Shown here: one piece after another, positions 1 through 64,000 of the stretch
Layout of the letters: every line of letters starts with the position of its first letter
Position numbering within the stretch: the stretch's first letter is position 1
DNA from: Castellaniella sp. S9
GTDB taxonomy: Bacteria > Pseudomonadota > Gammaproteobacteria > Burkholderiales > Burkholderiaceae_B
Assembly: GCF_027257175.1 (NCBI RefSeq)
Contig: NZ_JAPFGD010000006.1
Span: 186,001-250,000, forward strand
Direction: 5' to 3'
Length of the DNA stretch: 64,000 nt
Made by a program: the position numbers and the translations under genes
Notes under the pieces: generated by a model
Told to the model about the DNA's origin: nothing
Database searches by the model: none
Seen by the model: only the letters and a program-made list of their open reading frames with translations

Positions 1-3000
1 GACTGCTCGCCGCTGGGCGATATCGTGCTCCGGTTCTCCGCCCCGGTGCCGGCTGAGCTGGCGATGGCCGCGACGCTGCAGACCCCGCAGGGCGAGCGCC
101 GCCCGGCGGCCCTGGGGGAGGACGCGCCCGACGTCGTCGACGAGCTGCGTTTCGAGGCGCCGTTCCCCGAGAACGCGGCCCTGCGCCTGGCCTTGCCCGC
201 GGATGTCCGCGACGATGCGGGCCGCCGCCTGACGAACCGCTCCCGGTTCCCGCTGTCGATCCGGACCGCGGCCCTGCCGCCTCTGGTGAAATTCGCGTCG
301 GGGACTTTCGGGCTCATCGAACGATTTGCCGAGGCGCCGGCCGCCTCCGACGAGGCGATCGCCGCGGTGCCGCTGGCGCTGCGCCGCGTCGGGCCGGACC
401 TGTTGACGCGCGAATTGACCTTGTCGGCAGGGACGGCACGGGACCATGTGACCACCGATGATGTCGAGGCGTTGCGCTGGTATGCCAAGGTCGCGCTGTT
501 CGATGGGGGCGCGCTGACCGCCGGACAGATCGAGGATGCGCGCGCCTTGCGGCCGCTGCGCGACGAGGCGCCCGAGGCGCCCCGCATCGACCTGCGCAAG
601 GTGTCGCTGTTCGATGCGGCGGATGCGGCGCGCACCCTGCGGCTGCCGGGCGTGTCGCAGGATCCGACGATCGAGGTGGTGGGCGTGCCTGTGGCCGAAC
701 CGGGCTTTCACGTGATCGAGGTCGAGTCCCCGCAGCTCGGCGCCGCGCTGTTGGGCGAGCAGGCATCCGTCCATGTGCGCACCGCCGTCCTGGTGACCAA
801 TCTAGCCGTGCATATCAAGACCGGTCGCGACGACATGCTGGTGTGGGTGACCTCGCTGGATGACGGGCGGTCGGTCGCGAATGCGCGGGTGTCGGTCCTC
901 GATTGCGCCGGCGCGCGGCTGGACCGGGGCGAAACCGACGCCGACGGGCTGTGGCATCGCATGGGGGCCCTCGAAGAATCCAGGGATTGCCTCGGCCAGT
1001 CCTCGGGCCTGTTCGTGACGGCGCGCATACCCGCCGGCCACCCCGATGCCGATGGCCAGGCGGATTTTTCCTTCGCCTGGACGTCCTGGAATCGCGGCAT
1101 CGAATCCTGGCGCTTCCCGGTGTCGACCGACACGTCGCACACGCCCGACCTGGCGGCGCATGCCGTATTTGACCGGACCCTGCTGCATCCGGGTGAAACC
1201 GTGTCGATGAAGCTCTTTGCGCGCACCCTGACGCGTGCCGGCCTGGACAATCCCCCGGCCTCGCGCCTGCCGCCGCAGGCCGTGATCGAGCACGAAGGCT
1301 CCGGCGAGCGGACCGAGATCGACCTGGACTGGGTCTTGAGCCCCAGCGGCGGTCAGTATGCGCTGGCGCACTACGCGTTGCCGCCCACGGCCAAACTCGG
1401 GCGCTACGCCGTGAGGCTGGAGGGACCGCCGCCGGACGAGGCGGACCGCTGGATGGGTGCGCCCGCCTACGAGGCCGGTGAATTCCGGGTCGAGTCTTTC
1501 GAACTGCCAGTGCTGACGGGCAGCCTCAAGCTCGACGGCCCGCAGGCATCCGCAGGCGCCCTGATTGCGCCCGAATCGGTGCGGGCCGACGTGCAGCTCG
1601 CCTACGTGTCGGGCGGCCCGGCGGCCGGGCAGGAGGTCCTGCTGTCCGCGGTCTCCCGGCCGCGGGATGTCGAATTCGACGGCTACGAGGATTTTGCATT
1701 CGGCGTGCCCGACGGCATGCGTACCGACGAGGATCGGGACAGCATCCAGGGCCTGCGCCGGCTGATCCTCGACAAGCGCGCGCTGCGGCTCGACGAGCAG
1801 GGCGGTGCGCGGGTCGACCTGCCGGATCTGCCCGTGCCGCTCGAGCCCCAGTCCTGGCTGGTCGAGGCCAGTTTCACCGATCCCAATGGCCGGGTCCAGA
1901 CCCTTGCGCGGGCGGTGCCGGTCTGGCCCTCGGCGGTGGTGGTCGGCCTGCGCGCCGGCGGCTCCGTGGCCAGCGGCAAGGAGGCGCAGATCACCGTCGT
2001 GGCGCTGGACCCCTCGGGTCGTCCGCTGCGGGATGTCGAGGTCAGTCTGGACGGCCGTGTGCGCACGGTCTACTCGACGCGCAAGCGCCTGGTGGGCGGT
2101 TTCTACCGCTACGACTCCTACGACAAGGTCGACGATCTGGGCACGCTGTGCCAGGGCAGGACCGACGAGCGCGGCGTGCTCGCCTGCCTATTGCGCATGG
2201 ACCGGTCCGGCGAGATCCAGCTCTTTGCCACCGCCGCGGATGCGCAGGGCCGCGCGTCGCGCGCGGCCGCCTCGGTCTGGGTCTGGGGGGGCGAGACCTG
2301 GTTCGGCGGTGGCGAGGATGATCGCATCGACGTGATCCCCGAGCGCAAGACCTGGAAACCCGGCGAGACCGCGCAGTTCCAGGTCCGTATGCCGTTCAGG
2401 CATGCGCAGGCGCTGGTGGCGGTGGAGCGCGAGGGCGTGCTCGAGACCCGCGTGGTCGAGCTCGACGGCGAGCAGCCCGTCATCCGGCTGCCGGTCAAGG
2501 CCGAATGGGGACCGAATGTCTATGTCTCGGTGCTGGCGGTCCGCGGCCGCATCCGCGAAATTCCCTGGTCCTCCTTTCTGTCGTGGGGCTGGCGCGAGCC
2601 GCTGGATTGGTACCGGGCCTGGTCTCGCGATGCCGAGGACGTCCCCGCGCCGACCGGGTTGGTGGATTTGGCCAAGCCCTCGTTTCGTTTCGGGCTGGCC
2701 GAGATCCGGGTCGATGACGGCAGCGACCGCCTGCAGGTGGCGGTACGCGCGGACCGGCCCCAATATCAGGTCCGCGAGACGGCGCAGGTGGACGTCGAGG
2801 TCAAACTCCCCGACGGCGCGCCGGCGGCGGGCGCCAGCGTCGCCTTTGCCGCCGTGGACGAGGCGCTGCTGGAGCTGATGGGCAACGCCAGTTGGGACGT
2901 GTCCTCGGCCATGCGCGTCCCGCGCGGCTACGGGGTCGAGACCGCCACCGGGATGGGCGAGGTCGTGGGGCGCCGGCACTACGGCCGCAAGGCGGTGCCT

Positions 3001-5148
3001 GACGGCGGCGGCGGGGGTTTCAGCCCGACGCGCGAGCTCTTCGACACCCTGTTGCTGTGGCGCGGCGAGGTGGTGCTGGATGGCGACGGCCGCGCCCGCA
3101 TCGAAGTGCCGCTGAACGACTCCCTGACCCGCTTCCGGCTGGTGGCGATCGCCGATTCGGGGCCCTCGCTGTTCGGCACCGGGCAGGCCGACGTCGTCGT
3201 CACGCAAGACCTGCAGCTCATCGCCGGTCTGCCCCGGCTGGTGCGCGGCGGCGATGCTTACACGGCGCGCGTGACGGTGCGCAACCGGACCGATCAAGCC
3301 ATGGAGGTGCATGCCGAGGCGAGGATGGGGCTCGCCGGGGGCGCGGCGCGGGATCTCGAGGCCCGCTCGCTCAGCCTGCAGCCGGGTGGGGCCGGTGTCC
3401 TCGAATGGCCGGTCACCGCGCCGGCGGCGTCCGATGATGCCGGCCGCGGGACGCTCGAGTGGGATATCCGGGCCCGTGGCGCCCCGGCGGGCGGGGGCGA
3501 TGGCGCGGCGGACCGTCTCGTCGTCACCCAGCAACTGGTCCCGGCCGTGCCGATCCGGGTGCGTCAGGCCAGCCTGATGCCGCTGCGGGCCGGCGAGCCG
3601 CTGCGGATTCCCGTGGACCCGACGCCGGCGGCGCTCGAGGATGCGGCCGGCCAGGTTCGCGGCGCGGTGCGGGTCGGCCTGCAATCCAGCCTGGCGGGCG
3701 TCATGCCCGGCGTGCGCGCCTGGTTGGCCGACTATCCCTATACCTGCGTGGAACAGCTCAGCGCCAAGGCCCTGGGCCTGCGCGATCCGGCGGCCTGGGA
3801 GGCCCTGATGCAGCGCCTGCCCGGCTACCTGGACGCGCATGGCTTGGCGGCGTATTTTCCCGGCGGAACGGGCAGCGTGGCCCTGACGGCGCACCTGCTG
3901 TCGATCACGGCCGAGGCCCGCGCGCTGGGATGGCCCTACGAGCTGCCCGCGGCGCTGCGCGAGCGCATGGTGGCGGCCCTGCAGGATTTCGTGCTGGGCC
4001 GGATCGAATCGCCCGCCTGGGCGCCCGTGCGCGACGAGGCCTGGCGCAAGGTGATTGCCATCGAGGCCCTGGCGCGCAACGGCGGCTATCGGCCGGGCAT
4101 GCTCGACAGTATCGACCTCCACGTGGCGGACTGGCCCAGCCCGGCCCTCGTGGACTGGCTGTCGATCCTGCGCCATGCGCCCGGCATCGACCGGCATGCC
4201 AAGCGTCTGGCCGAGGTCAAGGCCCTGCTGCGGGGACGCCTCGCACGCCACGGCACCACATTGGTGCTGAACGACCCCACGGCCGACAGCGGTTGGTGGC
4301 TGATGAGTTCCGCCGAGGGCACCCAGGCACGCCTGATCATGGCGCTGCTGGGCGAGGCGGACTGGCGCGAGGATCTGCCGCGCCTGGCCATGGGCCTGGT
4401 GGGCATGCAGCGGCAGGGCGCATGGCCGACCACCACGTCCAACGCGCTGGGCACCCTGGCGATGGCGCGTTTTGCGCAGGCCTTCGAACAGCAGGCGGGC
4501 GAGGGGGATATCCGCATCGGTCTCGTGGGCGGTGCGCCGCCGCAGACGCTCTCCTGGCAGGCGATGCCCGAGCACGACGGCGTGCGCACGCAAACCATCG
4601 ACCTGCCGTGGGCCGGCCCCGGACGGGATGTGCTGCGCCTGGAGGCGCACGGCACGGGCGGCGGCTGGGCCACCGTCAGCACATTGACGGCCGTGGCGGC
4701 CGATCAGCCCGAAGATGCCGGCCTGCGCCTCGAGCGCCGGATCACGGCGGTGTCGCGGGCGCACCCCGAGCGCTGGTCGCCGGGCGATGTGTATCGCGTC
4801 CACCTGCGCATCGAGGCCGGGGCTGCGACGGTGTGGGCGGTGCTCAGCGATCCGGTGCCCGCCGGCGCATCCATCCTGGGTGGCGGCCTCGGGCGCGATT
4901 CCGCCATCGCCACCCGCGGCGAACAGGCGCCGGACGAGGGCATCAGGCCCACCTTCGTCGAGCGCGATGCCGGCATGTACCGGGCGTATTTCGAGGTGCT
5001 GCCGCGCGGGGTCCACGACGTCGAGTACACCGTGCGGGTCGACGCGCCCGGACGTTTCCAGATGCCGCCCACGCGCATCGAGGCCTTGTACCAGCCCGAG
5101 GTCCATGGCAGCGTGCCCAATGCGCCCTTCGATGTCGAGGCGCCCTGA
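1..5148 (+). CDS. Alpha-2-macroglobulin family protein (YfhM-like), 5' end cut by window
   Basis: Large bacterial alpha-2-macroglobulin, a periplasmic protease trap thought to work with PBP1c in envelope defence and repair. The reading frame is open from base 1 with no start codon, so the N-terminus (including any lipoprotein signal) lies outside the window; at least 1,715 codons are visible. The family thioester motif Cys-Val-Glu-Gln is intact at 3745-3756, just after a YPYT stretch, so it should be a thioester-forming member. Repeated beta-rich MG-type segments precede it and an alpha-helical TED-like region follows. The stop codon overlaps the ATG of the PBP1c gene (ATGA-type), the usual yfhM-pbpC pairing, which implies translational coupling. 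Confidence 0.93.
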   Translation, partial: DCSPLGDIVLRFSAPVPAELAMAATLQTPQGERRPAALGEDAPDVVDELRFEAPFPENAALRLALPADVRDDAGRRLTNRSRFPLSIRTAALPPLVKFASGTFGLIERFAEAPAASDEAIAAVPLALRRVGPDLLTRELTLSAGTARDHVTTDDVEALRWYAKVALFDGGALTAGQIEDARALRPLRDEAPEAPRIDLRKVSLFDAADAARTLRLPGVSQDPTIEVVGVPVAEPGFHVIEVESPQLGAALLGEQASVHVRTAVLVTNLAVHIKTGRDDMLVWVTSLDDGRSVANARVSVLDCAGARLDRGETDADGLWHRMGALEESRDCLGQSSGLFVTARIPAGHPDADGQADFSFAWTSWNRGIESWRFPVSTDTSHTPDLAAHAVFDRTLLHPGETVSMKLFARTLTRAGLDNPPASRLPPQAVIEHEGSGERTEIDLDWVLSPSGGQYALAHYALPPTAKLGRYAVRLEGPPPDEADRWMGAPAYEAGEFRVESFELPVLTGSLKLDGPQASAGALIAPESVRADVQLAYVSGGPAAGQEVLLSAVSRPRDVEFDGYEDFAFGVPDGMRTDEDRDSIQGLRRLILDKRALRLDEQGGARVDLPDLPVPLEPQSWLVEASFTDPNGRVQTLARAVPVWPSAVVVGLRAGGSVASGKEAQITVVALDPSGRPLRDVEVSLDGRVRTVYSTRKRLVGGFYRYDSYDKVDDLGTLCQGRTDERGVLACLLRMDRSGEIQLFATAADAQGRASRAAASVWVWGGETWFGGGEDDRIDVIPERKTWKPGETAQFQVRMPFRHAQALVAVEREGVLETRVVELDGEQPVIRLPVKAEWGPNVYVSVLAVRGRIREIPWSSFLSWGWREPLDWYRAWSRDAEDVPAPTGLVDLAKPSFRFGLAEIRVDDGSDRLQVAVRADRPQYQVRETAQVDVEVKLPDGAPAAGASVAFAAVDEALLELMGNASWDVSSAMRVPRGYGVETATGMGEVVGRRHYGRKAVPDGGGGGFSPTRELFDTLLLWRGEVVLDGDGRARIEVPLNDSLTRFRLVAIADSGPSLFGTGQADVVVTQDLQLIAGLPRLVRGGDAYTARVTVRNRTDQAMEVHAEARMGLAGGAARDLEARSLSLQPGGAGVLEWPVTAPAASDDAGRGTLEWDIRARGAPAGGGDGAADRLVVTQQLVPAVPIRVRQASLMPLRAGEPLRIPVDPTPAALEDAAGQVRGAVRVGLQSSLAGVMPGVRAWLADYPYTCVEQLSAKALGLRDPAAWEALMQRLPGYLDAHGLAAYFPGGTGSVALTAHLLSITAEARALGWPYELPAALRERMVAALQDFVLGRIESPAWAPVRDEAWRKVIAIEALARNGGYRPGMLDSIDLHVADWPSPALVDWLSILRHAPGIDRHAKRLAEVKALLRGRLARHGTTLVLNDPTADSGWWLMSSAEGTQARLIMALLGEADWREDLPRLAMGLVGMQRQGAWPTTTSNALGTLAMARFAQAFEQQAGEGDIRIGLVGGAPPQTLSWQAMPEHDGVRTQTIDLPWAGPGRDVLRLEAHGTGGGWATVSTLTAVAADQPEDAGLRLERRITAVSRAHPERWSPGDVYRVHLRIEAGAATVWAVLSDPVPAGASILGGGLGRDSAIATRGEQAPDEGIRPTFVERDAGMYRAYFEVLPRGVHDVEYTVRVDAPGRFQMPPTRIEALYQPEVHGSVPNAPFDVEAP

Positions 5149-7382
5149 TGGCGGGCGCCCGTCTGCTGGCGGGCCTGGCCCTGTGCGTATGGGCGGCGCA
5201 GGGGTGGGCCTTGCCCGGCTATGAGGCGGTGCGCGCGGCCCATCGGCCGTCCGACGTGCGCGTGCTGGCCTCCGATGGCGAGGTCGTCCAGCGGGTACGC
5301 ATGGATTTTTCCGGCCGTCGCGGGGACTGGGTGGCGCTGGAGGATGTCTCCGTGGCTTTGCAGCGGGCGGTGCTGCGCTCCGAGGACAGCCGCTTCTATG
5401 AGCACGCCGGCATGGATTGGCTGGCCATGGCGCGCGCCGCCTGGCGCACCGTGGTCAGCGGCGATGTCCAGGGGGCTTCGACCCTCAGCATGCAGCTTGC
5501 CGCGCTGTTGGACGATGATCTGCGGCGCGGTCCCGGGGGCCGGGGGCTCATGCAAAAGATCGACCAGGTCCTGGCGGCCCGGGCACTCGAGGACGGCTGG
5601 ACCAAGCAGCAGATCCTCGAGGCTTATTTGAACCTGGTCGCGTTTCGAGGCGAGCTGGTCGGGATCGATGCCTTGGCGCGGGTGATGTTCCAGAAGCGCG
5701 CCGCGGCGCTGGACGACCGGGAGTCGGCCCTGGCCGCGGTGATGCTGCGCGGGCCGAACGCTACACCGACGGTTCTGACCCGGCGCGGCTGCGCATTATT
5801 GCGCGAACTCGGACATCCAGGGGATTGCGCCGGACTGCGCGACCTCGTCGAACGCGCCCTGCGCCGCACGGCGGCGCACCGTCGGGATGCGCCTGGCCTG
5901 GCGCCGCATTTCGCGCGCCTGCTGGTCGCGCATCGGACGGCAAGGGGCGGCGATGTGCTGCCCAGCGCCCTGGACCGGGATTTACAGCAGGCAGCCCTGG
6001 CCTCGATCCGCCGGCACCTGCGGGACTTGCGGGGGACCGGCGTCACCGATGCGGCGGCCGTGGTGTTGGACAATCGCAGCGGCGCGGTCCTGGCCTATGT
6101 GGGATCCTCCGGCGAATTTTCGGATGCCCGCGCGGTGGATCATGCGCGGGCCCTGCGCCAGGCGGGCTCGACGCTCAAACCTTTCCTGTACGGCATGGCC
6201 TTGGACGAGGCGCGCCTGACGGCCGCCTCACTGCTGGATGACCGTCCCCTGGACCTGGACGGTGGTGGCGGCCTCTACATTCCCGGCAATTACGACGGAC
6301 GCTTCAGCGGCTGGGTCAGCGCCAGGCTGGCACTGGCCTCGTCGTTGAACATCCCGGCGGTGCGTGTGGCCATGATGGTGACGCCCGAGGCCCTGGCACG
6401 CCGCCTGTCGGCCCTGGGACTGCCGCTGACCCACGATGGCGATTACTACGGCTACAGCCTGGCGCTGGGCAGCGCGGACGTCAGCCTTCTGTCGCTCGCC
6501 AATGCCTACCGCACGCTGGCGCGCGGCGGCCGCCATGCGCCGGTGGACCTGGATGCCGCCGCATGGGCCGGGCGCGCAGGTCCGCAGACCGGCACGCCGC
6601 TCTTTTCGCCGGGAGCGGCCTGGATCGTGGGCGACATCCTGGCCGACCGGCAGGCGCGCGCCCGGACCTTCGGACTGGACAGCCCTCTGTCGACCCCATT
6701 CTGGACGGCGGTCAAGACCGGCACCAGCCGCGACATGCGTGACAACTGGTGCGTCGGCTGGTCGCCCGACTACACCGTGGGCGTCTGGGTGGGCAACAGC
6801 GCGGGCGCAAGCATGCGCGAGGTGTCCGGCGTCAGCGGGGCAGGCCCGATCTGGCACGACCTGATGGCCTGGCTGCACCGCGGCCGCGGCGCCGCCCCGC
6901 CTCCCAAGCCCGCTGGCGTCGTGCATGCCCCTGTGCATTTTTCCCCGGGCCTGGAACCCGACCGCGAGGAATTTTTCCTGGGAGATACCGCGCAGGCGAT
7001 CTTCGCGGCCGGACCGACCCGCGAGTCGTTCGAGGAGGATGCGAACCGGGCAGTCGGGCGGGTGGCGGCGGCGGAGGCACGCGCCTTGCGCATCGCCGAG
7101 CCCATGGACGGCACGATCATGGCGCTGGATCCGGATATTCCCATCGAGCGGCAGCGCCTGCGGCTACGGGCGATCGATGCAGCGGCCCGCCGGGTCGCCA
7201 CGGCGCGCTGGGTCCTGGATGGGGAGCGTTTGCAGGGGGATGAGTGGTTGCCCCGGCCCGGACGCCACGTATTCGAGCTGCGCGGCCCTGACGACCAGGT
7301 GCTCGATCATGCGCGGGTCGTCGTGCGCGGCGGTCGTTTCCTGGGCGGGGCACCCGCCGGCGAGCCGCCGATGGCTCAATGA
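5148..7382 (+). CDS. pbpC: Penicillin-binding protein 1C
   Basis: Bifunctional class A PBP of 744 residues. A signal-anchor-like hydrophobic N-terminus is followed by a GT51 glycosyltransferase domain (EDSRFYEHAGMDW and QGASTLSMQLA motifs). The transpeptidase domain has the SxxK motif (GSTLKPF), the SxN motif (SSLN) and KTGTS. A C-terminal BiPBP_C-like beta domain ends the protein. It would polymerise and crosslink peptidoglycan at the outer face of the inner membrane. The ATG overlaps the stop of the upstream alpha-2-macroglobulin gene, the conserved partner of PBP1c. The start was chosen for this overlap and because it opens directly into the hydrophobic segment. Confidence 0.95.
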   Translation: MAGARLLAGLALCVWAAQGWALPGYEAVRAAHRPSDVRVLASDGEVVQRVRMDFSGRRGDWVALEDVSVALQRAVLRSEDSRFYEHAGMDWLAMARAAWRTVVSGDVQGASTLSMQLAALLDDDLRRGPGGRGLMQKIDQVLAARALEDGWTKQQILEAYLNLVAFRGELVGIDALARVMFQKRAAALDDRESALAAVMLRGPNATPTVLTRRGCALLRELGHPGDCAGLRDLVERALRRTAAHRRDAPGLAPHFARLLVAHRTARGGDVLPSALDRDLQQAALASIRRHLRDLRGTGVTDAAAVVLDNRSGAVLAYVGSSGEFSDARAVDHARALRQAGSTLKPFLYGMALDEARLTAASLLDDRPLDLDGGGGLYIPGNYDGRFSGWVSARLALASSLNIPAVRVAMMVTPEALARRLSALGLPLTHDGDYYGYSLALGSADVSLLSLANAYRTLARGGRHAPVDLDAAAWAGRAGPQTGTPLFSPGAAWIVGDILADRQARARTFGLDSPLSTPFWTAVKTGTSRDMRDNWCVGWSPDYTVGVWVGNSAGASMREVSGVSGAGPIWHDLMAWLHRGRGAAPPPKPAGVVHAPVHFSPGLEPDREEFFLGDTAQAIFAAGPTRESFEEDANRAVGRVAAAEARALRIAEPMDGTIMALDPDIPIERQRLRLRAIDAAARRVATARWVLDGERLQGDEWLPRPGRHVFELRGPDDQVLDHARVVVRGGRFLGGAPAGEPPMAQ

Positions 7383-7416
7383 GGATACAGGTTTGCAGTC
7401 AGTTGGAGGACGTCGT

Positions 7417-8007
7417 ATGTCGATGGCGAGTAACTGGATGGTGATGGCGGGGGTGGCCCTGGCGATTTCGGGATGCCAGACGGCGCCCCAGGGTTCTTCG
7501 ACGGCAAGCCAGGCGCAAACGCAGCTGGAATCCGCGCCGCGCACAACGGATGAGCGCCAGCCCATCCACGACAATGCGCAAGCGGCCGATCTGCGGATAT
7601 TCCTGGCGGATACCCAGCCGCGTCCGGGGTGGACGGCAGTCAGCCTCAAACCCTCCGGCGTGCTGTACGTCCGCACCACGCCGGTGATTACACGCGACGA
7701 TCTGATCGGCATCCAGTCCGGTACGGACCAGTCGGGCGGCGGAATCCTGGTGGTCGTGCTCAGCGACGAGGGCTTGCGCAAGCTCCATGCCGCCACGGCG
7801 GCCAATCCGGGCCTGCGGCTGGCGCTCGTGGTGGGGCACACCATGCTGGCGGCGCCGGGTTATACGGCACCGATCCGGGAACAGCAGCTGGCCTTCGGCG
7901 TGGGATCCCGTCGCAATGCCGAGATCGCCGCGCGCGCGGTGGCCGGTGTGGGGCCCGCGGCCGCGCCTGGTGCAGAGCCTGCTGCCGTGCCCGACTCCGG
8001 GCTGTAA
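7417..8007 (+). CDS. Lipoprotein with SecDF-P1-like domain
   Basis: Predicted 196-residue lipoprotein. A hydrophobic signal ends in a lipobox (ISGC) near residue 20, then a low-complexity linker of about 25 residues. The C-terminal part (residues about 65-175) resembles the P1 head subdomain of SecD, with a segment around ALVVGHTMLAAPGY followed by an IREQQLAFGVGS stretch. It has none of the SecD membrane helices, so it cannot be a translocase subunit and may bind periplasmic partners. A good ribosome binding site (GGAGGA, 7405-7410) precedes the ATG. It lies 34 bp after pbpC and may be co-transcribed. Function unknown; the SecD similarity is judged by eye. Confidence 0.7.
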   Translation: MSMASNWMVMAGVALAISGCQTAPQGSSTASQAQTQLESAPRTTDERQPIHDNAQAADLRIFLADTQPRPGWTAVSLKPSGVLYVRTTPVITRDDLIGIQSGTDQSGGGILVVVLSDEGLRKLHAATAANPGLRLALVVGHTMLAAPGYTAPIREQQLAFGVGSRRNAEIAARAVAGVGPAAAPGAEPAAVPDSGL

Positions 8008-8090
8008 GATCCGGTCTCCGGCCTGGCCGGCTGTTGTTTTTTCTATGAGAGGCTATTTTTCGCTTGCAGGTTGAGGGCGGCTTCCTGGAA

Positions 8091-8111
8091 AATATACGCA
8101 TTGCGTATATT
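8091..8111. promoter_or_regulatory. Perfect 21-bp palindrome, putative operator of pyrB
   Basis: Two 10-bp arms, AATATACGCA and TGCGTATATT, are perfect inverted repeats around a single central T. The site ends 10 bp before the pyrB ATG. A weak -35 (TTGAGG, 8071-8076) and a -10-like TATACG (8093-8098) would place the palindrome over the core promoter, so a bound protein should repress. The pyrB product itself carries a helix-turn-helix at its N-terminus and is an obvious candidate ligand. That link is inference. Confidence 0.65.
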
Positions 8112-8121
8112 GGAGCCCGAC

Positions 8122-9414
8122 ATGGCCGTCTCTCAACAAGTCTTCCTGCGCGACGCCATGCGTCGGCTGAACCTGACGCGCGACGTCTTTGCCGCCCGCA
8201 TCGGTGTCAAGCGGCGGGCCCTGGACACCTGGCTGCTGCCTGAAGGCTCGCAAGAGGCGCGGGCCATGCCCGAGGTGGTCGGCCGCTTCGTCACCGAGAT
8301 CGTCGAAAACGACACCCTGATGCAGAAGTATGCGCAAAGCGCACAATCGGGCCCCTTGCGTGACCGGATCGCGATCGACAACAAGCACCAGCTCTTGTCG
8401 GTCGACCAGTTCACGCGGGAATCCGTCGAGGAGCTGTTCCGGGTGGCCGACCTGATGCAGCCCATCGCGCGGCGCCAGAAAGTCTCGCGGGTGCTCGAGG
8501 GTGCGGTGCTCGGCAACCTGTTCTTCGAGGCCAGTACACGCACCCGCGTCAGTTTCGGCGCGGCCTTTTGCCGGCTGGGCGGTTCGGTGTGCGATACCAC
8601 CGGTTTCACCTTTTCCTCGATGGCCAAGGGCGAGTCCATCTACGACACCAGCCGCGTGATGAGCGGTTACGTCGACGCCATGGTGATCCGCCACCCCGAG
8701 CAGGGTTCAGTGGCGGAATTCGCGGCAGCCACCAATATCCCGGTCGTCAACGGCGGCGACGGCGCGGGCGAACACCCCAGCCAGGCGCTGCTGGATCTCT
8801 ACACCATCCTCACCGAGTTCTCGCGCCTGGGCAAGCTGCTGGACGGCGCGCACATCGCCCTGGCCGGCGACCTGAAGTACGGGCGCACCGTGCATTCGCT
8901 GATCAAGCTGCTGGCCCTGTATCGCGGCATGCGCTTCACGCTCATCTCGCCGCCCGGGCTCGAGATGCCCGACCATATCGTCGAGCAGGCCGGGCGCAAC
9001 GGCCACACCATCGAGCAGACGCACGACCTCCTTTCAGGCCTGAAAGGGGCCGACGTGATCTATGCCACACGAGTCCAGAAAGAACGCTTCGCCGGCGAGG
9101 CGCTGGAAGGTTATTCCGCGGACTTCCAGGTCAATCGCGCGATCGTCGACGCCTGCTGCGGACCCGACGTGATCGTCATGCATCCGCTGCCGCGCGACAG
9201 CCGCGAGGGCGCCAATGACCTCAGCACCGACCTGAATCACGATCCCCGCCTGGCGATCTTCCGCCAGACGGACAACGGCATCCCCGTGCGCATGGCGATC
9301 TTCGCCGTGCTGATGGGCGTCGAAGGCCTGGTGCAGCATTCATTGCGTGACGTCACCTGGACGCCGCCGTCGCACATCGGCCCCGACGACAGCGTGTTCC
9401 ACGGGATGTACTGA
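8122..9414 (+). CDS. pyrB: Aspartate carbamoyltransferase with N-terminal HTH domain
   Basis: Condenses carbamoyl phosphate with L-aspartate, the committed step of de novo pyrimidine synthesis. The protein has 430 residues, about 120 longer than the usual PyrB. Residues 1-65 form an extension with a helix-turn-helix-like segment (about 15-38, containing FAARIGVKRRALDTW). The catalytic part carries the carbamoyl-phosphate loop FFEASTRTR (134-142), HPSQALLDLYTI and HPLPR (354-358). The ATG was chosen because the next upstream in-frame start would lie across the palindromic operator. No pyrC or regulatory pyrI gene is adjacent. Such long HTH-bearing ATCases probably occur in other Burkholderiales, but I could not check this. 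Confidence 0.88.
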   Translation: MAVSQQVFLRDAMRRLNLTRDVFAARIGVKRRALDTWLLPEGSQEARAMPEVVGRFVTEIVENDTLMQKYAQSAQSGPLRDRIAIDNKHQLLSVDQFTRESVEELFRVADLMQPIARRQKVSRVLEGAVLGNLFFEASTRTRVSFGAAFCRLGGSVCDTTGFTFSSMAKGESIYDTSRVMSGYVDAMVIRHPEQGSVAEFAAATNIPVVNGGDGAGEHPSQALLDLYTILTEFSRLGKLLDGAHIALAGDLKYGRTVHSLIKLLALYRGMRFTLISPPGLEMPDHIVEQAGRNGHTIEQTHDLLSGLKGADVIYATRVQKERFAGEALEGYSADFQVNRAIVDACCGPDVIVMHPLPRDSREGANDLSTDLNHDPRLAIFRQTDNGIPVRMAIFAVLMGVEGLVQHSLRDVTWTPPSHIGPDDSVFHGMY

Positions 9415-9420
9415 GGCGCG

Positions 9421-10323
9421 CTAGCGCGTCCCGCGCTCGCCGCCCAGCGCCGCCACCAGGTCGGCCAGCAGGCGCGCCAGTTCGCCGCACATCAGCGCCA
9501 TGTCGGCGTCGAACTGCTCGGCCTCGTTGGCGGCCTGGGCGTCCTGGTGCTCTTTCAGCACGTCCAGGGGTGCCACGCGCTTGATGTCCAGGTTTTCCGT
9601 CAGCACGAACGAGACGCGATCGTTCCAGGTGAGGGCCAGGCGCGTGCATTGTTTGCCCGCCTGCACGTGCTTGCGCACGTCCTCCAGTTCCACGCTCTGG
9701 CGCACATAGCGCACCGTGGCCCGGCTTTCGCCCGAGGCGCGCAGTTCGGTGTCCTGGTCGATGGTGAAACCGGCCGGCGCCTCGTCCTCGTACAGCCATT
9801 GCGTCATGGCCGCGGCCGGCGACATTTCCACGTGCAGCGGCACGATGGGAAAGGGCGTGAGAGTCTTGGCGAGCAGGCCCAGGACCTCGTCGCTCTTGGC
9901 GGTGGCCGCCGCGTCGATGGCGACCCAGCCGTTGACGGTGTCGATCCAGACGTGGGTGTCGTGCGCGATCACGAAGGCGCGGGGCAGCAGTTCGAGGGTG
10001 AGCTGCTCCTTGATCTCTTTCATCTGCTTGCGCCCGGGTTTGTAGCCCTGCTGTTCCTCGATCTGCAGGGCGCGGGCGCGGCTGGCCTGGTTGATGACGG
10101 TGGCCGGCAGCAGTTTCTTTTCAGTGTGCAGCCGCAGCAGGACCTGGCCATGCGAGGCGTACGCCAGGCCCGCGTCCTCGCGCGGCGGCATCCAGCCCGA
10201 AGACTGGCTGTCCTGGCTGCCGCCGGGGCGGAAGGCCAGCGGCTCCAGGGCGGCTTCGAGATCGGCGGCGGTCAGGGCGGCATTGGGGGCGAGGCGGTAG
10301 AGCTTGAGATTCTTGAACCACAT
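9421..10323 (-). CDS. rdgC: Recombination-associated protein RdgC
   Basis: RdgC is a ring-shaped, non-specific double-stranded-DNA-binding protein that modulates RecA loading and strand exchange. The 300-residue length matches the family, as does the N-terminal [11 protein letters not shown] motif. [11 protein letters not shown] stretch and a charged [14 protein letters not shown] segment are also typical. The ATG is at the family's normal N-terminus. It is convergent with pyrB, leaving 6 bp between the stops. A TACAAT -10-like hexamer (10377-10372 on this strand) lies upstream, so it may have its own promoter downstream of the cytochrome bd operon. Confidence 0.95.
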
Positions 10324-10383
10324 GAGAATATCGGATAGAGGAGGGGGCGGCGCCCCGGGAGTCGGGTTCCGATTGTACAGGGC

Positions 10384-10527
10384 TCAGCGCGTCATGCCGG
10401 CCGCCTGCATCAGCAGGCGCATGAGGAAGGCGACCACGCCCAGCGCCGCGACGCTGCACAGCCAGATCGCTCCCAGCCACAAGAGCCGCTTGAGCCAGCC
10501 GTAGGGCGGGGGCACCGGTTTTTTCAT
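10384..10527 (-). CDS. Small membrane protein of the cytochrome bd operon (DUF2474-type)
   Basis: A 47-residue protein with a basic, proline-rich N-terminus (MKKPVPPPYGWLKRLLWLG) and one transmembrane helix (about residues 14-36). It starts 4 bp after the cydB stop, so the two are translationally linked. Short DUF2474 proteins are the usual third gene of CIO-type cydAB operons and are thought to act like CydX as a small oxidase subunit. It is easily missed by gene callers because of its size. Assignment rests on position, size and topology. Confidence 0.75.
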   Translation of the reverse strand: MKKPVPPPYGWLKRLLWLGAIWLCSVAALGVVAFLMRLLMQAAGMTR

Positions 10528-10531
10528 CAAC

Positions 10532-11539
10532 CTAGTGATATCCCTCGCCGGCCTTCACCTTGCCGCGGAACACGTAGTAGGACCAGGCGGTATAGGCGAG
10601 GATGAAGGGGATGATCAGCAGCGCGCCCACCAAGGCAAAGCCCAGGCTTTGCGGCGGCGCGGCCGCGTCCCAGATGGAGATGTCGGGCGGCAGGATGTTC
10701 GGCCAGATGCTGATGACCAGGCCGGAATACCCCAGGAACACCAGCACCAGCGACCACACGAACGGTGCGGCGTGGGGCGTGCGCCGCAGCGAGCGCAGCA
10801 TGGCGTAGGCCGAGACCAGCACCAGGAGCGGCACCGGCGCGAGGAACAGGATGTTCGGCAGGTCGAACCAGCGGGCCGCGATCGCCGGATGCCGCAGCGG
10901 CGTCCAGACGCTGACGAGCGCGATGATGGCGAGCATCCCCAGCAGGATGGGATGTGCCATGGCGATCATCCGGCGCTGCAGCGCCCCTTCGGTCTTCAGC
11001 ACCAGCCAGGTGGCGCCCAGCAGCGCGTAGGCGACCACGACACCCAGGCCGGTGAAGACGCTGAAGGGGGTGAGCCAGCTCATGGCGTCGCCCAGGGCGA
11101 CGCCGTCGACGACCGTGTGCCCGTCCAGGAAGGCGCCCAGCATCGCGCCCTGGAAGAACGCCGCAACGAACGAGCCGGCCATGAAGGCCTTGTCCCAGAA
11201 CGGCTTGTGGGCCTCGTCCGCCTTGAAGCGGAATTCGAAGGATACGCCGCGCCAGATCAGGCCGGCCAGAAAGCACAAGGCCGGAATGTAGAGCGCGCTG
11301 AGCAGGACGGCGTAGGCCTTGGGGAAGGCGGCCAGCAGGCCGGCGCCTCCGAGGACCAGCCAGGTTTCGTTGCCGTCCCAGACCGGCGCGACGGTGTTGA
11401 CCATGGTGTCGCGGTCTTCCCGACCCGGGATGAAGGGAAACAGAATGCCGATGCCGAGGTCGAAGCCGTCCATGATCACGTACATCATGATGCCGAAGCC
11501 GATGACCAGGAACCAGATGAGGGGGAGGTCGATGTCCAT
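10532..11539 (-). CDS. cydB: Cytochrome bd (CIO-type) quinol oxidase subunit II
   Basis: Inner-membrane subunit II (335 residues) of a bd-type quinol oxidase, pairing with CydA to reduce oxygen to water. The N-terminus MDIDLPLIWFLVIGFGIMMY and the following VIMDGFDLGIG and DGNETWLVLGG motifs are hallmarks of CydB. Multiple hydrophobic helices span the whole protein. The start 15 bp after the cydA stop is the only good match to the family N-terminus. Lies in the operon cydA-cydB-DUF2474 gene. Confidence 0.95.
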   Translation of the reverse strand: MDIDLPLIWFLVIGFGIMMYVIMDGFDLGIGILFPFIPGREDRDTMVNTVAPVWDGNETWLVLGGAGLLAAFPKAYAVLLSALYIPALCFLAGLIWRGVSFEFRFKADEAHKPFWDKAFMAGSFVAAFFQGAMLGAFLDGHTVVDGVALGDAMSWLTPFSVFTGLGVVVAYALLGATWLVLKTEGALQRRMIAMAHPILLGMLAIIALVSVWTPLRHPAIAARWFDLPNILFLAPVPLLVLVSAYAMLRSLRRTPHAAPFVWSLVLVFLGYSGLVISIWPNILPPDISIWDAAAPPQSLGFALVGALLIIPFILAYTAWSYYVFRGKVKAGEGYH

Positions 11540-11553
11540 GGCAATCCCTCTTT

Positions 11554-12978
11554 CTACGAGGCGTCTCGGTTGGACGGCGGGGGCTCGTCGCCCGCCGCCG
11601 ATAGCGGCCGCGCGGGCCGCTGGTTGAGGGAGGGGCCGTGCGCGGCCACGTCCTCGCCGAGCGCGGCCGGGCCCCGCTTGACCAGCTTCAGCACGTAGGC
11701 GATGCCCAGTCCGAAGATCGCCACATACATCACCACGAGGGCCGCGAGGCTCACGGACAGCGTGGCGGCCGAATGCCTGGAGACGGCGTCCGCCGTCCTC
11801 ATCAGCCCATAGACCACCCACGGCTGGCGGCCGATCTCGGTCACGTACCAGCCGGCCAGGATGGCGATCAGCCCCGAGGGCCCCATCCACAAGGCGTAGC
11901 GGGCCAGCAGCGGCGAATCATAGAGGCGTCCGCGCCAGCGCATCCACGCGCCGCATACGCCCAGCAGCAGCATCAGCATGCCCAGGCCCACCATGATCCG
12001 GAAACACCAGAACAGGATCAGCGAGTTCGGACGGTCTTCCGGGGGAAATGCCTTGAGGCCCGGGAAGTGGCCGTCCCAGCTGTGGGTGAGGATCAGGCTG
12101 GCCAGGTCGGGGATCTCGATTTTGTAGCGGGTGGTCTCGGCCTGCATGTCGGGCAGGCCGAACAGGATCAGCGGCACGCCTTCGCCGGGGGTGTTCTCCC
12201 AGTGGCCCTCGATGGCCGCGATCTTGGCCGGCTGATGCTCCAGCGTATTGAGGCCGTGCCGGTCGCCGATGAAGATCTGCAGCGGCGCGGTAAAGAGCAC
12301 CATCCACAGCGCCATCGAAAACATGCGCCTGACCGCCGGCTGCCGCTTGCCGCGCAGCAGGTGCCAGGCGCCGGACGCGCCGACGAATAGCGCGGTCGCC
12401 AGCATCGCCGCAGTCAGCATGTGCGCCAGCCGATACGGGAAGGATGGATTGAAGATCACCGCCAGCCAGTCCACCGGGACCACCACGCCGTCAATCACCT
12501 CGTGGCCCTGGGGCGTCTGCATCCAGCTGTTGGAGGCCAGGATCCAGGTGGCCGAGATCATGGTCCCCAGCGCCACCATCGCCGTGGCGAAGAAATGCAG
12601 GCCGCGCCCGACCTTGTTCCAGCCGAAAAGCATCACGCCGAGAAAGCCCGCCTCCAGGAAGAATGCGGTCAGTACTTCGTAGGCCAGCAGCGGGCCGGTG
12701 ATGCTGCCGGCGAACTGCGAGTAGAAGCTCCAGTTGGTGCCGAACTGGTACGCCATGACCAGCCCGGATACGACGCCCATGGCGAAGTTCACCGCAAAGA
12801 TCCTCGACCAGAAGTGATAGAGCTCGAGATAGGCGTCGTCCTTCTTCCACAGCCACAGGCCTTCGAGCACCGTCAGATACGCCGCCAGGCCGATCGTGAT
12901 GGCCGGGAATATGATGTGGAAGGAAATCGTGAACCCGAACTGGATGCGGGCAAGGTCGAGTGCGCTGAGGTCGAACAT
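11554..12978 (-). CDS. cydA: Cytochrome bd (CIO-type) quinol oxidase subunit I
   Basis: Haem-binding subunit I (474 residues). The N-terminus MFDLSALDLARIQFGFTISF is followed by the haem-ligand His21 (HIIFP). GLNTLEHQPAK and the conserved Q-loop region are present, and the short Q-loop indicates the cyanide-insensitive (CioA) branch rather than E. coli-like CydA. It provides a high-affinity respiratory branch for low oxygen or inhibitor stress. The ATG at 12978 was preferred to an upstream in-frame start at 13050 because it matches the family. The leader contains an intrinsic terminator (13018-13048), so expression may be controlled by attenuation. Confidence 0.94.
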   Translation of the reverse strand: MFDLSALDLARIQFGFTISFHIIFPAITIGLAAYLTVLEGLWLWKKDDAYLELYHFWSRIFAVNFAMGVVSGLVMAYQFGTNWSFYSQFAGSITGPLLAYEVLTAFFLEAGFLGVMLFGWNKVGRGLHFFATAMVALGTMISATWILASNSWMQTPQGHEVIDGVVVPVDWLAVIFNPSFPYRLAHMLTAAMLATALFVGASGAWHLLRGKRQPAVRRMFSMALWMVLFTAPLQIFIGDRHGLNTLEHQPAKIAAIEGHWENTPGEGVPLILFGLPDMQAETTRYKIEIPDLASLILTHSWDGHFPGLKAFPPEDRPNSLILFWCFRIMVGLGMLMLLLGVCGAWMRWRGRLYDSPLLARYALWMGPSGLIAILAGWYVTEIGRQPWVVYGLMRTADAVSRHSAATLSVSLAALVVMYVAIFGLGIAYVLKLVKRGPAALGEDVAAHGPSLNQRPARPLSAAGDEPPPSNRDAS

Positions 12979-13017
12979 GACTGGCCCTCCTGCGTGCCGG
13001 GCTTGCGGCCCCGCCCG

Positions 13018-13048
13018 AAAAAAATGGCCCGGGCACTGGGGCCGGGCC
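13018..13048 (-). terminator. Intrinsic terminator in front of cydA
   Basis: Read on the minus strand, a 7-bp stem GGCCCGG/CCGGGCC (13048-13042 with 13032-13026) closes a 9-base loop and is followed after one A by seven T residues (13024-13018). It lies only 40 bp before the cydA start. It either ends transcripts from the transporter/kinase operon or attenuates cydA transcription starting upstream. Confidence 0.7.
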
Positions 13049-13175
13049 AATTAACGCACGCCGTTGCACAGGTAAGGCTCGCGGGGAGTGCGCGGCGGCG
13101 ACAGGTCAGCCCTGAGTTTCGTCCAGAAGCCAAGGGGGAACGAAGTTCCAGACGACAGGCTAGCCCTGCGAGGCC

Positions 13176-13203
13176 ATTCTAGCAAGGGTTTGCTGACGAC
13201 AAT
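13176..13203 (-). promoter_or_regulatory. Possible cydA promoter
   Basis: In the 288-bp gap upstream of cydA, the minus strand has a TAGAAT -10 hexamer (13181-13176) with an imperfect TTGTCG about 15 bp upstream. A GAAACC/GGTTTC inverted repeat lies further upstream near 13205-13230. If real, the transcript would include the leader terminator. No clear FNR/ANR palindrome was found. Weak evidence. Confidence 0.3.
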
Positions 13204-13266
13204 CTGAAACCTGAATAGTCTGGGTTTCAAGCGATCGGCCCAGCATGCGCAGGGCCTTGGCGCGTG

Positions 13267-14964
13267 TCAATCGGGCGTCGCATCCAGGTCGTTGCGATAG
13301 GTTTCCTTGACGAACAGCGTGCCGACGACCAGCGTCATCAGCGCGATGATGATGGGATACCACAGCCCGTCGTACATATTGCCGGTCGCCGCCACGGTGG
13401 CGAAGGCCACGGGCGGCAGGAAGCCGCCGAACCAGCCGTTGCCGATGTGATAGGGCACGCTCATGGATGTGTAGCGGATGCGGGTGGGGAACATCTCGAC
13501 CAGCATCGCCGCGATCGGGCCATAGACCATCGTCACCTGCAGCACCAGGAAGAACAGTAGCAGCAGGACCATGATGTAGTTGATCTGCGAAGGGTCGGCG
13601 CGCTGGGGATAGCCGTGGTCGCGGATCGCCTGCATGAGGCTGGACTGCAGCACGCGGTTGCGGGCGGCGAATTCGACCCGGCTGAGCGAGGTGCCGTCGA
13701 AGGACAGCACCACCTGTTCGCCGATGACGGCGCGCGCCACCGAACCCGCCTCGGCCGGCTGGTTCACGTAGTTGACCGAGTTGGTGGCCATGAAGGCCTT
13801 GAGCAGGTCGCAGGAGCTGGTGAACGAGGCCGTGCCCACCGGATTGAATTGCAGCGAGCAATCGGCGGGGTCGGCCTGTACCACCACGGGCGCGAGGCTT
13901 TGTGCGCGTTCGAGGGCGGGGTTGGCGTAATGGGTGAGGCCCTTGAACACCGGGAAGTAGGTGAGGATCGCGATCAGGCAGCCCGCCATGATGATGGGCT
14001 TGCGTCCGACGCGGTCGGACAGCGAGCCGAACACGATGAAGAACGGGCAGGCCAGCAGCAGGGCCAGCGCCACCAGGATGTTGGCGATGTTGGCGTCCAC
14101 GCCCAGCGTCTGGGTGAGGAAATACAGCGCGTAGAACTGGCCGGTGTACCAGACCACCGCCTGGCCGGCGGTCAGGCCGATCAGGGCCAGCAGGACGACG
14201 CGCAGGTTCTTCCAGCGCCCGAGGGACTCCTTGATCGGGGCCTTGGAGATATTGCCTTCGCTCTTCATGCGCTTGAAGGCCGGCGATTCGTGCAGGCGCA
14301 GCCGGATCCAGACGGAGATCACCAGCAGCAGCACCGAGATCAGGAAGGGCACGCGCCAGCCCCAGGACGTGAAGGCCTCCTCGCCCAGGGTCGCCCGCGT
14401 GCCCAGCACCACCACCAGGGACAGGAACATGCCGGTGGTGGCGGTGGTCTGGATCCAGCTCGTGAAGAACCCGCGCCGGTGCGGCGGCGCGTGCTCGGCC
14501 ACGTAGACGGCCGCGCCGCCGTACTCGCCGCCCAGGGCCAGGCCCTGGAGCAGGCGCAGGACCAGCAGGATGATGGGCGCGGCCGATCCGATCGACGCCG
14601 ACGAGGGCAGGACGCCCACCAGAAAGGTCGACAGGCCCATGATGAGGATGGAGATCACGAAGGCGTATTTGCGGCCCACCATGTCGCCGATCCGGCCGAA
14701 CACCAGGGCGCCGAACGGGCGCACCGCGAAACCGGCGGCGAAGGTCAACAAGGCGAAGATGAAGCCCGCCGTCGGGTTGAGGCCGGAGAAGAAATGCAGC
14801 GCGATGATCGAGGCCAGCGAGCCGTAGACGTAGAAGTCGTACCACTCGAAGACGGCGCCCATGGACGAGGCCAGGATCACCCGGCGTTCCTCGTGGGTCA
14901 TCGGACGGTCCGCGGCGTCTGCCGGAATCTCGTTCAGCGCGCCTTTGCGTGTCGGCGGATTCAT
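13267..14964 (-). CDS. MHS-family MFS transporter
   Basis: A 565-residue major facilitator of the metabolite:H+ symporter (ProP/ShiA/citrate) type. Typical motifs are SSMGAVFEWYDFYVYGSLAS in helix 1, GRIGDMVGRKYAF between helices 2 and 3, and RLLQGLALGGEYGGAAVYVAE in helix 4. It is longer than the usual ~440 residues because of an extra hydrophilic segment (about residues 335-440) with two cysteines, probably an external loop between C-terminal helices. Its ATG overlaps the stop of the upstream sensor kinase (ATGA), so the regulator, kinase and transporter form one operon. Substrate unknown; an organic acid is likely by analogy with TctDE-type systems. Confidence 0.88.
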   Translation of the reverse strand: MNPPTRKGALNEIPADAADRPMTHEERRVILASSMGAVFEWYDFYVYGSLASIIALHFFSGLNPTAGFIFALLTFAAGFAVRPFGALVFGRIGDMVGRKYAFVISILIMGLSTFLVGVLPSSASIGSAAPIILLVLRLLQGLALGGEYGGAAVYVAEHAPPHRRGFFTSWIQTTATTGMFLSLVVVLGTRATLGEEAFTSWGWRVPFLISVLLLVISVWIRLRLHESPAFKRMKSEGNISKAPIKESLGRWKNLRVVLLALIGLTAGQAVVWYTGQFYALYFLTQTLGVDANIANILVALALLLACPFFIVFGSLSDRVGRKPIIMAGCLIAILTYFPVFKGLTHYANPALERAQSLAPVVVQADPADCSLQFNPVGTASFTSSCDLLKAFMATNSVNYVNQPAEAGSVARAVIGEQVVLSFDGTSLSRVEFAARNRVLQSSLMQAIRDHGYPQRADPSQINYIMVLLLLFFLVLQVTMVYGPIAAMLVEMFPTRIRYTSMSVPYHIGNGWFGGFLPPVAFATVAATGNMYDGLWYPIIIALMTLVVGTLFVKETYRNDLDATPD

Positions 14965-16409
14965 AGGCTGGTCCTGGGAACGTTGTCGCGCGGGAAGGTC
15001 ACGCGGATGCGCGTGCCGCCGCTGTCGAAGTCGTGGTGGTTGCCTGGCGGCAGGAACTGGACCGTGGCCTGGTGATGCTCGGCGACCTCCTTGACGATGG
15101 ACAAGCCCAGGCCGCTGCCTTCGGCCTCATTGCCCAGCACGCGAAAGAATCGGTCGAAGACCCGGTTCTGGTGTTCAGGCGAGATGCCCGGGCCCGTATC
15201 CTGGACCTCGAGGGCCACGTCGTCGCCGTTGCCGATGGCGCGCACGGTGACGCGTCCGCCGGCGGGGGTGTAGAGCAGGGCGTTGTCGATCAGGTTGTTC
15301 AGCATCTCGCCGATCATGGTCCGGTTGCCGAAGACGGGCAGCGGTTCATCGGCGGCGTCGAAGCCCAGGTCGATGCGCTTGTCCATGGCGGCTTGCACCC
15401 ATTGCGTGGTGCACTGCTGGGCGAGCTGGCGGATGTCCAGGGACTCGGTGGCGCGCGGCACGGTGTCGTCGATGCTCTCGGCGCGTGCGAGCAGCAGCAA
15501 CTGATTGACCAGGCGCGTCGCGCGCTGCGAGCCGACCAGGAGCTGGTGCAGGCTGTCGCCCATGAGAGCGGGGTCGCGCTCCCGCAGGGCCAGTTCGCAT
15601 TGGGTGCGGATGCCCGCCAGGGGGGTCTTGAGCTGATGGGCCGCATTGGCGACGAATCGCCGCTGGGACTCCAGCGAGGCCGCCAGGCGCTTGAGCACGT
15701 TGTTCATGGCTGCGATCAGCGGTGCGATCTCGGCCGGTGCGAGGTCATCGCGGATCGGCGACAGGTCGCTGGGCTTGCGCCTGCGCATGTGTTCCTGCAG
15801 CAGGCTGAGCGGCTCCAGACCCTGGGTCAGACCCAGGCCCGCCAGCATGGCGGCCAGGGGCAGGATGATCAGCTGCGGGGTCAGCATCCCGGTGAGGATC
15901 TCCTGCTGGAGGGTGGCGCGCGCCTCGCCCGGTTCGGCCACCACCGCGAGAAAGCCCACGCCGTCGCGGTCGCGTCCGCCCCATACATAGGCCACGCGCA
16001 CCGAGCGGTGCTGCATGGTGGCGTTGCGATAGCGGATCTGGTCGATGTCGTAGGCCCAGGTTTCGGGAATGGGGATGTCGGCATTGCCCGCCAGCGAATG
16101 GCCGTTGGCGTCGAGGATCTGCCAGATGGTCGGCGTCTGGTCGGTGTCGCCTTCGAGGATGGTACGCGCCGATTCCGACAGGCGCACCCCCTCGTGCACG
16201 CGCTGCTGCTCGACCTCGTGGCGCAGCAGGCGCAGATGGCTCGCCAGCGTGCGGTCATACGGCGCGTTGGCGATGTTCTGGGCGATGAAGTAGGTGATGA
16301 CGATGCCGATCGACCACATGACGAACAGCGGCACGATCATCCAGGACAGGATTCGGCTGAGCAGCGTGCGGCGCCGCTTCCGGCGGCCGGTGGTCGGTGA
16401 GGGAAACAT
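14961..16409 (-). CDS. Sensor histidine kinase (TctE-like)
   Basis: Membrane sensor of 482 residues. The first transmembrane helix (about 22-44) is followed by an extracytoplasmic sensor region like the 2CSK_N domain of TctE/QseC kinases (45-175) and a second helix (about 178-196). Next come a HisKA domain with phospho-acceptor His258 in the ANAAHQLKTP box and an HATPase domain with N box (NNLIDNALLYTP), DTGPGIS and GSGLGLSIVKE. It sits between its cognate response regulator (12 bp upstream) and an MHS transporter that overlaps its stop. This suggests it senses the transported substrate or a related ligand. Confidence 0.93.
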   Translation of the reverse strand: MFPSPTTGRRKRRRTLLSRILSWMIVPLFVMWSIGIVITYFIAQNIANAPYDRTLASHLRLLRHEVEQQRVHEGVRLSESARTILEGDTDQTPTIWQILDANGHSLAGNADIPIPETWAYDIDQIRYRNATMQHRSVRVAYVWGGRDRDGVGFLAVVAEPGEARATLQQEILTGMLTPQLIILPLAAMLAGLGLTQGLEPLSLLQEHMRRRKPSDLSPIRDDLAPAEIAPLIAAMNNVLKRLAASLESQRRFVANAAHQLKTPLAGIRTQCELALRERDPALMGDSLHQLLVGSQRATRLVNQLLLLARAESIDDTVPRATESLDIRQLAQQCTTQWVQAAMDKRIDLGFDAADEPLPVFGNRTMIGEMLNNLIDNALLYTPAGGRVTVRAIGNGDDVALEVQDTGPGISPEHQNRVFDRFFRVLGNEAEGSGLGLSIVKEVAEHHQATVQFLPPGNHHDFDSGGTRIRVTFPRDNVPRTSL

Positions 16410-16421
16410 GCCGCCGCCGGG

Positions 16422-17123
16422 TCAGATCGTCGCCGTCGAATCGGCGGATTCGCTCTTGGTTTCGGGCTCGAGGCAGTAGCCCAGTCCGCGCACCGTGAGG
16501 ATGCGGGCGCCGCTGGGCTCGAGCTTTTTGCGCAGCCGGTGGATGTAGACCTCGATGGCGTTGGTGGTGACTTCCTCGCCCCACTCGCACAGGAGGTCGA
16601 CGAGTTGGCTCTTGCTGATCATGCGGCCGCTGCGCGACAGGAATATCTCCAGCAGGCTGGTCTCGCGCGCGGAGAGCTCGAGCGGCTGGTCGTCGATGAA
16701 GGCCACGCGTCCGTTGAGGTCGAAGGCCAGGCGGTGGTGGTGCAGGACCGAGGTCCGGGCGCCGCCGTTGCGGCGGATCAGGGCGCGCACGCGGGCCTCG
16801 AGCTCGCTGAGGGCGAAGGGCTTGGACATGTAGTCGTCGGCGCCCAGGTCCAGGCCCTCGACCCGCTGCTCGACGGAGTCGGCCGCCGTCAGGATCAGCA
16901 CCGGCAGGGCGGTGTGGCGCTGGCGCAGCTTGCGCAGGACCGACAGGCCGCTCATGCGGGGCAGTCCCAGGTCCAGGATCAGCAGGTCGAAGGTCTGGAG
17001 CTGCAGGGCGGAGTCCGCGCTGGAGCCGTCGTGCACCACGTCCACCGCATAGCCTTCGTAGCGCAGTGAACGTGAAAGTCCATCCGCAAGAATACTGTCG
17101 TCTTCGGCGATCAGGATACGCAT
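16422..17123 (-). CDS. OmpR-family response regulator (TctD-like)
   Basis: A 233-residue response regulator. The receiver domain has the acidic pair in AEDDS (residues 7-9), phospho-acceptor Asp51 (LILDLGLPRMSG) and Lys in SKPF. It is followed by a winged-helix DNA-binding domain ending in the ILTVRGLGYCLE signature. The start MRILIAEDD was preferred to an in-frame GTG at 17240 because the family begins directly with the receiver strand. First gene of the regulator-kinase-transporter operon, divergent from recA. The TctD/QseB group commonly activates a linked transporter. Confidence 0.93.
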   Translation of the reverse strand: MRILIAEDDSILADGLSRSLRYEGYAVDVVHDGSSADSALQLQTFDLLILDLGLPRMSGLSVLRKLRQRHTALPVLILTAADSVEQRVEGLDLGADDYMSKPFALSELEARVRALIRRNGGARTSVLHHHRLAFDLNGRVAFIDDQPLELSARETSLLEIFLSRSGRMISKSQLVDLLCEWGEEVTTNAIEVYIHRLRKKLEPSGARILTVRGLGYCLEPETKSESADSTATI

Positions 17124-17295
17124 GGCGGGAGTGACATCCAGGGGCAGGTTGATACTAGGGAGATACGGTGACGAGGGCGGGGCGCAGGGCGCGCCGCGCG
17201 CCGGTGCTTTCATTCTGTCACGCCCTGCGCGCACGGTCATTAGGGGTTAACGATGGGCGCGGGTTCCGGCGCCGCGTCGTCCCGGTCCGCCGCCT

Positions 17296-17324
17296 GCGAC
17301 ATCTGTATTTCCATACAGTATAAT
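17296..17324 (+). promoter_or_regulatory. recA promoter with LexA (SOS) box
   Basis: A 16-bp SOS box CTGT-ATTTCCAT-ACAG (17303-17318) fits the CTGT-N8-ACAG LexA consensus. It abuts a perfect -10 hexamer TATAAT (17319-17324). A -35-like GCGACA (17296-17301) lies 17 bp upstream of the -10, so LexA would bind between the two promoter elements. This is the classic arrangement for DNA-damage induction of recA. Confidence 0.9.
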
Positions 17325-17398
17325 TTAATGCCATAATCGTCGAAAACCACGGCCGGGGGCGCCCCCCGCCGGCCCAAACCGCTACTCAAGGAACCTTC

Positions 17399-18445
17399 AT
17401 GGACGAACAAACCGGCAAGGCCAACCCCGAGCGCGCCAAGGCGCTCGCCGCGGCGCTGTCCCAGATCGAAAAGCAATTCGGCAAGGGTTCGGTCATGCGC
17501 TACGGCGACAATCAGGTCGAGCACGACATCCAGGTGGTGTCGACCGGCTCCCTGGGGCTGGACATCGCGCTGGGCGTGGGCGGCCTGCCGCGCGGCCGCG
17601 TGGTCGAGGTCTACGGTCCCGAATCCTCGGGCAAGACCACGCTGACCCTGCAGGTCATTGCGGAAATGCAGAAAATCGGCGGCACCTGCGCCTTCATCGA
17701 CGCCGAGCACGCGCTGGACGTGCAGTATGCCGCGCGCCTGGGCGTCAACCTGTCCGACCTGCTGATCTCCCAGCCCGACACCGGCGAGCAGGCTCTTGAA
17801 ATTACCGACGCCCTCGTGCGTTCGGGCTCCGTGGACCTGATCGTGATCGACTCGGTGGCCGCGCTGGTGCCCAAGGCCGAGATCGAAGGCGACATGGGCG
17901 ATTCGCTGCCGGGCCTGCAGGCCCGCCTCATGAGCCAGGCCCTGCGCAAATTGACCGCCACGATCAAGCGCGCCAACTGCATGGTGATCTTCATCAACCA
18001 GATCCGGATGAAAATCGGCGTCATGTTCGGCAACCCGGAAACCACCACCGGCGGCAATGCGCTCAAGTTCTATTCCTCGGTCCGCCTGGACATCCGCCGC
18101 ATCGGCTCGATCAAGAAGGGCGACGAGGTGGTCGGCAACGAGACCCGCGTCAAGGTGGTGAAAAACAAGGTCGCGCCGCCCTTCAAACAGGTCGAGTTCG
18201 ATATCATGTACGGCGCCGGCATCTCGCGCGAGGGCGAGATCATCGACCTGGGCGTGCAGGCCGGCATCGTGGACAAGGCCGGCGCCTGGTACAGCTACAA
18301 CGGCGAGCGCATCGGCCAGGGCAAGGACAACGTGCGGGACTACCTCAAGGAGCACCCGGACATGGCCTTCGAGATCGAAAACCGCGTGCGCGAACAGCTT
18401 GGCGTCGTGGCGCGCGCGCCCGCCGCGCAGGCCGATGGGCAATGA
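17399..18445 (+). CDS. recA: Recombinase RecA
   Basis: RecA (348 residues) forms the ATP-dependent filament for homologous recombination and triggers LexA self-cleavage. Walker A is GPESSGKTT (about residues 73-81). The MAW-type KPPFKQVEF-like region is present as [14 protein letters not shown], as is the L2-loop region [20 protein letters not shown]. Length and start match the family exactly. It is preceded by an SOS box and overlaps recX by 11 bp. Confidence 0.99.
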
Positions 18446-18902
18446 GGACACACCCGGCGGCGGACCCAGCCTGAAGGCCAGGGCCATCGCCTACCTGTCC
18501 AGGCGCGAACACTCGCGCCTGGAACTGCGGCGCAAGCTCGCCGCCCATTGTGACGATCCCGACCGGATCGAGGCCGTCCTGGACGAGATCCAGCGCCAGC
18601 ATTGGCAATCCGACCAGCGCTATGCCGAGTCCTACGCCCAGCGCCAGGCGCCGCGGCAGGGCGCGGCCCGCATCCTGCAATCCCTGCGCCGGCAGGGGGT
18701 CGACGAGGAGTCCCTGCGCGCCCTCGCGGACCGCTTGACCGACACCGAGGCCGGCCGGGCGCGCGAGGTCTGGCAGCGCAAATTCGGGCAAGCCCCGGCG
18801 GACGCGCGGGACTATGCCCGCCAATATCGCTTCCTGGCGGGCCGGGGCTTCTCGGCCGATTGCGTGCGCCGGATCCTTGGCGGGCGCGACATCGAGGACT
18901 GA
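18435..18902 (+). CDS. recX: Regulatory protein RecX
   Basis: RecX (155 residues) inhibits RecA by capping or destabilising its filament. It has the typical [17 protein letters not shown]-terminal region and repeated three-helix bundles, ending in [11 protein letters not shown]-like and VRRIL elements. The ATG at 18435 lies inside recA, giving an 11-bp overlap and translational coupling, which matches other recAX operons. An earlier in-frame start at 18399 would only add residues without family similarity. Confidence 0.93.
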
Positions 18903-18921
18903 TGCCCGCCGACGATCCGGC

Positions 18922-19836
18922 CTATGCCGGCTGGATGCCCGTCAAGGTGTCGAAGCAGGTCTCGCGCGCCTGGGCCAGGAACGCCTGCACGTAGCCCGCA
19001 TCGGCATCCTCGGCGCGCGTGGCCGCATACAGGGTGCGCCAGACGCCCCCCGCACCCAGGCGGCAGACGTGCAGCCAGCCCTGGTCCAGGTACTCGGTCA
19101 GCGCCCAGTTGGGCAGGGCGGCCACGCCCCGGCCGCTGGCGACCAGCTGGACGATCATCGGCGTCAGTTCGGCGGTCCGCAAGGCCGCCGGCTCGACGCC
19201 CGCCGGATCCATGAAGGCCGTGAATACGTCCAGCCGGTCGCGGTCCACGGGGTAGGCGATCAGCACCTGGTCGGCCAATTGATGAGCCTCCACGTGGGAC
19301 AGGCCGGCCAGCGGCCCGCCGCGCGCGACGGCCAGCACCAGCTCGTAGCTGAACAAGGGCGCATAGCGGATCGCCTCGGAAGTTTGCGGATCCGAGGTGA
19401 TCACCACGTCCAGGTCCCCGCGCAGCAACGCGGGCAGGGGCCCGAAGGAAAATGCCGCCGACAGGTCCAGCGACACATCCGGCCAGGCCTGGCGGAAGGC
19501 GTCGAGCGCCGGCATCAGCCATTGAAAACACGAGTGGCAGTCGATCGCCACATGCAGGCGGCCCGTGCGGCCCGCCGCCAGGCGCTGCAGCTCCCGCTCC
19601 GCGGCCCGGATCCGGGGCAGGACGTCCTCGGCCAGCTCGATGATGCGCAGCGCCGCCGTCGTCAACCGCGCCGGCCGGGTCCGCCGGTTCAGCAGGGACA
19701 CCTTCAGGCGAACCTCGAGGTCGCGCAATTGGTGCGACAGGGCCGATTGCGTCAGATGCAGGCGCTCCGCGGCCTCCTGCAGGCTGCCGCCATCGCGGAT
19801 GGCCACCAGGGTTTCCATATGCCTGACCTCTAGCAT
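18922..19836 (-). CDS. metR: LysR-family regulator of methionine synthesis MetR
   Basis: LysR-type activator of 304 residues. The N-terminal winged HTH is typical (DGGSLQEAAERLHLTQSALS and HQLRDLEVRL), with a C-terminal periplasmic-binding-like effector domain that in MetR binds homocysteine. A MetR-like HSCFQWLMPALDAFR segment and the divergent position next to metE support the assignment over a generic LysR protein. The 90-bp metR-metE spacer holds nested inverted repeats that probably include its binding sites. Confidence 0.92.
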   Translation of the reverse strand: MLEVRHMETLVAIRDGGSLQEAAERLHLTQSALSHQLRDLEVRLKVSLLNRRTRPARLTTAALRIIELAEDVLPRIRAAERELQRLAAGRTGRLHVAIDCHSCFQWLMPALDAFRQAWPDVSLDLSAAFSFGPLPALLRGDLDVVITSDPQTSEAIRYAPLFSYELVLAVARGGPLAGLSHVEAHQLADQVLIAYPVDRDRLDVFTAFMDPAGVEPAALRTAELTPMIVQLVASGRGVAALPNWALTEYLDQGWLHVCRLGAGGVWRTLYAATRAEDADAGYVQAFLAQARETCFDTLTGIQPA

Positions 19837-19840
19837 GAAT

Positions 19841-19916
19841 TTTCCTCAACTTATGAATGGTGCATTTGATTTTTTACTGGGAGTGTTTCCATGCACAATG
19901 CTGTTCATTGAGGAAA
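19841..19916. promoter_or_regulatory. metR-metE intergenic inverted repeats (putative MetR sites)
   Basis: The AT-rich 90-bp spacer is nearly symmetrical. TTTCCTCAA (19841-19849) mirrors TTGAGGAAA (19908-19916), and GTGCAT (19860-19865) mirrors ATGCAC (19891-19896). TGAA (19854-19857) and TTCA (19904-19907) half-sites fit the TGAA-N5-TTCA style of MetR boxes, although they do not form one compact consensus site. Serves both divergent promoters. Confidence 0.5.
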
Positions 19917-19926
19917 TTTTATATTA

Positions 19927-22236
19927 ATGGGCTTAAGAATGACGATTATTCATAATTTGGGTTTCCCCCGGATCGGGTCGGACCGCGAACTCAAGCGCGC
20001 CCAGGAGGCCTATTGGGCCGGGCGCGGCGACCAGGCGGCGCTGCGGGAAACGGGGCGTGAATTGCGCGCCCGCCACTGGGCCATCCAGGCACGGGCCGGC
20101 CTGGCCACCGTGCCGGTGGGGGATTTCGCCTGGTACGACCACATACTCGAATGGACGACGACGCTGGGGGCCGTGCCGGCGCGCTTCGGCCAGCCCGAAG
20201 GCGAGCCGGTCGGCCTGGATACGCTGTTCCGGATGGCACGGGGCCGCGCGCCCTCCGGCACGCCCGCCGCCGCCTGCGAGATGACCAAGTGGTTCGACAC
20301 CAACTATCACTACATCGTGCCGGAATTGCACCCGGATCAGACCTATCGGATCGCCCGCGAGGACCTGTTCGAGCAGGTGGCCGAGGCGCTGGCCCTGGGC
20401 CATCGTCCCAAGCCCGTGATCCCCGGGCCGCTGACCTGGCTCTGGCTGGGCAAGGGCGACGCCTACCCGCATGGTGCGGCCGACGAGGCCAAGCTCGCCC
20501 TGTTGCCCGGCCTGCTGGCGGTGTATGAGGCCGTGTTGCGGCGTTTGGCGGGACAAGGGGTCGAGTGGGTGCAGATCGACGAGCCCATCCTGGGCCTGGA
20601 GTTGCCCGAGGCCTGGCGCGCGGCCCTGCCCGCCGTCTACGGCCGTCTGGCCGGGCAGGGCGTGCGCGTGCTGCTGGCCACGTATTTCCAGGGGCTGGAC
20701 TTGAACCTGGATCTATTGCCCGGCCTGCCGGTGCATGGATTGCACGTGGATCTGGTGCGCGCGCCCGGCCAGCTCGAGGGCGTCCTCGCCGCCCTGCGGG
20801 CCGATCAGGTGCTGTCGCTGGGCCTGGTCGACGGGCGCAACATCTGGCGCACGGACCTGGATGCCGCGCTGCGGATCGCCACGCAGGCGCAGGCGCGCCT
20901 GGGCGAGCGCCTGTGGCTGGCGCCCTCGTGCTCCTTGCTGCACGTGCCCATCGACCTGGAGCGGGAAGGCGGGCTGGATGCGGAGCTCAAGAGCTGGTTG
21001 TCCTTTGCCGTGCAGAAGCTCGACGAGTTGCGCCTGCTCGGCGCGCTTGCGGACGGCCGGCCCACCAGCGATGAGCTGGCGGCGGCGGCGCGGCAGCGCG
21101 CGGCCCTGCAGGCGCGCCGCGACTCGCCGCGCATCCATCGCCCGGCGGTGGCGCGGCGCCTGGACGAGGCCGCCTCGCTCAGCCGCGAGCGGGCGCACTT
21201 CGATCAGCGCATCGCCCGCCAGCAGGCGCGCCTGGGCCTGCCCAGCTATCCCACGACCACCATCGGTTCCTTTCCGCAGACGCCCGAGATCCGCGCGTTG
21301 CGCCGCGATTGGCGTGGCGGCGGGATATCGGATGCGGCCTACGAGAACGCGATCCGCGCGGAAATCGAGCGCGTCATCCGTTTTCAGGAGGACATCGGCC
21401 TGGACGTGCTGGTCCACGGCGAACCCGAGCGCAACGACATGGTGGAATATTTCGGTGAACTGCTCGACGGATTCGCCTTCACGGAATACGGCTGGGTGCA
21501 GAGCTATGGTTCGCGCTGCGTCAAGCCGCCCCTGATCTACGGCGACGTGGCGCGCCTGGCGCCGATGACGGTCGCCTGGTCCGCCTACGCGCAATCCCTG
21601 ACCGAGCGGCCCGTCAAAGGCATGCTGACCGGGCCGGTGACCATCCTGCAATGGTCCTTCGTGCGCGACGACCAGCCGCGCGCGCTGACCTGCCGCCAGA
21701 TTGCGCTGGCGCTGCGCGACGAGGTCCAGGACCTCGAGCAGGCGGGCATCACGGTGATCCAGATCGACGAGCCCGCATTCCGCGAGGGCCTGCCGCTGCG
21801 CCGCGCGGACTGGCCGGCCTATCTGGACTGGGCCGTCGACTGCTTCCGCCTCTCGACCTCGGGCGTGCGCGAGGATACGCAGATCCATACGCACATGTGC
21901 TATTCCGAGTTCAACGACATCATCGAGGCGATCGCCCGCATGGATGCCGACGTCATCACCATCGAGACCTCGCGCTCCAATATGGAGCTGCTGGGCGCGT
22001 TCGAGGATTTCGCCTATCCGAACGACATCGGCCCGGGCGTCTACGACATCCATTCGCCGAACGTGCCGCGCGAGGACTGGATGGTCGACCTGATCCGCCG
22101 GGCGGCGCAGCGCCTGCCGGCGGAGCGGCTCTGGGTCAATCCCGACTGCGGGCTGAAGACCCGAGGCTGGCCCGAGACCCGCGCGGCCCTGGCGTCCATG
22201 GTGCAGGCCGCGCGGACTTTGCGCGCCGCGGCCTGA
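19927..22236 (+). CDS. metE: Cobalamin-independent methionine synthase
   Basis: Transfers a methyl group from 5-methyltetrahydropteroyl-triglutamate to homocysteine, giving methionine without B12. The 769 residues comprise the two fused MetE barrels: N-terminal [13 protein letters not shown], and C-terminal [16 protein letters not shown]. Zinc/homocysteine ligands are seen in HTHMCYSEF and [11 protein letters not shown]. Two starts are possible, ATG 19927 (GAGGA 12 bp upstream) and ATG 19939 ([11 protein letters not shown], closest to the family N-terminus); 19939 may be the true one. Divergent from its activator metR. Confidence 0.97.
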
Positions 22237-22259
22237 GGGCGGGACGGCCGGCGGGGCGG

Positions 22260-22286
22260 GGCCGGGGGCGGCGGCCGCCGCCGGCC
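22260..22286 (+). other. GC-rich hairpin downstream of metE
   Basis: GGCCGG and CCGGCC arms enclose a CGGCGG/CCGCCG palindrome. No T-run follows, so it is only a possible terminator or 3' end stabiliser. A TATACT -10-like hexamer (22293-22298) immediately follows and could serve the DUF2889 gene. Confidence 0.35.
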
Positions 22287-22337
22287 GTGCGTTATACTTG
22301 ATGGGTTCTGCATGTCGTCAGTACCACACAAAAGCCA

Positions 22338-22904
22338 ATGTCCCTGTCCGCGCCCGTTCGCGCTCGCCAGCCAATCCACACGCGGTCCATCCGCGTGGAT
22401 TCGTATTTGCGCGAGGACGGCCTGTGGGACCTCGAGGCGGAACTCGTCGACACCAAGGCCTACGATTTCCCGATCCGCAACGGCGACACCCACCGCGCGG
22501 GCGATCCGGTGCATCACATGCGCCTGCGCGTCACCATCGACGACGATCTCAATATCCTCGAGGCCGAGGCGGCCTACGAGGCGGCGCCGTATGGGGAATA
22601 CTGCAGCGCCATCGCGCCGGCCTACGGTGAGCTGGTCGGCCTGAACCTGCGTGACCAGTTCCGCAAGCGCGTGCGCGAGCGCTTTGGCCGCTCCGCAGGC
22701 TGCACGCACGTCACCGAGCTCACCACCGTGCTGCCGACCGTCGCGATCCAGACCATGGCCGTGCGCCGCCGCGCGGCCCCGCCGTCCTCGCAGCGCCCCT
22801 TCCAGCTCGGCGGCTGCCACGCCCTGGACCTGGACGCTCCCGCCGTCAGGCTGTTCTATCCGCAATGGTATGCCCCCAAAGGATCGGCCGGCCATGAGGA
22901 TTGA
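22338..22904 (+). CDS. DUF2889 domain-containing protein
   Basis: A 188-residue soluble protein matching the DUF2889 family by eye. It has an N-terminal [19 protein letters not shown] stretch, an [14 protein letters not shown] segment and conserved GCTHVTEL. The function of the family is not known to me. No signal peptide or membrane helix. It precedes sucCD by 32 bp, an arrangement I believe recurs in Burkholderiales, but no functional link is evident. Confidence 0.8.
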
Positions 22905-22936
22905 GGCTTCTTTTTTTCTCCTTTGACAGGTAACAC

Positions 22937-24097
22937 ATGAAAATTCACGAATATCAAGGCAAGGAATTGCTGAAGAAGTTTGGCGTGACCGTACCGCGCG
23001 GGATTCCCGCGTTTTCCGTCGAGGAGGCGGTGGCTGCGGCGGAAAAACTCGGTGGGCCTGTCTGGGTGGTGAAGGCCCAGATCCATGCCGGCGGGCGCGG
23101 CAAGGGCGGCGGCGTGAAACTGGCGCGCTCGATCGACGAGGTGCGCCAGCTGGCATCCGAGATCCTCGGCATGCAGCTCGTCACGCACCAGACCGGTCCG
23201 CAGGGCCAGAAGGTGCGCCGCCTGCTGATCGAGGAAGGCGCCGACATCAAGAAGGAATACTACGTCGGGATCGTGACCGACCGCGCCTCGCAGCGCGTCT
23301 GCGTCATGGCCTCGAGCGAGGGCGGCATGGAAATCGAGGTGGTCGCCGAAAAGACCCCCGAAAAAATCCTCAAGGTATTCGTCGATCCGGCCACCGGCCT
23401 CACCGATGAGCAGGCCGCCGGCCTGGCGCGCGGCATCGGCGTGCCCGAGGCCTCGGTGTCCGCCGCGGCCGCTGAATTCCAGAAGCTCTACAAGGCCTAT
23501 TGGGACACCGACGCTTCGCTGGCCGAGATCAATCCGCTGATCCTCGAGGGCAACGGCGGCATCAAGGCCCTGGATGCGAAATTCAACTTCGATTCCAACG
23601 CGCTGTATCGCCATCCCGAGATTCTCGAGTACCGGGACCTCGACGAAGAAGACCCTGCCGAGATCGAGGCCAGCAAGTTCGACCTGGCCTACATCCAGCT
23701 GGACGGCAACATCGGCTGCCTGGTCAACGGCGCGGGCCTGGCCATGGCGACCATGGACACCATCAAGCTGTTCGGCGGCGAGCCCGCCAACTTCCTGGAC
23801 GTGGGCGGCGGCGCCTCGGCCGAAAAAGTCACCGAAGCCTTCAAGATCATGCTCAAGAACAAAGGCGTGAAGGCGATCCTGGTCAATATCTTCGGCGGCA
23901 TCATGCGTTGCGACGTCATCGCCGAAGGCGTGATCACAGCCTGCAAGGCCGTCAACCTCAGTGTGCCGCTGGTCGTGCGCATGAAGGGCACCAACGAAGA
24001 ACAGGGCAAGCGCATGCTTGCCGAATCCGGGCTGCCCATCATCAGCGCCGACACCATGGCCGAAGCCGCGACGCAGGTCGTCGCCGCCGCGAAATAA
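22937..24097 (+). CDS. sucC: Succinyl-CoA synthetase beta subunit
   Basis: Beta subunit (386 residues) of the ADP/GDP-forming succinate-CoA ligase of the TCA cycle. The ATP-grasp domain starts with [17 protein letters not shown] and [19 protein letters not shown]. The C-terminal CoA-ligase domain contains [10 protein letters not shown] and [10 protein letters not shown]. Length and start match the family. SucD follows after 19 bp with its own GAGGAAG ribosome binding site. Confidence 0.98.
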
Positions 24098-24116
24098 GCA
24101 TATCCGAGGAAGAAAC

Positions 24117-24998
24117 ATGTCGATTCTGATCAATAAGGACACCAAGGTCATCACGCAAGGGATCACCGGCAAGACCGGCCAGTTCCACACGCGCATGTGC
24201 CGCGACTATGGCAACGGCCGCGCCGCCTTCGCCGCCGGCGTGCATCCCAAGAAGGCCGGCGAGGACTTCGAGGGTATCCCCATCTATGCCTCCGTCAAGG
24301 ACGCCAAGGCTCAGACCGGCGCCACGGTTTCGGTCATCTACGTGCCGCCGGCCGGTGCGGCCGGCGCCATCTGGGAGGCCGTCGAGGCGGATCTGGACCT
24401 GGTCATCTGCATCACCGAAGGCATCCCCGTGCGCGACATGCTCGAGGTGCGCAACCGCATGCGCGCCGAGAACCGCAAGTCGCTGCTGCTGGGGCCCAAC
24501 TGCCCCGGCCTGATCACGCCCGATGAAATCAAGATCGGCATCATGCCGGGACACATCCATCGCAAGGGCCGCATCGGCGTGGTCAGCCGCTCGGGCACCC
24601 TCACGTATGAGGCCGTCGCCCAGGTGACGGAACTGGGCCTGGGCCAATCCAGCGCGGTGGGCATCGGCGGCGACCCGATCAACGGCCTCAAGCACATCGA
24701 CGTGCTGAAGATGTTCAACGACGATCCGGACACCGATGCGGTGATCATGATCGGCGAGATCGGCGGGCCCGACGAGGTCGAAGCCGCGCAATGGGCCAAG
24801 GACAACATGAAAAAACCGGTGGTCGGCTTCATCGCCGGCGTGACCGCGCCGGCGGGCAAGCGCATGGGGCATGCCGGCGCCCTGATCTCGGGCGGCGCCG
24901 ACACGGCCGACGCCAAGCTCGAGATCATGGAAGCCTGCGGAATCCGCACCACGCGCAATCCGTCCGAGATGGGCAAGCTGCTCAAGACCGTCCTGTAG
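24117..24998 (+). CDS. sucD: Succinyl-CoA synthetase alpha subunit
   Basis: Alpha subunit (293 residues) carrying the CoA-binding Rossmann fold (VITQGITGKTGQFHT) and the phosphohistidine active site (GHAGALISGG). SRSGTLTYEA and GIGGDPINGL motifs are also present. Together with SucC it interconverts succinyl-CoA and succinate with substrate-level phosphorylation. ATG 24117 is preceded by GAGGAAG; the longer in-frame open stretch upstream is inside sucC. Confidence 0.98.
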   Translation: MSILINKDTKVITQGITGKTGQFHTRMCRDYGNGRAAFAAGVHPKKAGEDFEGIPIYASVKDAKAQTGATVSVIYVPPAGAAGAIWEAVEADLDLVICITEGIPVRDMLEVRNRMRAENRKSLLLGPNCPGLITPDEIKIGIMPGHIHRKGRIGVVSRSGTLTYEAVAQVTELGLGQSSAVGIGGDPINGLKHIDVLKMFNDDPDTDAVIMIGEIGGPDEVEAAQWAKDNMKKPVVGFIAGVTAPAGKRMGHAGALISGGADTADAKLEIMEACGIRTTRNPSEMGKLLKTVL

Positions 24999-25029
24999 CC
25001 CTCGGGACGGCAGGGCGCGCACCAATCCC

Positions 25030-25063
25030 GGCAGCGCCGGCCTCGACGCCGGCCGTCGCTGCC
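25030..25063 (+). other. Hairpin between sucD and the terC-family gene
   Basis: GGCAGCG (25030-25036) pairs with CGCTGCC (25057-25063), with an inner CCGGC/GCCGG stem. There is no T-tract. It could stabilise or end the sucCD transcript. I looked here for a yybP-ykoY (manganese) riboswitch because of the TerC gene downstream and saw no convincing one. Confidence 0.35.
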
Positions 25064-25123
25064 GGCTGTCGGCTGTCGGCATGGCCGGCTTCGCGGGGCG
25101 GGGCGTCGCATCGAGGACCATGA

Positions 25124-25843
25124 ATGCTTGAACTGATCCAGCAACTGCACTGGGGAGCGGTTTTCCAGATCGTCCTGATCGATATCCTGCTGGGCGGGGA
25201 CAACGCCGTGGTGATCGCCCTGGCGTGCCGCAAGCTCGATCACAAGCGACGCATCCAGGGCATCTTGTGGGGCACGGCCGGCGCCATCGTGCTGCGCATC
25301 GTCCTGATCGCCTTTGCCCTCACGCTGCTGGCCATCCCGTACCTCAAGGTCGTCGGCGCCTTGCTGCTGCTGTGGATCGGGATCAAGCTCATGCTGCCGG
25401 ACGACACGCACCACGACAGCATCCAGGGCGCCAGTTCGGTGTGGGCGGCCATCCGCACGATCATCATCGCCGATTTCGTGATGAGCCTGGACAATGTGAT
25501 CGCCATCGCCGGCGCCGCGCAGAACACCATCCCCGACCACCAGCTGGGCTACGTCATCTTCGGCCTGCTGATGAGCGTGCCCATCATCATCTGGGGCAGC
25601 ACACTGGTGCTCAAGCTCATCGACCGCTTCCCCATCGTCGTGACGCTGGGCGCGGCCCTGCTCGGCTGGATCGCGGGCGGCATGCTGGTGACCGACGTGG
25701 CGGTGCATCGTTGGCTGGGACCGCAGGACGCCTCGGTCAAATTTGCCGCCGAGGCCCTCGGCGCCGTGGTGGTGGTGGCCATCGGCACCTGGATCGCGCG
25801 CCGGAAAAAGGCCGCGCAGACCTCGACGGAGAATCGCTCATGA
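25124..25843 (+). CDS. TerC-family integral membrane protein (YjbE-like)
   Basis: Inner-membrane protein of 239 residues with about seven helices. The diagnostic acidic motifs of TerC proteins, [17 protein letters not shown] and [16 protein letters not shown], are both present. TerC/YjbE proteins are implicated in metal (Mn2+) export or metalation of exported proteins. The short form seen here is the YjbE type. Its stop overlaps the ATG of a 42-residue membrane peptide gene (ATGA), which in turn overlaps hemC. Confidence 0.88.
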
Positions 25844-25968
25844 AACCAACCGATCCGCAACCGGGCCGCAAGCCCCGCGAATCCCGCTTGTCCCTTTTGC
25901 AGGGGCTGGCGATCCTGGCTGTGCTGGGCATCGTCGCCAGCCTCCTATTGTCCAGGTGCACCGCATGA
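25840..25968 (+). CDS. Small single-helix membrane protein
   Basis: Predicted 42-residue peptide: a basic, proline-rich N-terminus (about 18 residues), then one hydrophobic helix (residues about 19-37) and a short CTA tail. Both ends are coupled: the ATG overlaps the terC-family stop and the TGA overlaps the hemC start. Such tight overlap on both sides argues that it is translated. Function unknown; it may be an accessory peptide of the TerC-family protein. Confidence 0.6.
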
Positions 25969-26918
25969 CTGTTTCCCTATCGCCCAGCCGCCTCGTGATC
26001 GCCACGCGCGCCAGCCGCCTTGCGCTGTGGCAGGCGCAGCACGTGCGCGACCGCTTGCAGGCCTTGTATCCCGAGTGCGACATCCAATTGCTGGACATGA
26101 CCACGCGCGGCGACCAGATACTGGACCGAACCTTGTCCAAGATCGGCGGCAAGGGGCTGTTCGTCAAGGAACTCGAGACCGCGCTGCTGGACGGCCGGGC
26201 GCACCTGGCGGTCCATTCCCTCAAGGACGTGCCCGTCGACCTCGGGCCGCCGTTCGCGCTGGCCGCCATCATGGCGCGCGAGGACCCTTTCGACGCCCTG
26301 GTCTCGAACGATTACCCGCGTCTCGAGGACCTGCCCGCCGGCGCCGTGGTCGGCACCTCCAGCCTGCGGCGCGAGGCGCAGTTGCGCGAACGCTTTCCAC
26401 ATCTGCGGGTGCGGCCCCTGCGCGGCAACCTCGATACCCGCCTGGCCAAGCTCGATCGCGGCGAATACGCGGCGATCATCCTGGCGGCGGCCGGCTTGCG
26501 CCGCCTGGGCCTGGGCGATCGCATCCGCGCAGTCTTGCCCGCGCAACACAGCCTGCCGGCGGCGGGCCAGGGTGCGTTGGGAATCGAAATCATGGCCGAT
26601 CGGACCGATGTGCAGGCCTGGCTGTCCCCCTTGGCCTGCGATCGCAGCACCGCCTGCGCATTGGCCGAGCGGGCCGTCTCGCGGGCGCTGGGCGGTTCCT
26701 GCCAGGTGCCGCTGGCGGCTTACGCGACCGAGTCCGGCGGACGGCTGGACCTGCAGGCCCTCGTGGCCGAGCCCGACGGCTCGCGCGTGTTGCGGGCCGG
26801 TGCCCAGGGGGCTGCGGCCCAGGCCGAGGCCCTGGGGGCGGAAGTGGCGCAGGCTTTGCTCGAGCAGGGTGCGGACGTGATTCTTGCGCGCCTGCTGGCC
26901 GCGCCCGACGCCCACTGA
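25965..26918 (+). CDS. hemC: Hydroxymethylbilane synthase (porphobilinogen deaminase)
   Basis: Joins four porphobilinogens to hydroxymethylbilane in tetrapyrrole synthesis. The 317 residues include [13 protein letters not shown] near the N-terminus, the [10 protein letters not shown] and AVHSLKDVP motifs, and Cys246 in GGSCQVPL, which binds the dipyrromethane cofactor. ATG 25965 overlaps the stop of the small membrane ORF. It is the first of hemC-hemD-hemX-hemY. Confidence 0.97.
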
Positions 26919-26931
26919 AGGCGCCGGCCGC

Positions 26932-27717
26932 ATGCCGCAGCCGGCCCTGCCCCTTGCCGTCCTGACACGGCCCGAAGGACGCAACGAGTCGATCGCCCGC
27001 GCCCTCGAGGCCGAGGGTCTGGCGGCGATCATCGCGCCCGCGCTGGTCTTGCGGCCACTGGACGAACCGGCCCCGGCGCCGGCTGGCTATGACCTGGTGG
27101 TGTTCGTCAGCCGCCAGGCGGCCGACCAGTATTTTGCCCAGCATGCCGACGCGTGGCCGGCAGCGACTTTCGCCGCCGCGGTCGGCCAGGCCACGGCTCG
27201 CGCGCTGCGCCGGCGGGTGCCGGCGGACCGGATCCTCGCGCCGCCCGCCGACAGCGCCCAGGATTCCGAGGCCTTGATGGCACTGCTGGATGCGCGCGGC
27301 CTGCGGCCCGCGTGCGCGCTGATCCTGCGCGGCCAGCGCGGCCGGGAATGGCTGGCCACTCAGCTCGAGCGCCGCGGCTGCCAGGTGCGGCGCCATGCCC
27401 TGTATGGCCGCGATGCGGTGCGCTGGACCCCGGCCCAGTGCCAGGCGGCCCTGGGCGCGCGCCCCTGTATTCTGCTGGTCAGCAGCCTGGAGGGTCTGGA
27501 GGCGATCGCCGCCAGCTTCCAGACCCATGGTCAGGGGTGGCCGTCCCATCTGCGCGTCGTGACGATCCACGCGCGTATTGCGCGGCGGCTACAATGTCTG
27601 ATCGATGCCGATTCGCCGGGCCCCGGCCACCGGCGGGCGCCCGATATAAAAATCTGCGCGCCTGACGAGCAGGCGATATTTCAGGCTATATTGGCAGCAT
27701 CGCGCTCGCGTTGTTAG
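26932..27717 (+). CDS. hemD: Uroporphyrinogen-III synthase
   Basis: Cyclises hydroxymethylbilane with inversion of ring D. 261 residues with two HemD-type lobes: VLTRPEGRNESIARALEAEG at the N-terminus, a central LILRGQRGREWLA and an SSLEGLEAI region. Sequence is poorly conserved in this family, so position directly after hemC (13-bp gap) is important support. The ATG at 26932 was chosen over an upstream start that would run into hemC. Confidence 0.93.
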   Translation: MPQPALPLAVLTRPEGRNESIARALEAEGLAAIIAPALVLRPLDEPAPAPAGYDLVVFVSRQAADQYFAQHADAWPAATFAAAVGQATARALRRRVPADRILAPPADSAQDSEALMALLDARGLRPACALILRGQRGREWLATQLERRGCQVRRHALYGRDAVRWTPAQCQAALGARPCILLVSSLEGLEAIAASFQTHGQGWPSHLRVVTIHARIARRLQCLIDADSPGPGHRRAPDIKICAPDEQAIFQAILAASRSRC

Positions 27718-27735
27718 AAGGAACATTACGCCGTC

Positions 27736-28977
27736 ATGACCGACCCAGACCGCAGCACGCATTCCGCCGAACCCGAGACGCCCCCTACGCAATCGACGCC
27801 GGCCGGCGACGTGGCCGAACCTACGCCGCGCAAGGGCAGGTCCTCGTCGCTGGCGGTTGCCGTGTTGCTGCTGGTGGTGCTGGCGATCGTGCTGGGCGGC
27901 GCCCTGTGGTATCAGAATCGCGAATACCGGATCCTGCGCACCGACATGGTCGAACAGGGCGGCCAGGCGGCGCGCGCGGCGCAGCTTGCCCAAGCGGCGG
28001 CCGACCAGGCGCGCGCGGAGGCGCGCAGCCAGGCCACGCAGCTGGACCAATTGCGCAAGGTCCTGGACGAGACACAGGCCCAGGTCGACGATCTGGACCA
28101 GGCCCTGCAGATGATGACCGACAGCGGCTCGGATCTGCTGTTGCTCAACGACATCGACCGGCTGGTGTCCATCGCCCAGCAGCAGCTCGGCCTGGAGGGC
28201 AACGTCGCCAACGCCATCATTTCGCTCGAGGTCGCGCAGGCCAGGCTGGCGCGCGCCAATCGTCCGGCGCTGGCATCCCTGCAGCAGACCATCAACGGCG
28301 ACGTGGACCGCCTGCGCGCCGTGGTCACCGTCGACGTGCCGACCCTGTCCGCCAGGCTCGACCGTCTGTATACCCTGCTGGGCGAGGCGCCCTTGCTGGT
28401 GCCCGATGCCGCCGCGCCGCAGACGACGCCGCCCGCCGCCGAGCCCGCGCCGGCGCCGGCCGCCGCCGATCCCCTTGCCGCGGACGCACCGTGGTGGCGG
28501 CGCATGGGCCACGAGGCCTGGGACTGGACGCAAAACGCCGGGACCATGCTGTCGCATGACCTGCGCGGCCTGTTCGAGGTGCGGCGCGTCGACGATGCGG
28601 CCGCGCTGCTGATCTCGCCCGAGCAGGCCGCGCGTTTTCGCGAGGGCCTCCAGCAGCGCACCCTGACCGCCCAACTGGCCTTGCTGATGCATCAGTCCAA
28701 GATCTGGCAGACCGAACTGGGCCGCGTCGCGGATGCCATCGACCGCCGCTTCGACATGCGTTCCGGCCAATCGCGTGAGGCGCTGGACCTGGCCCGCGGC
28801 CTGCTCGATACGGCGATCGAGACCCGCCTGCCGACGGTGGACAACAGCCTCGAGGCCATCGCCGCCGCGCGCGACGCCTTCAGCGCCCAGGATGCCGCGG
28901 ATCCACCGTCCACCGAGCCAGAGACCGACACCCCCGCCGCGGCGCCCGGTGGCGCCCCGGCGGACGGCGGGCAATAG
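27736..28977 (+). CDS. hemX: HemX-like membrane protein
   Basis: A 413-residue bitopic inner-membrane protein. It has a short cytoplasmic tail rich in Thr/Pro, one transmembrane helix (about residues 38-59), then a long coiled coil rich in Ala/Gln (70-130) and a HemX domain. It is often annotated as a uroporphyrinogen-III C-methyltransferase, but there is no SAM methyltransferase domain here. It is the conserved middle member of hemCDXY clusters and may scaffold haem enzymes. The HemX region contains a Pro/Ala-rich insert near residues 220-250. Confidence 0.9.
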   Translation: MTDPDRSTHSAEPETPPTQSTPAGDVAEPTPRKGRSSSLAVAVLLLVVLAIVLGGALWYQNREYRILRTDMVEQGGQAARAAQLAQAAADQARAEARSQATQLDQLRKVLDETQAQVDDLDQALQMMTDSGSDLLLLNDIDRLVSIAQQQLGLEGNVANAIISLEVAQARLARANRPALASLQQTINGDVDRLRAVVTVDVPTLSARLDRLYTLLGEAPLLVPDAAAPQTTPPAAEPAPAPAAADPLAADAPWWRRMGHEAWDWTQNAGTMLSHDLRGLFEVRRVDDAAALLISPEQAARFREGLQQRTLTAQLALLMHQSKIWQTELGRVADAIDRRFDMRSGQSREALDLARGLLDTAIETRLPTVDNSLEAIAAARDAFSAQDAADPPSTEPETDTPAAAPGGAPADGGQ

Positions 28978-28986
28978 GGGACGGCC

Positions 28987-30492
28987 ATGCGGAGCTGGTT
29001 CTGGACCCTGATCCTGCTGGTCGCCGCCGTGGCGCTGGCCCTGGTGCTGCGGGAACACGGCGGCAACGTCCTCATCGTCGCCCATCCCTGGCGCATCGAA
29101 TTGTCCCTGTCCCTGGCCGTCGTCCTGCTGCTGGCGGGCTTCGTCGCCCTGCACTGGCTGCTGCGCTGCGCGGGCTGGCTGGGCGCCGGGCCCGAGCGCT
29201 TTCGCGCCTGGCGCGGCCGCCGCGCCCAGACCCGCGACGTCGAGCTCCTCGAAAGCGGCTGGATCAATGTCCTCGAGGGCCGCTATGCGCAGGCCGAGAA
29301 AGACCTGTCCAACCTGCTGTCGCGCACGCGCTCGGCCGACCGCAAGGTCCTGGCCGGCCTCAGCGCGGCGCGCGCGCTGCACCTGCTGGGCGAATACAAG
29401 CGCCGCGACCAGGTCCTGCGCCTGGCCCAGGAGGGCGCGGGCCAGGACAACCGCCTGCGCCAGGCTGTCGACACCGTGACCGCCGAGATGTACCTGGACC
29501 AGGGCCGCGCCGCGGAGGCGCTCGCGCTGCTCGAACCCTTGCAGGATGCCTCCTCGCGCTATTTCCATTCCACCCGCCTGCTGTTGCGCGCCCATCGCCA
29601 ACTGGGCCACGACGAGCAGGTCTATGCCCTGACGCGGGTCTTGTTGCGCCGCAGCGCCATCGACCCGACCCAGGCGCACACCTTCATTCGCGGCGCGGTC
29701 GCCCGGCGCTTCGCGCAGTGCGACGACGAGGCGGCGATCAAGACCCTGTGGGCCGACCTGACCGCCGACGAGCGCCTGGATCCGGCGATCGCCCTCGCGG
29801 CGGCTCAGGCCCAGGCCCGTTTCGGGCACGCCGTCGAGTCCGCGCGCATCCTCGAGGCGGCCCTGGGGCGCGCGCTGGACGACGGGCTGCTGCGCGCCTA
29901 CGCGCAGTGCGAGCCCGACCAGGCCGCGCATCGCCTGGCGCGCGCCGAAATCTGGCTGAAATCCAATCCCGATCATCCGAGTCTGCTGGCCGCGCTGGGC
30001 CAGCTTTGCCTGGGCGCGCAGCTGTGGGGACAGGGCGAACACTACCTCGAGCGCAGCCTCGCGCTGCGTTCCGACACCCACGTGCATGCGCTGCTGGCGA
30101 CACTGGACGACGCCCTGGGGCGCCCAGACCTGGCGCTGGAACATTGGCGCAAGGCCTCGCAGGAGGCCGGTGTGGCGGTGCCGGCCGTCGGCCGCCTGCT
30201 GCCGGCGGCCGATACCCGCGGCGATCCCAGGTTCGACGAGGCGCGGCAGGATCCCCTGGCCCCGCAGGCGCCTGAATCGCGGATTCCAGAGGCCGCCAGC
30301 GGCGTCTACGTCGATGACGGGGAACCATCCGGCACGCCGCAGCCGGTGGCCGGCCCCCCCGAGCCGGGCACCGCATCCGCCCCGGCCGCCAAGGCCTCGC
30401 ACGGCGACGACTACTTCGATACCGCACCGATCCCCGGCGTGGACATGTCCCAGACCTCGGACGGCGGTTCGCGCAGCCTGCACAAGCGCTGA
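28987..30492 (+). CDS. hemY: HemY protein, TPR-like membrane protein of haem cluster
   Basis: A 501-residue protein with two N-terminal transmembrane helices (about 4-22 and 40-60) followed by TPR-like helical repeats through residue 400, as in proteobacterial HemY. This is unrelated to the Gram-positive protoporphyrinogen oxidase also called HemY. E. coli HemY influences protoporphyrin handling. The C-terminal ~80 residues are low-complexity and Pro/Ala-rich. Starts 9 bp after hemX. Confidence 0.9.
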   Translation: MRSWFWTLILLVAAVALALVLREHGGNVLIVAHPWRIELSLSLAVVLLLAGFVALHWLLRCAGWLGAGPERFRAWRGRRAQTRDVELLESGWINVLEGRYAQAEKDLSNLLSRTRSADRKVLAGLSAARALHLLGEYKRRDQVLRLAQEGAGQDNRLRQAVDTVTAEMYLDQGRAAEALALLEPLQDASSRYFHSTRLLLRAHRQLGHDEQVYALTRVLLRRSAIDPTQAHTFIRGAVARRFAQCDDEAAIKTLWADLTADERLDPAIALAAAQAQARFGHAVESARILEAALGRALDDGLLRAYAQCEPDQAAHRLARAEIWLKSNPDHPSLLAALGQLCLGAQLWGQGEHYLERSLALRSDTHVHALLATLDDALGRPDLALEHWRKASQEAGVAVPAVGRLLPAADTRGDPRFDEARQDPLAPQAPESRIPEAASGVYVDDGEPSGTPQPVAGPPEPGTASAPAAKASHGDDYFDTAPIPGVDMSQTSDGGSRSLHKR

Positions 30493-30549
30493 GGATCGCG
30501 CCCGCCCATCGTCACACTCATTTCCATCATCATCACAGCAAGGTCAATC

Positions 30550-31092
30550 ATGAGTTTAGATCGCGTACCCGCCGGCGAAAAAGTGCCGGAGGAATTCAAC
30601 GTCATCATCGAGATCCCGATGAATGCGGATCCCGTCAAATACGAGGTGGACAAGACCTCGGGCGCGGTGTTCGTCGACCGTTTCATGATGACGGCCATGC
30701 ATTACCCCTGCAATTACGGCTACATCCCGCAGACGATCTCGGACGACGGCGATCCGGTCGACGTGCTGGTCATGGCGCCGTTTCCCATCCAGGTGGGCGC
30801 CGTCATCCGCTGCCGCGCCCTGGGCGTGATGCAGATGGAGGACGAGGCCGGCGGTGACGCCAAGCTGCTGGCGCGTCCCGTCGACAAGCTCTATCCCCCT
30901 TACCGCGACATCCAATCCACCGACGACCTGCCGGCCGAGGAACTGGCCCGCATCCAACACTTCTTCGAGCACTACAAGGACCTCGAGAAAGGCAAGTGGG
31001 TCAAGGTGTCCGGCTGGGCCGGCATCGACGCCGCCAAGCGCGAGATCCTCGATTCCGCGGCGCGCTATCAACAATCGGGGCAGGCGGCATGA
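30550..31092 (+). CDS. ppa: Inorganic pyrophosphatase
   Basis: Family I soluble pyrophosphatase of 180 residues that hydrolyses PPi to two phosphates. The metal-binding signature [11 protein letters not shown] is intact, with the upstream [11 protein letters not shown] and downstream conserved [15 protein letters not shown]. The ATG gives the family's usual length. It overlaps the next gene by ATGA. Confidence 0.97.
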
Positions 31093-31787
31093 ATACCGTA
31101 TTCCCCACGCCCGAGGGGGGCACACTACTGGTGGCGGGGTCGGACGCCGCCTTTCCCGTGCGGCGCGTCTACTGCGTGGGCCGCAACTATGCCGATCATG
31201 CCCGTGAAATGGGCGATTCGGGCCGCGAGCCTCCGTTCTTCTTCGCCAAGCCGGGCGACGCGGTGCTCAGCATCGCCGACGGCGAGGTCGGCACCATGCC
31301 GTATCCGCCACGCACCCAGGACCTGCACCACGAGATCGAACTGGTCGCCGCGCTGGGCTCGGGCGGGCGCGACCTGACGGCCGAGCAGGCGGCCGCCTGC
31401 GTCTGGGGCTATGCCATTGGCCTGGACATGACGCGCCGTGACCTGCAGGGCGCGGCCAAGAAATCCGGCCGGCCCTGGGAGGTCGGCAAGGCTTTCGACC
31501 ACAGCGCCCCGATCGGCCCGGTCCACCCGATCGCCGCCACCGGCGCGCTGTCGCAGGGGCGCATCGCCCTGACCGTCAACGGCCAGGAACGCCAGGTCGG
31601 CGACCTGTCCGACATGATCTGGTCGGTGCCCGAGGCACTCGCCTACCTGTCGACCCTGTTTGAACTCAAGGCCGGCGACCTGGTCTTCACCGGTACGCCC
31701 GCGGGCGTGGGCGCGGTGGTGCCCGGCGACCTGCTGGAGGGCACGATCGAGGGGCTGGGCGCCCTGCAGGTGCGCATCGGCGCCTGA
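31089..31787 (+). CDS. Fumarylacetoacetate hydrolase-family protein
   Basis: A 232-residue FAH-superfamily enzyme. The metal-binding acids are visible in [16 protein letters not shown], with [14 protein letters not shown], the Lys of [10 protein letters not shown] and FTGTPAGVG motifs. The closest functional groups are fumarylpyruvate hydrolase and acylpyruvate hydrolase/oxaloacetate decarboxylase, which hydrolyse a C-C bond in a 2,4-dioxo acid. No gentisate or homogentisate pathway gene is nearby, so the substrate is unknown. It is translationally coupled to ppa by an ATGA overlap. Confidence 0.88.
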
Positions 31788-31808
31788 TTTCGGCTAGGCC
31801 GGTCCCTG

Positions 31809-31845
31809 ACGGGGCGGGGCGCGATCCGTTCGCGCGCCGCCCCGT
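31809..31845 (+). terminator. Strong hairpin, likely terminator before the Tad operon
   Basis: Fifteen-base arms (31809-31823 and 31831-31845) match at 14 positions around a 7-base loop, giving a very stable GC stem. The following tract is only GTCGTTT, so it is not a classic U-run. It separates the ppa/FAH genes from the pilus operon. Confidence 0.55.
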
Positions 31846-31935
31846 GTCGTTTGCGGCCGCCTCGGCTTGCGCGAATAGCCGGCCGGTGGCGGGCGATGCA
31901 CACTGGGCTCCTCACAGGATCGAGGAGGGCCCGAC

Positions 31936-32208
31936 ATGCGGCGCATCCAGACAGGCAAACGGCAGCGCGGCCAGGGCATGGTCGAATACATGATCGTCGT
32001 CGCCCTCGTGGCGGTGGCCGCCATCGCGGTGTACCAGACCTTCGGTCAGGTGATTCGCGCGCAGACCGCCGCCATGGCCAAGGAAATCGCCGGCGAGGAC
32101 GGCACGGCGCAATCGCGCGCGGCACAGGCCGCCGCCGAGGCGGGGGCCGAGCAGGCAGCAGCCAAGACCCTCAAGTCCTTCACCGGCAACGCCGGTGCGG
32201 CGCAGTGA
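31936..32208 (+). CDS. Flp-type prepilin (Tad pilus subunit)
   Basis: A 90-residue small pilin-like protein. The short basic leader ends in Gly, followed by QGMVEY, so after cleavage Glu is at +5 and Tyr at +6, the Flp/Tad prepilin rule. A hydrophobic helix (MIVVALVAVAAIAVYQTFG) follows. The C-terminal half is unusually Ala-rich and longer than in most Flp pilins. A strong ribosome binding site (GAGGAGGG, 31921-31928) precedes the ATG, consistent with high expression of a major subunit. First gene of the Tad operon. Confidence 0.83.
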   Translation: MRRIQTGKRQRGQGMVEYMIVVALVAVAAIAVYQTFGQVIRAQTAAMAKEIAGEDGTAQSRAAQAAAEAGAEQAAAKTLKSFTGNAGAAQ

Positions 32209-32209
32209 C

Positions 32210-33526
32210 ATGGCTGCGTGTCGTCGCCAGGACGGCCAGGTGCTGGTGCTGGGCATGCTGCTGGCCGCCGCCCTGTCGCTGGCGCTGCTGCGCTATTTCT
32301 CGGCGGGCCAGGTGCTCGCGGCCAAGGTGCGGCAGGTTCACGGCCTGGATGCCGCGGCCTATAGCGGCGCGCTGGTCCAGGCCCGCGCGCTGAACATGCT
32401 GGCCTATTTGAACCGCGCGCAGCTTGCCCACCAACTGGCCATGGCGCACCTGGTGACCTTGGGCAGTTGGGCCTTGTTCGGCGGGGCCGAGGCGGGGCAG
32501 GTGGCGCGCGGCAATCCCCCGGCCCATCTGATCGGGATGCTGTTCGGGGCCGACCACGGGCGGGCCTACCTGGCCGCCGCCCGGGCGGCCGGGCTGGATG
32601 AATGGGCGCGTGAGGAGGGGGCACTGGGACGCGCCCACGCGGCCCATGACCGCCAAGTCCACGCTCTCTATGCGGGGCTGTCCCGCGATGTCGCGACGAC
32701 GGCGCCCGAGGCCCGTATGGCGGCCATCCGTGCGGTTCTTCGGGCGCATTATCCCGAGCGGCCCGAGGGCGACCTGCGCGTGGCGCTCTTGCATGACGAA
32801 TGGCCCGCGCTGCTGCGGCGGCATGCACCCGATCAGGATCTGCGCGAGCTGGTGCAGGGCATCGCCGGCCTGTATCCCTTCCTCGGACCGCGCGATCATA
32901 CGGCCCGCAACGCCTGGGCGGTGGATGCCCGTTGCCCGATGCTGCGCCACCAGCTTCGGCGGCGCGGCCAGACGGCCATGGATGCCGCCGGCCGCTGGCA
33001 GGCGACGGACACCCAGTCCTTCCATGCCTTGCGGGCCAATCGCTGGATAGGGTGCTATTACCGCGAATATGCCATGGGCTGGGCCTGGATCCCCGCGCAG
33101 GCCGGCGCGATCATGGCGGGGGAATACTCGGACGCCGCGCCCGAGGATTTCTCCGAACAAGACTTCTGGCGCTGGGTCCAGGATGCCACCGACTGGAGCC
33201 TGCTCGACCAAAGCGACAACCCGATCGCCAATTCCTATGCGGTGCGGACCAGGCCAAAATGGCAGGCCGGCGGCCTGGCGCCGTATTACGACATGGCGTC
33301 GACCGGCCCCCAGGGCGTGGCGGGATTCGAGCTGCACTTGTCCATCGACGGTCCGGAAGGCCTGGTCGTGCAGACGCGCAGCGCCGCCCACAGCTACTTC
33401 GTCCGGCCAGGTCCCCGCGCGGACGGCCTGGACGAGGCCCCCAATCTCTTTCAACCTTATTGGTTGGCGCGGCTTGCGCCGATGCGGTCCGCGGCCTCGT
33501 CCGCCGGAGAGCTGACATGGCGATGA
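32210..33526 (+). CDS. Tad-operon protein with TadG/pseudopilin-like N-terminus
   Basis: A 438-residue protein beginning with a short basic stretch, DGQVLVLG and one hydrophobic helix (about residues 9-28), as in Tad pseudopilins and TadG-like proteins. The remaining 400 residues are extracytoplasmic, aromatic-rich and of no family I recognise. It starts one base after the pilin stop; a GTG at 32195 inside the pilin gene is an alternative start. Its stop overlaps the TadE-like gene. It may be a minor or anchoring pilin, by position. Confidence 0.7.
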   Translation: MAACRRQDGQVLVLGMLLAAALSLALLRYFSAGQVLAAKVRQVHGLDAAAYSGALVQARALNMLAYLNRAQLAHQLAMAHLVTLGSWALFGGAEAGQVARGNPPAHLIGMLFGADHGRAYLAAARAAGLDEWAREEGALGRAHAAHDRQVHALYAGLSRDVATTAPEARMAAIRAVLRAHYPERPEGDLRVALLHDEWPALLRRHAPDQDLRELVQGIAGLYPFLGPRDHTARNAWAVDARCPMLRHQLRRRGQTAMDAAGRWQATDTQSFHALRANRWIGCYYREYAMGWAWIPAQAGAIMAGEYSDAAPEDFSEQDFWRWVQDATDWSLLDQSDNPIANSYAVRTRPKWQAGGLAPYYDMASTGPQGVAGFELHLSIDGPEGLVVQTRSAAHSYFVRPGPRADGLDEAPNLFQPYWLARLAPMRSAASSAGELTWR

Positions 33527-34227
33527 CGGCGCAGCGCGGGCAGGCCCTGGTCGAAGCCCTGGTGGTGATGGGCGTTCTTGCCGGCGGCTGGCTGGCCGCC
33601 GCCTGGCTCGGCCGCTTGCGCGACATCGACTTGCAGGCTTTGCATGCGAGCCGCCATCAGGCTTTTGCTCACGCGCATCAAGGCGTGGCGGCGCCTGCGA
33701 TGATGCCCGCGGATTCATATTTCACGGGTGCGGGGCAGCATTGGGCAAGCCGGCATGATGCCCCTGTGCTTGCCGGCGTCGGCGCTCGATGGCTCCAGGC
33801 GGCGCAGGCTCCTCATCGCCAGCTGGGCGATTCCGTCGCTGCCGGGCCGGCGATCCGCCGCGAGCTGCGGCTGGGGGATGAGGCCGTCCGGATCGCCGAG
33901 GTCGACCTGGCGACCGCAGGCGTCCAGGGCGTCGAGGGCGGCCTGCGCGACTTTGATCGCCGCGCGCTACGGTGGGTGCGCCATACCGCGATCCTGCGGG
34001 GTGAGGGGGCGGCGCCGGGGGATGCGCAGGTCCAGGCTGTGCTGGCGGGCGCAGGCACGCTGTGGGCGGATGCGGCGGGCCATTCAGCGGGGCTTGGGCG
34101 CAGCGTCGATGCGCGGATGCGGCCGGTGGATGCGCCCTGGGGCCGGGCCGGCCTGCAGGACGACTGGCTGACGCCCTGGGCGGGCATGCTGCCCGCCCGC
34201 CACCTGCGTATCGGGGAACAGCCATGA
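33517..34227 (+). CDS. TadE-like pseudopilin
   Basis: A 236-residue protein with a short leader ending RG, then QALVEALVVMG and a hydrophobic helix, giving a Gly/Gln cleavage point with Glu at +5. This fits a TadE/TadF minor pseudopilin processed by a TadV-type peptidase. The remainder is hydrophilic and extracytoplasmic. It overlaps the preceding gene by 10 bp and the following one by 4 bp. Confidence 0.75.
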   Translation: MAMTAQRGQALVEALVVMGVLAGGWLAAAWLGRLRDIDLQALHASRHQAFAHAHQGVAAPAMMPADSYFTGAGQHWASRHDAPVLAGVGARWLQAAQAPHRQLGDSVAAGPAIRRELRLGDEAVRIAEVDLATAGVQGVEGGLRDFDRRALRWVRHTAILRGEGAAPGDAQVQAVLAGAGTLWADAAGHSAGLGRSVDARMRPVDAPWGRAGLQDDWLTPWAGMLPARHLRIGEQP

Positions 34228-34886
34228 GGCTCATCCGGCTGTCCCGCGGCCTTGTGCTCGTGTTGACGCTCACAAGCCTTTGCGCCCATGCCGGCGCGCT
34301 CACGACTGGGCCGGGCGATGCGTGGCCGGATTGGCGCTGGGGGCCGCGGCAGGATGTCGATCTCCCGGGCGCGCGGCTGACCCAGCACCCGTTCGAGGCC
34401 GACTCGCCACCCGCCCAGTCGGCCCGCCGGCTCGCGGGGCTACGCGATATGGTGTTCGATCGACTGGCGATCATCGAGGGCGGCATTGTCCTGTCCGGTG
34501 TCCGGGACGGCGCCCACTGGTTCGGCTGGTTGCGTCCGGGCGCCCGAGGCACACGGGGCATGGTGTCGGTGCTGACGCCCATACCGACTTCCGGGCAGGG
34601 GGCCGGCGTCCCCTTGCCCGCGGGCGTGCGAACACTGACCCGGGTGACCCAGCGCGAAGGCGCGGCACGGCTCACGATCGCCAGCCATGCGCATCCGGAC
34701 GAGGCGGCCGGCCTGCGGCCCGCGATCCGGCGGCTGCTGGTTCATGACGGTTGGCGTCCCGCCGAGGCCGGTTGGCCCGGCGGCGAGGCCTGGCGGCGGC
34801 CGGGGGCATTCCTGCAGGTGCGCATCCAGCCGCAGGGGTCGCATTCGATCATCTGGACCTGGTATCGCGAGGGGGACGAACCATGA
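34224..34886 (+). CDS. Secreted Tad-operon protein of unknown function
   Basis: A 220-residue protein with a clear Sec signal peptide (RLIRLSRGLVLVLTLTSLC followed by AHAGA, cleavage near residue 25). The mature part is Trp- and Arg-rich with no family I recognise. The ATG overlaps the TadE-like stop and its own stop overlaps cpaB, so it belongs to the pilus operon. It could be a periplasmic assembly factor in the role of RcpB or TadG. Confidence 0.65.
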   Translation: MRLIRLSRGLVLVLTLTSLCAHAGALTTGPGDAWPDWRWGPRQDVDLPGARLTQHPFEADSPPAQSARRLAGLRDMVFDRLAIIEGGIVLSGVRDGAHWFGWLRPGARGTRGMVSVLTPIPTSGQGAGVPLPAGVRTLTRVTQREGAARLTIASHAHPDEAAGLRPAIRRLLVHDGWRPAEAGWPGGEAWRRPGAFLQVRIQPQGSHSIIWTWYREGDEP

Positions 34887-35800
34887 GACGGTTTCGGATG
34901 CCGCGCAGCGCCGTGCTGGGCGTGCTGGCCCTGTCTGCGGGCTTGCTGGCGGCCTGGGCGCTCGACGCCCACGTGCGCGAACGGGTCGCCGGCATCGAGG
35001 CGCGGGCCCGCGTACCCATGGCCGAACGCGTCGTGGCTGCGCACGATCTGCCGGCCGGCACCCGCCTGCGTGCCGAACATCTGGCCTTGCGTCGCATGCC
35101 GCTCGAATGGCTCAGCAGCGACAGTGTGCCGGCCGCGCGCCACGCCGGCCTGCTGGATACCGTACTGACGGCTCCGCTCAAGGCGGGCGATCCGGTCCTG
35201 CTGGCACACACCCAGGCCGCCGGCCCCGCGTTCTCCAGCCAGCTGGCTCTGGGCAGGCGTGCCATCACCTTGCCGGTCGACCAGATCAATTCCTTGTCGG
35301 GCCTGCTGCAGCCGGGGGACCTGATCGATTTGTATGTCTCCTTCGAATACCAGCGGCGCCGGATGACGGCACCGCTGCTGCAGGGGGTGCTGGTGTTGGC
35401 GACCGGCCGCGCCACTCGTTTCGACGGGGGCGCGGAAGGCACGTATTCCACTGTGACGCTCGATGCGGCGCCCGAGGATGTGGTCAAGCTCGTCGCCGCC
35501 CGGCAGGGCGGTTCGATCACGGCCATCCTCCGGCATCCGGACGATCCGCTGGCTGACCGCCGTGCGGTACGCGGCGACCTGGCCGCCTTGTTGGGCGTGG
35601 CCTCGGCGCCGCCACCGCCGCGCCGCAAGGGTGCCACGGTCGTCTATGGCACGAACGCGGGCGGACGCGTGCCGGGCCTGAACAGCCCGGCGCCCTCCGC
35701 GGCGCGGCCGGCGGGCCTGTTCGACCTGCCCGAGGCCCAGGCGCTGGCCAGCGCCTGGATGCAGGCGGCGCGCGACATGTCCGACGAGGCCGAACCATGA
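34883..35800 (+). CDS. cpaB: Flp pilus assembly protein CpaB/RcpC
   Basis: A 305-residue CpaB/RcpC protein. An N-terminal transmembrane segment (about 9-27) is followed by a SAF domain (VVAAHDLPAGTRLRAEHL) and the RcpC region with ITLPVDQINSLSGLLQPGD and IDLYVSFEY. In Tad systems this periplasmic protein works with the secretin. Coupled by ATGA overlaps to both neighbours. Confidence 0.9.
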   Translation: MRRFRMPRSAVLGVLALSAGLLAAWALDAHVRERVAGIEARARVPMAERVVAAHDLPAGTRLRAEHLALRRMPLEWLSSDSVPAARHAGLLDTVLTAPLKAGDPVLLAHTQAAGPAFSSQLALGRRAITLPVDQINSLSGLLQPGDLIDLYVSFEYQRRRMTAPLLQGVLVLATGRATRFDGGAEGTYSTVTLDAAPEDVVKLVAARQGGSITAILRHPDDPLADRRAVRGDLAALLGVASAPPPPRRKGATVVYGTNAGGRVPGLNSPAPSAARPAGLFDLPEAQALASAWMQAARDMSDEAEP

Positions 35801-37233
35801 TCGCCCGCCGGATTGCGGCTCCCCGCCTCGCGGGCGGGATCCCGCGCCGCGCGCAACGCGCGCGCGGCCGCTGGCTGGGCCTCTTGTGTTGTGCATGCGT
35901 GGCTGCCCGTATGGCGGTCGCCTTCGCCGATACGCAGCTGCCGATGCAGGTGGGCGAGGTTCGCGTGCTGGGCATTCCCGACGCGCTGCGGGTGGCCGTG
36001 GGCGATGGGCAGGTGCTCAAGGCCATCAGCACGGACGATCACGAGGTCATCGTCTTCGCGCGCCGCCAGGGTTCCAGCGCCCTGCACGTCTGGGCGGCCG
36101 ATGGCCACGTCCATCGCTACATGGTCGAAGTCGCCGCCGAGGGCGCACGCCAATTGCAGCACGAACTGCGCGGCATGATCGAACGCATTCCCGGCGCGCG
36201 GGTCAGTGTCGTCGGGGACAAGCTGGTGGTCGAAGGCGATGACCTGTCCGATGCGGATCGCCAACGTGTGGCCGAACTCGGCCGGCGCTATCCCCAGTTG
36301 CTGGATTTCACCAGCACGGTCGGCTGGGACCGGATGGTCCTGCTCGATGTGCAGGTCGTCGAGGTCCCGCGTTCGCTGGCGCGCGAACTGGGGCTGCGCT
36401 GGTCCGCCGCGCCCGAGGGCGGGGTGAATGCATCGCTGGCCTGGGACGGCGGTTCCACGCGCCACGCGGACCGCCCGGGCCAGACCGTGGTGCCCATCGG
36501 TTTCCCGGCGCGGGCCTTGGCGGGCTACTTCGGGGTCAACGCGCTGCTCTCGGCCCGCATCGAGGCGCTGGCGCAGGAAGGGCGCGCCGTGGTGCTTGCA
36601 CAGCCGCAACTGCTGGCGCGCAGCGGCGCCACCGCCGAGTTCCTCGCGGGGGGCGAAATGCCCTACAGCACGGTGGACCAGAATGGCCAGACCCGCACCG
36701 CCTTCAAGCCCTACGGCGTATCCTTGCGCATCACCCCCTCGGTCGAGCGCGGCGGCGCGGTGCGCTCGCGCATCGAGGTCGAAGTCAGCTCCATCGATAC
36801 CACGCTGTCGGTGCCCGAGGGCCCGTCGCTCAAGACCCGGCGCGCCGCCACCGAATTCAACGTCCGCTCCGGTGAAACCCTGGTATTGGCCGGCTTCCTG
36901 TCGCGTGATGTTTCCAGCAATATCGACAAGATTCCCGGCCTGGGCGACCTGCCGGTCTTGGGCGCGCTGTTTCGGTCGACCCGTTTCCAGCGCAACGAAA
37001 CAGAGCTCGCCATTCTCGTGACGCCGGTGCTGGTTTCGGCCCAGCATCCCGGTACGCGCTTGCGCGCGGAGCGGGCCGCCTCGATTCTGCGCCAGGCGTT
37101 TCCCGAACCGACGCGCCTCATGCTGCCGGCCATGTCGGATCTGCCGCAGCCGCAGCCGACCGGGGATGGTGCCCGGTGGGATCCGCGCGGCCGTGGTCCC
37201 GGATCCCAATGGCGCGCGGGGGGCGGACCATGA
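35797..37233 (+). CDS. cpaC: Tad secretin CpaC/RcpA
   Basis: Outer-membrane secretin (478 residues) forming the pilus exit pore. A long basic N-terminus and a signal segment (about 27-45) precede a pilus-formation N-domain (LPMQVGEVRVLGIPDALRV) and a BON-like region (110-165). The secretin homology domain includes VLAQPQLLARSGATAEFLAGGE and IPGLGDLPVLGALFRS. No lipobox is seen, and no RcpB/pilotin gene is adjacent. Confidence 0.92.
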   Translation: MIARRIAAPRLAGGIPRRAQRARGRWLGLLCCACVAARMAVAFADTQLPMQVGEVRVLGIPDALRVAVGDGQVLKAISTDDHEVIVFARRQGSSALHVWAADGHVHRYMVEVAAEGARQLQHELRGMIERIPGARVSVVGDKLVVEGDDLSDADRQRVAELGRRYPQLLDFTSTVGWDRMVLLDVQVVEVPRSLARELGLRWSAAPEGGVNASLAWDGGSTRHADRPGQTVVPIGFPARALAGYFGVNALLSARIEALAQEGRAVVLAQPQLLARSGATAEFLAGGEMPYSTVDQNGQTRTAFKPYGVSLRITPSVERGGAVRSRIEVEVSSIDTTLSVPEGPSLKTRRAATEFNVRSGETLVLAGFLSRDVSSNIDKIPGLGDLPVLGALFRSTRFQRNETELAILVTPVLVSAQHPGTRLRAERAASILRQAFPEPTRLMLPAMSDLPQPQPTGDGARWDPRGRGPGSQWRAGGGP

Positions 37234-38957
37234 TGGACGTCGTCCTGGAATTCGAGGACGGCCGGCGGATTCCCCAACGCCTCGCGCTGCCCTTGTCCAT
37301 CGGCCGGGACGAGGACAGCGGCCTGCGGATCCGCGCCTGGCGCGTCGCCCGGCGCCACGCGTGCATCATGATGCGCGAGGGCGAAGTCTGGATCGAGGAT
37401 TTCGGTTCGCTGGCGGGCACGGAGGTCAATGGACGGCGCGTCGCCCTGTATGGCCCTCTGGATGTGAACGACGAGATCGTCATCGGTCCTTGCCTGTTGC
37501 GCGTGCTGGCCTTGCCCGGTTCGTCGCGTCGTCCGCTGCGGGCGCCCTCCGGCGCTGCGGTATCCGGCCCCGTCCCCGGTCCTGACTCCCGGCATGGGAA
37601 TGATCCGGCGACACCGATCTCTGCCGAGGATGCGCCGGCGCCGATCGCCGAGCCGCACGAGAGGCGCTTGCCGGCGGCCGAGGGGCTGGCGTTGCGCCGC
37701 CGCTTGCATGATCGCCTGATCGAGGCCTTGCAGCTCAGGCGCCGGGACATCGGCCTGATGAGCGACGAAGCCTTGCGGGCCGAGGCGGCAAAAGTCCTGT
37801 CGGCCCTGATTGCCGAGGACGAGGCGCCGCCGCCGGACCATGAGCGCGGCGCGCTCGTGCGTGACCTGCTCGACGAGGCCGTGGGTCTGGGACCGCTGGA
37901 GGCTTTGCTGGCCGATCCAGAGATCACCGAGATCATGGTGAACCGGCATGACGAGATCTTCATCGAGGCCCGCGGCCGGCTGCGGCGCCACCCGCGCGCC
38001 TTCAGCAGCGAGCAGGCCGTGCTGGGGGTGATCGAGCGCATCGTGGCGCCTCTGGGCCGGCGCATCGACGACAGCTCGCCCATGGTCGATGCGCGCCTGC
38101 GCGACGGTTCGCGGGTCAATGCGGTGATCGCCCCGATCGCCCTGCGGGGCGCCAGCCTCACCATACGCAAATTCCCCGCGCGGCGGCTGGGCATGGCGGA
38201 TCTGCTGGCCGTGGGCGCCCTGGACGCGTCCATCGCCGAATTCCTGCAGGCTTGCGTGCGCCATAAAAAGAACCTGATCGTCTCCGGCGGGACGGGGTCC
38301 GGCAAGACCAGCCTCCTCAATATTCTCTCGAATGCGATTCCGGAGGGCGAGCGCGTGGTGACCATCGAGGATGCGGCGGAGCTTCGCCTGAATCACCAGC
38401 ACCTGGTCAGCCTGGAGGCCAGGCCGGCCAACCTGGAGGGCCGCGGGCGGATCGAGATCCGCGATCTGGTGCGCAATGCCCTGCGCATGCGGCCGGACCG
38501 TATCGTCGTCGGCGAATGCCGGGGCGGCGAGGCCTTCGACATGCTGGCCGCCATGAACACGGGGCACGAGGGATCCCTCACTACCCTGCACGCGAACAGT
38601 CCGCGCGATGCGCTGGGCAGGCTCGAGACCATGATCCTCATGGCCGGGATGGACCTGCCGTTGGCGGCGGTGCGCGAGCACGTCGCCTCCAGCATCGACG
38701 TCATCGTCCAGTTGTCGCGCACGCCGGACGGCCGCCGCATGGTGAGTTCCGTGGTGGAGCTCACCGGCATGGAAGGCGGGCGCATCCAGCTGCAGGAACT
38801 CTTCCATGGGCAGGCCGGGCCGCCCGCGCTGTATGCGGGCTGTGGCATCCTGCCGGATTGCTTCGCGCAGCAGCCCCATGCCTTCGAGGCCTCGTTATTC
38901 TCGCGTCGTACGGTGTGCGAGGACGGTCAGGCCGCCGCTTTCGGGGAATCTCCATGA
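37230..38957 (+). CDS. cpaF: FHA domain fused to Tad secretion ATPase CpaF/TadA
   Basis: A 575-residue fusion. Residues 1-100 form an FHA domain (SIGRDEDSGLRIR, ARRHA, SLAGTEVNG), a phosphothreonine-binding fold. An acidic, Pro-rich linker follows (about 100-150). The rest is a CpaF/TadA hexameric secretion ATPase with Walker A GGTGSGKTS (353-361), ERVVTIEDAAEL, the LEARPAN segment, RPDRIVVGECRG and the HANSPRDAL His-box. It powers Flp pilus extension. The usual FHA Ser before Arg-His is Ala here. It overlaps the cpaC stop. Confidence 0.93.
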   Translation: MMDVVLEFEDGRRIPQRLALPLSIGRDEDSGLRIRAWRVARRHACIMMREGEVWIEDFGSLAGTEVNGRRVALYGPLDVNDEIVIGPCLLRVLALPGSSRRPLRAPSGAAVSGPVPGPDSRHGNDPATPISAEDAPAPIAEPHERRLPAAEGLALRRRLHDRLIEALQLRRRDIGLMSDEALRAEAAKVLSALIAEDEAPPPDHERGALVRDLLDEAVGLGPLEALLADPEITEIMVNRHDEIFIEARGRLRRHPRAFSSEQAVLGVIERIVAPLGRRIDDSSPMVDARLRDGSRVNAVIAPIALRGASLTIRKFPARRLGMADLLAVGALDASIAEFLQACVRHKKNLIVSGGTGSGKTSLLNILSNAIPEGERVVTIEDAAELRLNHQHLVSLEARPANLEGRGRIEIRDLVRNALRMRPDRIVVGECRGGEAFDMLAAMNTGHEGSLTTLHANSPRDALGRLETMILMAGMDLPLAAVREHVASSIDVIVQLSRTPDGRRMVSSVVELTGMEGGRIQLQELFHGQAGPPALYAGCGILPDCFAQQPHAFEASLFSRRTVCEDGQAAAFGESP

Positions 38958-39802
38958 GCTTGTGGTGGACACTGGTCCCGGTCTTCTGCCTGGCCGCGGG
39001 CGGCGCCTGGTGGGCGCTGGGCGCCCTGGCGCGCGGCTGGCGGGTCTATGAAACCAGCCTGAAGGAGGACGCTCGTGTCCAGCTCGATGAATTCTTCCTG
39101 TTCCTGGATCCCGCGCACCTGTGGGCGGCCTTGACCGTTGCGGGTCTTGCTGTCGGGATCCTGCTGGCCTGGATCGCCGGGCAATGGTGGCTGGGACCCG
39201 CCGCCGTGGCGCTGGCGCTGCCGATGCCGCGGCTTGCTTTGCGGCGCTTCAGGACGCGGCGCGCCCGCCGCTTCGACGAGCAATTGCCCGAACTGGTCCA
39301 GGCGCTGGCGGGCGCCTTGCGGGCGGGATCCGGTCTGCAGCCCGCCTTGCGGCACATCGTGTCGCGCTCCCCGGCGCCGCTGTCCCAGGAGTTCGGCTTG
39401 CTGCTGCGCGAACAGCGCATGGGCCTCGGTTTTCAAGAGGCGCTGGCGCACCTGCGCACGCGCATGCCGACGGAGGCCTGCGGGCTGGTGGTGTCCGCCC
39501 TGGGCGTTGCGGCGCAAAGCGGCGGCGGCCTGTCCGATACCCTGGAGGGCATTGCGCAGACCTTGCGGGCGCGTCACCATTGGCAGGGCAGGGTGCGCGC
39601 CCTGACCGCGCAGGGCCGCCTGCAGAGCTGGGTCATGGCCGGCTTGCCGCTGGCCATGATCGCGATCCTGCATCGCCTCGAGCCCGAGGCCATGGCGCTG
39701 CTGTGGACGACCGTGCCGGGATGGATGGTGCTGTCGGCGGTCCTGGCCCTCGAGGTCCTGGGCATCGTGCTGATCCAGCGCATCATGGCGATCGATCTCT
39801 GA
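38954..39802 (+). CDS. tadB: Tad inner-membrane platform protein TadB
   Basis: A 282-residue T2SSF-domain protein. It has an N-terminal membrane helix, two more around 55-90, and the conserved cytoplasmic helical domain (FDEQLPELVQALAGALRAGS, RTRMPTEACGLVVSALGVAA). Two C-terminal membrane helices follow. It forms the inner-membrane platform with TadC. Overlaps the ATPase gene by 4 bp. Confidence 0.9.
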   Translation: MSLWWTLVPVFCLAAGGAWWALGALARGWRVYETSLKEDARVQLDEFFLFLDPAHLWAALTVAGLAVGILLAWIAGQWWLGPAAVALALPMPRLALRRFRTRRARRFDEQLPELVQALAGALRAGSGLQPALRHIVSRSPAPLSQEFGLLLREQRMGLGFQEALAHLRTRMPTEACGLVVSALGVAAQSGGGLSDTLEGIAQTLRARHHWQGRVRALTAQGRLQSWVMAGLPLAMIAILHRLEPEAMALLWTTVPGWMVLSAVLALEVLGIVLIQRIMAIDL

Positions 39803-39812
39803 GGGCCCGGCC

Positions 39813-40673
39813 ATGTTCTGGATGGGTCTGGTCCTGGCCGTGCTGGCCGTCATCGCGGGATGCTGGAGCCTGGGTGGACCCTGGGCGCGATGGCGGGCGG
39901 CCGATCCCGGCCCGATGTCGCGAGGGGCGTGGATCTGGCCCTGGGTGTGTGCCCTCGAGCCTTGGTGCGTCTGGCTGGTGTCCTGGCGCATGCGGCGGCG
40001 ATTCGGTCCGCGCATGCGCCAGGCGGGCGTGGGCGATGCCTGGCGGGTCGAACAGTGGATGGCGTTGCGCGTGTTGGCCGGCGCGTCGACGGGCATCGGG
40101 CTGGGCGCCGCCTGCCTGCTGGCCGGCCTGGATGGGGCCGCGTCGGTGGTGCTGGCGGCCTTGGCGGTGTTGGGTGGGTCATGGTTGCCGGACCAAGGCC
40201 TGCGGCGGCGCACGGCCTCGCGGCTGGCGCGCATGCAGCGCGAGCTGCCCTTCATGCTGGACCTGATGACGCTGTGCGTCGAGGCGGGCCTCAGCCTGCA
40301 TGCGGCCCTGCGCCAGGTGGCCGAGCACGCGCCCCAGGGCCCGCTGCGCCAGAGCCTGCGCGAGGCCTTGGCGGCCATGCGCGCCGGTGTGGCCCGCGAC
40401 CGCGCACTGGACCAGTGGGCTCAGGCCTGCATGGTGCCCGCGGTGCGCAGCCTGGTGCTGGCACTGGGCCAGGCCGATCATCTGGGCATGAGCCTCGGGC
40501 CGATCCTGCGGGCGCAGGCGGCCCAGCAGCGCAGCGAACGCTTCCTGCGGGCCGAAAAGCTCGCCCTCGAGGCGCCCGTCAAGATGCTGTTCCCGATGGT
40601 GTTCTGCATTTTCCCCTGCACCTTCCTGGTCATCGGCTTTCCGGTTGCGGTCAAGCTGATGGACATGGCATGA
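39813..40673 (+). CDS. tadC: Tad inner-membrane platform protein TadC
   Basis: A 286-residue T2SSF-domain protein with the TadC signature RELPFMLDLMTLCVEAGLSL and ALGQADHLGMSLGPILRAQA. The C-terminal hydrophobic hairpin (MLFPMVFCIFPCTFLVIGFP) is typical. It starts 10 bp after tadB and its stop overlaps the DUF192 gene. Confidence 0.9.
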   Translation: MFWMGLVLAVLAVIAGCWSLGGPWARWRAADPGPMSRGAWIWPWVCALEPWCVWLVSWRMRRRFGPRMRQAGVGDAWRVEQWMALRVLAGASTGIGLGAACLLAGLDGAASVVLAALAVLGGSWLPDQGLRRRTASRLARMQRELPFMLDLMTLCVEAGLSLHAALRQVAEHAPQGPLRQSLREALAAMRAGVARDRALDQWAQACMVPAVRSLVLALGQADHLGMSLGPILRAQAAQQRSERFLRAEKLALEAPVKMLFPMVFCIFPCTFLVIGFPVAVKLMDMA

Positions 40674-41005
40674 AGGGCGTGCTTCAGGTCCGCGTCGCCC
40701 GCGGCGTCCTCGGCCGACTGTACGGCTTGCATGGCTTGCCGCCCGCGGATCCCGGGGTGCCGCGCGCCCTGGTCCTGCAGCCCTGCCGCGCCGTGCATAC
40801 GCTAGGCCTGCGCGGCCCGATCGACGTGGTGTTCCTTGGCCCCGGAAACCGCATCCTGCGCCATGTCCCGAGCCTGCGGCCCAATCGCTGGGCGATCGAC
40901 TGGCGCGCCCGCGCCGTGGTCGAATTGCCCGCCGGCTATTGCGCCGGCTCGTCCTGGTCCGCCGTGCTGTCCCAGGCGCTGCGCGATTCGAAGATCATCA
41001 CGTAG
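40670..41005 (+). CDS. DUF192 family protein
   Basis: A small 111-residue DUF192 protein, recognised by ALVLQPCRAVHTLGLRGPIDVVFLG and VVELPAGYC. DUF192 members are small single-domain proteins of unclear role that are sometimes linked to Tad loci. The ATG overlaps the tadC stop, so it is the last gene of the pilus operon. Its last 70 bp overlap, on the opposite strand, the end of the BPSS1780-type gene. Confidence 0.8.
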   Translation: MKGVLQVRVARGVLGRLYGLHGLPPADPGVPRALVLQPCRAVHTLGLRGPIDVVFLGPGNRILRHVPSLRPNRWAIDWRARAVVELPAGYCAGSSWSAVLSQALRDSKIIT

Positions 41006-41736
41006 GCGGGATAAAAGCTGCAATACAGCACGGCGGCCACCAGGATGTTGCCCGGCACCAGGATCCATTGCAGCAGGCTGGTGGACACGCCCGCCTCGAC
41101 CAGCATGTCGACCACGGCCTGCATCCCGTAGAACAGCCCGACCCAGCTGAGGGCATACAGCAGAAAGCCCCATTTGTTGCGCCAGCAGGCCACCATGGAA
41201 AAGAACAAGGCGCGGGCCAGCGGGACGCGATGCCAGCCGATCAGCGCGGGCGTGTGCCAGAACAGGGCCGACAGCAGCAGGTACAGCACGCCGAACACCG
41301 CCAGGGGCGCGCGGATGGCCGAGGCCATGGCGGCATAGTCGATCTGGCCCTGGTCGTCGATGGTGCCCGACAAGGACGAGACGAAGGGCAGGGTGGCGAT
41401 CAGGGCCGCCGCGAGGCTGGCGGCCAGGTAGGCCAGGCCCAGGCGCGTCAACCGGCCGGTCACCCCGGGCGTGCGCAGTGGCTGCAGCCACATGCCGGGC
41501 AGCATGCGCACGCCGCGGTCGATGTTGCGGCAGGCGCACAGGGTCAGGAAGGTCAGCAGCGGGGTGAAGGTGATCAGCGCCAGCTGGCCCAGCAGCGGGA
41601 TCGCCGAGGCCAGCATGATGACGAAGCTGGTCAGCACGCTCCAGAAGAACATCGCCAGGGGCTGGCGGCGGAACAGTTCGTAGCCCTGGGCGATCCAGGA
41701 CCAGCCGGCGGAGACGGGCAATATGGCGGCTTGCAT
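40936..41736 (-). CDS. BPSS1780 family membrane protein
   Basis: A 266-residue polytopic membrane protein with about six helices. The N-terminal AGWSWIAQGYELFRRQPLAMF is characteristic of the BPSS1780 family of uncharacterised betaproteobacterial membrane proteins. It lies 9 bp downstream of thrB on the same strand and is probably co-transcribed. Its 3' end overlaps the DUF192 gene convergently by 70 bp. Confidence 0.8.
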   Translation of the reverse strand: MQAAILPVSAGWSWIAQGYELFRRQPLAMFFWSVLTSFVIMLASAIPLLGQLALITFTPLLTFLTLCACRNIDRGVRMLPGMWLQPLRTPGVTGRLTRLGLAYLAASLAAALIATLPFVSSLSGTIDDQGQIDYAAMASAIRAPLAVFGVLYLLLSALFWHTPALIGWHRVPLARALFFSMVACWRNKWGFLLYALSWVGLFYGMQAVVDMLVEAGVSTSLLQWILVPGNILVAAVLYCSFYPAYVMIFESRSAWDSTADQDEPAQ

Positions 41737-41745
41737 GGCGGGACT

Positions 41746-42714
41746 TCAGGGTAGTGTGGGGGCGGGCCGGGTCGTCCGCAGGCGCAGGATACGCTCGAAA
41801 TGGCGCGGATCGTGCGGTTTGAGGGTCTGGGCCGGGCGCGGCAGGTGGAAATCGTACAGGCGCGAGACCCAGAAGCGCAGGGCGGCCGCGCGCAGCATGG
41901 CGGGCCAGGCCTCGCGCTCCGCCTCGGTGAAAGGGCGCACCTCGTGGTAGGCGCGCAGCCAGGCGTCCACGCGCTTGTGGATGAAGGCGCCGGTGGCGCG
42001 CTGGATGCACCAATCGTTGACGCTGACTGCCACGTCGAACAGCCAGGTGTCGCAGCCCGCGAAATAAAAATCGATGAAGCCGCCCATGTGCGGCGTCTCG
42101 TAGGTGCCGTCGAACAGGACGTTGTCGCGAAACAGGTCGCAGTGCGACGGCCCCTCGGGCAGGCGCGCATAGACCGGCCCGGCGGCGAATGCGATCTGTT
42201 CGTCCAGGCTGCGGTTCAGCAGCTCCGCCTGCTCGCCGCTGAGGAAGGGCTGCAGCCTGGGCGCGGTTTCGCGCCACCAGGGCAGGCCGCGCAGATTGGG
42301 CTGGCGGATGTCGAAATCCCGCCCGGCCAGGTGCGCCTGCGCCAGGGTGCGGCCGGCCAGCGCGCAGTGCGTGGGGCTGGGTTCCGGTTCGTAGCCGCCC
42401 GACAGGCGCGTGACGATGGCCGTGGGCTTGCCGTGCAGTTCGGTGATGCGGGTGCCGTCGCGCAGGGTCTGCGGCTGGGGCACGGGCACGCCCCGGCCGG
42501 CCAGGTGGTGCATGAGCTCGATGTAGAACGGCAGCTGGGCGGCCGTCAGGACCTCGAACAGCGTCAGCACGTATTCGCCGCGCGTGGTGTCGAGGAAATA
42601 ATTGGTGTTCTCGATGCCGGCGGTGATCCCGCGCAGGGCGACGAGTTCGCCCAGGTCATAGCGTTGCAGCAGTGCCTGCGCGTCGGCGTCGGATACGGGG
42701 GTGAATACGGCCAT
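41746..42714 (-). CDS. thrB: Homoserine kinase (type II, APH fold)
   Basis: Phosphorylates L-homoserine for threonine synthesis. The 322-residue protein has the aminoglycoside-phosphotransferase-like fold used in Pseudomonas and Burkholderiales. It shows [20 protein letters not shown], the substrate loop [12 protein letters not shown], the catalytic [13 protein letters not shown] and the metal-binding [11 protein letters not shown]. It is divergent from dusA across a 126-bp spacer. Confidence 0.93.
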
Positions 42715-42840
42715 GGAAGATGCGTGCGGCCGCCTGGGGCCGAAAGTGGTCGAACACTGGATTTTAGTCTACCCGCGCGCCTTGCGTGGGCGCCTGCCGC
42801 CCGCACGGTAAAATATGAATTCGTTACCGGAACCTATCGT

Positions 42841-43881
42841 ATGTCCCAGTTGCCCGATGCCGGCGCCGAGGCGGCACCCTGGCGTCTGTGCGTGGCGCCG
42901 ATGATCGATGTCACCGACCGCCATTGCCGCTATTTCCACCGCCTGCTGGCCCCCCAGGCCCGCCTGTATACCGAGATGGTCACCACCGGCGCCTTGCTGC
43001 ATGGCGACGCGGGCCGCCACCTCGACTTCGACGCGGCCGAGCATCCCGTGGCCCTGCAGCTGGGCGGCAGCGAGCCCGCCGACCTGGCCCATTGCGCGCG
43101 GCTGGGCCAGCAATGGGGCTATGACGAGATCAACCTGAACTGTGGCTGCCCGTCCGAGCGGGTGCAGCGCGGCGCCTTCGGCGCCTGCCTGATGGCCGAG
43201 CCGGCCCTCGTGGCCGATTGCGTGCGCGCCATGCGCGACGCGGTCTCGGTGCCGGTCACCGTCAAGCATCGCCTGGGGCTGGACTACGACGATTCCTATG
43301 GTTTCGTGCGGGACTTCGTCGGCGCCGTGTTCGAGGCCGGCTGCCGCGTGTTCATCGTGCATGCGCGCAATGCGGTGCTCAAGGGCCTGTCGCCCAAGGA
43401 CAACCGGGAAAAGCCGCCGCTGCGCTACGAGGACGCCTTGCGCCTGCGCCGGGATTTTCCCGGGGCGCGCTTTGTCCTCAACGGCGGCCTGTCGGGCGTG
43501 GAGGACAGTCTCGAATGGATGGGGCGGTTCGACGGCGTCATGCTGGGGCGCGCGGCCTGGCACCATCCGGACGTCCTGTCCGAACTGAATCGACGGATTG
43601 CGCCCGACCAGGCCATTCTCCCGCCCGAGCAGGTCCTCGAGGCCTTTGCCGGCTATGCCGCGCGCCGGGTGGCGGACGGCGCGCCCCTGCACATCGTGCT
43701 GCGTGGCATATTGGGTTGGCGCGCCGGATTGCCGGGTGCGCGCCGGTGGCGGCGCATCCTGTCGGATACGGCGGCTTTGCGTGCCGAGGGGCCCGCGATC
43801 CTGCGGCGTGCCTGGGCCGAACTGGGCCCCGATCAGGCCTTGCTTTGTTCGGCGGGGTCCGCGGGCCAGTCGCGGATGTAG
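42841..43881 (+). CDS. dusA: tRNA-dihydrouridine synthase A
   Basis: FMN-dependent reductase making dihydrouridine 20/20a in tRNA D-loops. 346 residues with CVAPMIDVTDRHCRYFHR, the catalytic-cysteine loop NLNCGCPSERVQRG, VTVKHRLGLD, FIVHARNAVLKGLSPK and NGGLSGVED. The ATG was preferred to a far upstream open frame. A TAAAAT -10-like hexamer (42809-42814) lies upstream. The 3' end overlaps the CBS-domain gene convergently by 49 bp. Confidence 0.95.
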   Translation: MSQLPDAGAEAAPWRLCVAPMIDVTDRHCRYFHRLLAPQARLYTEMVTTGALLHGDAGRHLDFDAAEHPVALQLGGSEPADLAHCARLGQQWGYDEINLNCGCPSERVQRGAFGACLMAEPALVADCVRAMRDAVSVPVTVKHRLGLDYDDSYGFVRDFVGAVFEAGCRVFIVHARNAVLKGLSPKDNREKPPLRYEDALRLRRDFPGARFVLNGGLSGVEDSLEWMGRFDGVMLGRAAWHHPDVLSELNRRIAPDQAILPPEQVLEAFAGYAARRVADGAPLHIVLRGILGWRAGLPGARRWRRILSDTAALRAEGPAILRRAWAELGPDQALLCSAGSAGQSRM

Positions 43882-44294
43882 GCCTTGAGCATGTCGTTTT
43901 CGAACTGCTGCGCCTCGACGATGGCGCGCGCCATGTCGTAGAACGAGATCACGCCCATCAGGGTGGGGCCGTCCATGACCGGGATATAGCGGGCGTGTTT
44001 GTCCAGCATCAGGCGCTGGACCTCGTCGGCGTCGGTGTTGGGCGTGACGCTGACCGGGGCATCGTCCATGATGCTGCGCACCGTGAAGTCGCCGGCCTCG
44101 CCGTCGTGGGCGTGGAAATGGCGAATGATTTCGCGGAACGTCAGCATGCCGACCAACTGGCCGTGCTCCATGATGACGAGCGAGCCGATGTCGAATTGGC
44201 TCATGGATTCGATCGCCTGGCGCACCGGCATGTCCGGCGAGCCCGTATACAGAGTGTGCCCCTTGACACGCAGGATTTCGTTGACTTTGAGCAT
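43833..44294 (-). CDS. CBS-domain protein
   Basis: A 153-residue protein made of a CBS-domain pair (Bateman module) and nothing else: VRQAIESMSQFDIGSLVIMEHGQLVGMLTFREI and ADEVQRLMLDKHARYIPVMDGPTLMGVISFYD. These modules bind adenine nucleotides and sense energy state. The partner protein is unknown. Overlaps the end of dusA by 49 bp on the opposite strand. Confidence 0.88.
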   Translation of the reverse strand: MLKVNEILRVKGHTLYTGSPDMPVRQAIESMSQFDIGSLVIMEHGQLVGMLTFREIIRHFHAHDGEAGDFTVRSIMDDAPVSVTPNTDADEVQRLMLDKHARYIPVMDGPTLMGVISFYDMARAIVEAQQFENDMLKAYIRDWPADPAEQSKA

Positions 44295-44324
44295 GGTGTC
44301 GTCCCTCGCTTGCCGCTCAGTGAT

Positions 44325-45584
44325 TCACTTTTCGGTATTTTGCATCATCGTACCGGTTTCCGGTAGGAAATCCAGGAACAGGCGCTCGAGAGTGGGGGGG
44401 CGTCCCGCCAGGGTGGCCGACAGCGCCTCGGCGATCTGCGGGGTGAGGCCCTCCTGGGCGCGATCGATGAGCAGGCGATTGAGGACCGGCCCCAGGTCGG
44501 CCTGGTCCGGATCGCATGACAGCACCCACAGGTCGGCGTCCTGCGCGGGCACCACGTAGCCCAGGTCCCGCAGGGCGCGCAGGGTCTGGTGCAGGGCGTC
44601 CGGGTGCGCGTTCAGGCGTTGTTCCAGGAAATTGAGGCTGCGCCCCGGCGGCGTGCCGCCGCGTGCGCGCCACAGGATGTGCAGGATGTGGATGGCGTCG
44701 ACCAGGGGCGCGCCTGGCCGCCTGAGGACCGCCCAGCGCCGATGGCGCAGGGCGGGCAGCAGCGAGGCCACCATGGCGCCCATCAGCACGACCAGCCACG
44801 ACAGATAGATCCACAACAGAAAGATCGGCAGCGTGGCGAAGGCGCCGTAGATGACGGTGTAGGAGGGAAAGCGCGTCAGGTACCAGGTAAAGCCGCCCTT
44901 CATGATGGCCAGGATGATCGCCGTGCCCGCGCCGCCCATGAGTGCGTCGCGCCACCGCACGCGGCAGTTGGGGACGAAGACGAACAGCGCGGTGAATCCC
45001 AGTGCCGAGATCACCACTGGTACGACGTTCAGCAGCAGGCTGAGCCAGTCGGGCAGTTGGCCGATGTAGCCGAGGGACTCGCGCGCCAGCACTGTCGTGG
45101 CCCAGAGGCTGGCCCCCGTGAGGATGGGCCCCAGCGAGATGATCGCCCAGTAGACCAGCAGGCGCTGGCGCAGCGGGCGCTGTTTTTCCACGCGCCAGAT
45201 CTCGTTGAAGGCCTCGTCGATCGTCATGATCAGCATGATCGAGGTCACCATCAGGAACACCCCGCCCACTGCCGTCAGCCCGGAGGCCTGCGCGGCGAAC
45301 TGGTTCAGGTAGCTCATGATGGTGTCCGAGAACGACGGCGGCAGCAGGCTTTCGCTGAGGAAAGTCTCGAGCGCCACGCGGAACTCGGAAAACAGCGGGA
45401 AGGCGGTGAACAGCGACAGCACCACCGCCAGCAGCGGCACGATGGCCAGCACCGTCGTGAACGTCAGGCTGGATGCCGCGCGCGTGAGTTTCTTTTCACC
45501 GGCGTATTCCAGCGTGAACCGCAGGATGTCCATGGCGCGGGCGCGCGCGTCGGTGGACGGGGAGGGATCCGGGGATGTCTTCAT
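44325..45584 (-). CDS. YihY/BrkB-family inner-membrane protein
   Basis: A 419-residue membrane protein of the YihY/virulence factor BrkB family (UPF0761). The N-terminal AASSLTFTTVLAIVPLLAVV segment and a GGAGTAIILAIMKGGFTWY stretch mark the conserved six-helix core (about residues 30-285). A C-terminal cytoplasmic winged-helix-like region follows. The role is not established; BrkB was named for serum resistance in Bordetella. Divergent from the DUF2069 gene with only 38 bp between. Confidence 0.88.
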   Translation of the reverse strand: MKTSPDPSPSTDARARAMDILRFTLEYAGEKKLTRAASSLTFTTVLAIVPLLAVVLSLFTAFPLFSEFRVALETFLSESLLPPSFSDTIMSYLNQFAAQASGLTAVGGVFLMVTSIMLIMTIDEAFNEIWRVEKQRPLRQRLLVYWAIISLGPILTGASLWATTVLARESLGYIGQLPDWLSLLLNVVPVVISALGFTALFVFVPNCRVRWRDALMGGAGTAIILAIMKGGFTWYLTRFPSYTVIYGAFATLPIFLLWIYLSWLVVLMGAMVASLLPALRHRRWAVLRRPGAPLVDAIHILHILWRARGGTPPGRSLNFLEQRLNAHPDALHQTLRALRDLGYVVPAQDADLWVLSCDPDQADLGPVLNRLLIDRAQEGLTPQIAEALSATLAGRPPTLERLFLDFLPETGTMMQNTEK

Positions 45585-45622
45585 GGTCGGCCGGATAATG
45601 GGTTTCGAGTCATAATAACAGC

Positions 45623-45988
45623 ATGAAAGTCGAGCTCAGCGCCAAGTTGCACTGGATGGCCGTGGCCTGCCTGGCCGCCCTGATCATTCTGTGCGTCGGA
45701 TGGGAATTGTGGTGGGCGCCCTTGCGGCCAGGCGGGTCGCTGCTGGCCTTGAAGGCCGTGCCTCTGTTGTTCGCCGTGCGCGGCGTGCTCAAGGGCAGCC
45801 TCTACACCATGCAATGGACCGCGATGCTCAGCCTGCTCTACCTGATGGAGGGGCTGGTGCGCGCCTGGTCAGACCTGCAGCCGGTCTCCGCCGCGCTGGC
45901 GGGGCTGGAGGCCGCGCTCGCCCTCGGACTGTACCTCGGCGCCATTTTCTACGTGCGCCCGGCCAAGCAGGCGGCCCGCCATGGATAA
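45623..45988 (+). CDS. DUF2069 family membrane protein
   Basis: A 121-residue protein with four predicted membrane helices, matching DUF2069 (KAVPLLFAVRGVLKGSLYTMQW and MLSLLYLMEGLVRAWSD are family-like). Function unknown. The stop overlaps the selO start by 8 bp, so the two are coupled. Confidence 0.82.
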   Translation: MKVELSAKLHWMAVACLAALIILCVGWELWWAPLRPGGSLLALKAVPLLFAVRGVLKGSLYTMQWTAMLSLLYLMEGLVRAWSDLQPVSAALAGLEAALALGLYLGAIFYVRPAKQAARHG

Positions 45989-47453
45989 GTGGCTGGCGGG
46001 GCTGCGGATCGGCAATTCCTTCGCGGACTTGCCCGAGGCGTTCTACTCGCGCGTTTCGCCGATGCCGCCGGGCGCGCCGCGCCTGTTGCACGCGAACCCG
46101 GACGTGGCCCGTTTGCTGGGCCTGGACGAGGACGTGCTGCAGTCCGCCGACTTTCTTGCCTTGTGCGCCGGGCAGATCCCGCTGCCCGGCGGGCAGACGA
46201 TCGCCACCGTGTACAGCGGCCACCAGTTCGGCGTCTGGGCCGGCCAGCTGGGTGACGGGCGCGCGCATCTGCTGGGCGAGATCCACGGTCCCACGGGCGC
46301 ATGGGAGATCCAGCTCAAGGGCTCGGGCCGCACGCCCTATGCGCGCATGGGCGACGGGCGCGCCGTGCTGCGCTCCAGCGTGCGCGAGTACCTGGCCAGC
46401 GAGGCCATGGCGGGCCTCGGGATCCCGACCACGCGCGCCCTGGCCCTGGTGGTCTCGGACGATCCCGTCTACCGTGAAACCGTCGAGACCGCCGCCGTGG
46501 TGACGCGGGTGTCGCCCAGTTTCCTGCGTTTCGGCCATTTCGAGCATTGGGGCCATACGCACGCGCGCCAGAAGGCCTTGCTGGACCATGCGGTGGATCG
46601 TTTCTTTCCCGAGTGCCGCCAGGCGGGCGAGGGGCCGGACGACACGCCGGCGATCACCCTGGCGTTCCTGCGCGAGGTGGTGCGGCGCACTGCGGTTCTG
46701 ATCGCCCACTGGCAACTGGCGGGTTTCTGCCACGGTGTGATGAACACCGACAATATGTCCATCCTGGGGCTGACCCTGGACTACGGGCCCTATGGCTTCA
46801 TGGACCGGTTCAATGCGCGCCACATCTGCAATCATACGGATACCGGCGGGCGCTATGCCTGGAATGCGCAGCCCGCCGTGGCGCACTGGAACCTCTATCG
46901 CCTGGCCGGCAGCCTGATGGTGCTCGGTTGCGACGGCGAGTCCTTGCAGGACTGCATCAAGCCCTTCGAGGCCGAGTTCCTGGGGGCGTTCCATCAAGGC
47001 CTGGCGCGCAAGTTCGGCTTGCGCGATTGGCGCGAGGGCGACGGCGAACTGGCCGATGCCTGGTGGTCCCTGCTGCACGAGCAATCCGCCGATTTCACCT
47101 TGGCGTTCCGGCACCTGGCCGATGCGGACGAGGCGCCCGAGGCGTTCCTGGCGCTGTTCGCGGATCCCGCCGCGGCGCAGGCCTGGCTGGAGCGCTATCG
47201 CGCGCGCCTGGCCGCGCAGGACTGGGACGCCCTCGCGCGGCGCGCCGACATGCGGCGCGCAAACCCGCTGTATGTGCTGCGCAACCATCTGGCCCAGCGC
47301 GCCATCGAGGCGGCGCAGCACGGCGACGCCTCGGAGATCGACCGCCTGCTGTCCCTGCTGCGCGATCCGTACACCGAACGGCCCGGCATGGCGGATTATG
47401 CGGCGCCGCCGCCGACGGGCGCGCCGGCCGTCGCGGTCAGTTGTTCGTCCTGA
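45981..47453 (+). CDS. selO: Protein adenylyltransferase SelO (YdiU)
   Basis: SelO pseudokinase that AMPylates Ser/Thr/Tyr on target proteins, linked to redox control. The 490 residues include the conserved GHQFGVWAGQLGDGRAHLLGE, GSGRTPYARMGDGRAVLRSS and catalytic NTDNMSILGLTLDYGPYGF segments. Bacterial SelO usually has no selenocysteine, and the C-terminus here ends normally in CSS. Starts inside the DUF2069 gene. Confidence 0.95.
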   Translation: MDKWLAGLRIGNSFADLPEAFYSRVSPMPPGAPRLLHANPDVARLLGLDEDVLQSADFLALCAGQIPLPGGQTIATVYSGHQFGVWAGQLGDGRAHLLGEIHGPTGAWEIQLKGSGRTPYARMGDGRAVLRSSVREYLASEAMAGLGIPTTRALALVVSDDPVYRETVETAAVVTRVSPSFLRFGHFEHWGHTHARQKALLDHAVDRFFPECRQAGEGPDDTPAITLAFLREVVRRTAVLIAHWQLAGFCHGVMNTDNMSILGLTLDYGPYGFMDRFNARHICNHTDTGGRYAWNAQPAVAHWNLYRLAGSLMVLGCDGESLQDCIKPFEAEFLGAFHQGLARKFGLRDWREGDGELADAWWSLLHEQSADFTLAFRHLADADEAPEAFLALFADPAAAQAWLERYRARLAAQDWDALARRADMRRANPLYVLRNHLAQRAIEAAQHGDASEIDRLLSLLRDPYTERPGMADYAAPPPTGAPAVAVSCSS

Positions 47454-47477
47454 AGGTCACCTCACAAGGAGTCTCCG

Positions 47478-48455
47478 ATGTCCCGTTCCGTGGTCCTGGC
47501 GTATCGCGAATTGCCGCCCGACCAATTGGCCCGCCTGCGCGCCGAACACGAGGTGATCCAGGCCGATCCCTTCCTGCCCGGTCAGGAGGCGGCTTTTTTC
47601 GAGGCCCTGGGCCGGGCCTCGGGCATGATCGGCGCCTTGTACCCGGTGGGGGCGGACCTGCTGGCGCGGGCGCCGGCCTTGCGGGTCGTGTCCTCGATAT
47701 CGGTGGGCGTGGATGCTTACGACCAGGAGGCGCTGGCCGAACGCGATATCGTGCTGTGCCATACCCCCCGGGTGCTGGATGAGACGGTCGCCGACCTCTT
47801 GATGGGCATGGTGCTGGCCATGGGGCGCCGCATTCACGAACTGGCCGACCATGTGCGCGCGGGCCAGTGGGACGGCAACGTGGGGCCGGCGCTTTTTGGC
47901 TGGGACGTGCATGGCAAGACCCTGGGCGTGCTGGGCTATGGGCGCATCGGGCACGCGGTGGCGCGCCGCGCCGCGCTGGGGTTCGGGATGCCGGTGTTGT
48001 ACTGCGCGCGCTCGCCGCGCGACAGCGGCCTGCCCGAGGGCGCCGCGCGGCAGGTGCAGCTGCCCGAGCTGCTGAGCGAATCCGATTTCCTGGTGGTGGT
48101 CCTGCCGCTCAGCGGCGAGACCCGCGGCCTGCTGGGCGAGGCCGAGTTCGCCCGCATGAAGCCCGGCGCCTTTCTGATCAATGGCGGCCGCGGCGCGGTC
48201 CTGCAGGAGGACGCCCTGATCCGCGCCCTGGACGAGGGCAAGCTGCGGGGGGCGGCGCTGGACGTCTTCGCCACCGAACCGCTGCCGCTCGATTCGCCGC
48301 TGCGCACGCACCCCAAGGTGCTGCCCCTGCCGCACGTGGGCTCGGCCACCCACGAGACCCGCCATGCGATGGCGGAAATGGCCACCAGCAACCTGCTCAT
48401 GGCGCTGCGCGGCGAAACGCCCCTGGCGGCATATCCGCTCCGCCGCCGATCCTGA
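47478..48455 (+). CDS. D-isomer-specific 2-hydroxyacid dehydrogenase (GhrB-like)
   Basis: A 325-residue NAD(P)-dependent 2-hydroxyacid dehydrogenase. The nucleotide-binding loop GVLGYGRIGHAVARRA and the catalytic Arg/Glu/His motifs (INGGRGAV, ALDVFATEPLP, LPHVGSAT) are present. It resembles the glyoxylate/hydroxypyruvate/2-ketogluconate reductase branch, and the exact substrate is uncertain. A ribosome binding site (AAGGAG) precedes the ATG. Its last 59 bp overlap the EAL gene on the opposite strand. Confidence 0.9.
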   Translation: MSRSVVLAYRELPPDQLARLRAEHEVIQADPFLPGQEAAFFEALGRASGMIGALYPVGADLLARAPALRVVSSISVGVDAYDQEALAERDIVLCHTPRVLDETVADLLMGMVLAMGRRIHELADHVRAGQWDGNVGPALFGWDVHGKTLGVLGYGRIGHAVARRAALGFGMPVLYCARSPRDSGLPEGAARQVQLPELLSESDFLVVVLPLSGETRGLLGEAEFARMKPGAFLINGGRGAVLQEDALIRALDEGKLRGAALDVFATEPLPLDSPLRTHPKVLPLPHVGSATHETRHAMAEMATSNLLMALRGETPLAAYPLRRRS

Positions 48456-49239
48456 ATGGCGGGTCGGCCGGGGCGGTGCTGCGGCCGCTGTGTGCCGGGC
48501 GGCGCATGCCCGCCCAGTGTTCGATGGGCTGTGGATGACCGAATAGCCAGCCCTGGGCACGGCGGATTCCCTGCCCGTACAGCAAGCCGGCCTGGGTTTC
48601 GGTCTCCACGCCTTCCGCGACGATCGACAGGCCCAAGGCGCGGGCGAGCGCGCATAGGTGATGGATGACCAATGAGGCGGCGGGCGACGTACCGATCCTC
48701 TGGGACAGGCTGCGATCGATCTTGATGCCGTCGAGCTCCAGCATCAATAAGGCCTGCAGGTTTGCGTAGCCGGTGCCGAAGTCATCGATGACCACCTGGA
48801 TGTCCATCGCCCGCAGGGCCTTGATGACGGGGCCGCAGCGCTCGGGGTCCAGGAGGCTGCGCTCGGTCAGCTCGACCGACAGGCGCAGTCGGCCGCCGGT
48901 CGTGTCTTGCAGCGCGCGGAGCATGTCCACCGTGTCGGCGGCCTGGATGTCGGCGGCCGACAGATTGATCGACAACTGGCTGATTGCGGTGGGGACGGCC
49001 CGACAGTCGCGGGCCGCCAGGTCGCACACCCGCTGCGTGATCTCGCGGATCAGGCCGATCTGCTCGGCGATGGGGATGAAGATGTCGGGTCCGACGTCCG
49101 CTCCGGGCCAGCGGATGAGGGCTTCCACGCCGATCTGGCGTCGAGTGCGCAGGTCGACGATGGGCTGGTAGGCGAGGCGGAATTCATCGTGGTCCAGCGC
49201 GTGCCGGAACAATGTTTCGGGCATGGGGCTCGTTGCCAT
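48397..49239 (-). CDS. EAL-domain cyclic-di-GMP phosphodiesterase
   Basis: A stand-alone 280-residue EAL protein predicted to hydrolyse c-di-GMP to pGpG. All key residues are seen: E39-A40-L41, N92 (SINLSA), E123 (ELTE), D152-D153 (IDDFGTGY), K173 (IKID), E209 (EGVE) and Q229. No GGDEF, sensor or membrane segment is attached. The ATG is preceded by AGGAGG and GAGGAA. The upstream leader of about 240 nt connects it to a mer-type operator and a divergent MerR gene, so it is probably MerR-activated. Tn21/Tn501 mer operons also carry an EAL gene (urf2), but this protein is not an obvious copy. Confidence 0.93.
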   Translation of the reverse strand: MATSPMPETLFRHALDHDEFRLAYQPIVDLRTRRQIGVEALIRWPGADVGPDIFIPIAEQIGLIREITQRVCDLAARDCRAVPTAISQLSINLSAADIQAADTVDMLRALQDTTGGRLRLSVELTERSLLDPERCGPVIKALRAMDIQVVIDDFGTGYANLQALLMLELDGIKIDRSLSQRIGTSPAASLVIHHLCALARALGLSIVAEGVETETQAGLLYGQGIRRAQGWLFGHPQPIEHWAGMRRPAHSGRSTAPADPPFRIGGGADMPPGAFRRAAP

Positions 49240-49476
49240 GTTCCTCGCCTTCCTCCTGGAGTCAACCGGCGCTCGCGCCGGCCGGGAATCGGTGCTCGAT
49301 TTCCGGCCTGATGCGGAAGGCCCGGTCTTGGCGGATCGCCGTTATTATTCTGGTCAAATGAATTCCCTGCGGATAAGATACGCATGCGGCGGATGACTGT
49401 GGCATGTGATCTACGTAGCCAGACGCGCCTATTCGAGGGGCTGTTCCCACCTCATGAATTCCTTGTCGTTAAGGGC
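49240..49476 (-). promoter_or_regulatory. Long structured leader of the EAL gene
   Basis: No convincing gene lies here. On the minus strand a near-perfect hairpin has 12-base arms (49308-49297 with 49291-49280, one mismatch, 5-base loop). It is followed by CCGGCG/CGCCGG arms (49281-49266, partly competing with the first). These end next to the AGGAGG ribosome binding site, so they could control translation or stop transcription, although there is no U-run. A TTGACC hexamer near 49352-49357 could be a second, weak promoter. Confidence 0.45.
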
Positions 49477-49508
49477 AATCTAACGTCCGTACCCATGTAC
49501 GGAGTCAA
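49477..49508 (-). promoter_or_regulatory. mer-type MerR operator/promoter directed at the EAL gene
   Basis: Read on the minus strand: -35 TTGACT (49508-49503), dyad CCGTAC-ATGG-GTACGG (49502-49487), and -10 TAGATT (49482-49477) at a 20-bp spacing (TTAGAT at 19 bp). The over-long spacer with a centred dyad is the hallmark of MerR-activated promoters. The TTGACT plus CCGTAC-N4-GTACGG core is that of the Tn21/Tn501 mer operator. It ends 20 bp from the divergent MerR start codon. Confidence 0.88.
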
Positions 49509-49528
49509 GGAATTCGTGAGGTGCTGCA

Positions 49529-49984
49529 TTGAATATCGGCCGTGTTGCAAAGCTCGCTGGCGTGAATGTGGAAACCATTCGCTATTACCAACGCCGTGGC
49601 CTCATTGTCGAGCCGGCCAAACCCTTGGGGACCTACCGCCGATATCCTCCCGAAGTCGTGGCGCGGATTCGCTTCATCAAGCGGGCGCAGGCGCTGGGGT
49701 TTTCGCTCGGCGAGATCGCGGTCCTGCTGCAATCGCCCTCGACCGAAGGGTGCGCCCAGGTGCACGAGCTCGTCCAGGCCAAGATCCGCACCCAGCGCTC
49801 CCAGATCGACGGCCTGACGCGACGCGTGCACACGCTCGAGCGCCTGCTCAGCCAATGCCGGGAGGTCCGCGAGTGCGCCGGCTGCCCCTTGCGCGGGCAT
49901 CTGTCCTGCGTAGAACACTGGCAGGACCTCGGCATCCGGGCGGAGGGCTTCGGCACGATAGCCGCCGCCACGGGCCTCGAGTGA
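49529..49984 (+). CDS. MerR-family regulator with Hg/Pb-sensor cysteine triad
   Basis: A 151-residue MerR protein. The N-terminal winged HTH closely resembles MerR (GVNVETIRYYQRRGL, RYPPEVVARIRFIKRAQALG). A dimerisation helix and metal-binding C-terminus follow. Cysteines C75, C110 and C119 have spacings of 35 and 9, exactly those of C82, C117 and C126 in Tn501 MerR and shared by PbrR; C116 and C127 are extra. Translation must start at TTG 49529: an in-frame stop is at 49517-49519, and GAGG (49518-49521) is well placed. No metal-resistance gene accompanies it. It is divergent from the EAL gene across a mer-type operator. Confidence 0.92.
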   Translation: MNIGRVAKLAGVNVETIRYYQRRGLIVEPAKPLGTYRRYPPEVVARIRFIKRAQALGFSLGEIAVLLQSPSTEGCAQVHELVQAKIRTQRSQIDGLTRRVHTLERLLSQCREVRECAGCPLRGHLSCVEHWQDLGIRAEGFGTIAAATGLE

Positions 49985-50001
49985 TTCGCCGTCGATGGCG
50001 G

Positions 50002-50024
50002 AATCGACAGGTGTAATCGACAGG
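50002..50024. repeat. Short tandem direct repeat upstream of aroC
   Basis: AATCGACAGG occurs twice (50002-50011 and 50015-50024) separated by TGT, a 13-bp period. A CATAAT -10-like hexamer (50048-50053) lies 24 bp further on. It may be a regulator site for aroC or chance. Confidence 0.4.
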
Positions 50025-50129
50025 GCGTGGCCGCGATTGAAAAATGCCATAATTGAGCATTGAAAATCCCCTGGCCGGGGCCCGGCGATGACCAGTCCGG
50101 GCGTCGATGCCTTTACACCCCCACAGCCC

Positions 50130-51197
50130 ATGTCCGGAAACACCCTCGGAAAACTGTTCAGCGTCACCAATTTCGGCGAATCCCACGGGCCGGCCATCGG
50201 CGCGGTCATCGACGGCTGCCCGCCGGGTCTCGAGCTGAGCGAGGCCGACATCCAGGCCGAGCTCGACCGGCGCAGGCCCGGCACCTCGCGCCACGTCACC
50301 CAGCGGCGCGAGCCCGACACCGTCGAAATCCTTTCGGGGGTGTACGAGGGCGTCACAACCGGCACGCCCATCGGCCTGCTGATCCGCAACACCGATGCGC
50401 GTAGCAAGGACTACAGCAACATTGCCGATACCTTCCGTCCCGGCCATGCGGATTTCTCGTACTTCAAGAAATACGGGGTGCGCGATCCGCGCGGCGGCGG
50501 ACGTTCGTCGGCGCGCCTGACCGCGCCCACGGTGGCGGCCGGCGCCGTCGCCCGCAAATGGTTGGCGCAAGAGCACGGCGTGCGCATCCGCGGCTGCATG
50601 AGCCAGCTCGGACCGATCCCGATTCCCTTCGAATCCTGGGACGAGGTGCCGCGCAACCCATTTTTTGCGCCCAATGCGACCATCGTGCCGCAGCTCGAAT
50701 CGTTCATGGACGAATTGCGCCGCGCCGGCGACTCGATCGGCGCGCGCATCGAGGTGGTCGCCGAGGGCATGCCCTCCGGCTGGGGCGAACCTCTCTATGA
50801 CCGGCTGGATGCCGACATCGCGCATGCCATGATGGGCCTCAATGCCGTCAAGGGCGTATCCATCGGCTCGGGCTTCGACTGCGTGGCGATGCGCGGCTCC
50901 GAGCACGGCGACGAACTCGGGCCGGACGGCTTCATGGCCAACCATGCCGGCGGGGTGCTGGGCGGTATTTCCTCGGGCCAGGACCTGACGGTGTCGCTGG
51001 CCGTCAAGCCGACCTCCAGCATCCGCATCGAGCGCCGCTCGGTGAATCGGGCCGGCGAACCCGTCATGGTCCAGACCCTGGGGCGCCATGATCCCTGCGT
51101 GGCGATCCGGGCAACGCCCATCGTCGAGGCCCTGCTGGCCATCGTCCTGATGGACCATGCCCTGCGTCATCGCGGCCAGTGCGGCCAGGGTGCTTGA
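50130..51197 (+). CDS. aroC: Chorismate synthase
   Basis: Converts EPSP to chorismate, the last step of the shikimate pathway, using reduced FMN. 355 residues beginning [40 protein letters not shown] and [19 protein letters not shown] are conserved signatures. ATG 50130 matches the family; an in-frame ATG at 50088 would add 14 residues without similarity. Confidence 0.97.
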
Positions 51198-51215
51198 CCG
51201 ACGACTGGAGGTTTC

Positions 51216-52040
51216 ATGAATTCCTACGCACGCCTGCGCGGCCTGATCCTTCCCGTGGCCTTGGCCACGCTGCTGGGCGCCTGCGCCCAGGTCCAGACGA
51301 CGCAGTCCGGGGTGGTCGGCATCGACCGGACTCAATACATGTCCAGCCTGGTCTCCGAGGCCGAGCTCGAGCGCGAGGCCGCATCGCAGTACCAGGCCCT
51401 GTTGTCGCAGGCCCGTGCGCAAAAGGCCTTGGACCGCGATGCCGATCAGGTTCGCCGGGTCCAGGGCATTACCCAGCGCCTGATCCAGCAGGTCGGGGCC
51501 TTTCGCCAGGATGCCTTGCAGTGGAACTGGGAAACCCATGTGCTGAGCTCGGACGAGGTCAACGCCTGGTGCATGCCGGGCGGCAAGATCGCCGTCTACA
51601 CGGGCCTGATCCAGCAGATCAAGCCCACGGACGCAGAACTCGCCGCGGTCCTGGGCCACGAGATCGCGCATGCGCTGCGCGAGCACGCGCGCGAACAGGT
51701 GTCGCGCCAGATGGCGGCCCAGATGGGGGTCACCATCCTCGCGGCCGTCACCGGCAGCCAGGCCAGCGCCGACCTGGGCTCCACGCTCAGCCAGGTGATG
51801 TTCACCTTGCCCAACAGCCGGGCAAACGAGACCGAGGCCGACCGGATCGGCGTCGAGCTGGCCGCGCGTGCCGGCTACGATCCGCGCGCAGCCGTGACAC
51901 TGTGGCAAAAGATGGCCAGCCTCGGCGGAGGCGGCCCCGAATTCCTGTCCACGCACCCGTCGTCGAGCAGCCGCATCGCCGATCTGGAGCAGGCCTCCGC
52001 CAAGGTGATGCCGCTGTACCAGCAGGCTGCCGGCAAATAA
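51216..52040 (+). CDS. M48-family zinc metallopeptidase, lipoprotein
   Basis: A 274-residue lipoprotein (lipobox LLGAC near residue 22) with an M48 peptidase domain. The zinc motif is HEIAH (residues 148-152), followed by an ANETEADRIG third-ligand region. It resembles LoiP/YcaL-type outer-membrane proteases in envelope quality control, without the TPR tail of BepA. It starts 18 bp after aroC with a GGAGG site. Confidence 0.92.
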   Translation: MNSYARLRGLILPVALATLLGACAQVQTTQSGVVGIDRTQYMSSLVSEAELEREAASQYQALLSQARAQKALDRDADQVRRVQGITQRLIQQVGAFRQDALQWNWETHVLSSDEVNAWCMPGGKIAVYTGLIQQIKPTDAELAAVLGHEIAHALREHAREQVSRQMAAQMGVTILAAVTGSQASADLGSTLSQVMFTLPNSRANETEADRIGVELAARAGYDPRAAVTLWQKMASLGGGGPEFLSTHPSSSSRIADLEQASAKVMPLYQQAAGK

Positions 52041-52079
52041 GGCTGTTCGCCCGGCCATGGCCGGCCGGCGGGCCGCCTG

Positions 52080-52114
52080 CATCCAGGTATCCTGGTATTC
52101 AGGATACTAGGATG
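52080..52114. promoter_or_regulatory. Two-tier 35-bp palindrome upstream of leuC
   Basis: Left arm CATCC-AG-GTATCCTG (52080-52094) and right arm CAGGATAC-TA-GGATG (52100-52114) match at 13 of 15 positions around a GTATT centre. It ends 10 bp before a putative -35 element, so it fits an activator or operator site. Alternatively it is an RNA hairpin downstream of the M48 gene, but no T-tract follows. Confidence 0.55.
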
Positions 52115-52124
52115 TGCAATGGTC

Positions 52125-52152
52125 TTGTCCCTCTGTGCGGGACTGCCATAAT
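52125..52152 (+). promoter_or_regulatory. Putative leuC promoter
   Basis: TTGTCC (52125-52130) and CATAAT (52147-52152) are separated by 16 bp and lie 54 bp before the leuC ATG. The 35-bp palindrome is immediately upstream. Confidence 0.5.
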
Positions 52153-52205
52153 GAGGGCAATGGGCGTGCATCGAGGCGCGCCCGGCGACTTCATCGGAAA
52201 CAATC

Positions 52206-53609
52206 ATGGCACAAACCCTGTATGACAAGCTCTGGGACGCCCACGTGGTGCACCAGGGCGAGGACGGCACCTGTGTGCTGTACATCGACCGCCATCTGGT
52301 GCACGAGGTCACCAGCCCGCAGGCCTTCGAGGGCCTGGATCTGGCGGGCCGCAAACCCTGGCGGGTCGACGCCAACCTGGCGGTGGCCGATCACAACGTG
52401 CCCACCACGGCGCGCAGCGAGGGCATCCAGGACCCGGTCTCGCGCCTGCAGGTCGAGACCCTCGACAAGAACTGCGAAGCCCACGGCATCACCGAGTTCC
52501 GCATGAACGACCGCCGCCAGGGCATCGTCCACGTGATCGGCCCCGAGCAGGGTGCGACCCTGCCCGGCATGACCGTGGTCTGTGGCGATTCGCACACCAG
52601 CACCCACGGCGCCATGGGGGCATTGGCCTTCGGCATCGGCACCTCCGAGGTCGAGCACGTGCTGGCCACCCAGACGCTGCTGATGAAGAAAAGCCGCAAC
52701 ATGCTGGTGCGTGTCGAGGGCAAGCTGCCCTTCGGCTGTACGGCCAAGGACCTGATCCTCTATGTGATCGGACAGATCGGCACGGCGGGCGGCACGGGCT
52801 ATGCCATCGAGTTCGGCGGCAGCACGGTGCGCGCGCTGTCGATGGAAGGCCGCATGACCGTCTGCAACATGGCGATCGAGGCCGGCGCGCGCTCGGGCAT
52901 GGTGGCCGTGGATCAGACCACGATCGATTACTTCAAGGGCCGGCCCTACGCCCCCGAGGGGGCCTTGTGGGACCAGGCGGTGGCCTACTGGCGCACCTTG
53001 CATTCCGATCCCGACGCCCACTTCGACCGGGTGGTCGAGATCGACGCCGCGCGGATCGCGCCGCAGGTCAGCTGGGGCACCTCGCCCGAGATGGTCCTGC
53101 CGGTCGACGGCCGGGTGCCCGATCCCGACAAGGAAAAGGATTCGGTGCGCCGCGGCGGCATGGAGCGCGCCTTGCAATACATGGGACTCGAGCCCAATAC
53201 GCCCATGATCGATATTCACGTGGACCGGGTGTTCATCGGCTCATGCACCAATGCGCGTATCGAGGATCTGCGCGCCGCCGCCGCCGTGGCCAAGGGCCGC
53301 CGGGTGGCCGCCAATGTGCGCCAGGCCATGGTCGTACCCGGTTCGGGGCTGGTCAAGGCCCAGGCCGAGCGCGAAGGCCTGGACCGGATCTTTCTGGCCG
53401 CCGGCTTCGAGTGGCGCGAGCCCGGCTGTTCCATGTGCCTGGCCATGAACGCCGACCGGCTGGAACCCGGCGAGCGCTGCGCCTCGACCTCGAACCGCAA
53501 CTTCGAAGGCCGTCAGGGGCAGGGGGGGCGCACTCACCTGGTCAGCCCTGCGATGGCCGCCGCCGCGGCGGTGGCGGGCCATTTCGTCGACGTCCGCCGT
53601 TTCAGCTAG
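52206..53609 (+). CDS. leuC: 3-Isopropylmalate dehydratase large subunit
   Basis: Large, [4Fe-4S]-containing subunit (467 residues) of isopropylmalate isomerase in leucine synthesis. The start [27 protein letters not shown] and the cluster ligands [13 protein letters not shown] and CSMCLAMN are diagnostic. LeuD follows after 10 bp. Upstream are a putative promoter and a large palindrome. Confidence 0.98.
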
Positions 53610-53619
53610 GAGCCCCGCC

Positions 53620-54270
53620 ATGCAAGCCTTCACCACTCACCAGGGTTTGGTCGCCCCGCTGGACCGCGAGAATGTCGACACCGACCTGATCATTCCCAAG
53701 CAGTTCCTGAAGTCGATCAAGCGCACGGGCTTCGGCCCGAACCTGTTCGATGAGTTGCGCTATCTGGACCATGGCGAGCCCGGCATGGACAATTCCCGCC
53801 GCCCGCTGAATCCGGATTTCGTGCTGAACCAGCCGCGCTACCAGGGGGCCTCGATCCTGCTGGCGCGCAAGAACTTCGGCTGCGGCTCCAGCCGCGAGCA
53901 TGCGCCTTGGGCTCTGCAGCAATACGGTTTCCGCGCCATCATCGCGCCGTCGTTCGCCGACATCTTCTTCAACAACAGCTTCAAGAACGGCCTGCTGCCC
54001 ATCGTGCTGCCCGAGTCCCGGGTCGCCCGGCTGTTCGACGAGGTCAACGCCTTTCCGGGGTATACCTTGACGGTCGACCTCGAGCGTCAGCGCGTGATCG
54101 CTCCGGACGGCACCGAGTCGCCCTTCGAGATCGACGACTACCGCAAGCAGTCCCTGCTCAAGGGCCTGGACGAGATCGGCCAGACCCTGTTGCGCGCCGA
54201 GGCGATCCGCGCCTTCGAGGCCGAGCGCCTCGGGCGCCATCCCTGGCTGGCCAAGCGCGTTCCCGGCTGA
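53620..54270 (+). CDS. leuD: 3-Isopropylmalate dehydratase small subunit
   Basis: Small subunit (216 residues) completing the LeuCD isomerase. [31 protein letters not shown] and the [16 protein letters not shown] loop are family signatures. Its transcript runs into a strong intrinsic terminator 28 bp after the stop, before leuB. Confidence 0.98.
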
Positions 54271-54297
54271 TGGCCGATCGCCGCAAGCCACGCCGTG

Positions 54298-54325
54298 GGC
54301 CCCGTCGGAAGGACGGGGCCTTTTT
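54298..54325 (+). terminator. Intrinsic terminator between leuD and leuB
   Basis: A perfect 9-bp stem GGCCCCGTC/GACGGGGCC with a GGAAG loop is followed directly by TTTTT (54321-54325). It is a textbook rho-independent terminator placed inside the leu gene cluster, 25 bp before the leuB ATG. Confidence 0.85.
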
Positions 54326-54349
54326 CACTGACTTCCCCTGGAATAAACC

Positions 54350-55423
54350 ATGAGTTCTCGTATTGCAGTGTTGCCGGGCGACGGTATCGGCCCCGAAATC
54401 GTCGAACAGGCCGTGCGCGTCCTGCGCGCCCTGGACCTCGACCTGGACATCGTCGAGGCGCCGGTGGGCGGGGCCGCCTACGCCCTGCATGGCCACCCCT
54501 TGCCGCCCGACACCCTGGCGCTGGCGCAGAGCGCCTCGGCGGTGCTGTTCGGCGCCGTGGGCGACTGGAAGTACGATTCGCTCGAGCGCGCCCTGCGTCC
54601 CGAACAGGCCGTGCTGGGGCTGCGCAAGGCCCTGGGCCTGTTCGCCAACCTGCGCCCCGCGATCCTCTATCCCGAGCTGGCCAACGCCTCCTCGCTGAAA
54701 CCCGAGGTCGTCGCCGGCCTGGACATCCTGATCGTGCGCGAACTGACCGGCGACATCTATTTCGGCCAGCCGCGCGGCGTGCGGACCCTGGAGGACGGCC
54801 CCTTCAAGGGCCAACGCCAGGGCTACGACACCATGCATTACGCGGAAAGCGAGGTGCGCCGCATCGCCCACGTGGCGTTCCAGGCGGCCGCCGGCCGGCA
54901 GGGACGCCTGTGCAGCGTGGACAAGGCCAATGTGCTGGAGACCTCGCAGTTCTGGCGCGACATCGTCATCGACGTGGCGCGCGAGTATCCCCAGGTCGAA
55001 CTCTCGCACATGTACGTGGACAATGCCGCCATGCAGCTGGTGCGCGAGCCCAAGGCCTTCGACGTGATCGTCACCGGCAACCTGTTCGGCGACATCCTGT
55101 CGGACGAGGCGGCGATGCTCACCGGCTCGATCGGCATGCTGCCTTCGGCGTCGCTGAACGCCAGTCAACAGGGCCTGTACGAACCCAGCCACGGGTCAGC
55201 GCCGGACATCGCAGGGCAGGGCGTGGCCAATCCGCTGGCCACCATCCTGTCGGCCGCCATGCTGTTGCGCTATTCGCTGGATGCGCCGCAGGCGGCCGCG
55301 CGCATCGAGGCAGCCGTGCGGGCGGTGCTGGCGCAGGGCCTGCGCACCCCCGACATCCACGAGCCCGGGACGACGCGAGTCTCGACCGGCCAGATGGGCG
55401 ACGCGGTGCTGGCAGCGCTGTAG
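54350..55423 (+). CDS. leuB: 3-Isopropylmalate dehydrogenase
   Basis: Oxidatively decarboxylates 3-isopropylmalate (357 residues). It has [55 protein letters not shown] and [14 protein letters not shown]. It lies downstream of leuCD but behind a terminator, so its level may be set by read-through. Its 3' end is followed by a mer-type operator for the chemoreceptor gene. Confidence 0.98.
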
Positions 55424-55441
55424 TCCTCTTCCACGGAGTCC

Positions 55442-55473
55442 TTGACTCCGTAGCGTGGTACGGACCTTATGGT
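55442..55473 (+). promoter_or_regulatory. Second mer-type MerR operator/promoter, upstream of chemoreceptor
   Basis: -35 TTGACT (55442-55447), dyad CCGTA-GCGTGG-TACGG (55448-55463), and -10 TATGGT (55468-55473) at a 20-bp spacing (TTATGG at 19 bp). Aligned with the operator at 49477-49508, it is identical over CCTTGACTCCGTA, then GGTACGGAC, and differs mainly in the 4-base dyad centre. The -35 also sits in an ACGGAGTC/GACTCCGT palindrome (55433-55451). It points at the MCP gene about 100 bp downstream. Confidence 0.85.
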
Positions 55474-55575
55474 CCCGGGCGACAACAAGAAAAGCAGGAC
55501 ACAAATCCCCGAGACCCCACCATGGTGCATCGGCGTTCCCGCGCGGGCGGGCGCCGCTGCATAGGAGACCGTTCC

Positions 55576-57234
55576 ATGGCCTTGCTTCACTCGCTGCGCG
55601 TATCCACCCAGTTGATCGGCGGCTTTCTCATCCTCAGCGGCATCGCCGCCCTGGTCGGGGCGGTCGGGCTGTATTCCACGCGGCAGGTCAATACCCTGGC
55701 CGAGACCATGTACCATCGCGACACCATGGGCTTGCGCGACATCGCGCGGGCCGACCAGCAATTGCTGAAGACCGCGCGGGCCGTGCGCGTGGCGGCGCTG
55801 GCGCCGACCGAGGACATCCGCGAGCGCCAGTTCCAGGCGGTGCGGGCTCACCTGGACGACATGGACGAGAGCCTGCTGCGGGCCGCCCAGGCTTTCGATG
55901 CCGGACCTGGGCATCCGCTGGTCGCCCAGGCCCTCGACGCGGCCCGCGCGTACCGCGTCAATATTTCCCGGGTGGTCGAGATCTTGGCCACCGAGCCCCC
56001 GCAACAGGTGCGCAAGTCGGTCGGCATGCTGTATGGCGAGGTCATCCCGGTGGCCGACCGCCTGGATGCGGCCATGGAGCAGCTGATCGGCCACCGGCTC
56101 GAGCAGGCCAGCGCCCTGAGCCTTGAGACCGCGTCCATCCATGCGCGGGCGCAATGGTTCATGATTGGATTGACGCTGGGCGGCATCCTGCTGGGGCTGG
56201 GCATCGGGATGTTGATCACCCGTGGGCTGACGCGTGCCCTGGGCGGCGAGCCGCGCGACGTCGCGCATGCCGCGAATGCCGTGGCGCGCGGCGACCTCAG
56301 TTCCGTGATCGGCACCGCGCGCGCCCACCGCGGCAGCGTGGTGCAGGCGATGGCCCACATGCAGGAATCCCTGCGCCGCATCGTCGGGACGGTGCGCGCC
56401 GGCAGCGACCACATCGCCAGCGGTTCCGAGCAGATCCGGCTGGGGAATACCGACCTGGCGCAACGCACCGAGCGCCAGGCCGCCGACATCACCGAGACTG
56501 CCGCTGCCATGGACGAGCTTTCGAGCACCGTGGCCAGCACGGCGCAGGCCATGCGCGAGGCGGCGCGGCTGTCGGCCGACGCCAGCCGCGCGGCCGAGGA
56601 GGGCGGGCGTGGCATCGAGGACATCGTGCAGACCATGGAGGGCATACGCGAGGCTTCCCGCAAGATCGTCGGCATCGTGCAGGTGATCGACGGCATCGCC
56701 TTCCAGACCAATATCCTGGCCTTGAACGCGGCGGTCGAGGCTGCCCGGGCTGGCGACCAGGGTCGCGGCTTCGCCGTCGTCGCCAGCGAGGTGCGCGCCC
56801 TCGCCCTGAAGAGCGCGGAAGCCGCGCGCGAGATCGCCTCGCTCATCGAAGAGAGCGCCGAGCGCACCAATACGGGCGTGCGGGTGGTGGAGCAGGCGGG
56901 CGCGGGGATCCGCGATCTGGTGGACAAGATCCAGCAGGTCGCCGGCCTCATCGATTCCGTGGATGCGGCGGCGACCGAACAGACCTCGGGGCTGAGCCAG
57001 ATCAATGCCGCGGTGGCGCAGCTCAACAGCATCACCCAGCAGAACGCCGCGCTGGTGCAGGAATCGGCCGCGGCTGCGGCCAGCCTGAACGAGCAGGCCG
57101 TGCAGCTGCTGGACACCGTGCGGGAGTTCCGGATCGAAAAGGACATGGGCGTGGCCACGGTCGCCGCTCGGCCGCCCGCGGGCCCGGCTGGCCCGCCGCC
57201 CGCGCAGCCCCTCGCGGCGCGCCTGCCGGCCTGA
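55576..57234 (+). CDS. Methyl-accepting chemotaxis protein
   Basis: A 552-residue chemoreceptor. TM1 is at about residues 11-33, a four-helix-bundle-type periplasmic ligand domain at 34-193, TM2 at about 194-214, and a HAMP domain follows. The signalling domain has the conserved hairpin tip IDGIAFQTNILALNAAVEAA and methylation-helix sequences. The C-terminus is Ala/Pro-rich and lacks the CheR/CheB-binding NWETF pentapeptide. No che gene is adjacent. It lies behind a mer-type operator, so its expression is probably MerR-controlled. ATG 55576 follows a GGAGA site. Confidence 0.95.
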   Translation: MALLHSLRVSTQLIGGFLILSGIAALVGAVGLYSTRQVNTLAETMYHRDTMGLRDIARADQQLLKTARAVRVAALAPTEDIRERQFQAVRAHLDDMDESLLRAAQAFDAGPGHPLVAQALDAARAYRVNISRVVEILATEPPQQVRKSVGMLYGEVIPVADRLDAAMEQLIGHRLEQASALSLETASIHARAQWFMIGLTLGGILLGLGIGMLITRGLTRALGGEPRDVAHAANAVARGDLSSVIGTARAHRGSVVQAMAHMQESLRRIVGTVRAGSDHIASGSEQIRLGNTDLAQRTERQAADITETAAAMDELSSTVASTAQAMREAARLSADASRAAEEGGRGIEDIVQTMEGIREASRKIVGIVQVIDGIAFQTNILALNAAVEAARAGDQGRGFAVVASEVRALALKSAEAAREIASLIEESAERTNTGVRVVEQAGAGIRDLVDKIQQVAGLIDSVDAAATEQTSGLSQINAAVAQLNSITQQNAALVQESAAAAASLNEQAVQLLDTVREFRIEKDMGVATVAARPPAGPAGPPPAQPLAARLPA

Positions 57235-57290
57235 TTCGGCGGCGCGGACGACGCCCTGCGGCGCCCTGCCTGGGCGCGTACCCGCGGAAG

Positions 57291-57305
57291 GCATTAAAAT
57301 AATGC
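57291..57305. promoter_or_regulatory. Inverted repeat over a -10-like element upstream of asd
   Basis: GCATTA-AAA-TAATGC is a perfect 6-bp inverted repeat enclosing a TAAAAT hexamer (57295-57300), 32 bp before the asd ATG. It may be an operator over the asd promoter. No good -35 was found. Confidence 0.4.
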
Positions 57306-57336
57306 GTTTCGACGTTTTTTTGGGTTGGATGGGTCT

Positions 57337-58467
57337 ATGGCACAGGCAGTAGGTTTGGTCGGATGGCGCGGCATGGTGGGTTCGGTCCTCATGCAGCGCA
57401 TGCGCGACGAGAACGATTTTTCCTTGTTCGAGCCGGTGTTCTTTTCGACCAGCAACGCGGGCGGATCGGCCCCGGGCTGGGCCGAGGGTGCGCCGGCGCT
57501 GGCCGATGCGTACGACATCGAGGCCCTGCGCAAACTGCCCATCATCCTGACGGCCCAGGGCGGCGACTACACCAGCGCGGTCTATCCCAAGCTGCGCGCC
57601 GCGGGCTGGGACGGCCTCTGGATCGACGCGGCCAGCACCCTGCGCATGCAGGACGATGCCGTCATCGTGCTGGATCCGGTCAATCGTCCCGTCATCGACG
57701 AGGCGATGCGCCGCGGCGTGCGCGACTACATCGGCGGCAACTGCACGGTCAGCTGCATGCTCATGGGCCTGGCGGGGCTGTTCAAGCACGACATGGTCGA
57801 GTGGATGAGCAGCATGACCTATCAGGCGGCCTCCGGCGGCGGCGCGCGCCACATGCGTGAACTGCTGACCCAGTTCGGCTTGCTGAACCGGGCGGTCGGC
57901 GGCTTGCTCGACGACCCGGCCTCGGCCATCCTCGAGATCGACCGCGGTGTGCTGGCCGCGCAACAGGATCCGGCCCTGCCGCAGGACAATTTCGGCGTGC
58001 CGCTGGGCGGCAGCCTGATCCCCTGGATCGACAAGGACCTGGGCAACGGTGTGTCGCGCGAGGAATGGAAGGGCGGCACCGAAACGAACAAGATCCTGGG
58101 CCGCGGCCCGGGCTTCGATCGGGATCCGGTGCCGGTCGACGGCCTGTGCGTGCGCATCGGCGCGATGCGCTGCCACAGCCAGGCCCTGACGATCAAGCTG
58201 CGTCGCGACGTGCCGATGGAGGACATCGAGGCCGCGGTGCGCGAGGGCACCGATTGGGCGCGCCTGGTGCCCAACGACAAAGAGTCCTCGATGCGCGCAT
58301 TGACGCCTGTGGCGGTAACCGGCACACTTGACATCCCCGTCGGCCGCCTGCGCAAGATGTCGATGGGGCCTGAGTACCTCAGCGCCTTCACGGTGGGGGA
58401 TCAGCTGCTGTGGGGCGCGGCCGAGCCGCTGCGCCGGATGTTGCGCATTGCTCTCGGTGAACTCTAA
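57337..58467 (+). CDS. asd: Aspartate-semialdehyde dehydrogenase
   Basis: Makes aspartate semialdehyde for lysine, threonine, methionine and diaminopimelate synthesis. 376 residues of the proteobacterial type: [18 protein letters not shown], catalytic Cys136 in GGNCTVSCM, and [22 protein letters not shown] 57337 matches the family start better than TTG 57325. FimV begins immediately after the stop codon. Confidence 0.97.
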
Positions 58468-60354
58468 ATGACAGAACCACGCCGCCAGGCGCCCACGCCC
58501 AGCCCGCGACTCACAAAAACAAGACTGGCGTTGACATTGGCGGCGAGCCTGCTCGGATGCTCCGGGGCTGTCGCGGCAAGCTTCGGCCATGCCCGCATCC
58601 TCTCGCCGCAGGGCGAGCCCCTGATCATCCAGATTCCCGTCAGGGATCTCAGTGCCGCCGATGCGCAGGCCTTGTCGGCCCAGGCCGCGGCGGCCACGGA
58701 CTGGTCCCGGGCGGGTCTGACCCCGCCGGTGGCGCTCGACAGCCTGCGAGTCTCGGTCGAACCCGGCGTGCGCCCCGAGGGGCGCATGCTGCGCGTCAGT
58801 TCCAACCAGCCGTTTTCCGGCCCGCTGGCCGATCTGCTGCTGGACGTGCGTACCGCCAGCGGCATGCAGCGCTATCAGGTTTCGCTGGTCACCGGTGCCC
58901 GCGCGCCGGCTGCCCCGCCCGCGGCGCCCACCGCCGGCCAGGCGGGCGCCGCGTCGGCCGGCGCGGCCCATACCAGCGGCAGCCGGGTCCCCCAAGGCGC
59001 GATCCGCGTGCGCCGGGGCGATACCCTGTTCGCCATCGCGCGCCGCCATGCGGTCGAGGGCGTGACCGTCTATCAGATGATGATGGCCTTGCAGCGCGCC
59101 AACCCGCAGGCCTTCATCCAGCAGAACGTCAACCTCGTCAAGGCCGGCGCACAGCTGACCGTGCCGGGCATGGACGAGCTATTGGCGATCTCCGACCGCG
59201 AGGCGCGCCGGCAATTCCAGATTCAGGCCGCAGCCTTCGCGGCGATGCGCGGCCGTCTCGCCGGCGCGGCCGCCTCGGTGCCGGCGCAAGCCGGGAATGC
59301 ACCCAGCCAGGGACGGGTTTCCGAGGCCGCGGCACCGGCCGAGGCGGCGCCGGCGGCAGGCCGCGGCGACCATCTGCAACTCAGCGATGCCCGGCAATCG
59401 CCTCGGGATGCCGAGGCCGACGCCCGCAGGTCCGGGCAATTGGCCCGGGCCGACACCCAGGGCCGGATCAACCAGCTTGAGGACAACGTACAGCACCTCA
59501 ACGAGGCCTTGAAAAGCCAGGGCGAAGCGGCCCGCAACGCCGTCGTCGAGGGTGCCAAGGGCATCAGCGATTCGATTGCCGACGTCGCGCAGGCGATCGT
59601 CGAGGCGGGCAAGGCCGAGGAGGCCGACGCGGCCCTGCGCCAGTCCTCCGAGGCCGGCGACCAGGCGGCTGCGGCAGGCGCATCCCGTGCGGATTCGTCG
59701 GGGCTCGCAGGCTCGGCGGCGGGCGCGGGTTCCTCGGGCACGACGGACGGCGGCTCCCCGAATGGTGCGGGCACGGCCTCGACCGTTGCGCCGGGCGGGG
59801 CATCACAGAACACAGGCGGGGCATCGCCAGGCACCGCCGCTGGTGCAGCCACGGGCTCCGACGCTGGGGCGTCGTCCGGTGCATCGTCGGCAGCCACGGC
59901 GAATGGCGCATCCCCGGGCGCAGCCCCAGGCGGCGCAGCGCCGGGCCAGGGTGTGGCCACTGCGCCGGGCCAAGGCGTCGCCAGTGGGACGGATCAAGGG
60001 GCACCCCCTGCTTCGGGCACTCCGGCCCCGGGCGCCGCTGCGGATCCCGCGGCGAGCCCGCTGGCATCGCCCGTCCCGCCCGAGGCGGCGGCCCGGGCGG
60101 CACAAGCCGAGGCTGATGCGGCCGAGCGTTCCCAGGGCGTCGTCGACTGGCTGCAGGACCACCTGCTGATGGTCATGACCGGCCTGCTTGCGCTCATTGT
60201 CTTCATCATCGCGTGGCTGCTGCGCCGCGCCGGCAATACGCGCGACGAGGCCTACGACGCGGCCTTGGCCACCGAGGCCAAGGTTCGCGAGACGCTCCGG
60301 GACATTGATCTCGAACTGAAGCCCCGGCAGGACGACCCCGCGACCAAGGGCTGA
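58468..60354 (+). CDS. fimV: FimV-like peptidoglycan-binding protein
   Basis: A 628-residue FimV/HubP-type protein. Parts in order: signal peptide (about 15-36); FimV N-terminal domain ([20 protein letters not shown]); LysM domain (about 172-232; [18 protein letters not shown]); coiled coil (about 320-360); a long Ala/Gly/Ser/Pro low-complexity region (400-545); one transmembrane helix (about 568-588); and a short cytoplasmic tail. FimV/HubP organises the cell pole, type IV pili and flagella. The cytoplasmic TPR part of Pseudomonas FimV is missing. Located in the asd-fimV-truA order common in Gammaproteobacteria and Betaproteobacteria. Confidence 0.9.
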
Positions 60355-60364
60355 GGACGGCGCC

Positions 60365-61189
60365 ATGGCCCGCATCGCACTGGGCCTGGCCTACGAAGGG
60401 TCGGGCTGGAGCGGCTGGCAGACCCAGCCCAGCCGCCGGACCTTCCAGGATGCCCTCGAGGCGGCCCTCGAGGCGTTCCTGGACCGGCCGACCGCCACGA
60501 TTTGCGCGGGCCGCACCGACAGCGGCGTGCATGCCCTGCAGCAGGTCGTGCACCTGGATACCGTTGCGGTTCGCCGCGAAATGTCCTGGGTCCGCGGACT
60601 CAACGCCCACCTGCCCGCTCAGATCGCCGTGCAGTGGGCGCGTCCGGTGGCCGAGGATTTCCACGCGCGCTTCGCCGCGCGCTCACGCACTTACTTCTAT
60701 GTCCTGCGCAGCGCGCCGGCGCCATCGCCCATTTTGCGCGGGCGCGTGGGCTGGGTCCACGACGCGCTGGACGAAACCCGCATGCGCGCCGCCGCGGCCC
60801 ATCTGCTGGGCGAGCATGATTTCAGCGCCTTTCGCTCGTCCGACTGCCAGGCGGCAAGCCCGGTGCGCACTTTGAGCCGCCTGGACGTCCTGCGCACCGG
60901 CGAGTTCCTGGTCCTGCGCTTCGAGGCCAATGCCTTTCTGCACCACATGGTACGCAACCTGATGGGTGTGCTGGTGGCGGTCGGGCGCGGCCGCCGGCCG
61001 CCGGAGTGGGCCGCGGAACTGTTGTCGCAGCGCGACCGGCGGCTGGCCGCGCCGACCTTCATGCCCGATGGCCTGTACCTGGCCCACGTCGGCTATCCCG
61101 CGCACCCGGAGCTGCCGCTGCTGCAGCCCGAGCGCGCGCTCGCCGCCCACCTGGGATGGCCGTGCCCCGACGTTGCGGGACACCCCTAG
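60365..61189 (+). CDS. truA: tRNA pseudouridine(38-40) synthase TruA
   Basis: Isomerises uridines 38-40 in the tRNA anticodon stem. 274 residues with the start [19 protein letters not shown], catalytic Asp52 in [10 protein letters not shown], and [17 protein letters not shown]. It starts 10 bp after fimV. Confidence 0.97.
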
Positions 61190-61338
61190 GGCTTGTTCGT
61201 TCTGTGCTGAGAATCCCTAGGATGCTTTATGTCTCAACTCGTATAGAATCTAGCAGTTTCCCCTGCGGGCAATAGGCTGCGGGAGGATTTCTGTCGGATC
61301 ACCGCCGGGTGCACCCAAACCCGGATGCTGGAACATTC

Positions 61339-61950
61339 ATGACTTCACTCTTACGGCTATCCCGAGGGATAGACTGGATCAACACCCTGGTCGGCAAGGC
61401 AATCACCTGGCTGGTACTGGTGGTCGTGATCGTCAGCGCCACCAACGCTGTGTTTCGCAAGGCCTTCAATCTGGGCTCCAACGCCTGGCTCGAGCTGCAA
61501 TGGTATTTGTTCGGCGCCATTTTCCTGCTGGCGGCCGGCTATACCTTCCTGTGCAATGAACATGTCCGGGTGGACATCCTGTCACAGAAACTGCCCGAGC
61601 GCGCGCAGGTCGGCATCGACATCTTCGGCGTCCTGTTTTTCCTCTTGCCGGCATGCTGCCTCGTGTTCTGGCTGTCGATCCCGTTCTTCTGGGATTCCTA
61701 CGTGATCCACGAGCTGTCCTCCAACACGGACGGCCTGATTCGCTGGCCCGCCAAATTCCTGATCCCCGCGGGCTTCGGCCTGTTGATCCTGGCGGCGATC
61801 TCGCACCTGATCAAGTGTGTCGGATTCCTGTTGGGCGCCTGCCCCAATCCGATGAAGGTCGGCAGTGGACGCAGCGCCGAGGAGGAACTGGTCGAGGACA
61901 TCCTCGCACAGCAACAGGCACAGAACCAAATCACGGGCGAGGGGCGCTGA
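61339..61950 (+). CDS. TRAP transporter small membrane subunit (DctQ-type)
   Basis: A 203-residue DctQ-family protein with four membrane helices and the conserved NAWLELQWYLFGAIFLLAAGY stretch. With the DctM-type subunit it forms a sodium-driven TRAP importer. ATG 61339 was chosen over GTG 61309 because the hydrophobic core starts close to it. The 149-bp region upstream is less GC-rich and probably holds the operon promoter (TATAGA near 61243), weakly supported. No periplasmic DctP gene is adjacent. Confidence 0.9.
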   Translation: MTSLLRLSRGIDWINTLVGKAITWLVLVVVIVSATNAVFRKAFNLGSNAWLELQWYLFGAIFLLAAGYTFLCNEHVRVDILSQKLPERAQVGIDIFGVLFFLLPACCLVFWLSIPFFWDSYVIHELSSNTDGLIRWPAKFLIPAGFGLLILAAISHLIKCVGFLLGACPNPMKVGSGRSAEEELVEDILAQQQAQNQITGEGR

Positions 61951-61952
61951 GC

Positions 61953-63617
61953 ATGGAGTTTCTCCTCGACAATCTGGCGCCGATCATGTTCTTCAACCTG
62001 ATCGTGTTTCTGCTCATGGGTTTTCCGGTCGCGTTTTCGCTGGCGGCCACCGGCGTGCTGTACGGGCTGATCGCCATCGACCTGAACCTGATGCAGCCGG
62101 CCCTGTTCCAGGCCCTGCCTCAGCGGATATTCGGCATCGTCAGCAATGACACGCTGCTGGCGGTTCCGTTCTTTACCTTCATGGGCCTGATCCTCGAGCG
62201 ATCCGGCATGGCCGAGGACCTGCTCGACACCGTCGGCCAATTGTTCGGGCCGCTGCGCGGCGGCCTGGCGGTCGCCGTGGTGTTCGTCGGCGCGCTGCTG
62301 GCGGCCACCACCGGCGTGGTCTCGGCCTCGGTGATCTCGATGGGCCTGATCTCCCTGCCGATCATGCTGCGCTACGGCTACGACCGGCGGCTGGCCTCGG
62401 GGGTGATCGCGGCCTCGGGCACGCTGTCGCAGATCATTCCGCCTTCCCTGGTGCTGATCATCCTGGCCGACCAGCTGGGCCGTTCGATTGGCGACATGTA
62501 CCGGGGGGCCATGCTGCCAGGCCTGTTGCTGGCGGGGGCCTATGTCGCCTATATCGTGCTGCTGTCGCTGATCCGCCCCGCCGCCGCCCCCGCCTTGCCG
62601 GTCGAGGCGCGCGTCTACGTCGAGCCCGACGGCGGCCGGGGCCTGCGCTCGCTGGCCGTGCTGACCGCGATTGCCGCCCTGGTGTCGTACTTCGGATCGA
62701 ACCATTACTTTCGCTCGCACACCGACATCCCGGTGGACGAGCGCGTCGTGATCGTGCTGCTGATCTGGGGCATGGCGGCGCTGGCCATGGCGCTGGCCAA
62801 CAAATACCTGCGTCTGGGCCTGCTCTCCAGGATCGCCGAACGCGTGACCTTCGTGATGATCCCGCCGCTGGCGCTGATCTTCCTGGTGCTGGGCACGATC
62901 TTCATCGGTGTGGCCACCCCCACCGAGGGTGGTGCCATGGGCGCGGTCGGCGCCCTCGTCATGGCGGTATCGCGCGGGCGATTCTCCATGCGCCAGCTGC
63001 GCCAGGCCATGGAAACCACGGCGCGCCTGTCCTGCTTCGTGGTCTTCATCCTGGTGGGGTCCACGATCTTCAGCCTGAGCTTTCGCGGAGTCAACGGCGA
63101 CGTCTGGGTCGAGCAATTGCTGCTGCACGTGCCCGGCGGCGAGCTGGGCTTCCTGATCGTGGTCAGCGTCATGACCTTCTTCCTGGCGTTCTTCCTGGAC
63201 TTCTTCGAACTGGCGTTCATCATCGTTCCGCTGCTCGGGCCGGTGGCGGAAAAAATGGGCATCGACCTGATCTGGTTCGGGGTCCTCCTGGCGGTCAACA
63301 TGCAGACCTCGTTCATCCATCCGCCTTTCGGGTTTGCCCTGTTCTACCTGCGATCCGTGGCGCCCAAAGAGGACTACCATGACAGGATTACAGGCAAGCT
63401 CGTCGCCAAGGTCTCCACGGGGGACATCTACTGGGGTTCCATTCCCTTTATCGTGATCCAGGTTTTGATGGTCGCGGCGGTCCTGGCGTTCCCCGGCATG
63501 GTGACGCACTACAAGAGCGACGCCTCCACCGTCGACCCGGACACCGTCACCTTCGGCGAGAGCAGCGCCTACGGCTTGGATTCGTATGGGGGCGACGCGG
63601 GGGCAGCCTTCAAATGA
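61953..63617 (+). CDS. TRAP transporter large membrane subunit (DctM-type)
   Basis: A 554-residue DctM-family permease with about 12-14 helices. Family motifs include [58 protein letters not shown] and a C-terminal [19 protein letters not shown]. It is about 120 residues longer than standard DctM because of an extra segment (about 205-300) with added helices, as in the larger DctM subfamily. Its TGA overlaps the ATG of trpF. Confidence 0.92.
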
Positions 63618-64000
63618 GCAGGGATGAGGACCTGGGTGCGGCCGTGCCGCACCGCACCCGCGTCAAGGTCTGCGGGCTGACGCGCGCCGACGATGTCCGC
63701 GCCGCGGTCGATGCGGGGGCGGACGCGATCGGGCTGGTGTTCTATCCCCCCAGCCGGCGCTACCAGGACGTGGGCGCCGCGGCGGCCCTGCGGAACCTGG
63801 TTCCGGCCTTCGTGGACACGGTCGTCCTGTTCGTGAATCCGTCGCCCGCCGAGGTGCGGGAAGTCATCGACGGGGTGAATCCCGATCTGCTGCAGTTCCA
63901 TGGCGAGGAATCCCCCGAGTTCTGCCGGCAGTTCGGGGTCCGCTACATGAAGGGCTTTCGCGTCGGTGCCCCGGGCCAGGACACCGCCGAAGGCCTGGCT
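63614..64000 (+). CDS. trpF: Phosphoribosylanthranilate isomerase, 3' end cut by window
   Basis: First 129 residues of TrpF, the third-step enzyme of tryptophan synthesis. The start region [35 protein letters not shown] and [13 protein letters not shown] are diagnostic of the family's TIM barrel. The ATG overlaps the DctM stop (ATGA), so it is translationally coupled to the TRAP transporter. The rest of the gene, and probably trpB/trpA, lie beyond the window. Confidence 0.95.

Follow-up and report, generated by a model that had tools for sequence, protein, structure and literature searches.

A promoter/operator of the MerR type lies upstream of a gene for a methyl-accepting chemotaxis protein (MCP) in the window, by which we mean the whole 64,000-nucleotide stretch of DNA that was analyzed, and a second site of the same design lies between a merR gene and a gene for an EAL-domain protein (Table 1). 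Judged from its letters and from its retention in relatives, the site before the MCP gene (site 2) appears to be a real, conserved MerR-type operator. We consider it probable that it serves as the MCP promoter under a metal sensor of the MerR family, most likely the product of the neighboring merR gene, which would also read the other operator (site 1). The sites and their genes likely form a small behavioral metal regulon. Resistance genes are the main known targets of metal-responsive MerR regulators.

Table 1. Positions of the two operators and the associated genes in the window
Feature	Position	Strand	Characteristics
Stand-alone EAL-domain protein, 280 aa, putative c-di-GMP phosphodiesterase	48397..49239	-	Pfam EAL 4.9e-55
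MerR-type promoter/operator 1, facing the EAL gene	49477..49508	-	TTGACT, CCGTA-CATGGG-TACGG, TAGATT, 20-bp spacer
MerR regulator, 151 aa, TTG start	49529..49984	+	NCBIfam TIGR02051 126.2 bits; aligned to solved MerR 5crl, E 5.4e-28
MerR-type promoter/operator 2	55442..55473	+	-35 TTGACT, CCGTA-GCGTGG-TACGG dyad in 20-bp spacer, -10 TATGGT
Methyl-accepting chemotaxis protein, 552 aa, intact gene	55576..57234	+	Pfam 4HB_MCP_1 8.8e-15, MCPsignal 4.1e-49

The two operators and their genes

Site 2 consists of TTGACT (55442-55447), CCGTAGCGTGGTACGG (55448-55463), ACCT and TATGGT (55468-55473), and its dyad is a perfect one of 5 + 5 bases within the spacer of the -35 and -10 hexamers. On the minus strand, site 1 is made up of TTGACT (49508-49503), the dyad (49502-49487) and TAGATT (49482-49477), and it is placed between merR (TTG start at 49529, plus strand) and the EAL gene (start at 49239, minus strand). 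Both sites have the MerR-type layout of a dyad in an overlong -35/-10 spacer of 19-20 bp, which is 20 bp in either case. The coordinates and the 20-bp spacing given for site 2 in the original prediction proved exact when the sequence was read again. The roughly 100 bp to the MCP gene was measured as 102 bp (end of site 2 to the start codon at 55576), and the separation of about 6 kb between the sites (49508-49477 and 55442-55473) was right. It was an overstatement that the sites differ only in the dyad center, as the -10 region differs too (ACGTTAGATT vs. ACCTTATGGT).

It had also been argued that two such sites are unlikely by chance. This stood within the window, where two dyads were found against 0.00 expected (100 dinucleotide shuffles) and where a longer pattern that fixes 17 bases, searched with up to 3 mismatches, matched sites 1 and 2 alone (0.03 expected). 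It did not stand for looser matches across the genome: a bare dyad occurred at 3 places, which is not unusual against 10 for a reversed control pattern, and the longer pattern with 3 mismatches gave 6 forward and 7 reverse matches, not above the 5 + 5 of the control. The argument therefore relies on relatives and on places where the whole pattern is matched exactly. Exact copies of the longer pattern were present at three places in the 3.8 Mb genome, all of them MerR-type loci and two of them in the window; the control pattern had 0 matches at 0 mismatches and 1 when 1 mismatch was allowed. The third exact copy stands at the start of a transposon-borne mer operon on C33 that includes merR and merT; merA and transposition genes were recognized there by eye.

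The MCP combines a four-helix-bundle sensor domain (4HB_MCP) with the MCPsignal domain, and two CheW-domain matches were found in the same genome, so that sensor domain, signaling domain and che partners of a chemoreceptor are all in place. Since none of its 552 residues is a cysteine, direct metal sensing by thiols of its own is excluded, and it may instead sense another cue that is useful during metal stress. A sequence search with the N-terminal 194 residues against the PDB gave no match at E up to 1. Site 2 starts 18 bp after the stop codon of leuB (the names leuB, asd and aroC were assigned by eye from translations), and no terminator-like site was found between the two. With this gap and without a terminator, read-through from leu could express the MCP. 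An intrinsic-terminator-like hairpin of 10 pairs was seen between leuD and leuB (54297-54321).

The EAL protein is 61% and 59% identical to its counterparts in two genomes of the same genus, G004 and G001. Its identity to EAL proteins of mer transposons (L076, L140, L141 and L177), for which the Urf2 label rests on gene place, was about 32%, whereas other EAL domains encoded in the same genome reached up to 40%, and it was thus not clearly the closest kin of Tn501 Urf2/Mrp. A collapsed Tn501 mer operon, with the EAL gene as an Urf2 relic, was considered for the merR-EAL pair and rejected as a simple account, because the EAL protein is not particularly near the mer-transposon EAL proteins; the idea is also opposed by the MerR tree described below, which places the window MerR apart from the transposon clade. 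Neither site heads a mer operon, as the downstream genes encode the EAL protein and the MCP and merT, merP and merA are absent under both sites; the genome carries its mer genes on C33. No mer genes were found between or beside merR, the EAL gene and the MCP gene of the window.

Site 1 is flanked by an 18-nt inverted repeat (94% complementary, 49448-49523), and the plus-strand RNA of 49440-49535 folds far better than shuffled sequences (z -5.9). The right arm of the repeat contains GAGGTG, which may be the ribosome site of merR, and the hairpin could mask merR translation on transcripts started upstream. The arms are partly retained in G001 and G004. A block at about 49338-49378, between site 1 and the EAL start, reads TTATCCG...ATTTGACYAGAAT on the minus strand; the window, G001 and G004 all retain it, and it is perhaps a second promoter.

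Distribution of the operator and its genes among relatives

The pattern TTGAYTCCGTAN6TACGG was scanned in 268 genomes of the family and 399 of the order, with 8 places in both lists, and all 123 places were classified by comparison with reference proteins. The exact sites preceded mer genes in 106 cases, genes for heavy-metal P-type ATPases in 6, EAL genes in 3 and MCP genes in 3. Five sites were unassigned, four of them with a divergent MerR gene and one at 52 bases from a contig end. Of the 106 mer sites, 97 likewise had a divergent MerR-like gene. When 369 genomes of the class were scanned, 52 new sites were obtained (41 mer, 1 weak HMA-type match labeled as P-type ATPase, 10 other), and none of these preceded an EAL or MCP gene. 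The target-gene counts indicate that the exact pattern is mostly an operator of metal-type MerR proteins, and the EAL and MCP cases among the scanned genomes are confined to the genus of the window and one other genus. Five of the six P-type ATPase sites (L184, L241, L250, L254, L277, L278) have a divergent MerR gene. Some class-scan sites (L281, L293, L298, L299, L309, L328) were seen by eye to lie before small cysteine-rich, MerC/F-like or glutaredoxin-like genes.

Both operators are present in G001, where the gene order is EAL, operator, merR, MCP, operator, aroC, and where merR and MCP are 64% and 71% identical to those of the window. Hexamer, dyad and 20-bp spacing are intact before the orthologous MCP gene in diverged flanking DNA. 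The location of this gene differs, as it lies in the leuB-asd gap in the window and elsewhere, not after leuB, in G001. Because G001, G004 and G002 have only a short gap here, and similar sequence (AAGGCATTA) resumes after the window MCP, operator and MCP gene have changed place together. Compared with these three genomes, they look like a clean insert next to the leuB 3' end (about 55412-57310, some 1.9 kb); a comparison of two short junction stretches turned up no repeat of 6-14 bases common to both. A second MCP of G001, 49% identical to that of the window, has a perfect dyad (CCGTACCCGGGTACGG) and a poor -35; relaxed dyads of this sort escape a scan with the exact TTGAYT pattern. At L136 (G001:C13), two MCP paralogs thus lie within about 6 kb, with a dyad upstream of each and a good -35 at only one.

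The EAL operator adjoins the local merR in three species (window, G001 and G004), and operator 1 is conserved in both relatives. G004 has merR (65%), the EAL gene and the operator, which is the sole exact site in its genome, and no close MCP. In G254, which belongs to another genus, merR and the MCP gene point away from each other across a single exact operator. G002 has an MCP gene beside a merR-like gene, where 2 of the 10 dyad positions are changed and TTGACT is missing. Three of the 10 genomes of the genus, the window's included, were found to encode a MerR ortholog of at least 64% identity, three of the 10 have close MCPs (E up to 1e-80), and the distribution of the module in the genus is therefore patchy.

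Of the 33 MCP matches, 31 had their upstream regions read, and the exact dyad was present in four of these regions, namely that of the window, two of G001 and that of G254. Among the 26 distant family MCPs without it, L197 has 2 changes, as has G002, and the other 25 have at least 3. As the two changes of G002 equal those of L197, G002 alone proves nothing, and its case would rest on position and kinship and not on the mismatch count. The original prediction had named relatives with the MCP and without the operator as a case that would speak against it. For the MCPs of the genus clade, the exact dyad was found before three of the four, and G002 is the exception.

In the MCP tree, from which the L216 row (<450 aa) was left out, the four MCPs of the genus fall together on one side of a branch supported at 100/100, and the G254 MCP is placed elsewhere on a long branch of unsure position; three genus rows of this tree have an unusual letter composition. 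One clade for all operator-bearing MCPs was accordingly rejected; the genus clade holds, and no single origin is claimed, since the G254 MCP lies outside it. To go by the trees, the link between MerR and MCP may have arisen twice. The MerR tree was built from 48 rows of a hand-picked set, without rows <90 aa or with stops, and its rows L026, L027 and L079 are labeled _mer though no site was seen there. The MerR proteins of the window, G001, G004 and G002 fall on one side of a branch (100/100), the window MerR is not a member of the transposon clade, and the G254 MerR is among mer MerR proteins; the rows of the G002 MerR (3.41) and of G254 are long, which leaves their placement unsure. Both trees were midpoint-rooted for drawing only.

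The regulator and competing explanations

The window MerR belongs to the MerR family according to Pfam (MerR_1 1.5e-18, MerR 3.5e-13, MerR-DNA-bind 2.1e-12), and the mercury MerR family TIGR02051 was the best of 16 families, with a score that lies below the mercury-specific cut-off of 150.85. The single PADLOC match was mad1, at residues 1-46, the HTH part. In the alignment with 5crl, C75, C110 and C119 take the three Hg-ligand cysteine positions; the corresponding ligands of Tn501 MerR are C82, C117 and C126. Pb/Cd sensors have a similar cysteine pattern. A relative of the window MerR (44-53% identical, the closest named MerR proteins) was found at 80 named loci in Pseudomonas, Nitrospira, Comamonas and others, in a collection that may lack close relatives of the window's genome. 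A site was present at 63 of these loci, giving 65 sites. The merR-merT loci with a 20-bp spacer share the operator layout of the window. However, 64 of the 65 sites precede genes for MerT transport proteins (60 of the 64 in the 20-bp class), whereas the window sites precede signaling genes.

The spacer class, assigned by the rule of a TA at a fixed distance, bears on which regulator acts at the sites. The mer sites of the family and order fell into the 19-bp class in 82 of 106 cases, including that of the window's own genome, into the 20-bp class in 18 and into neither in 6, while the 20-bp class held all six EAL/MCP sites and all six P-type ATPase sites. MerR proteins as a family accept both 19-bp and 20-bp spacers. 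The genome encodes a canonical transposon MerR on C33 (308.9 bits, above the PRK13752 cut-off of 261) with a MerT gene, the same half-sites and a recognition-helix region near-identical to that of the window MerR (GVNVETIR[YF]YQR). It is conceivable on these grounds, though we find it unlikely, that site 2 is functional and that this mercury MerR acts there, the MCP and EAL genes being extra members of an ordinary mer regulon. However, the operator of the C33 MerR itself is of the 19-bp class, in contrast to the 20-bp class of sites 1 and 2, which would suit the local MerR better, even if the class is not specific to it, being common to the P-type ATPase sites and 18 mer sites. The local merR also adjoins the EAL operator in three species, including G004 with its single exact site, and its product lies outside the transposon clade. 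Local control with the transposon MerR sharing the sites in this strain may also apply, and both the C33 MerR and another MerR on C2, which adjoins a 2-mismatch site, could bind the window sites.

The nature of the signal was weighed as well. The window MerR has further cysteines at positions 116 and 127, and with its score below the mercury cut-off, the cue might be redox stress or some thiol-reactive compound, in which case the module would be no metal response. We regard this as quite unlikely, as the mercury MerR family was best by a wide margin (126.2 vs. 83.5 bits for CadR-PbrR and 57.9 bits for SoxR), the three cysteines occupy the Hg-ligand positions, and the operator class is otherwise found mostly before mer and P-type ATPase genes. 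Very unlikely in our judgment is that site 2 is a relic, left when the MCP gene was moved or duplicated with its old operator and now expressed mainly by leuB read-through or constitutively. The 18-bp gap after leuB would permit this, and in G002 the dyad before the MCP gene is decayed at best and the neighboring merR-like gene is fast-evolving. It is at odds with the intact hexamer, dyad and 20-bp spacing in the window and G001 despite diverged flanks, and with the G001 gene, which does not follow leuB.

Proposed mechanism and known systems

MerR proteins sit on a dyad in an overlong spacer with RNA polymerase poised, and the metal-bound form untwists the DNA and allows transcription. By analogy, the window MerR would occupy the dyad of site 2 in its 20-bp spacer and hold RNA polymerase ready, and on binding metal, most likely Hg(II) and next Pb or Cd, it would untwist the long spacer and permit transcription of the MCP gene. 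The same protein at operator 1 would turn on the EAL gene. More EAL phosphodiesterase would lower c-di-GMP and attachment, more MCP would alter taxis, and the net outcome would be a motile response in place of, or alongside, detoxification. As a broader and more tentative idea, which we see as possible, a MerR of the mercury class has exchanged a role in detoxification for one in behavior, acting as a single metal switch for a c-di-GMP phosphodiesterase together with one or two chemoreceptors in a metal-escape regulon; the MerR-chemoreceptor link would then have arisen at least twice, in the window's genus and in G254, and the window operator and MCP gene would have moved as one cassette.

If this is true, a toxic metal may be answered by a change in movement as well as by detoxification. 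With MCP and phosphodiesterase under MerR control, the same class of sensor would steer both the direction of the cell and whether it stays attached, which bears on how motile bacteria travel through metal gradients. It would also offer a small promoter set in which a regulatory link can be traced across species while the target gene relocates.

The original prediction of a MerR regulon linking a metal signal to chemotaxis and c-di-GMP is supported in part, by the operator type and by comparison with G001, G004 and G254. The accompanying remark that no such system was known as described needs a restriction for c-di-GMP. The urf2 (mrp) gene is driven by a MerR operator. This EAL phosphodiesterase gene of Tn501/Tn21-type mer operons is metal-regulated; its transcript rises with cadmium, and it is linked to lower c-di-GMP (PMC6629876). 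On that basis, the metal-c-di-GMP part is not of a new kind. A Tn501 orf2 homologue with an EAL domain is likewise noted in another study (PMC2663772). There, urf2/mrp is part of a resistance operon, whereas the window EAL gene is divergent from merR, where merT usually sits. The window module moreover has an MCP, and none is named for the urf2/mrp operon in the part of its report at hand (PMC6629876).

The chemotaxis side resembles Agrobacterium GW4, where AioR, a regulator responding to a toxic element, drives an mcp gene in arsenite chemotaxis (PMC5335332); the window counterpart is predicted. AioR is a two-component response regulator with the consensus GTTN10AAC, whereas the window regulator is a one-component switch of the MerR type, and in GW4 As(III) is oxidized for energy and acts as an attractant, with mcp within the arsenic island (PMC5335332). 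A MerR-controlled chemoreceptor was not found among the titles and abstract openings of the matches listed for MerR or mer together with chemotaxis in the open-licence literature.

Two of the stretches with the operator pattern, L270 (G399) and L272 (G582), also encode a large multi-domain EAL protein. The pattern lies before MerT in L272 and at a contig end in L270, and these EAL proteins are possibly another link between metal and c-di-GMP.
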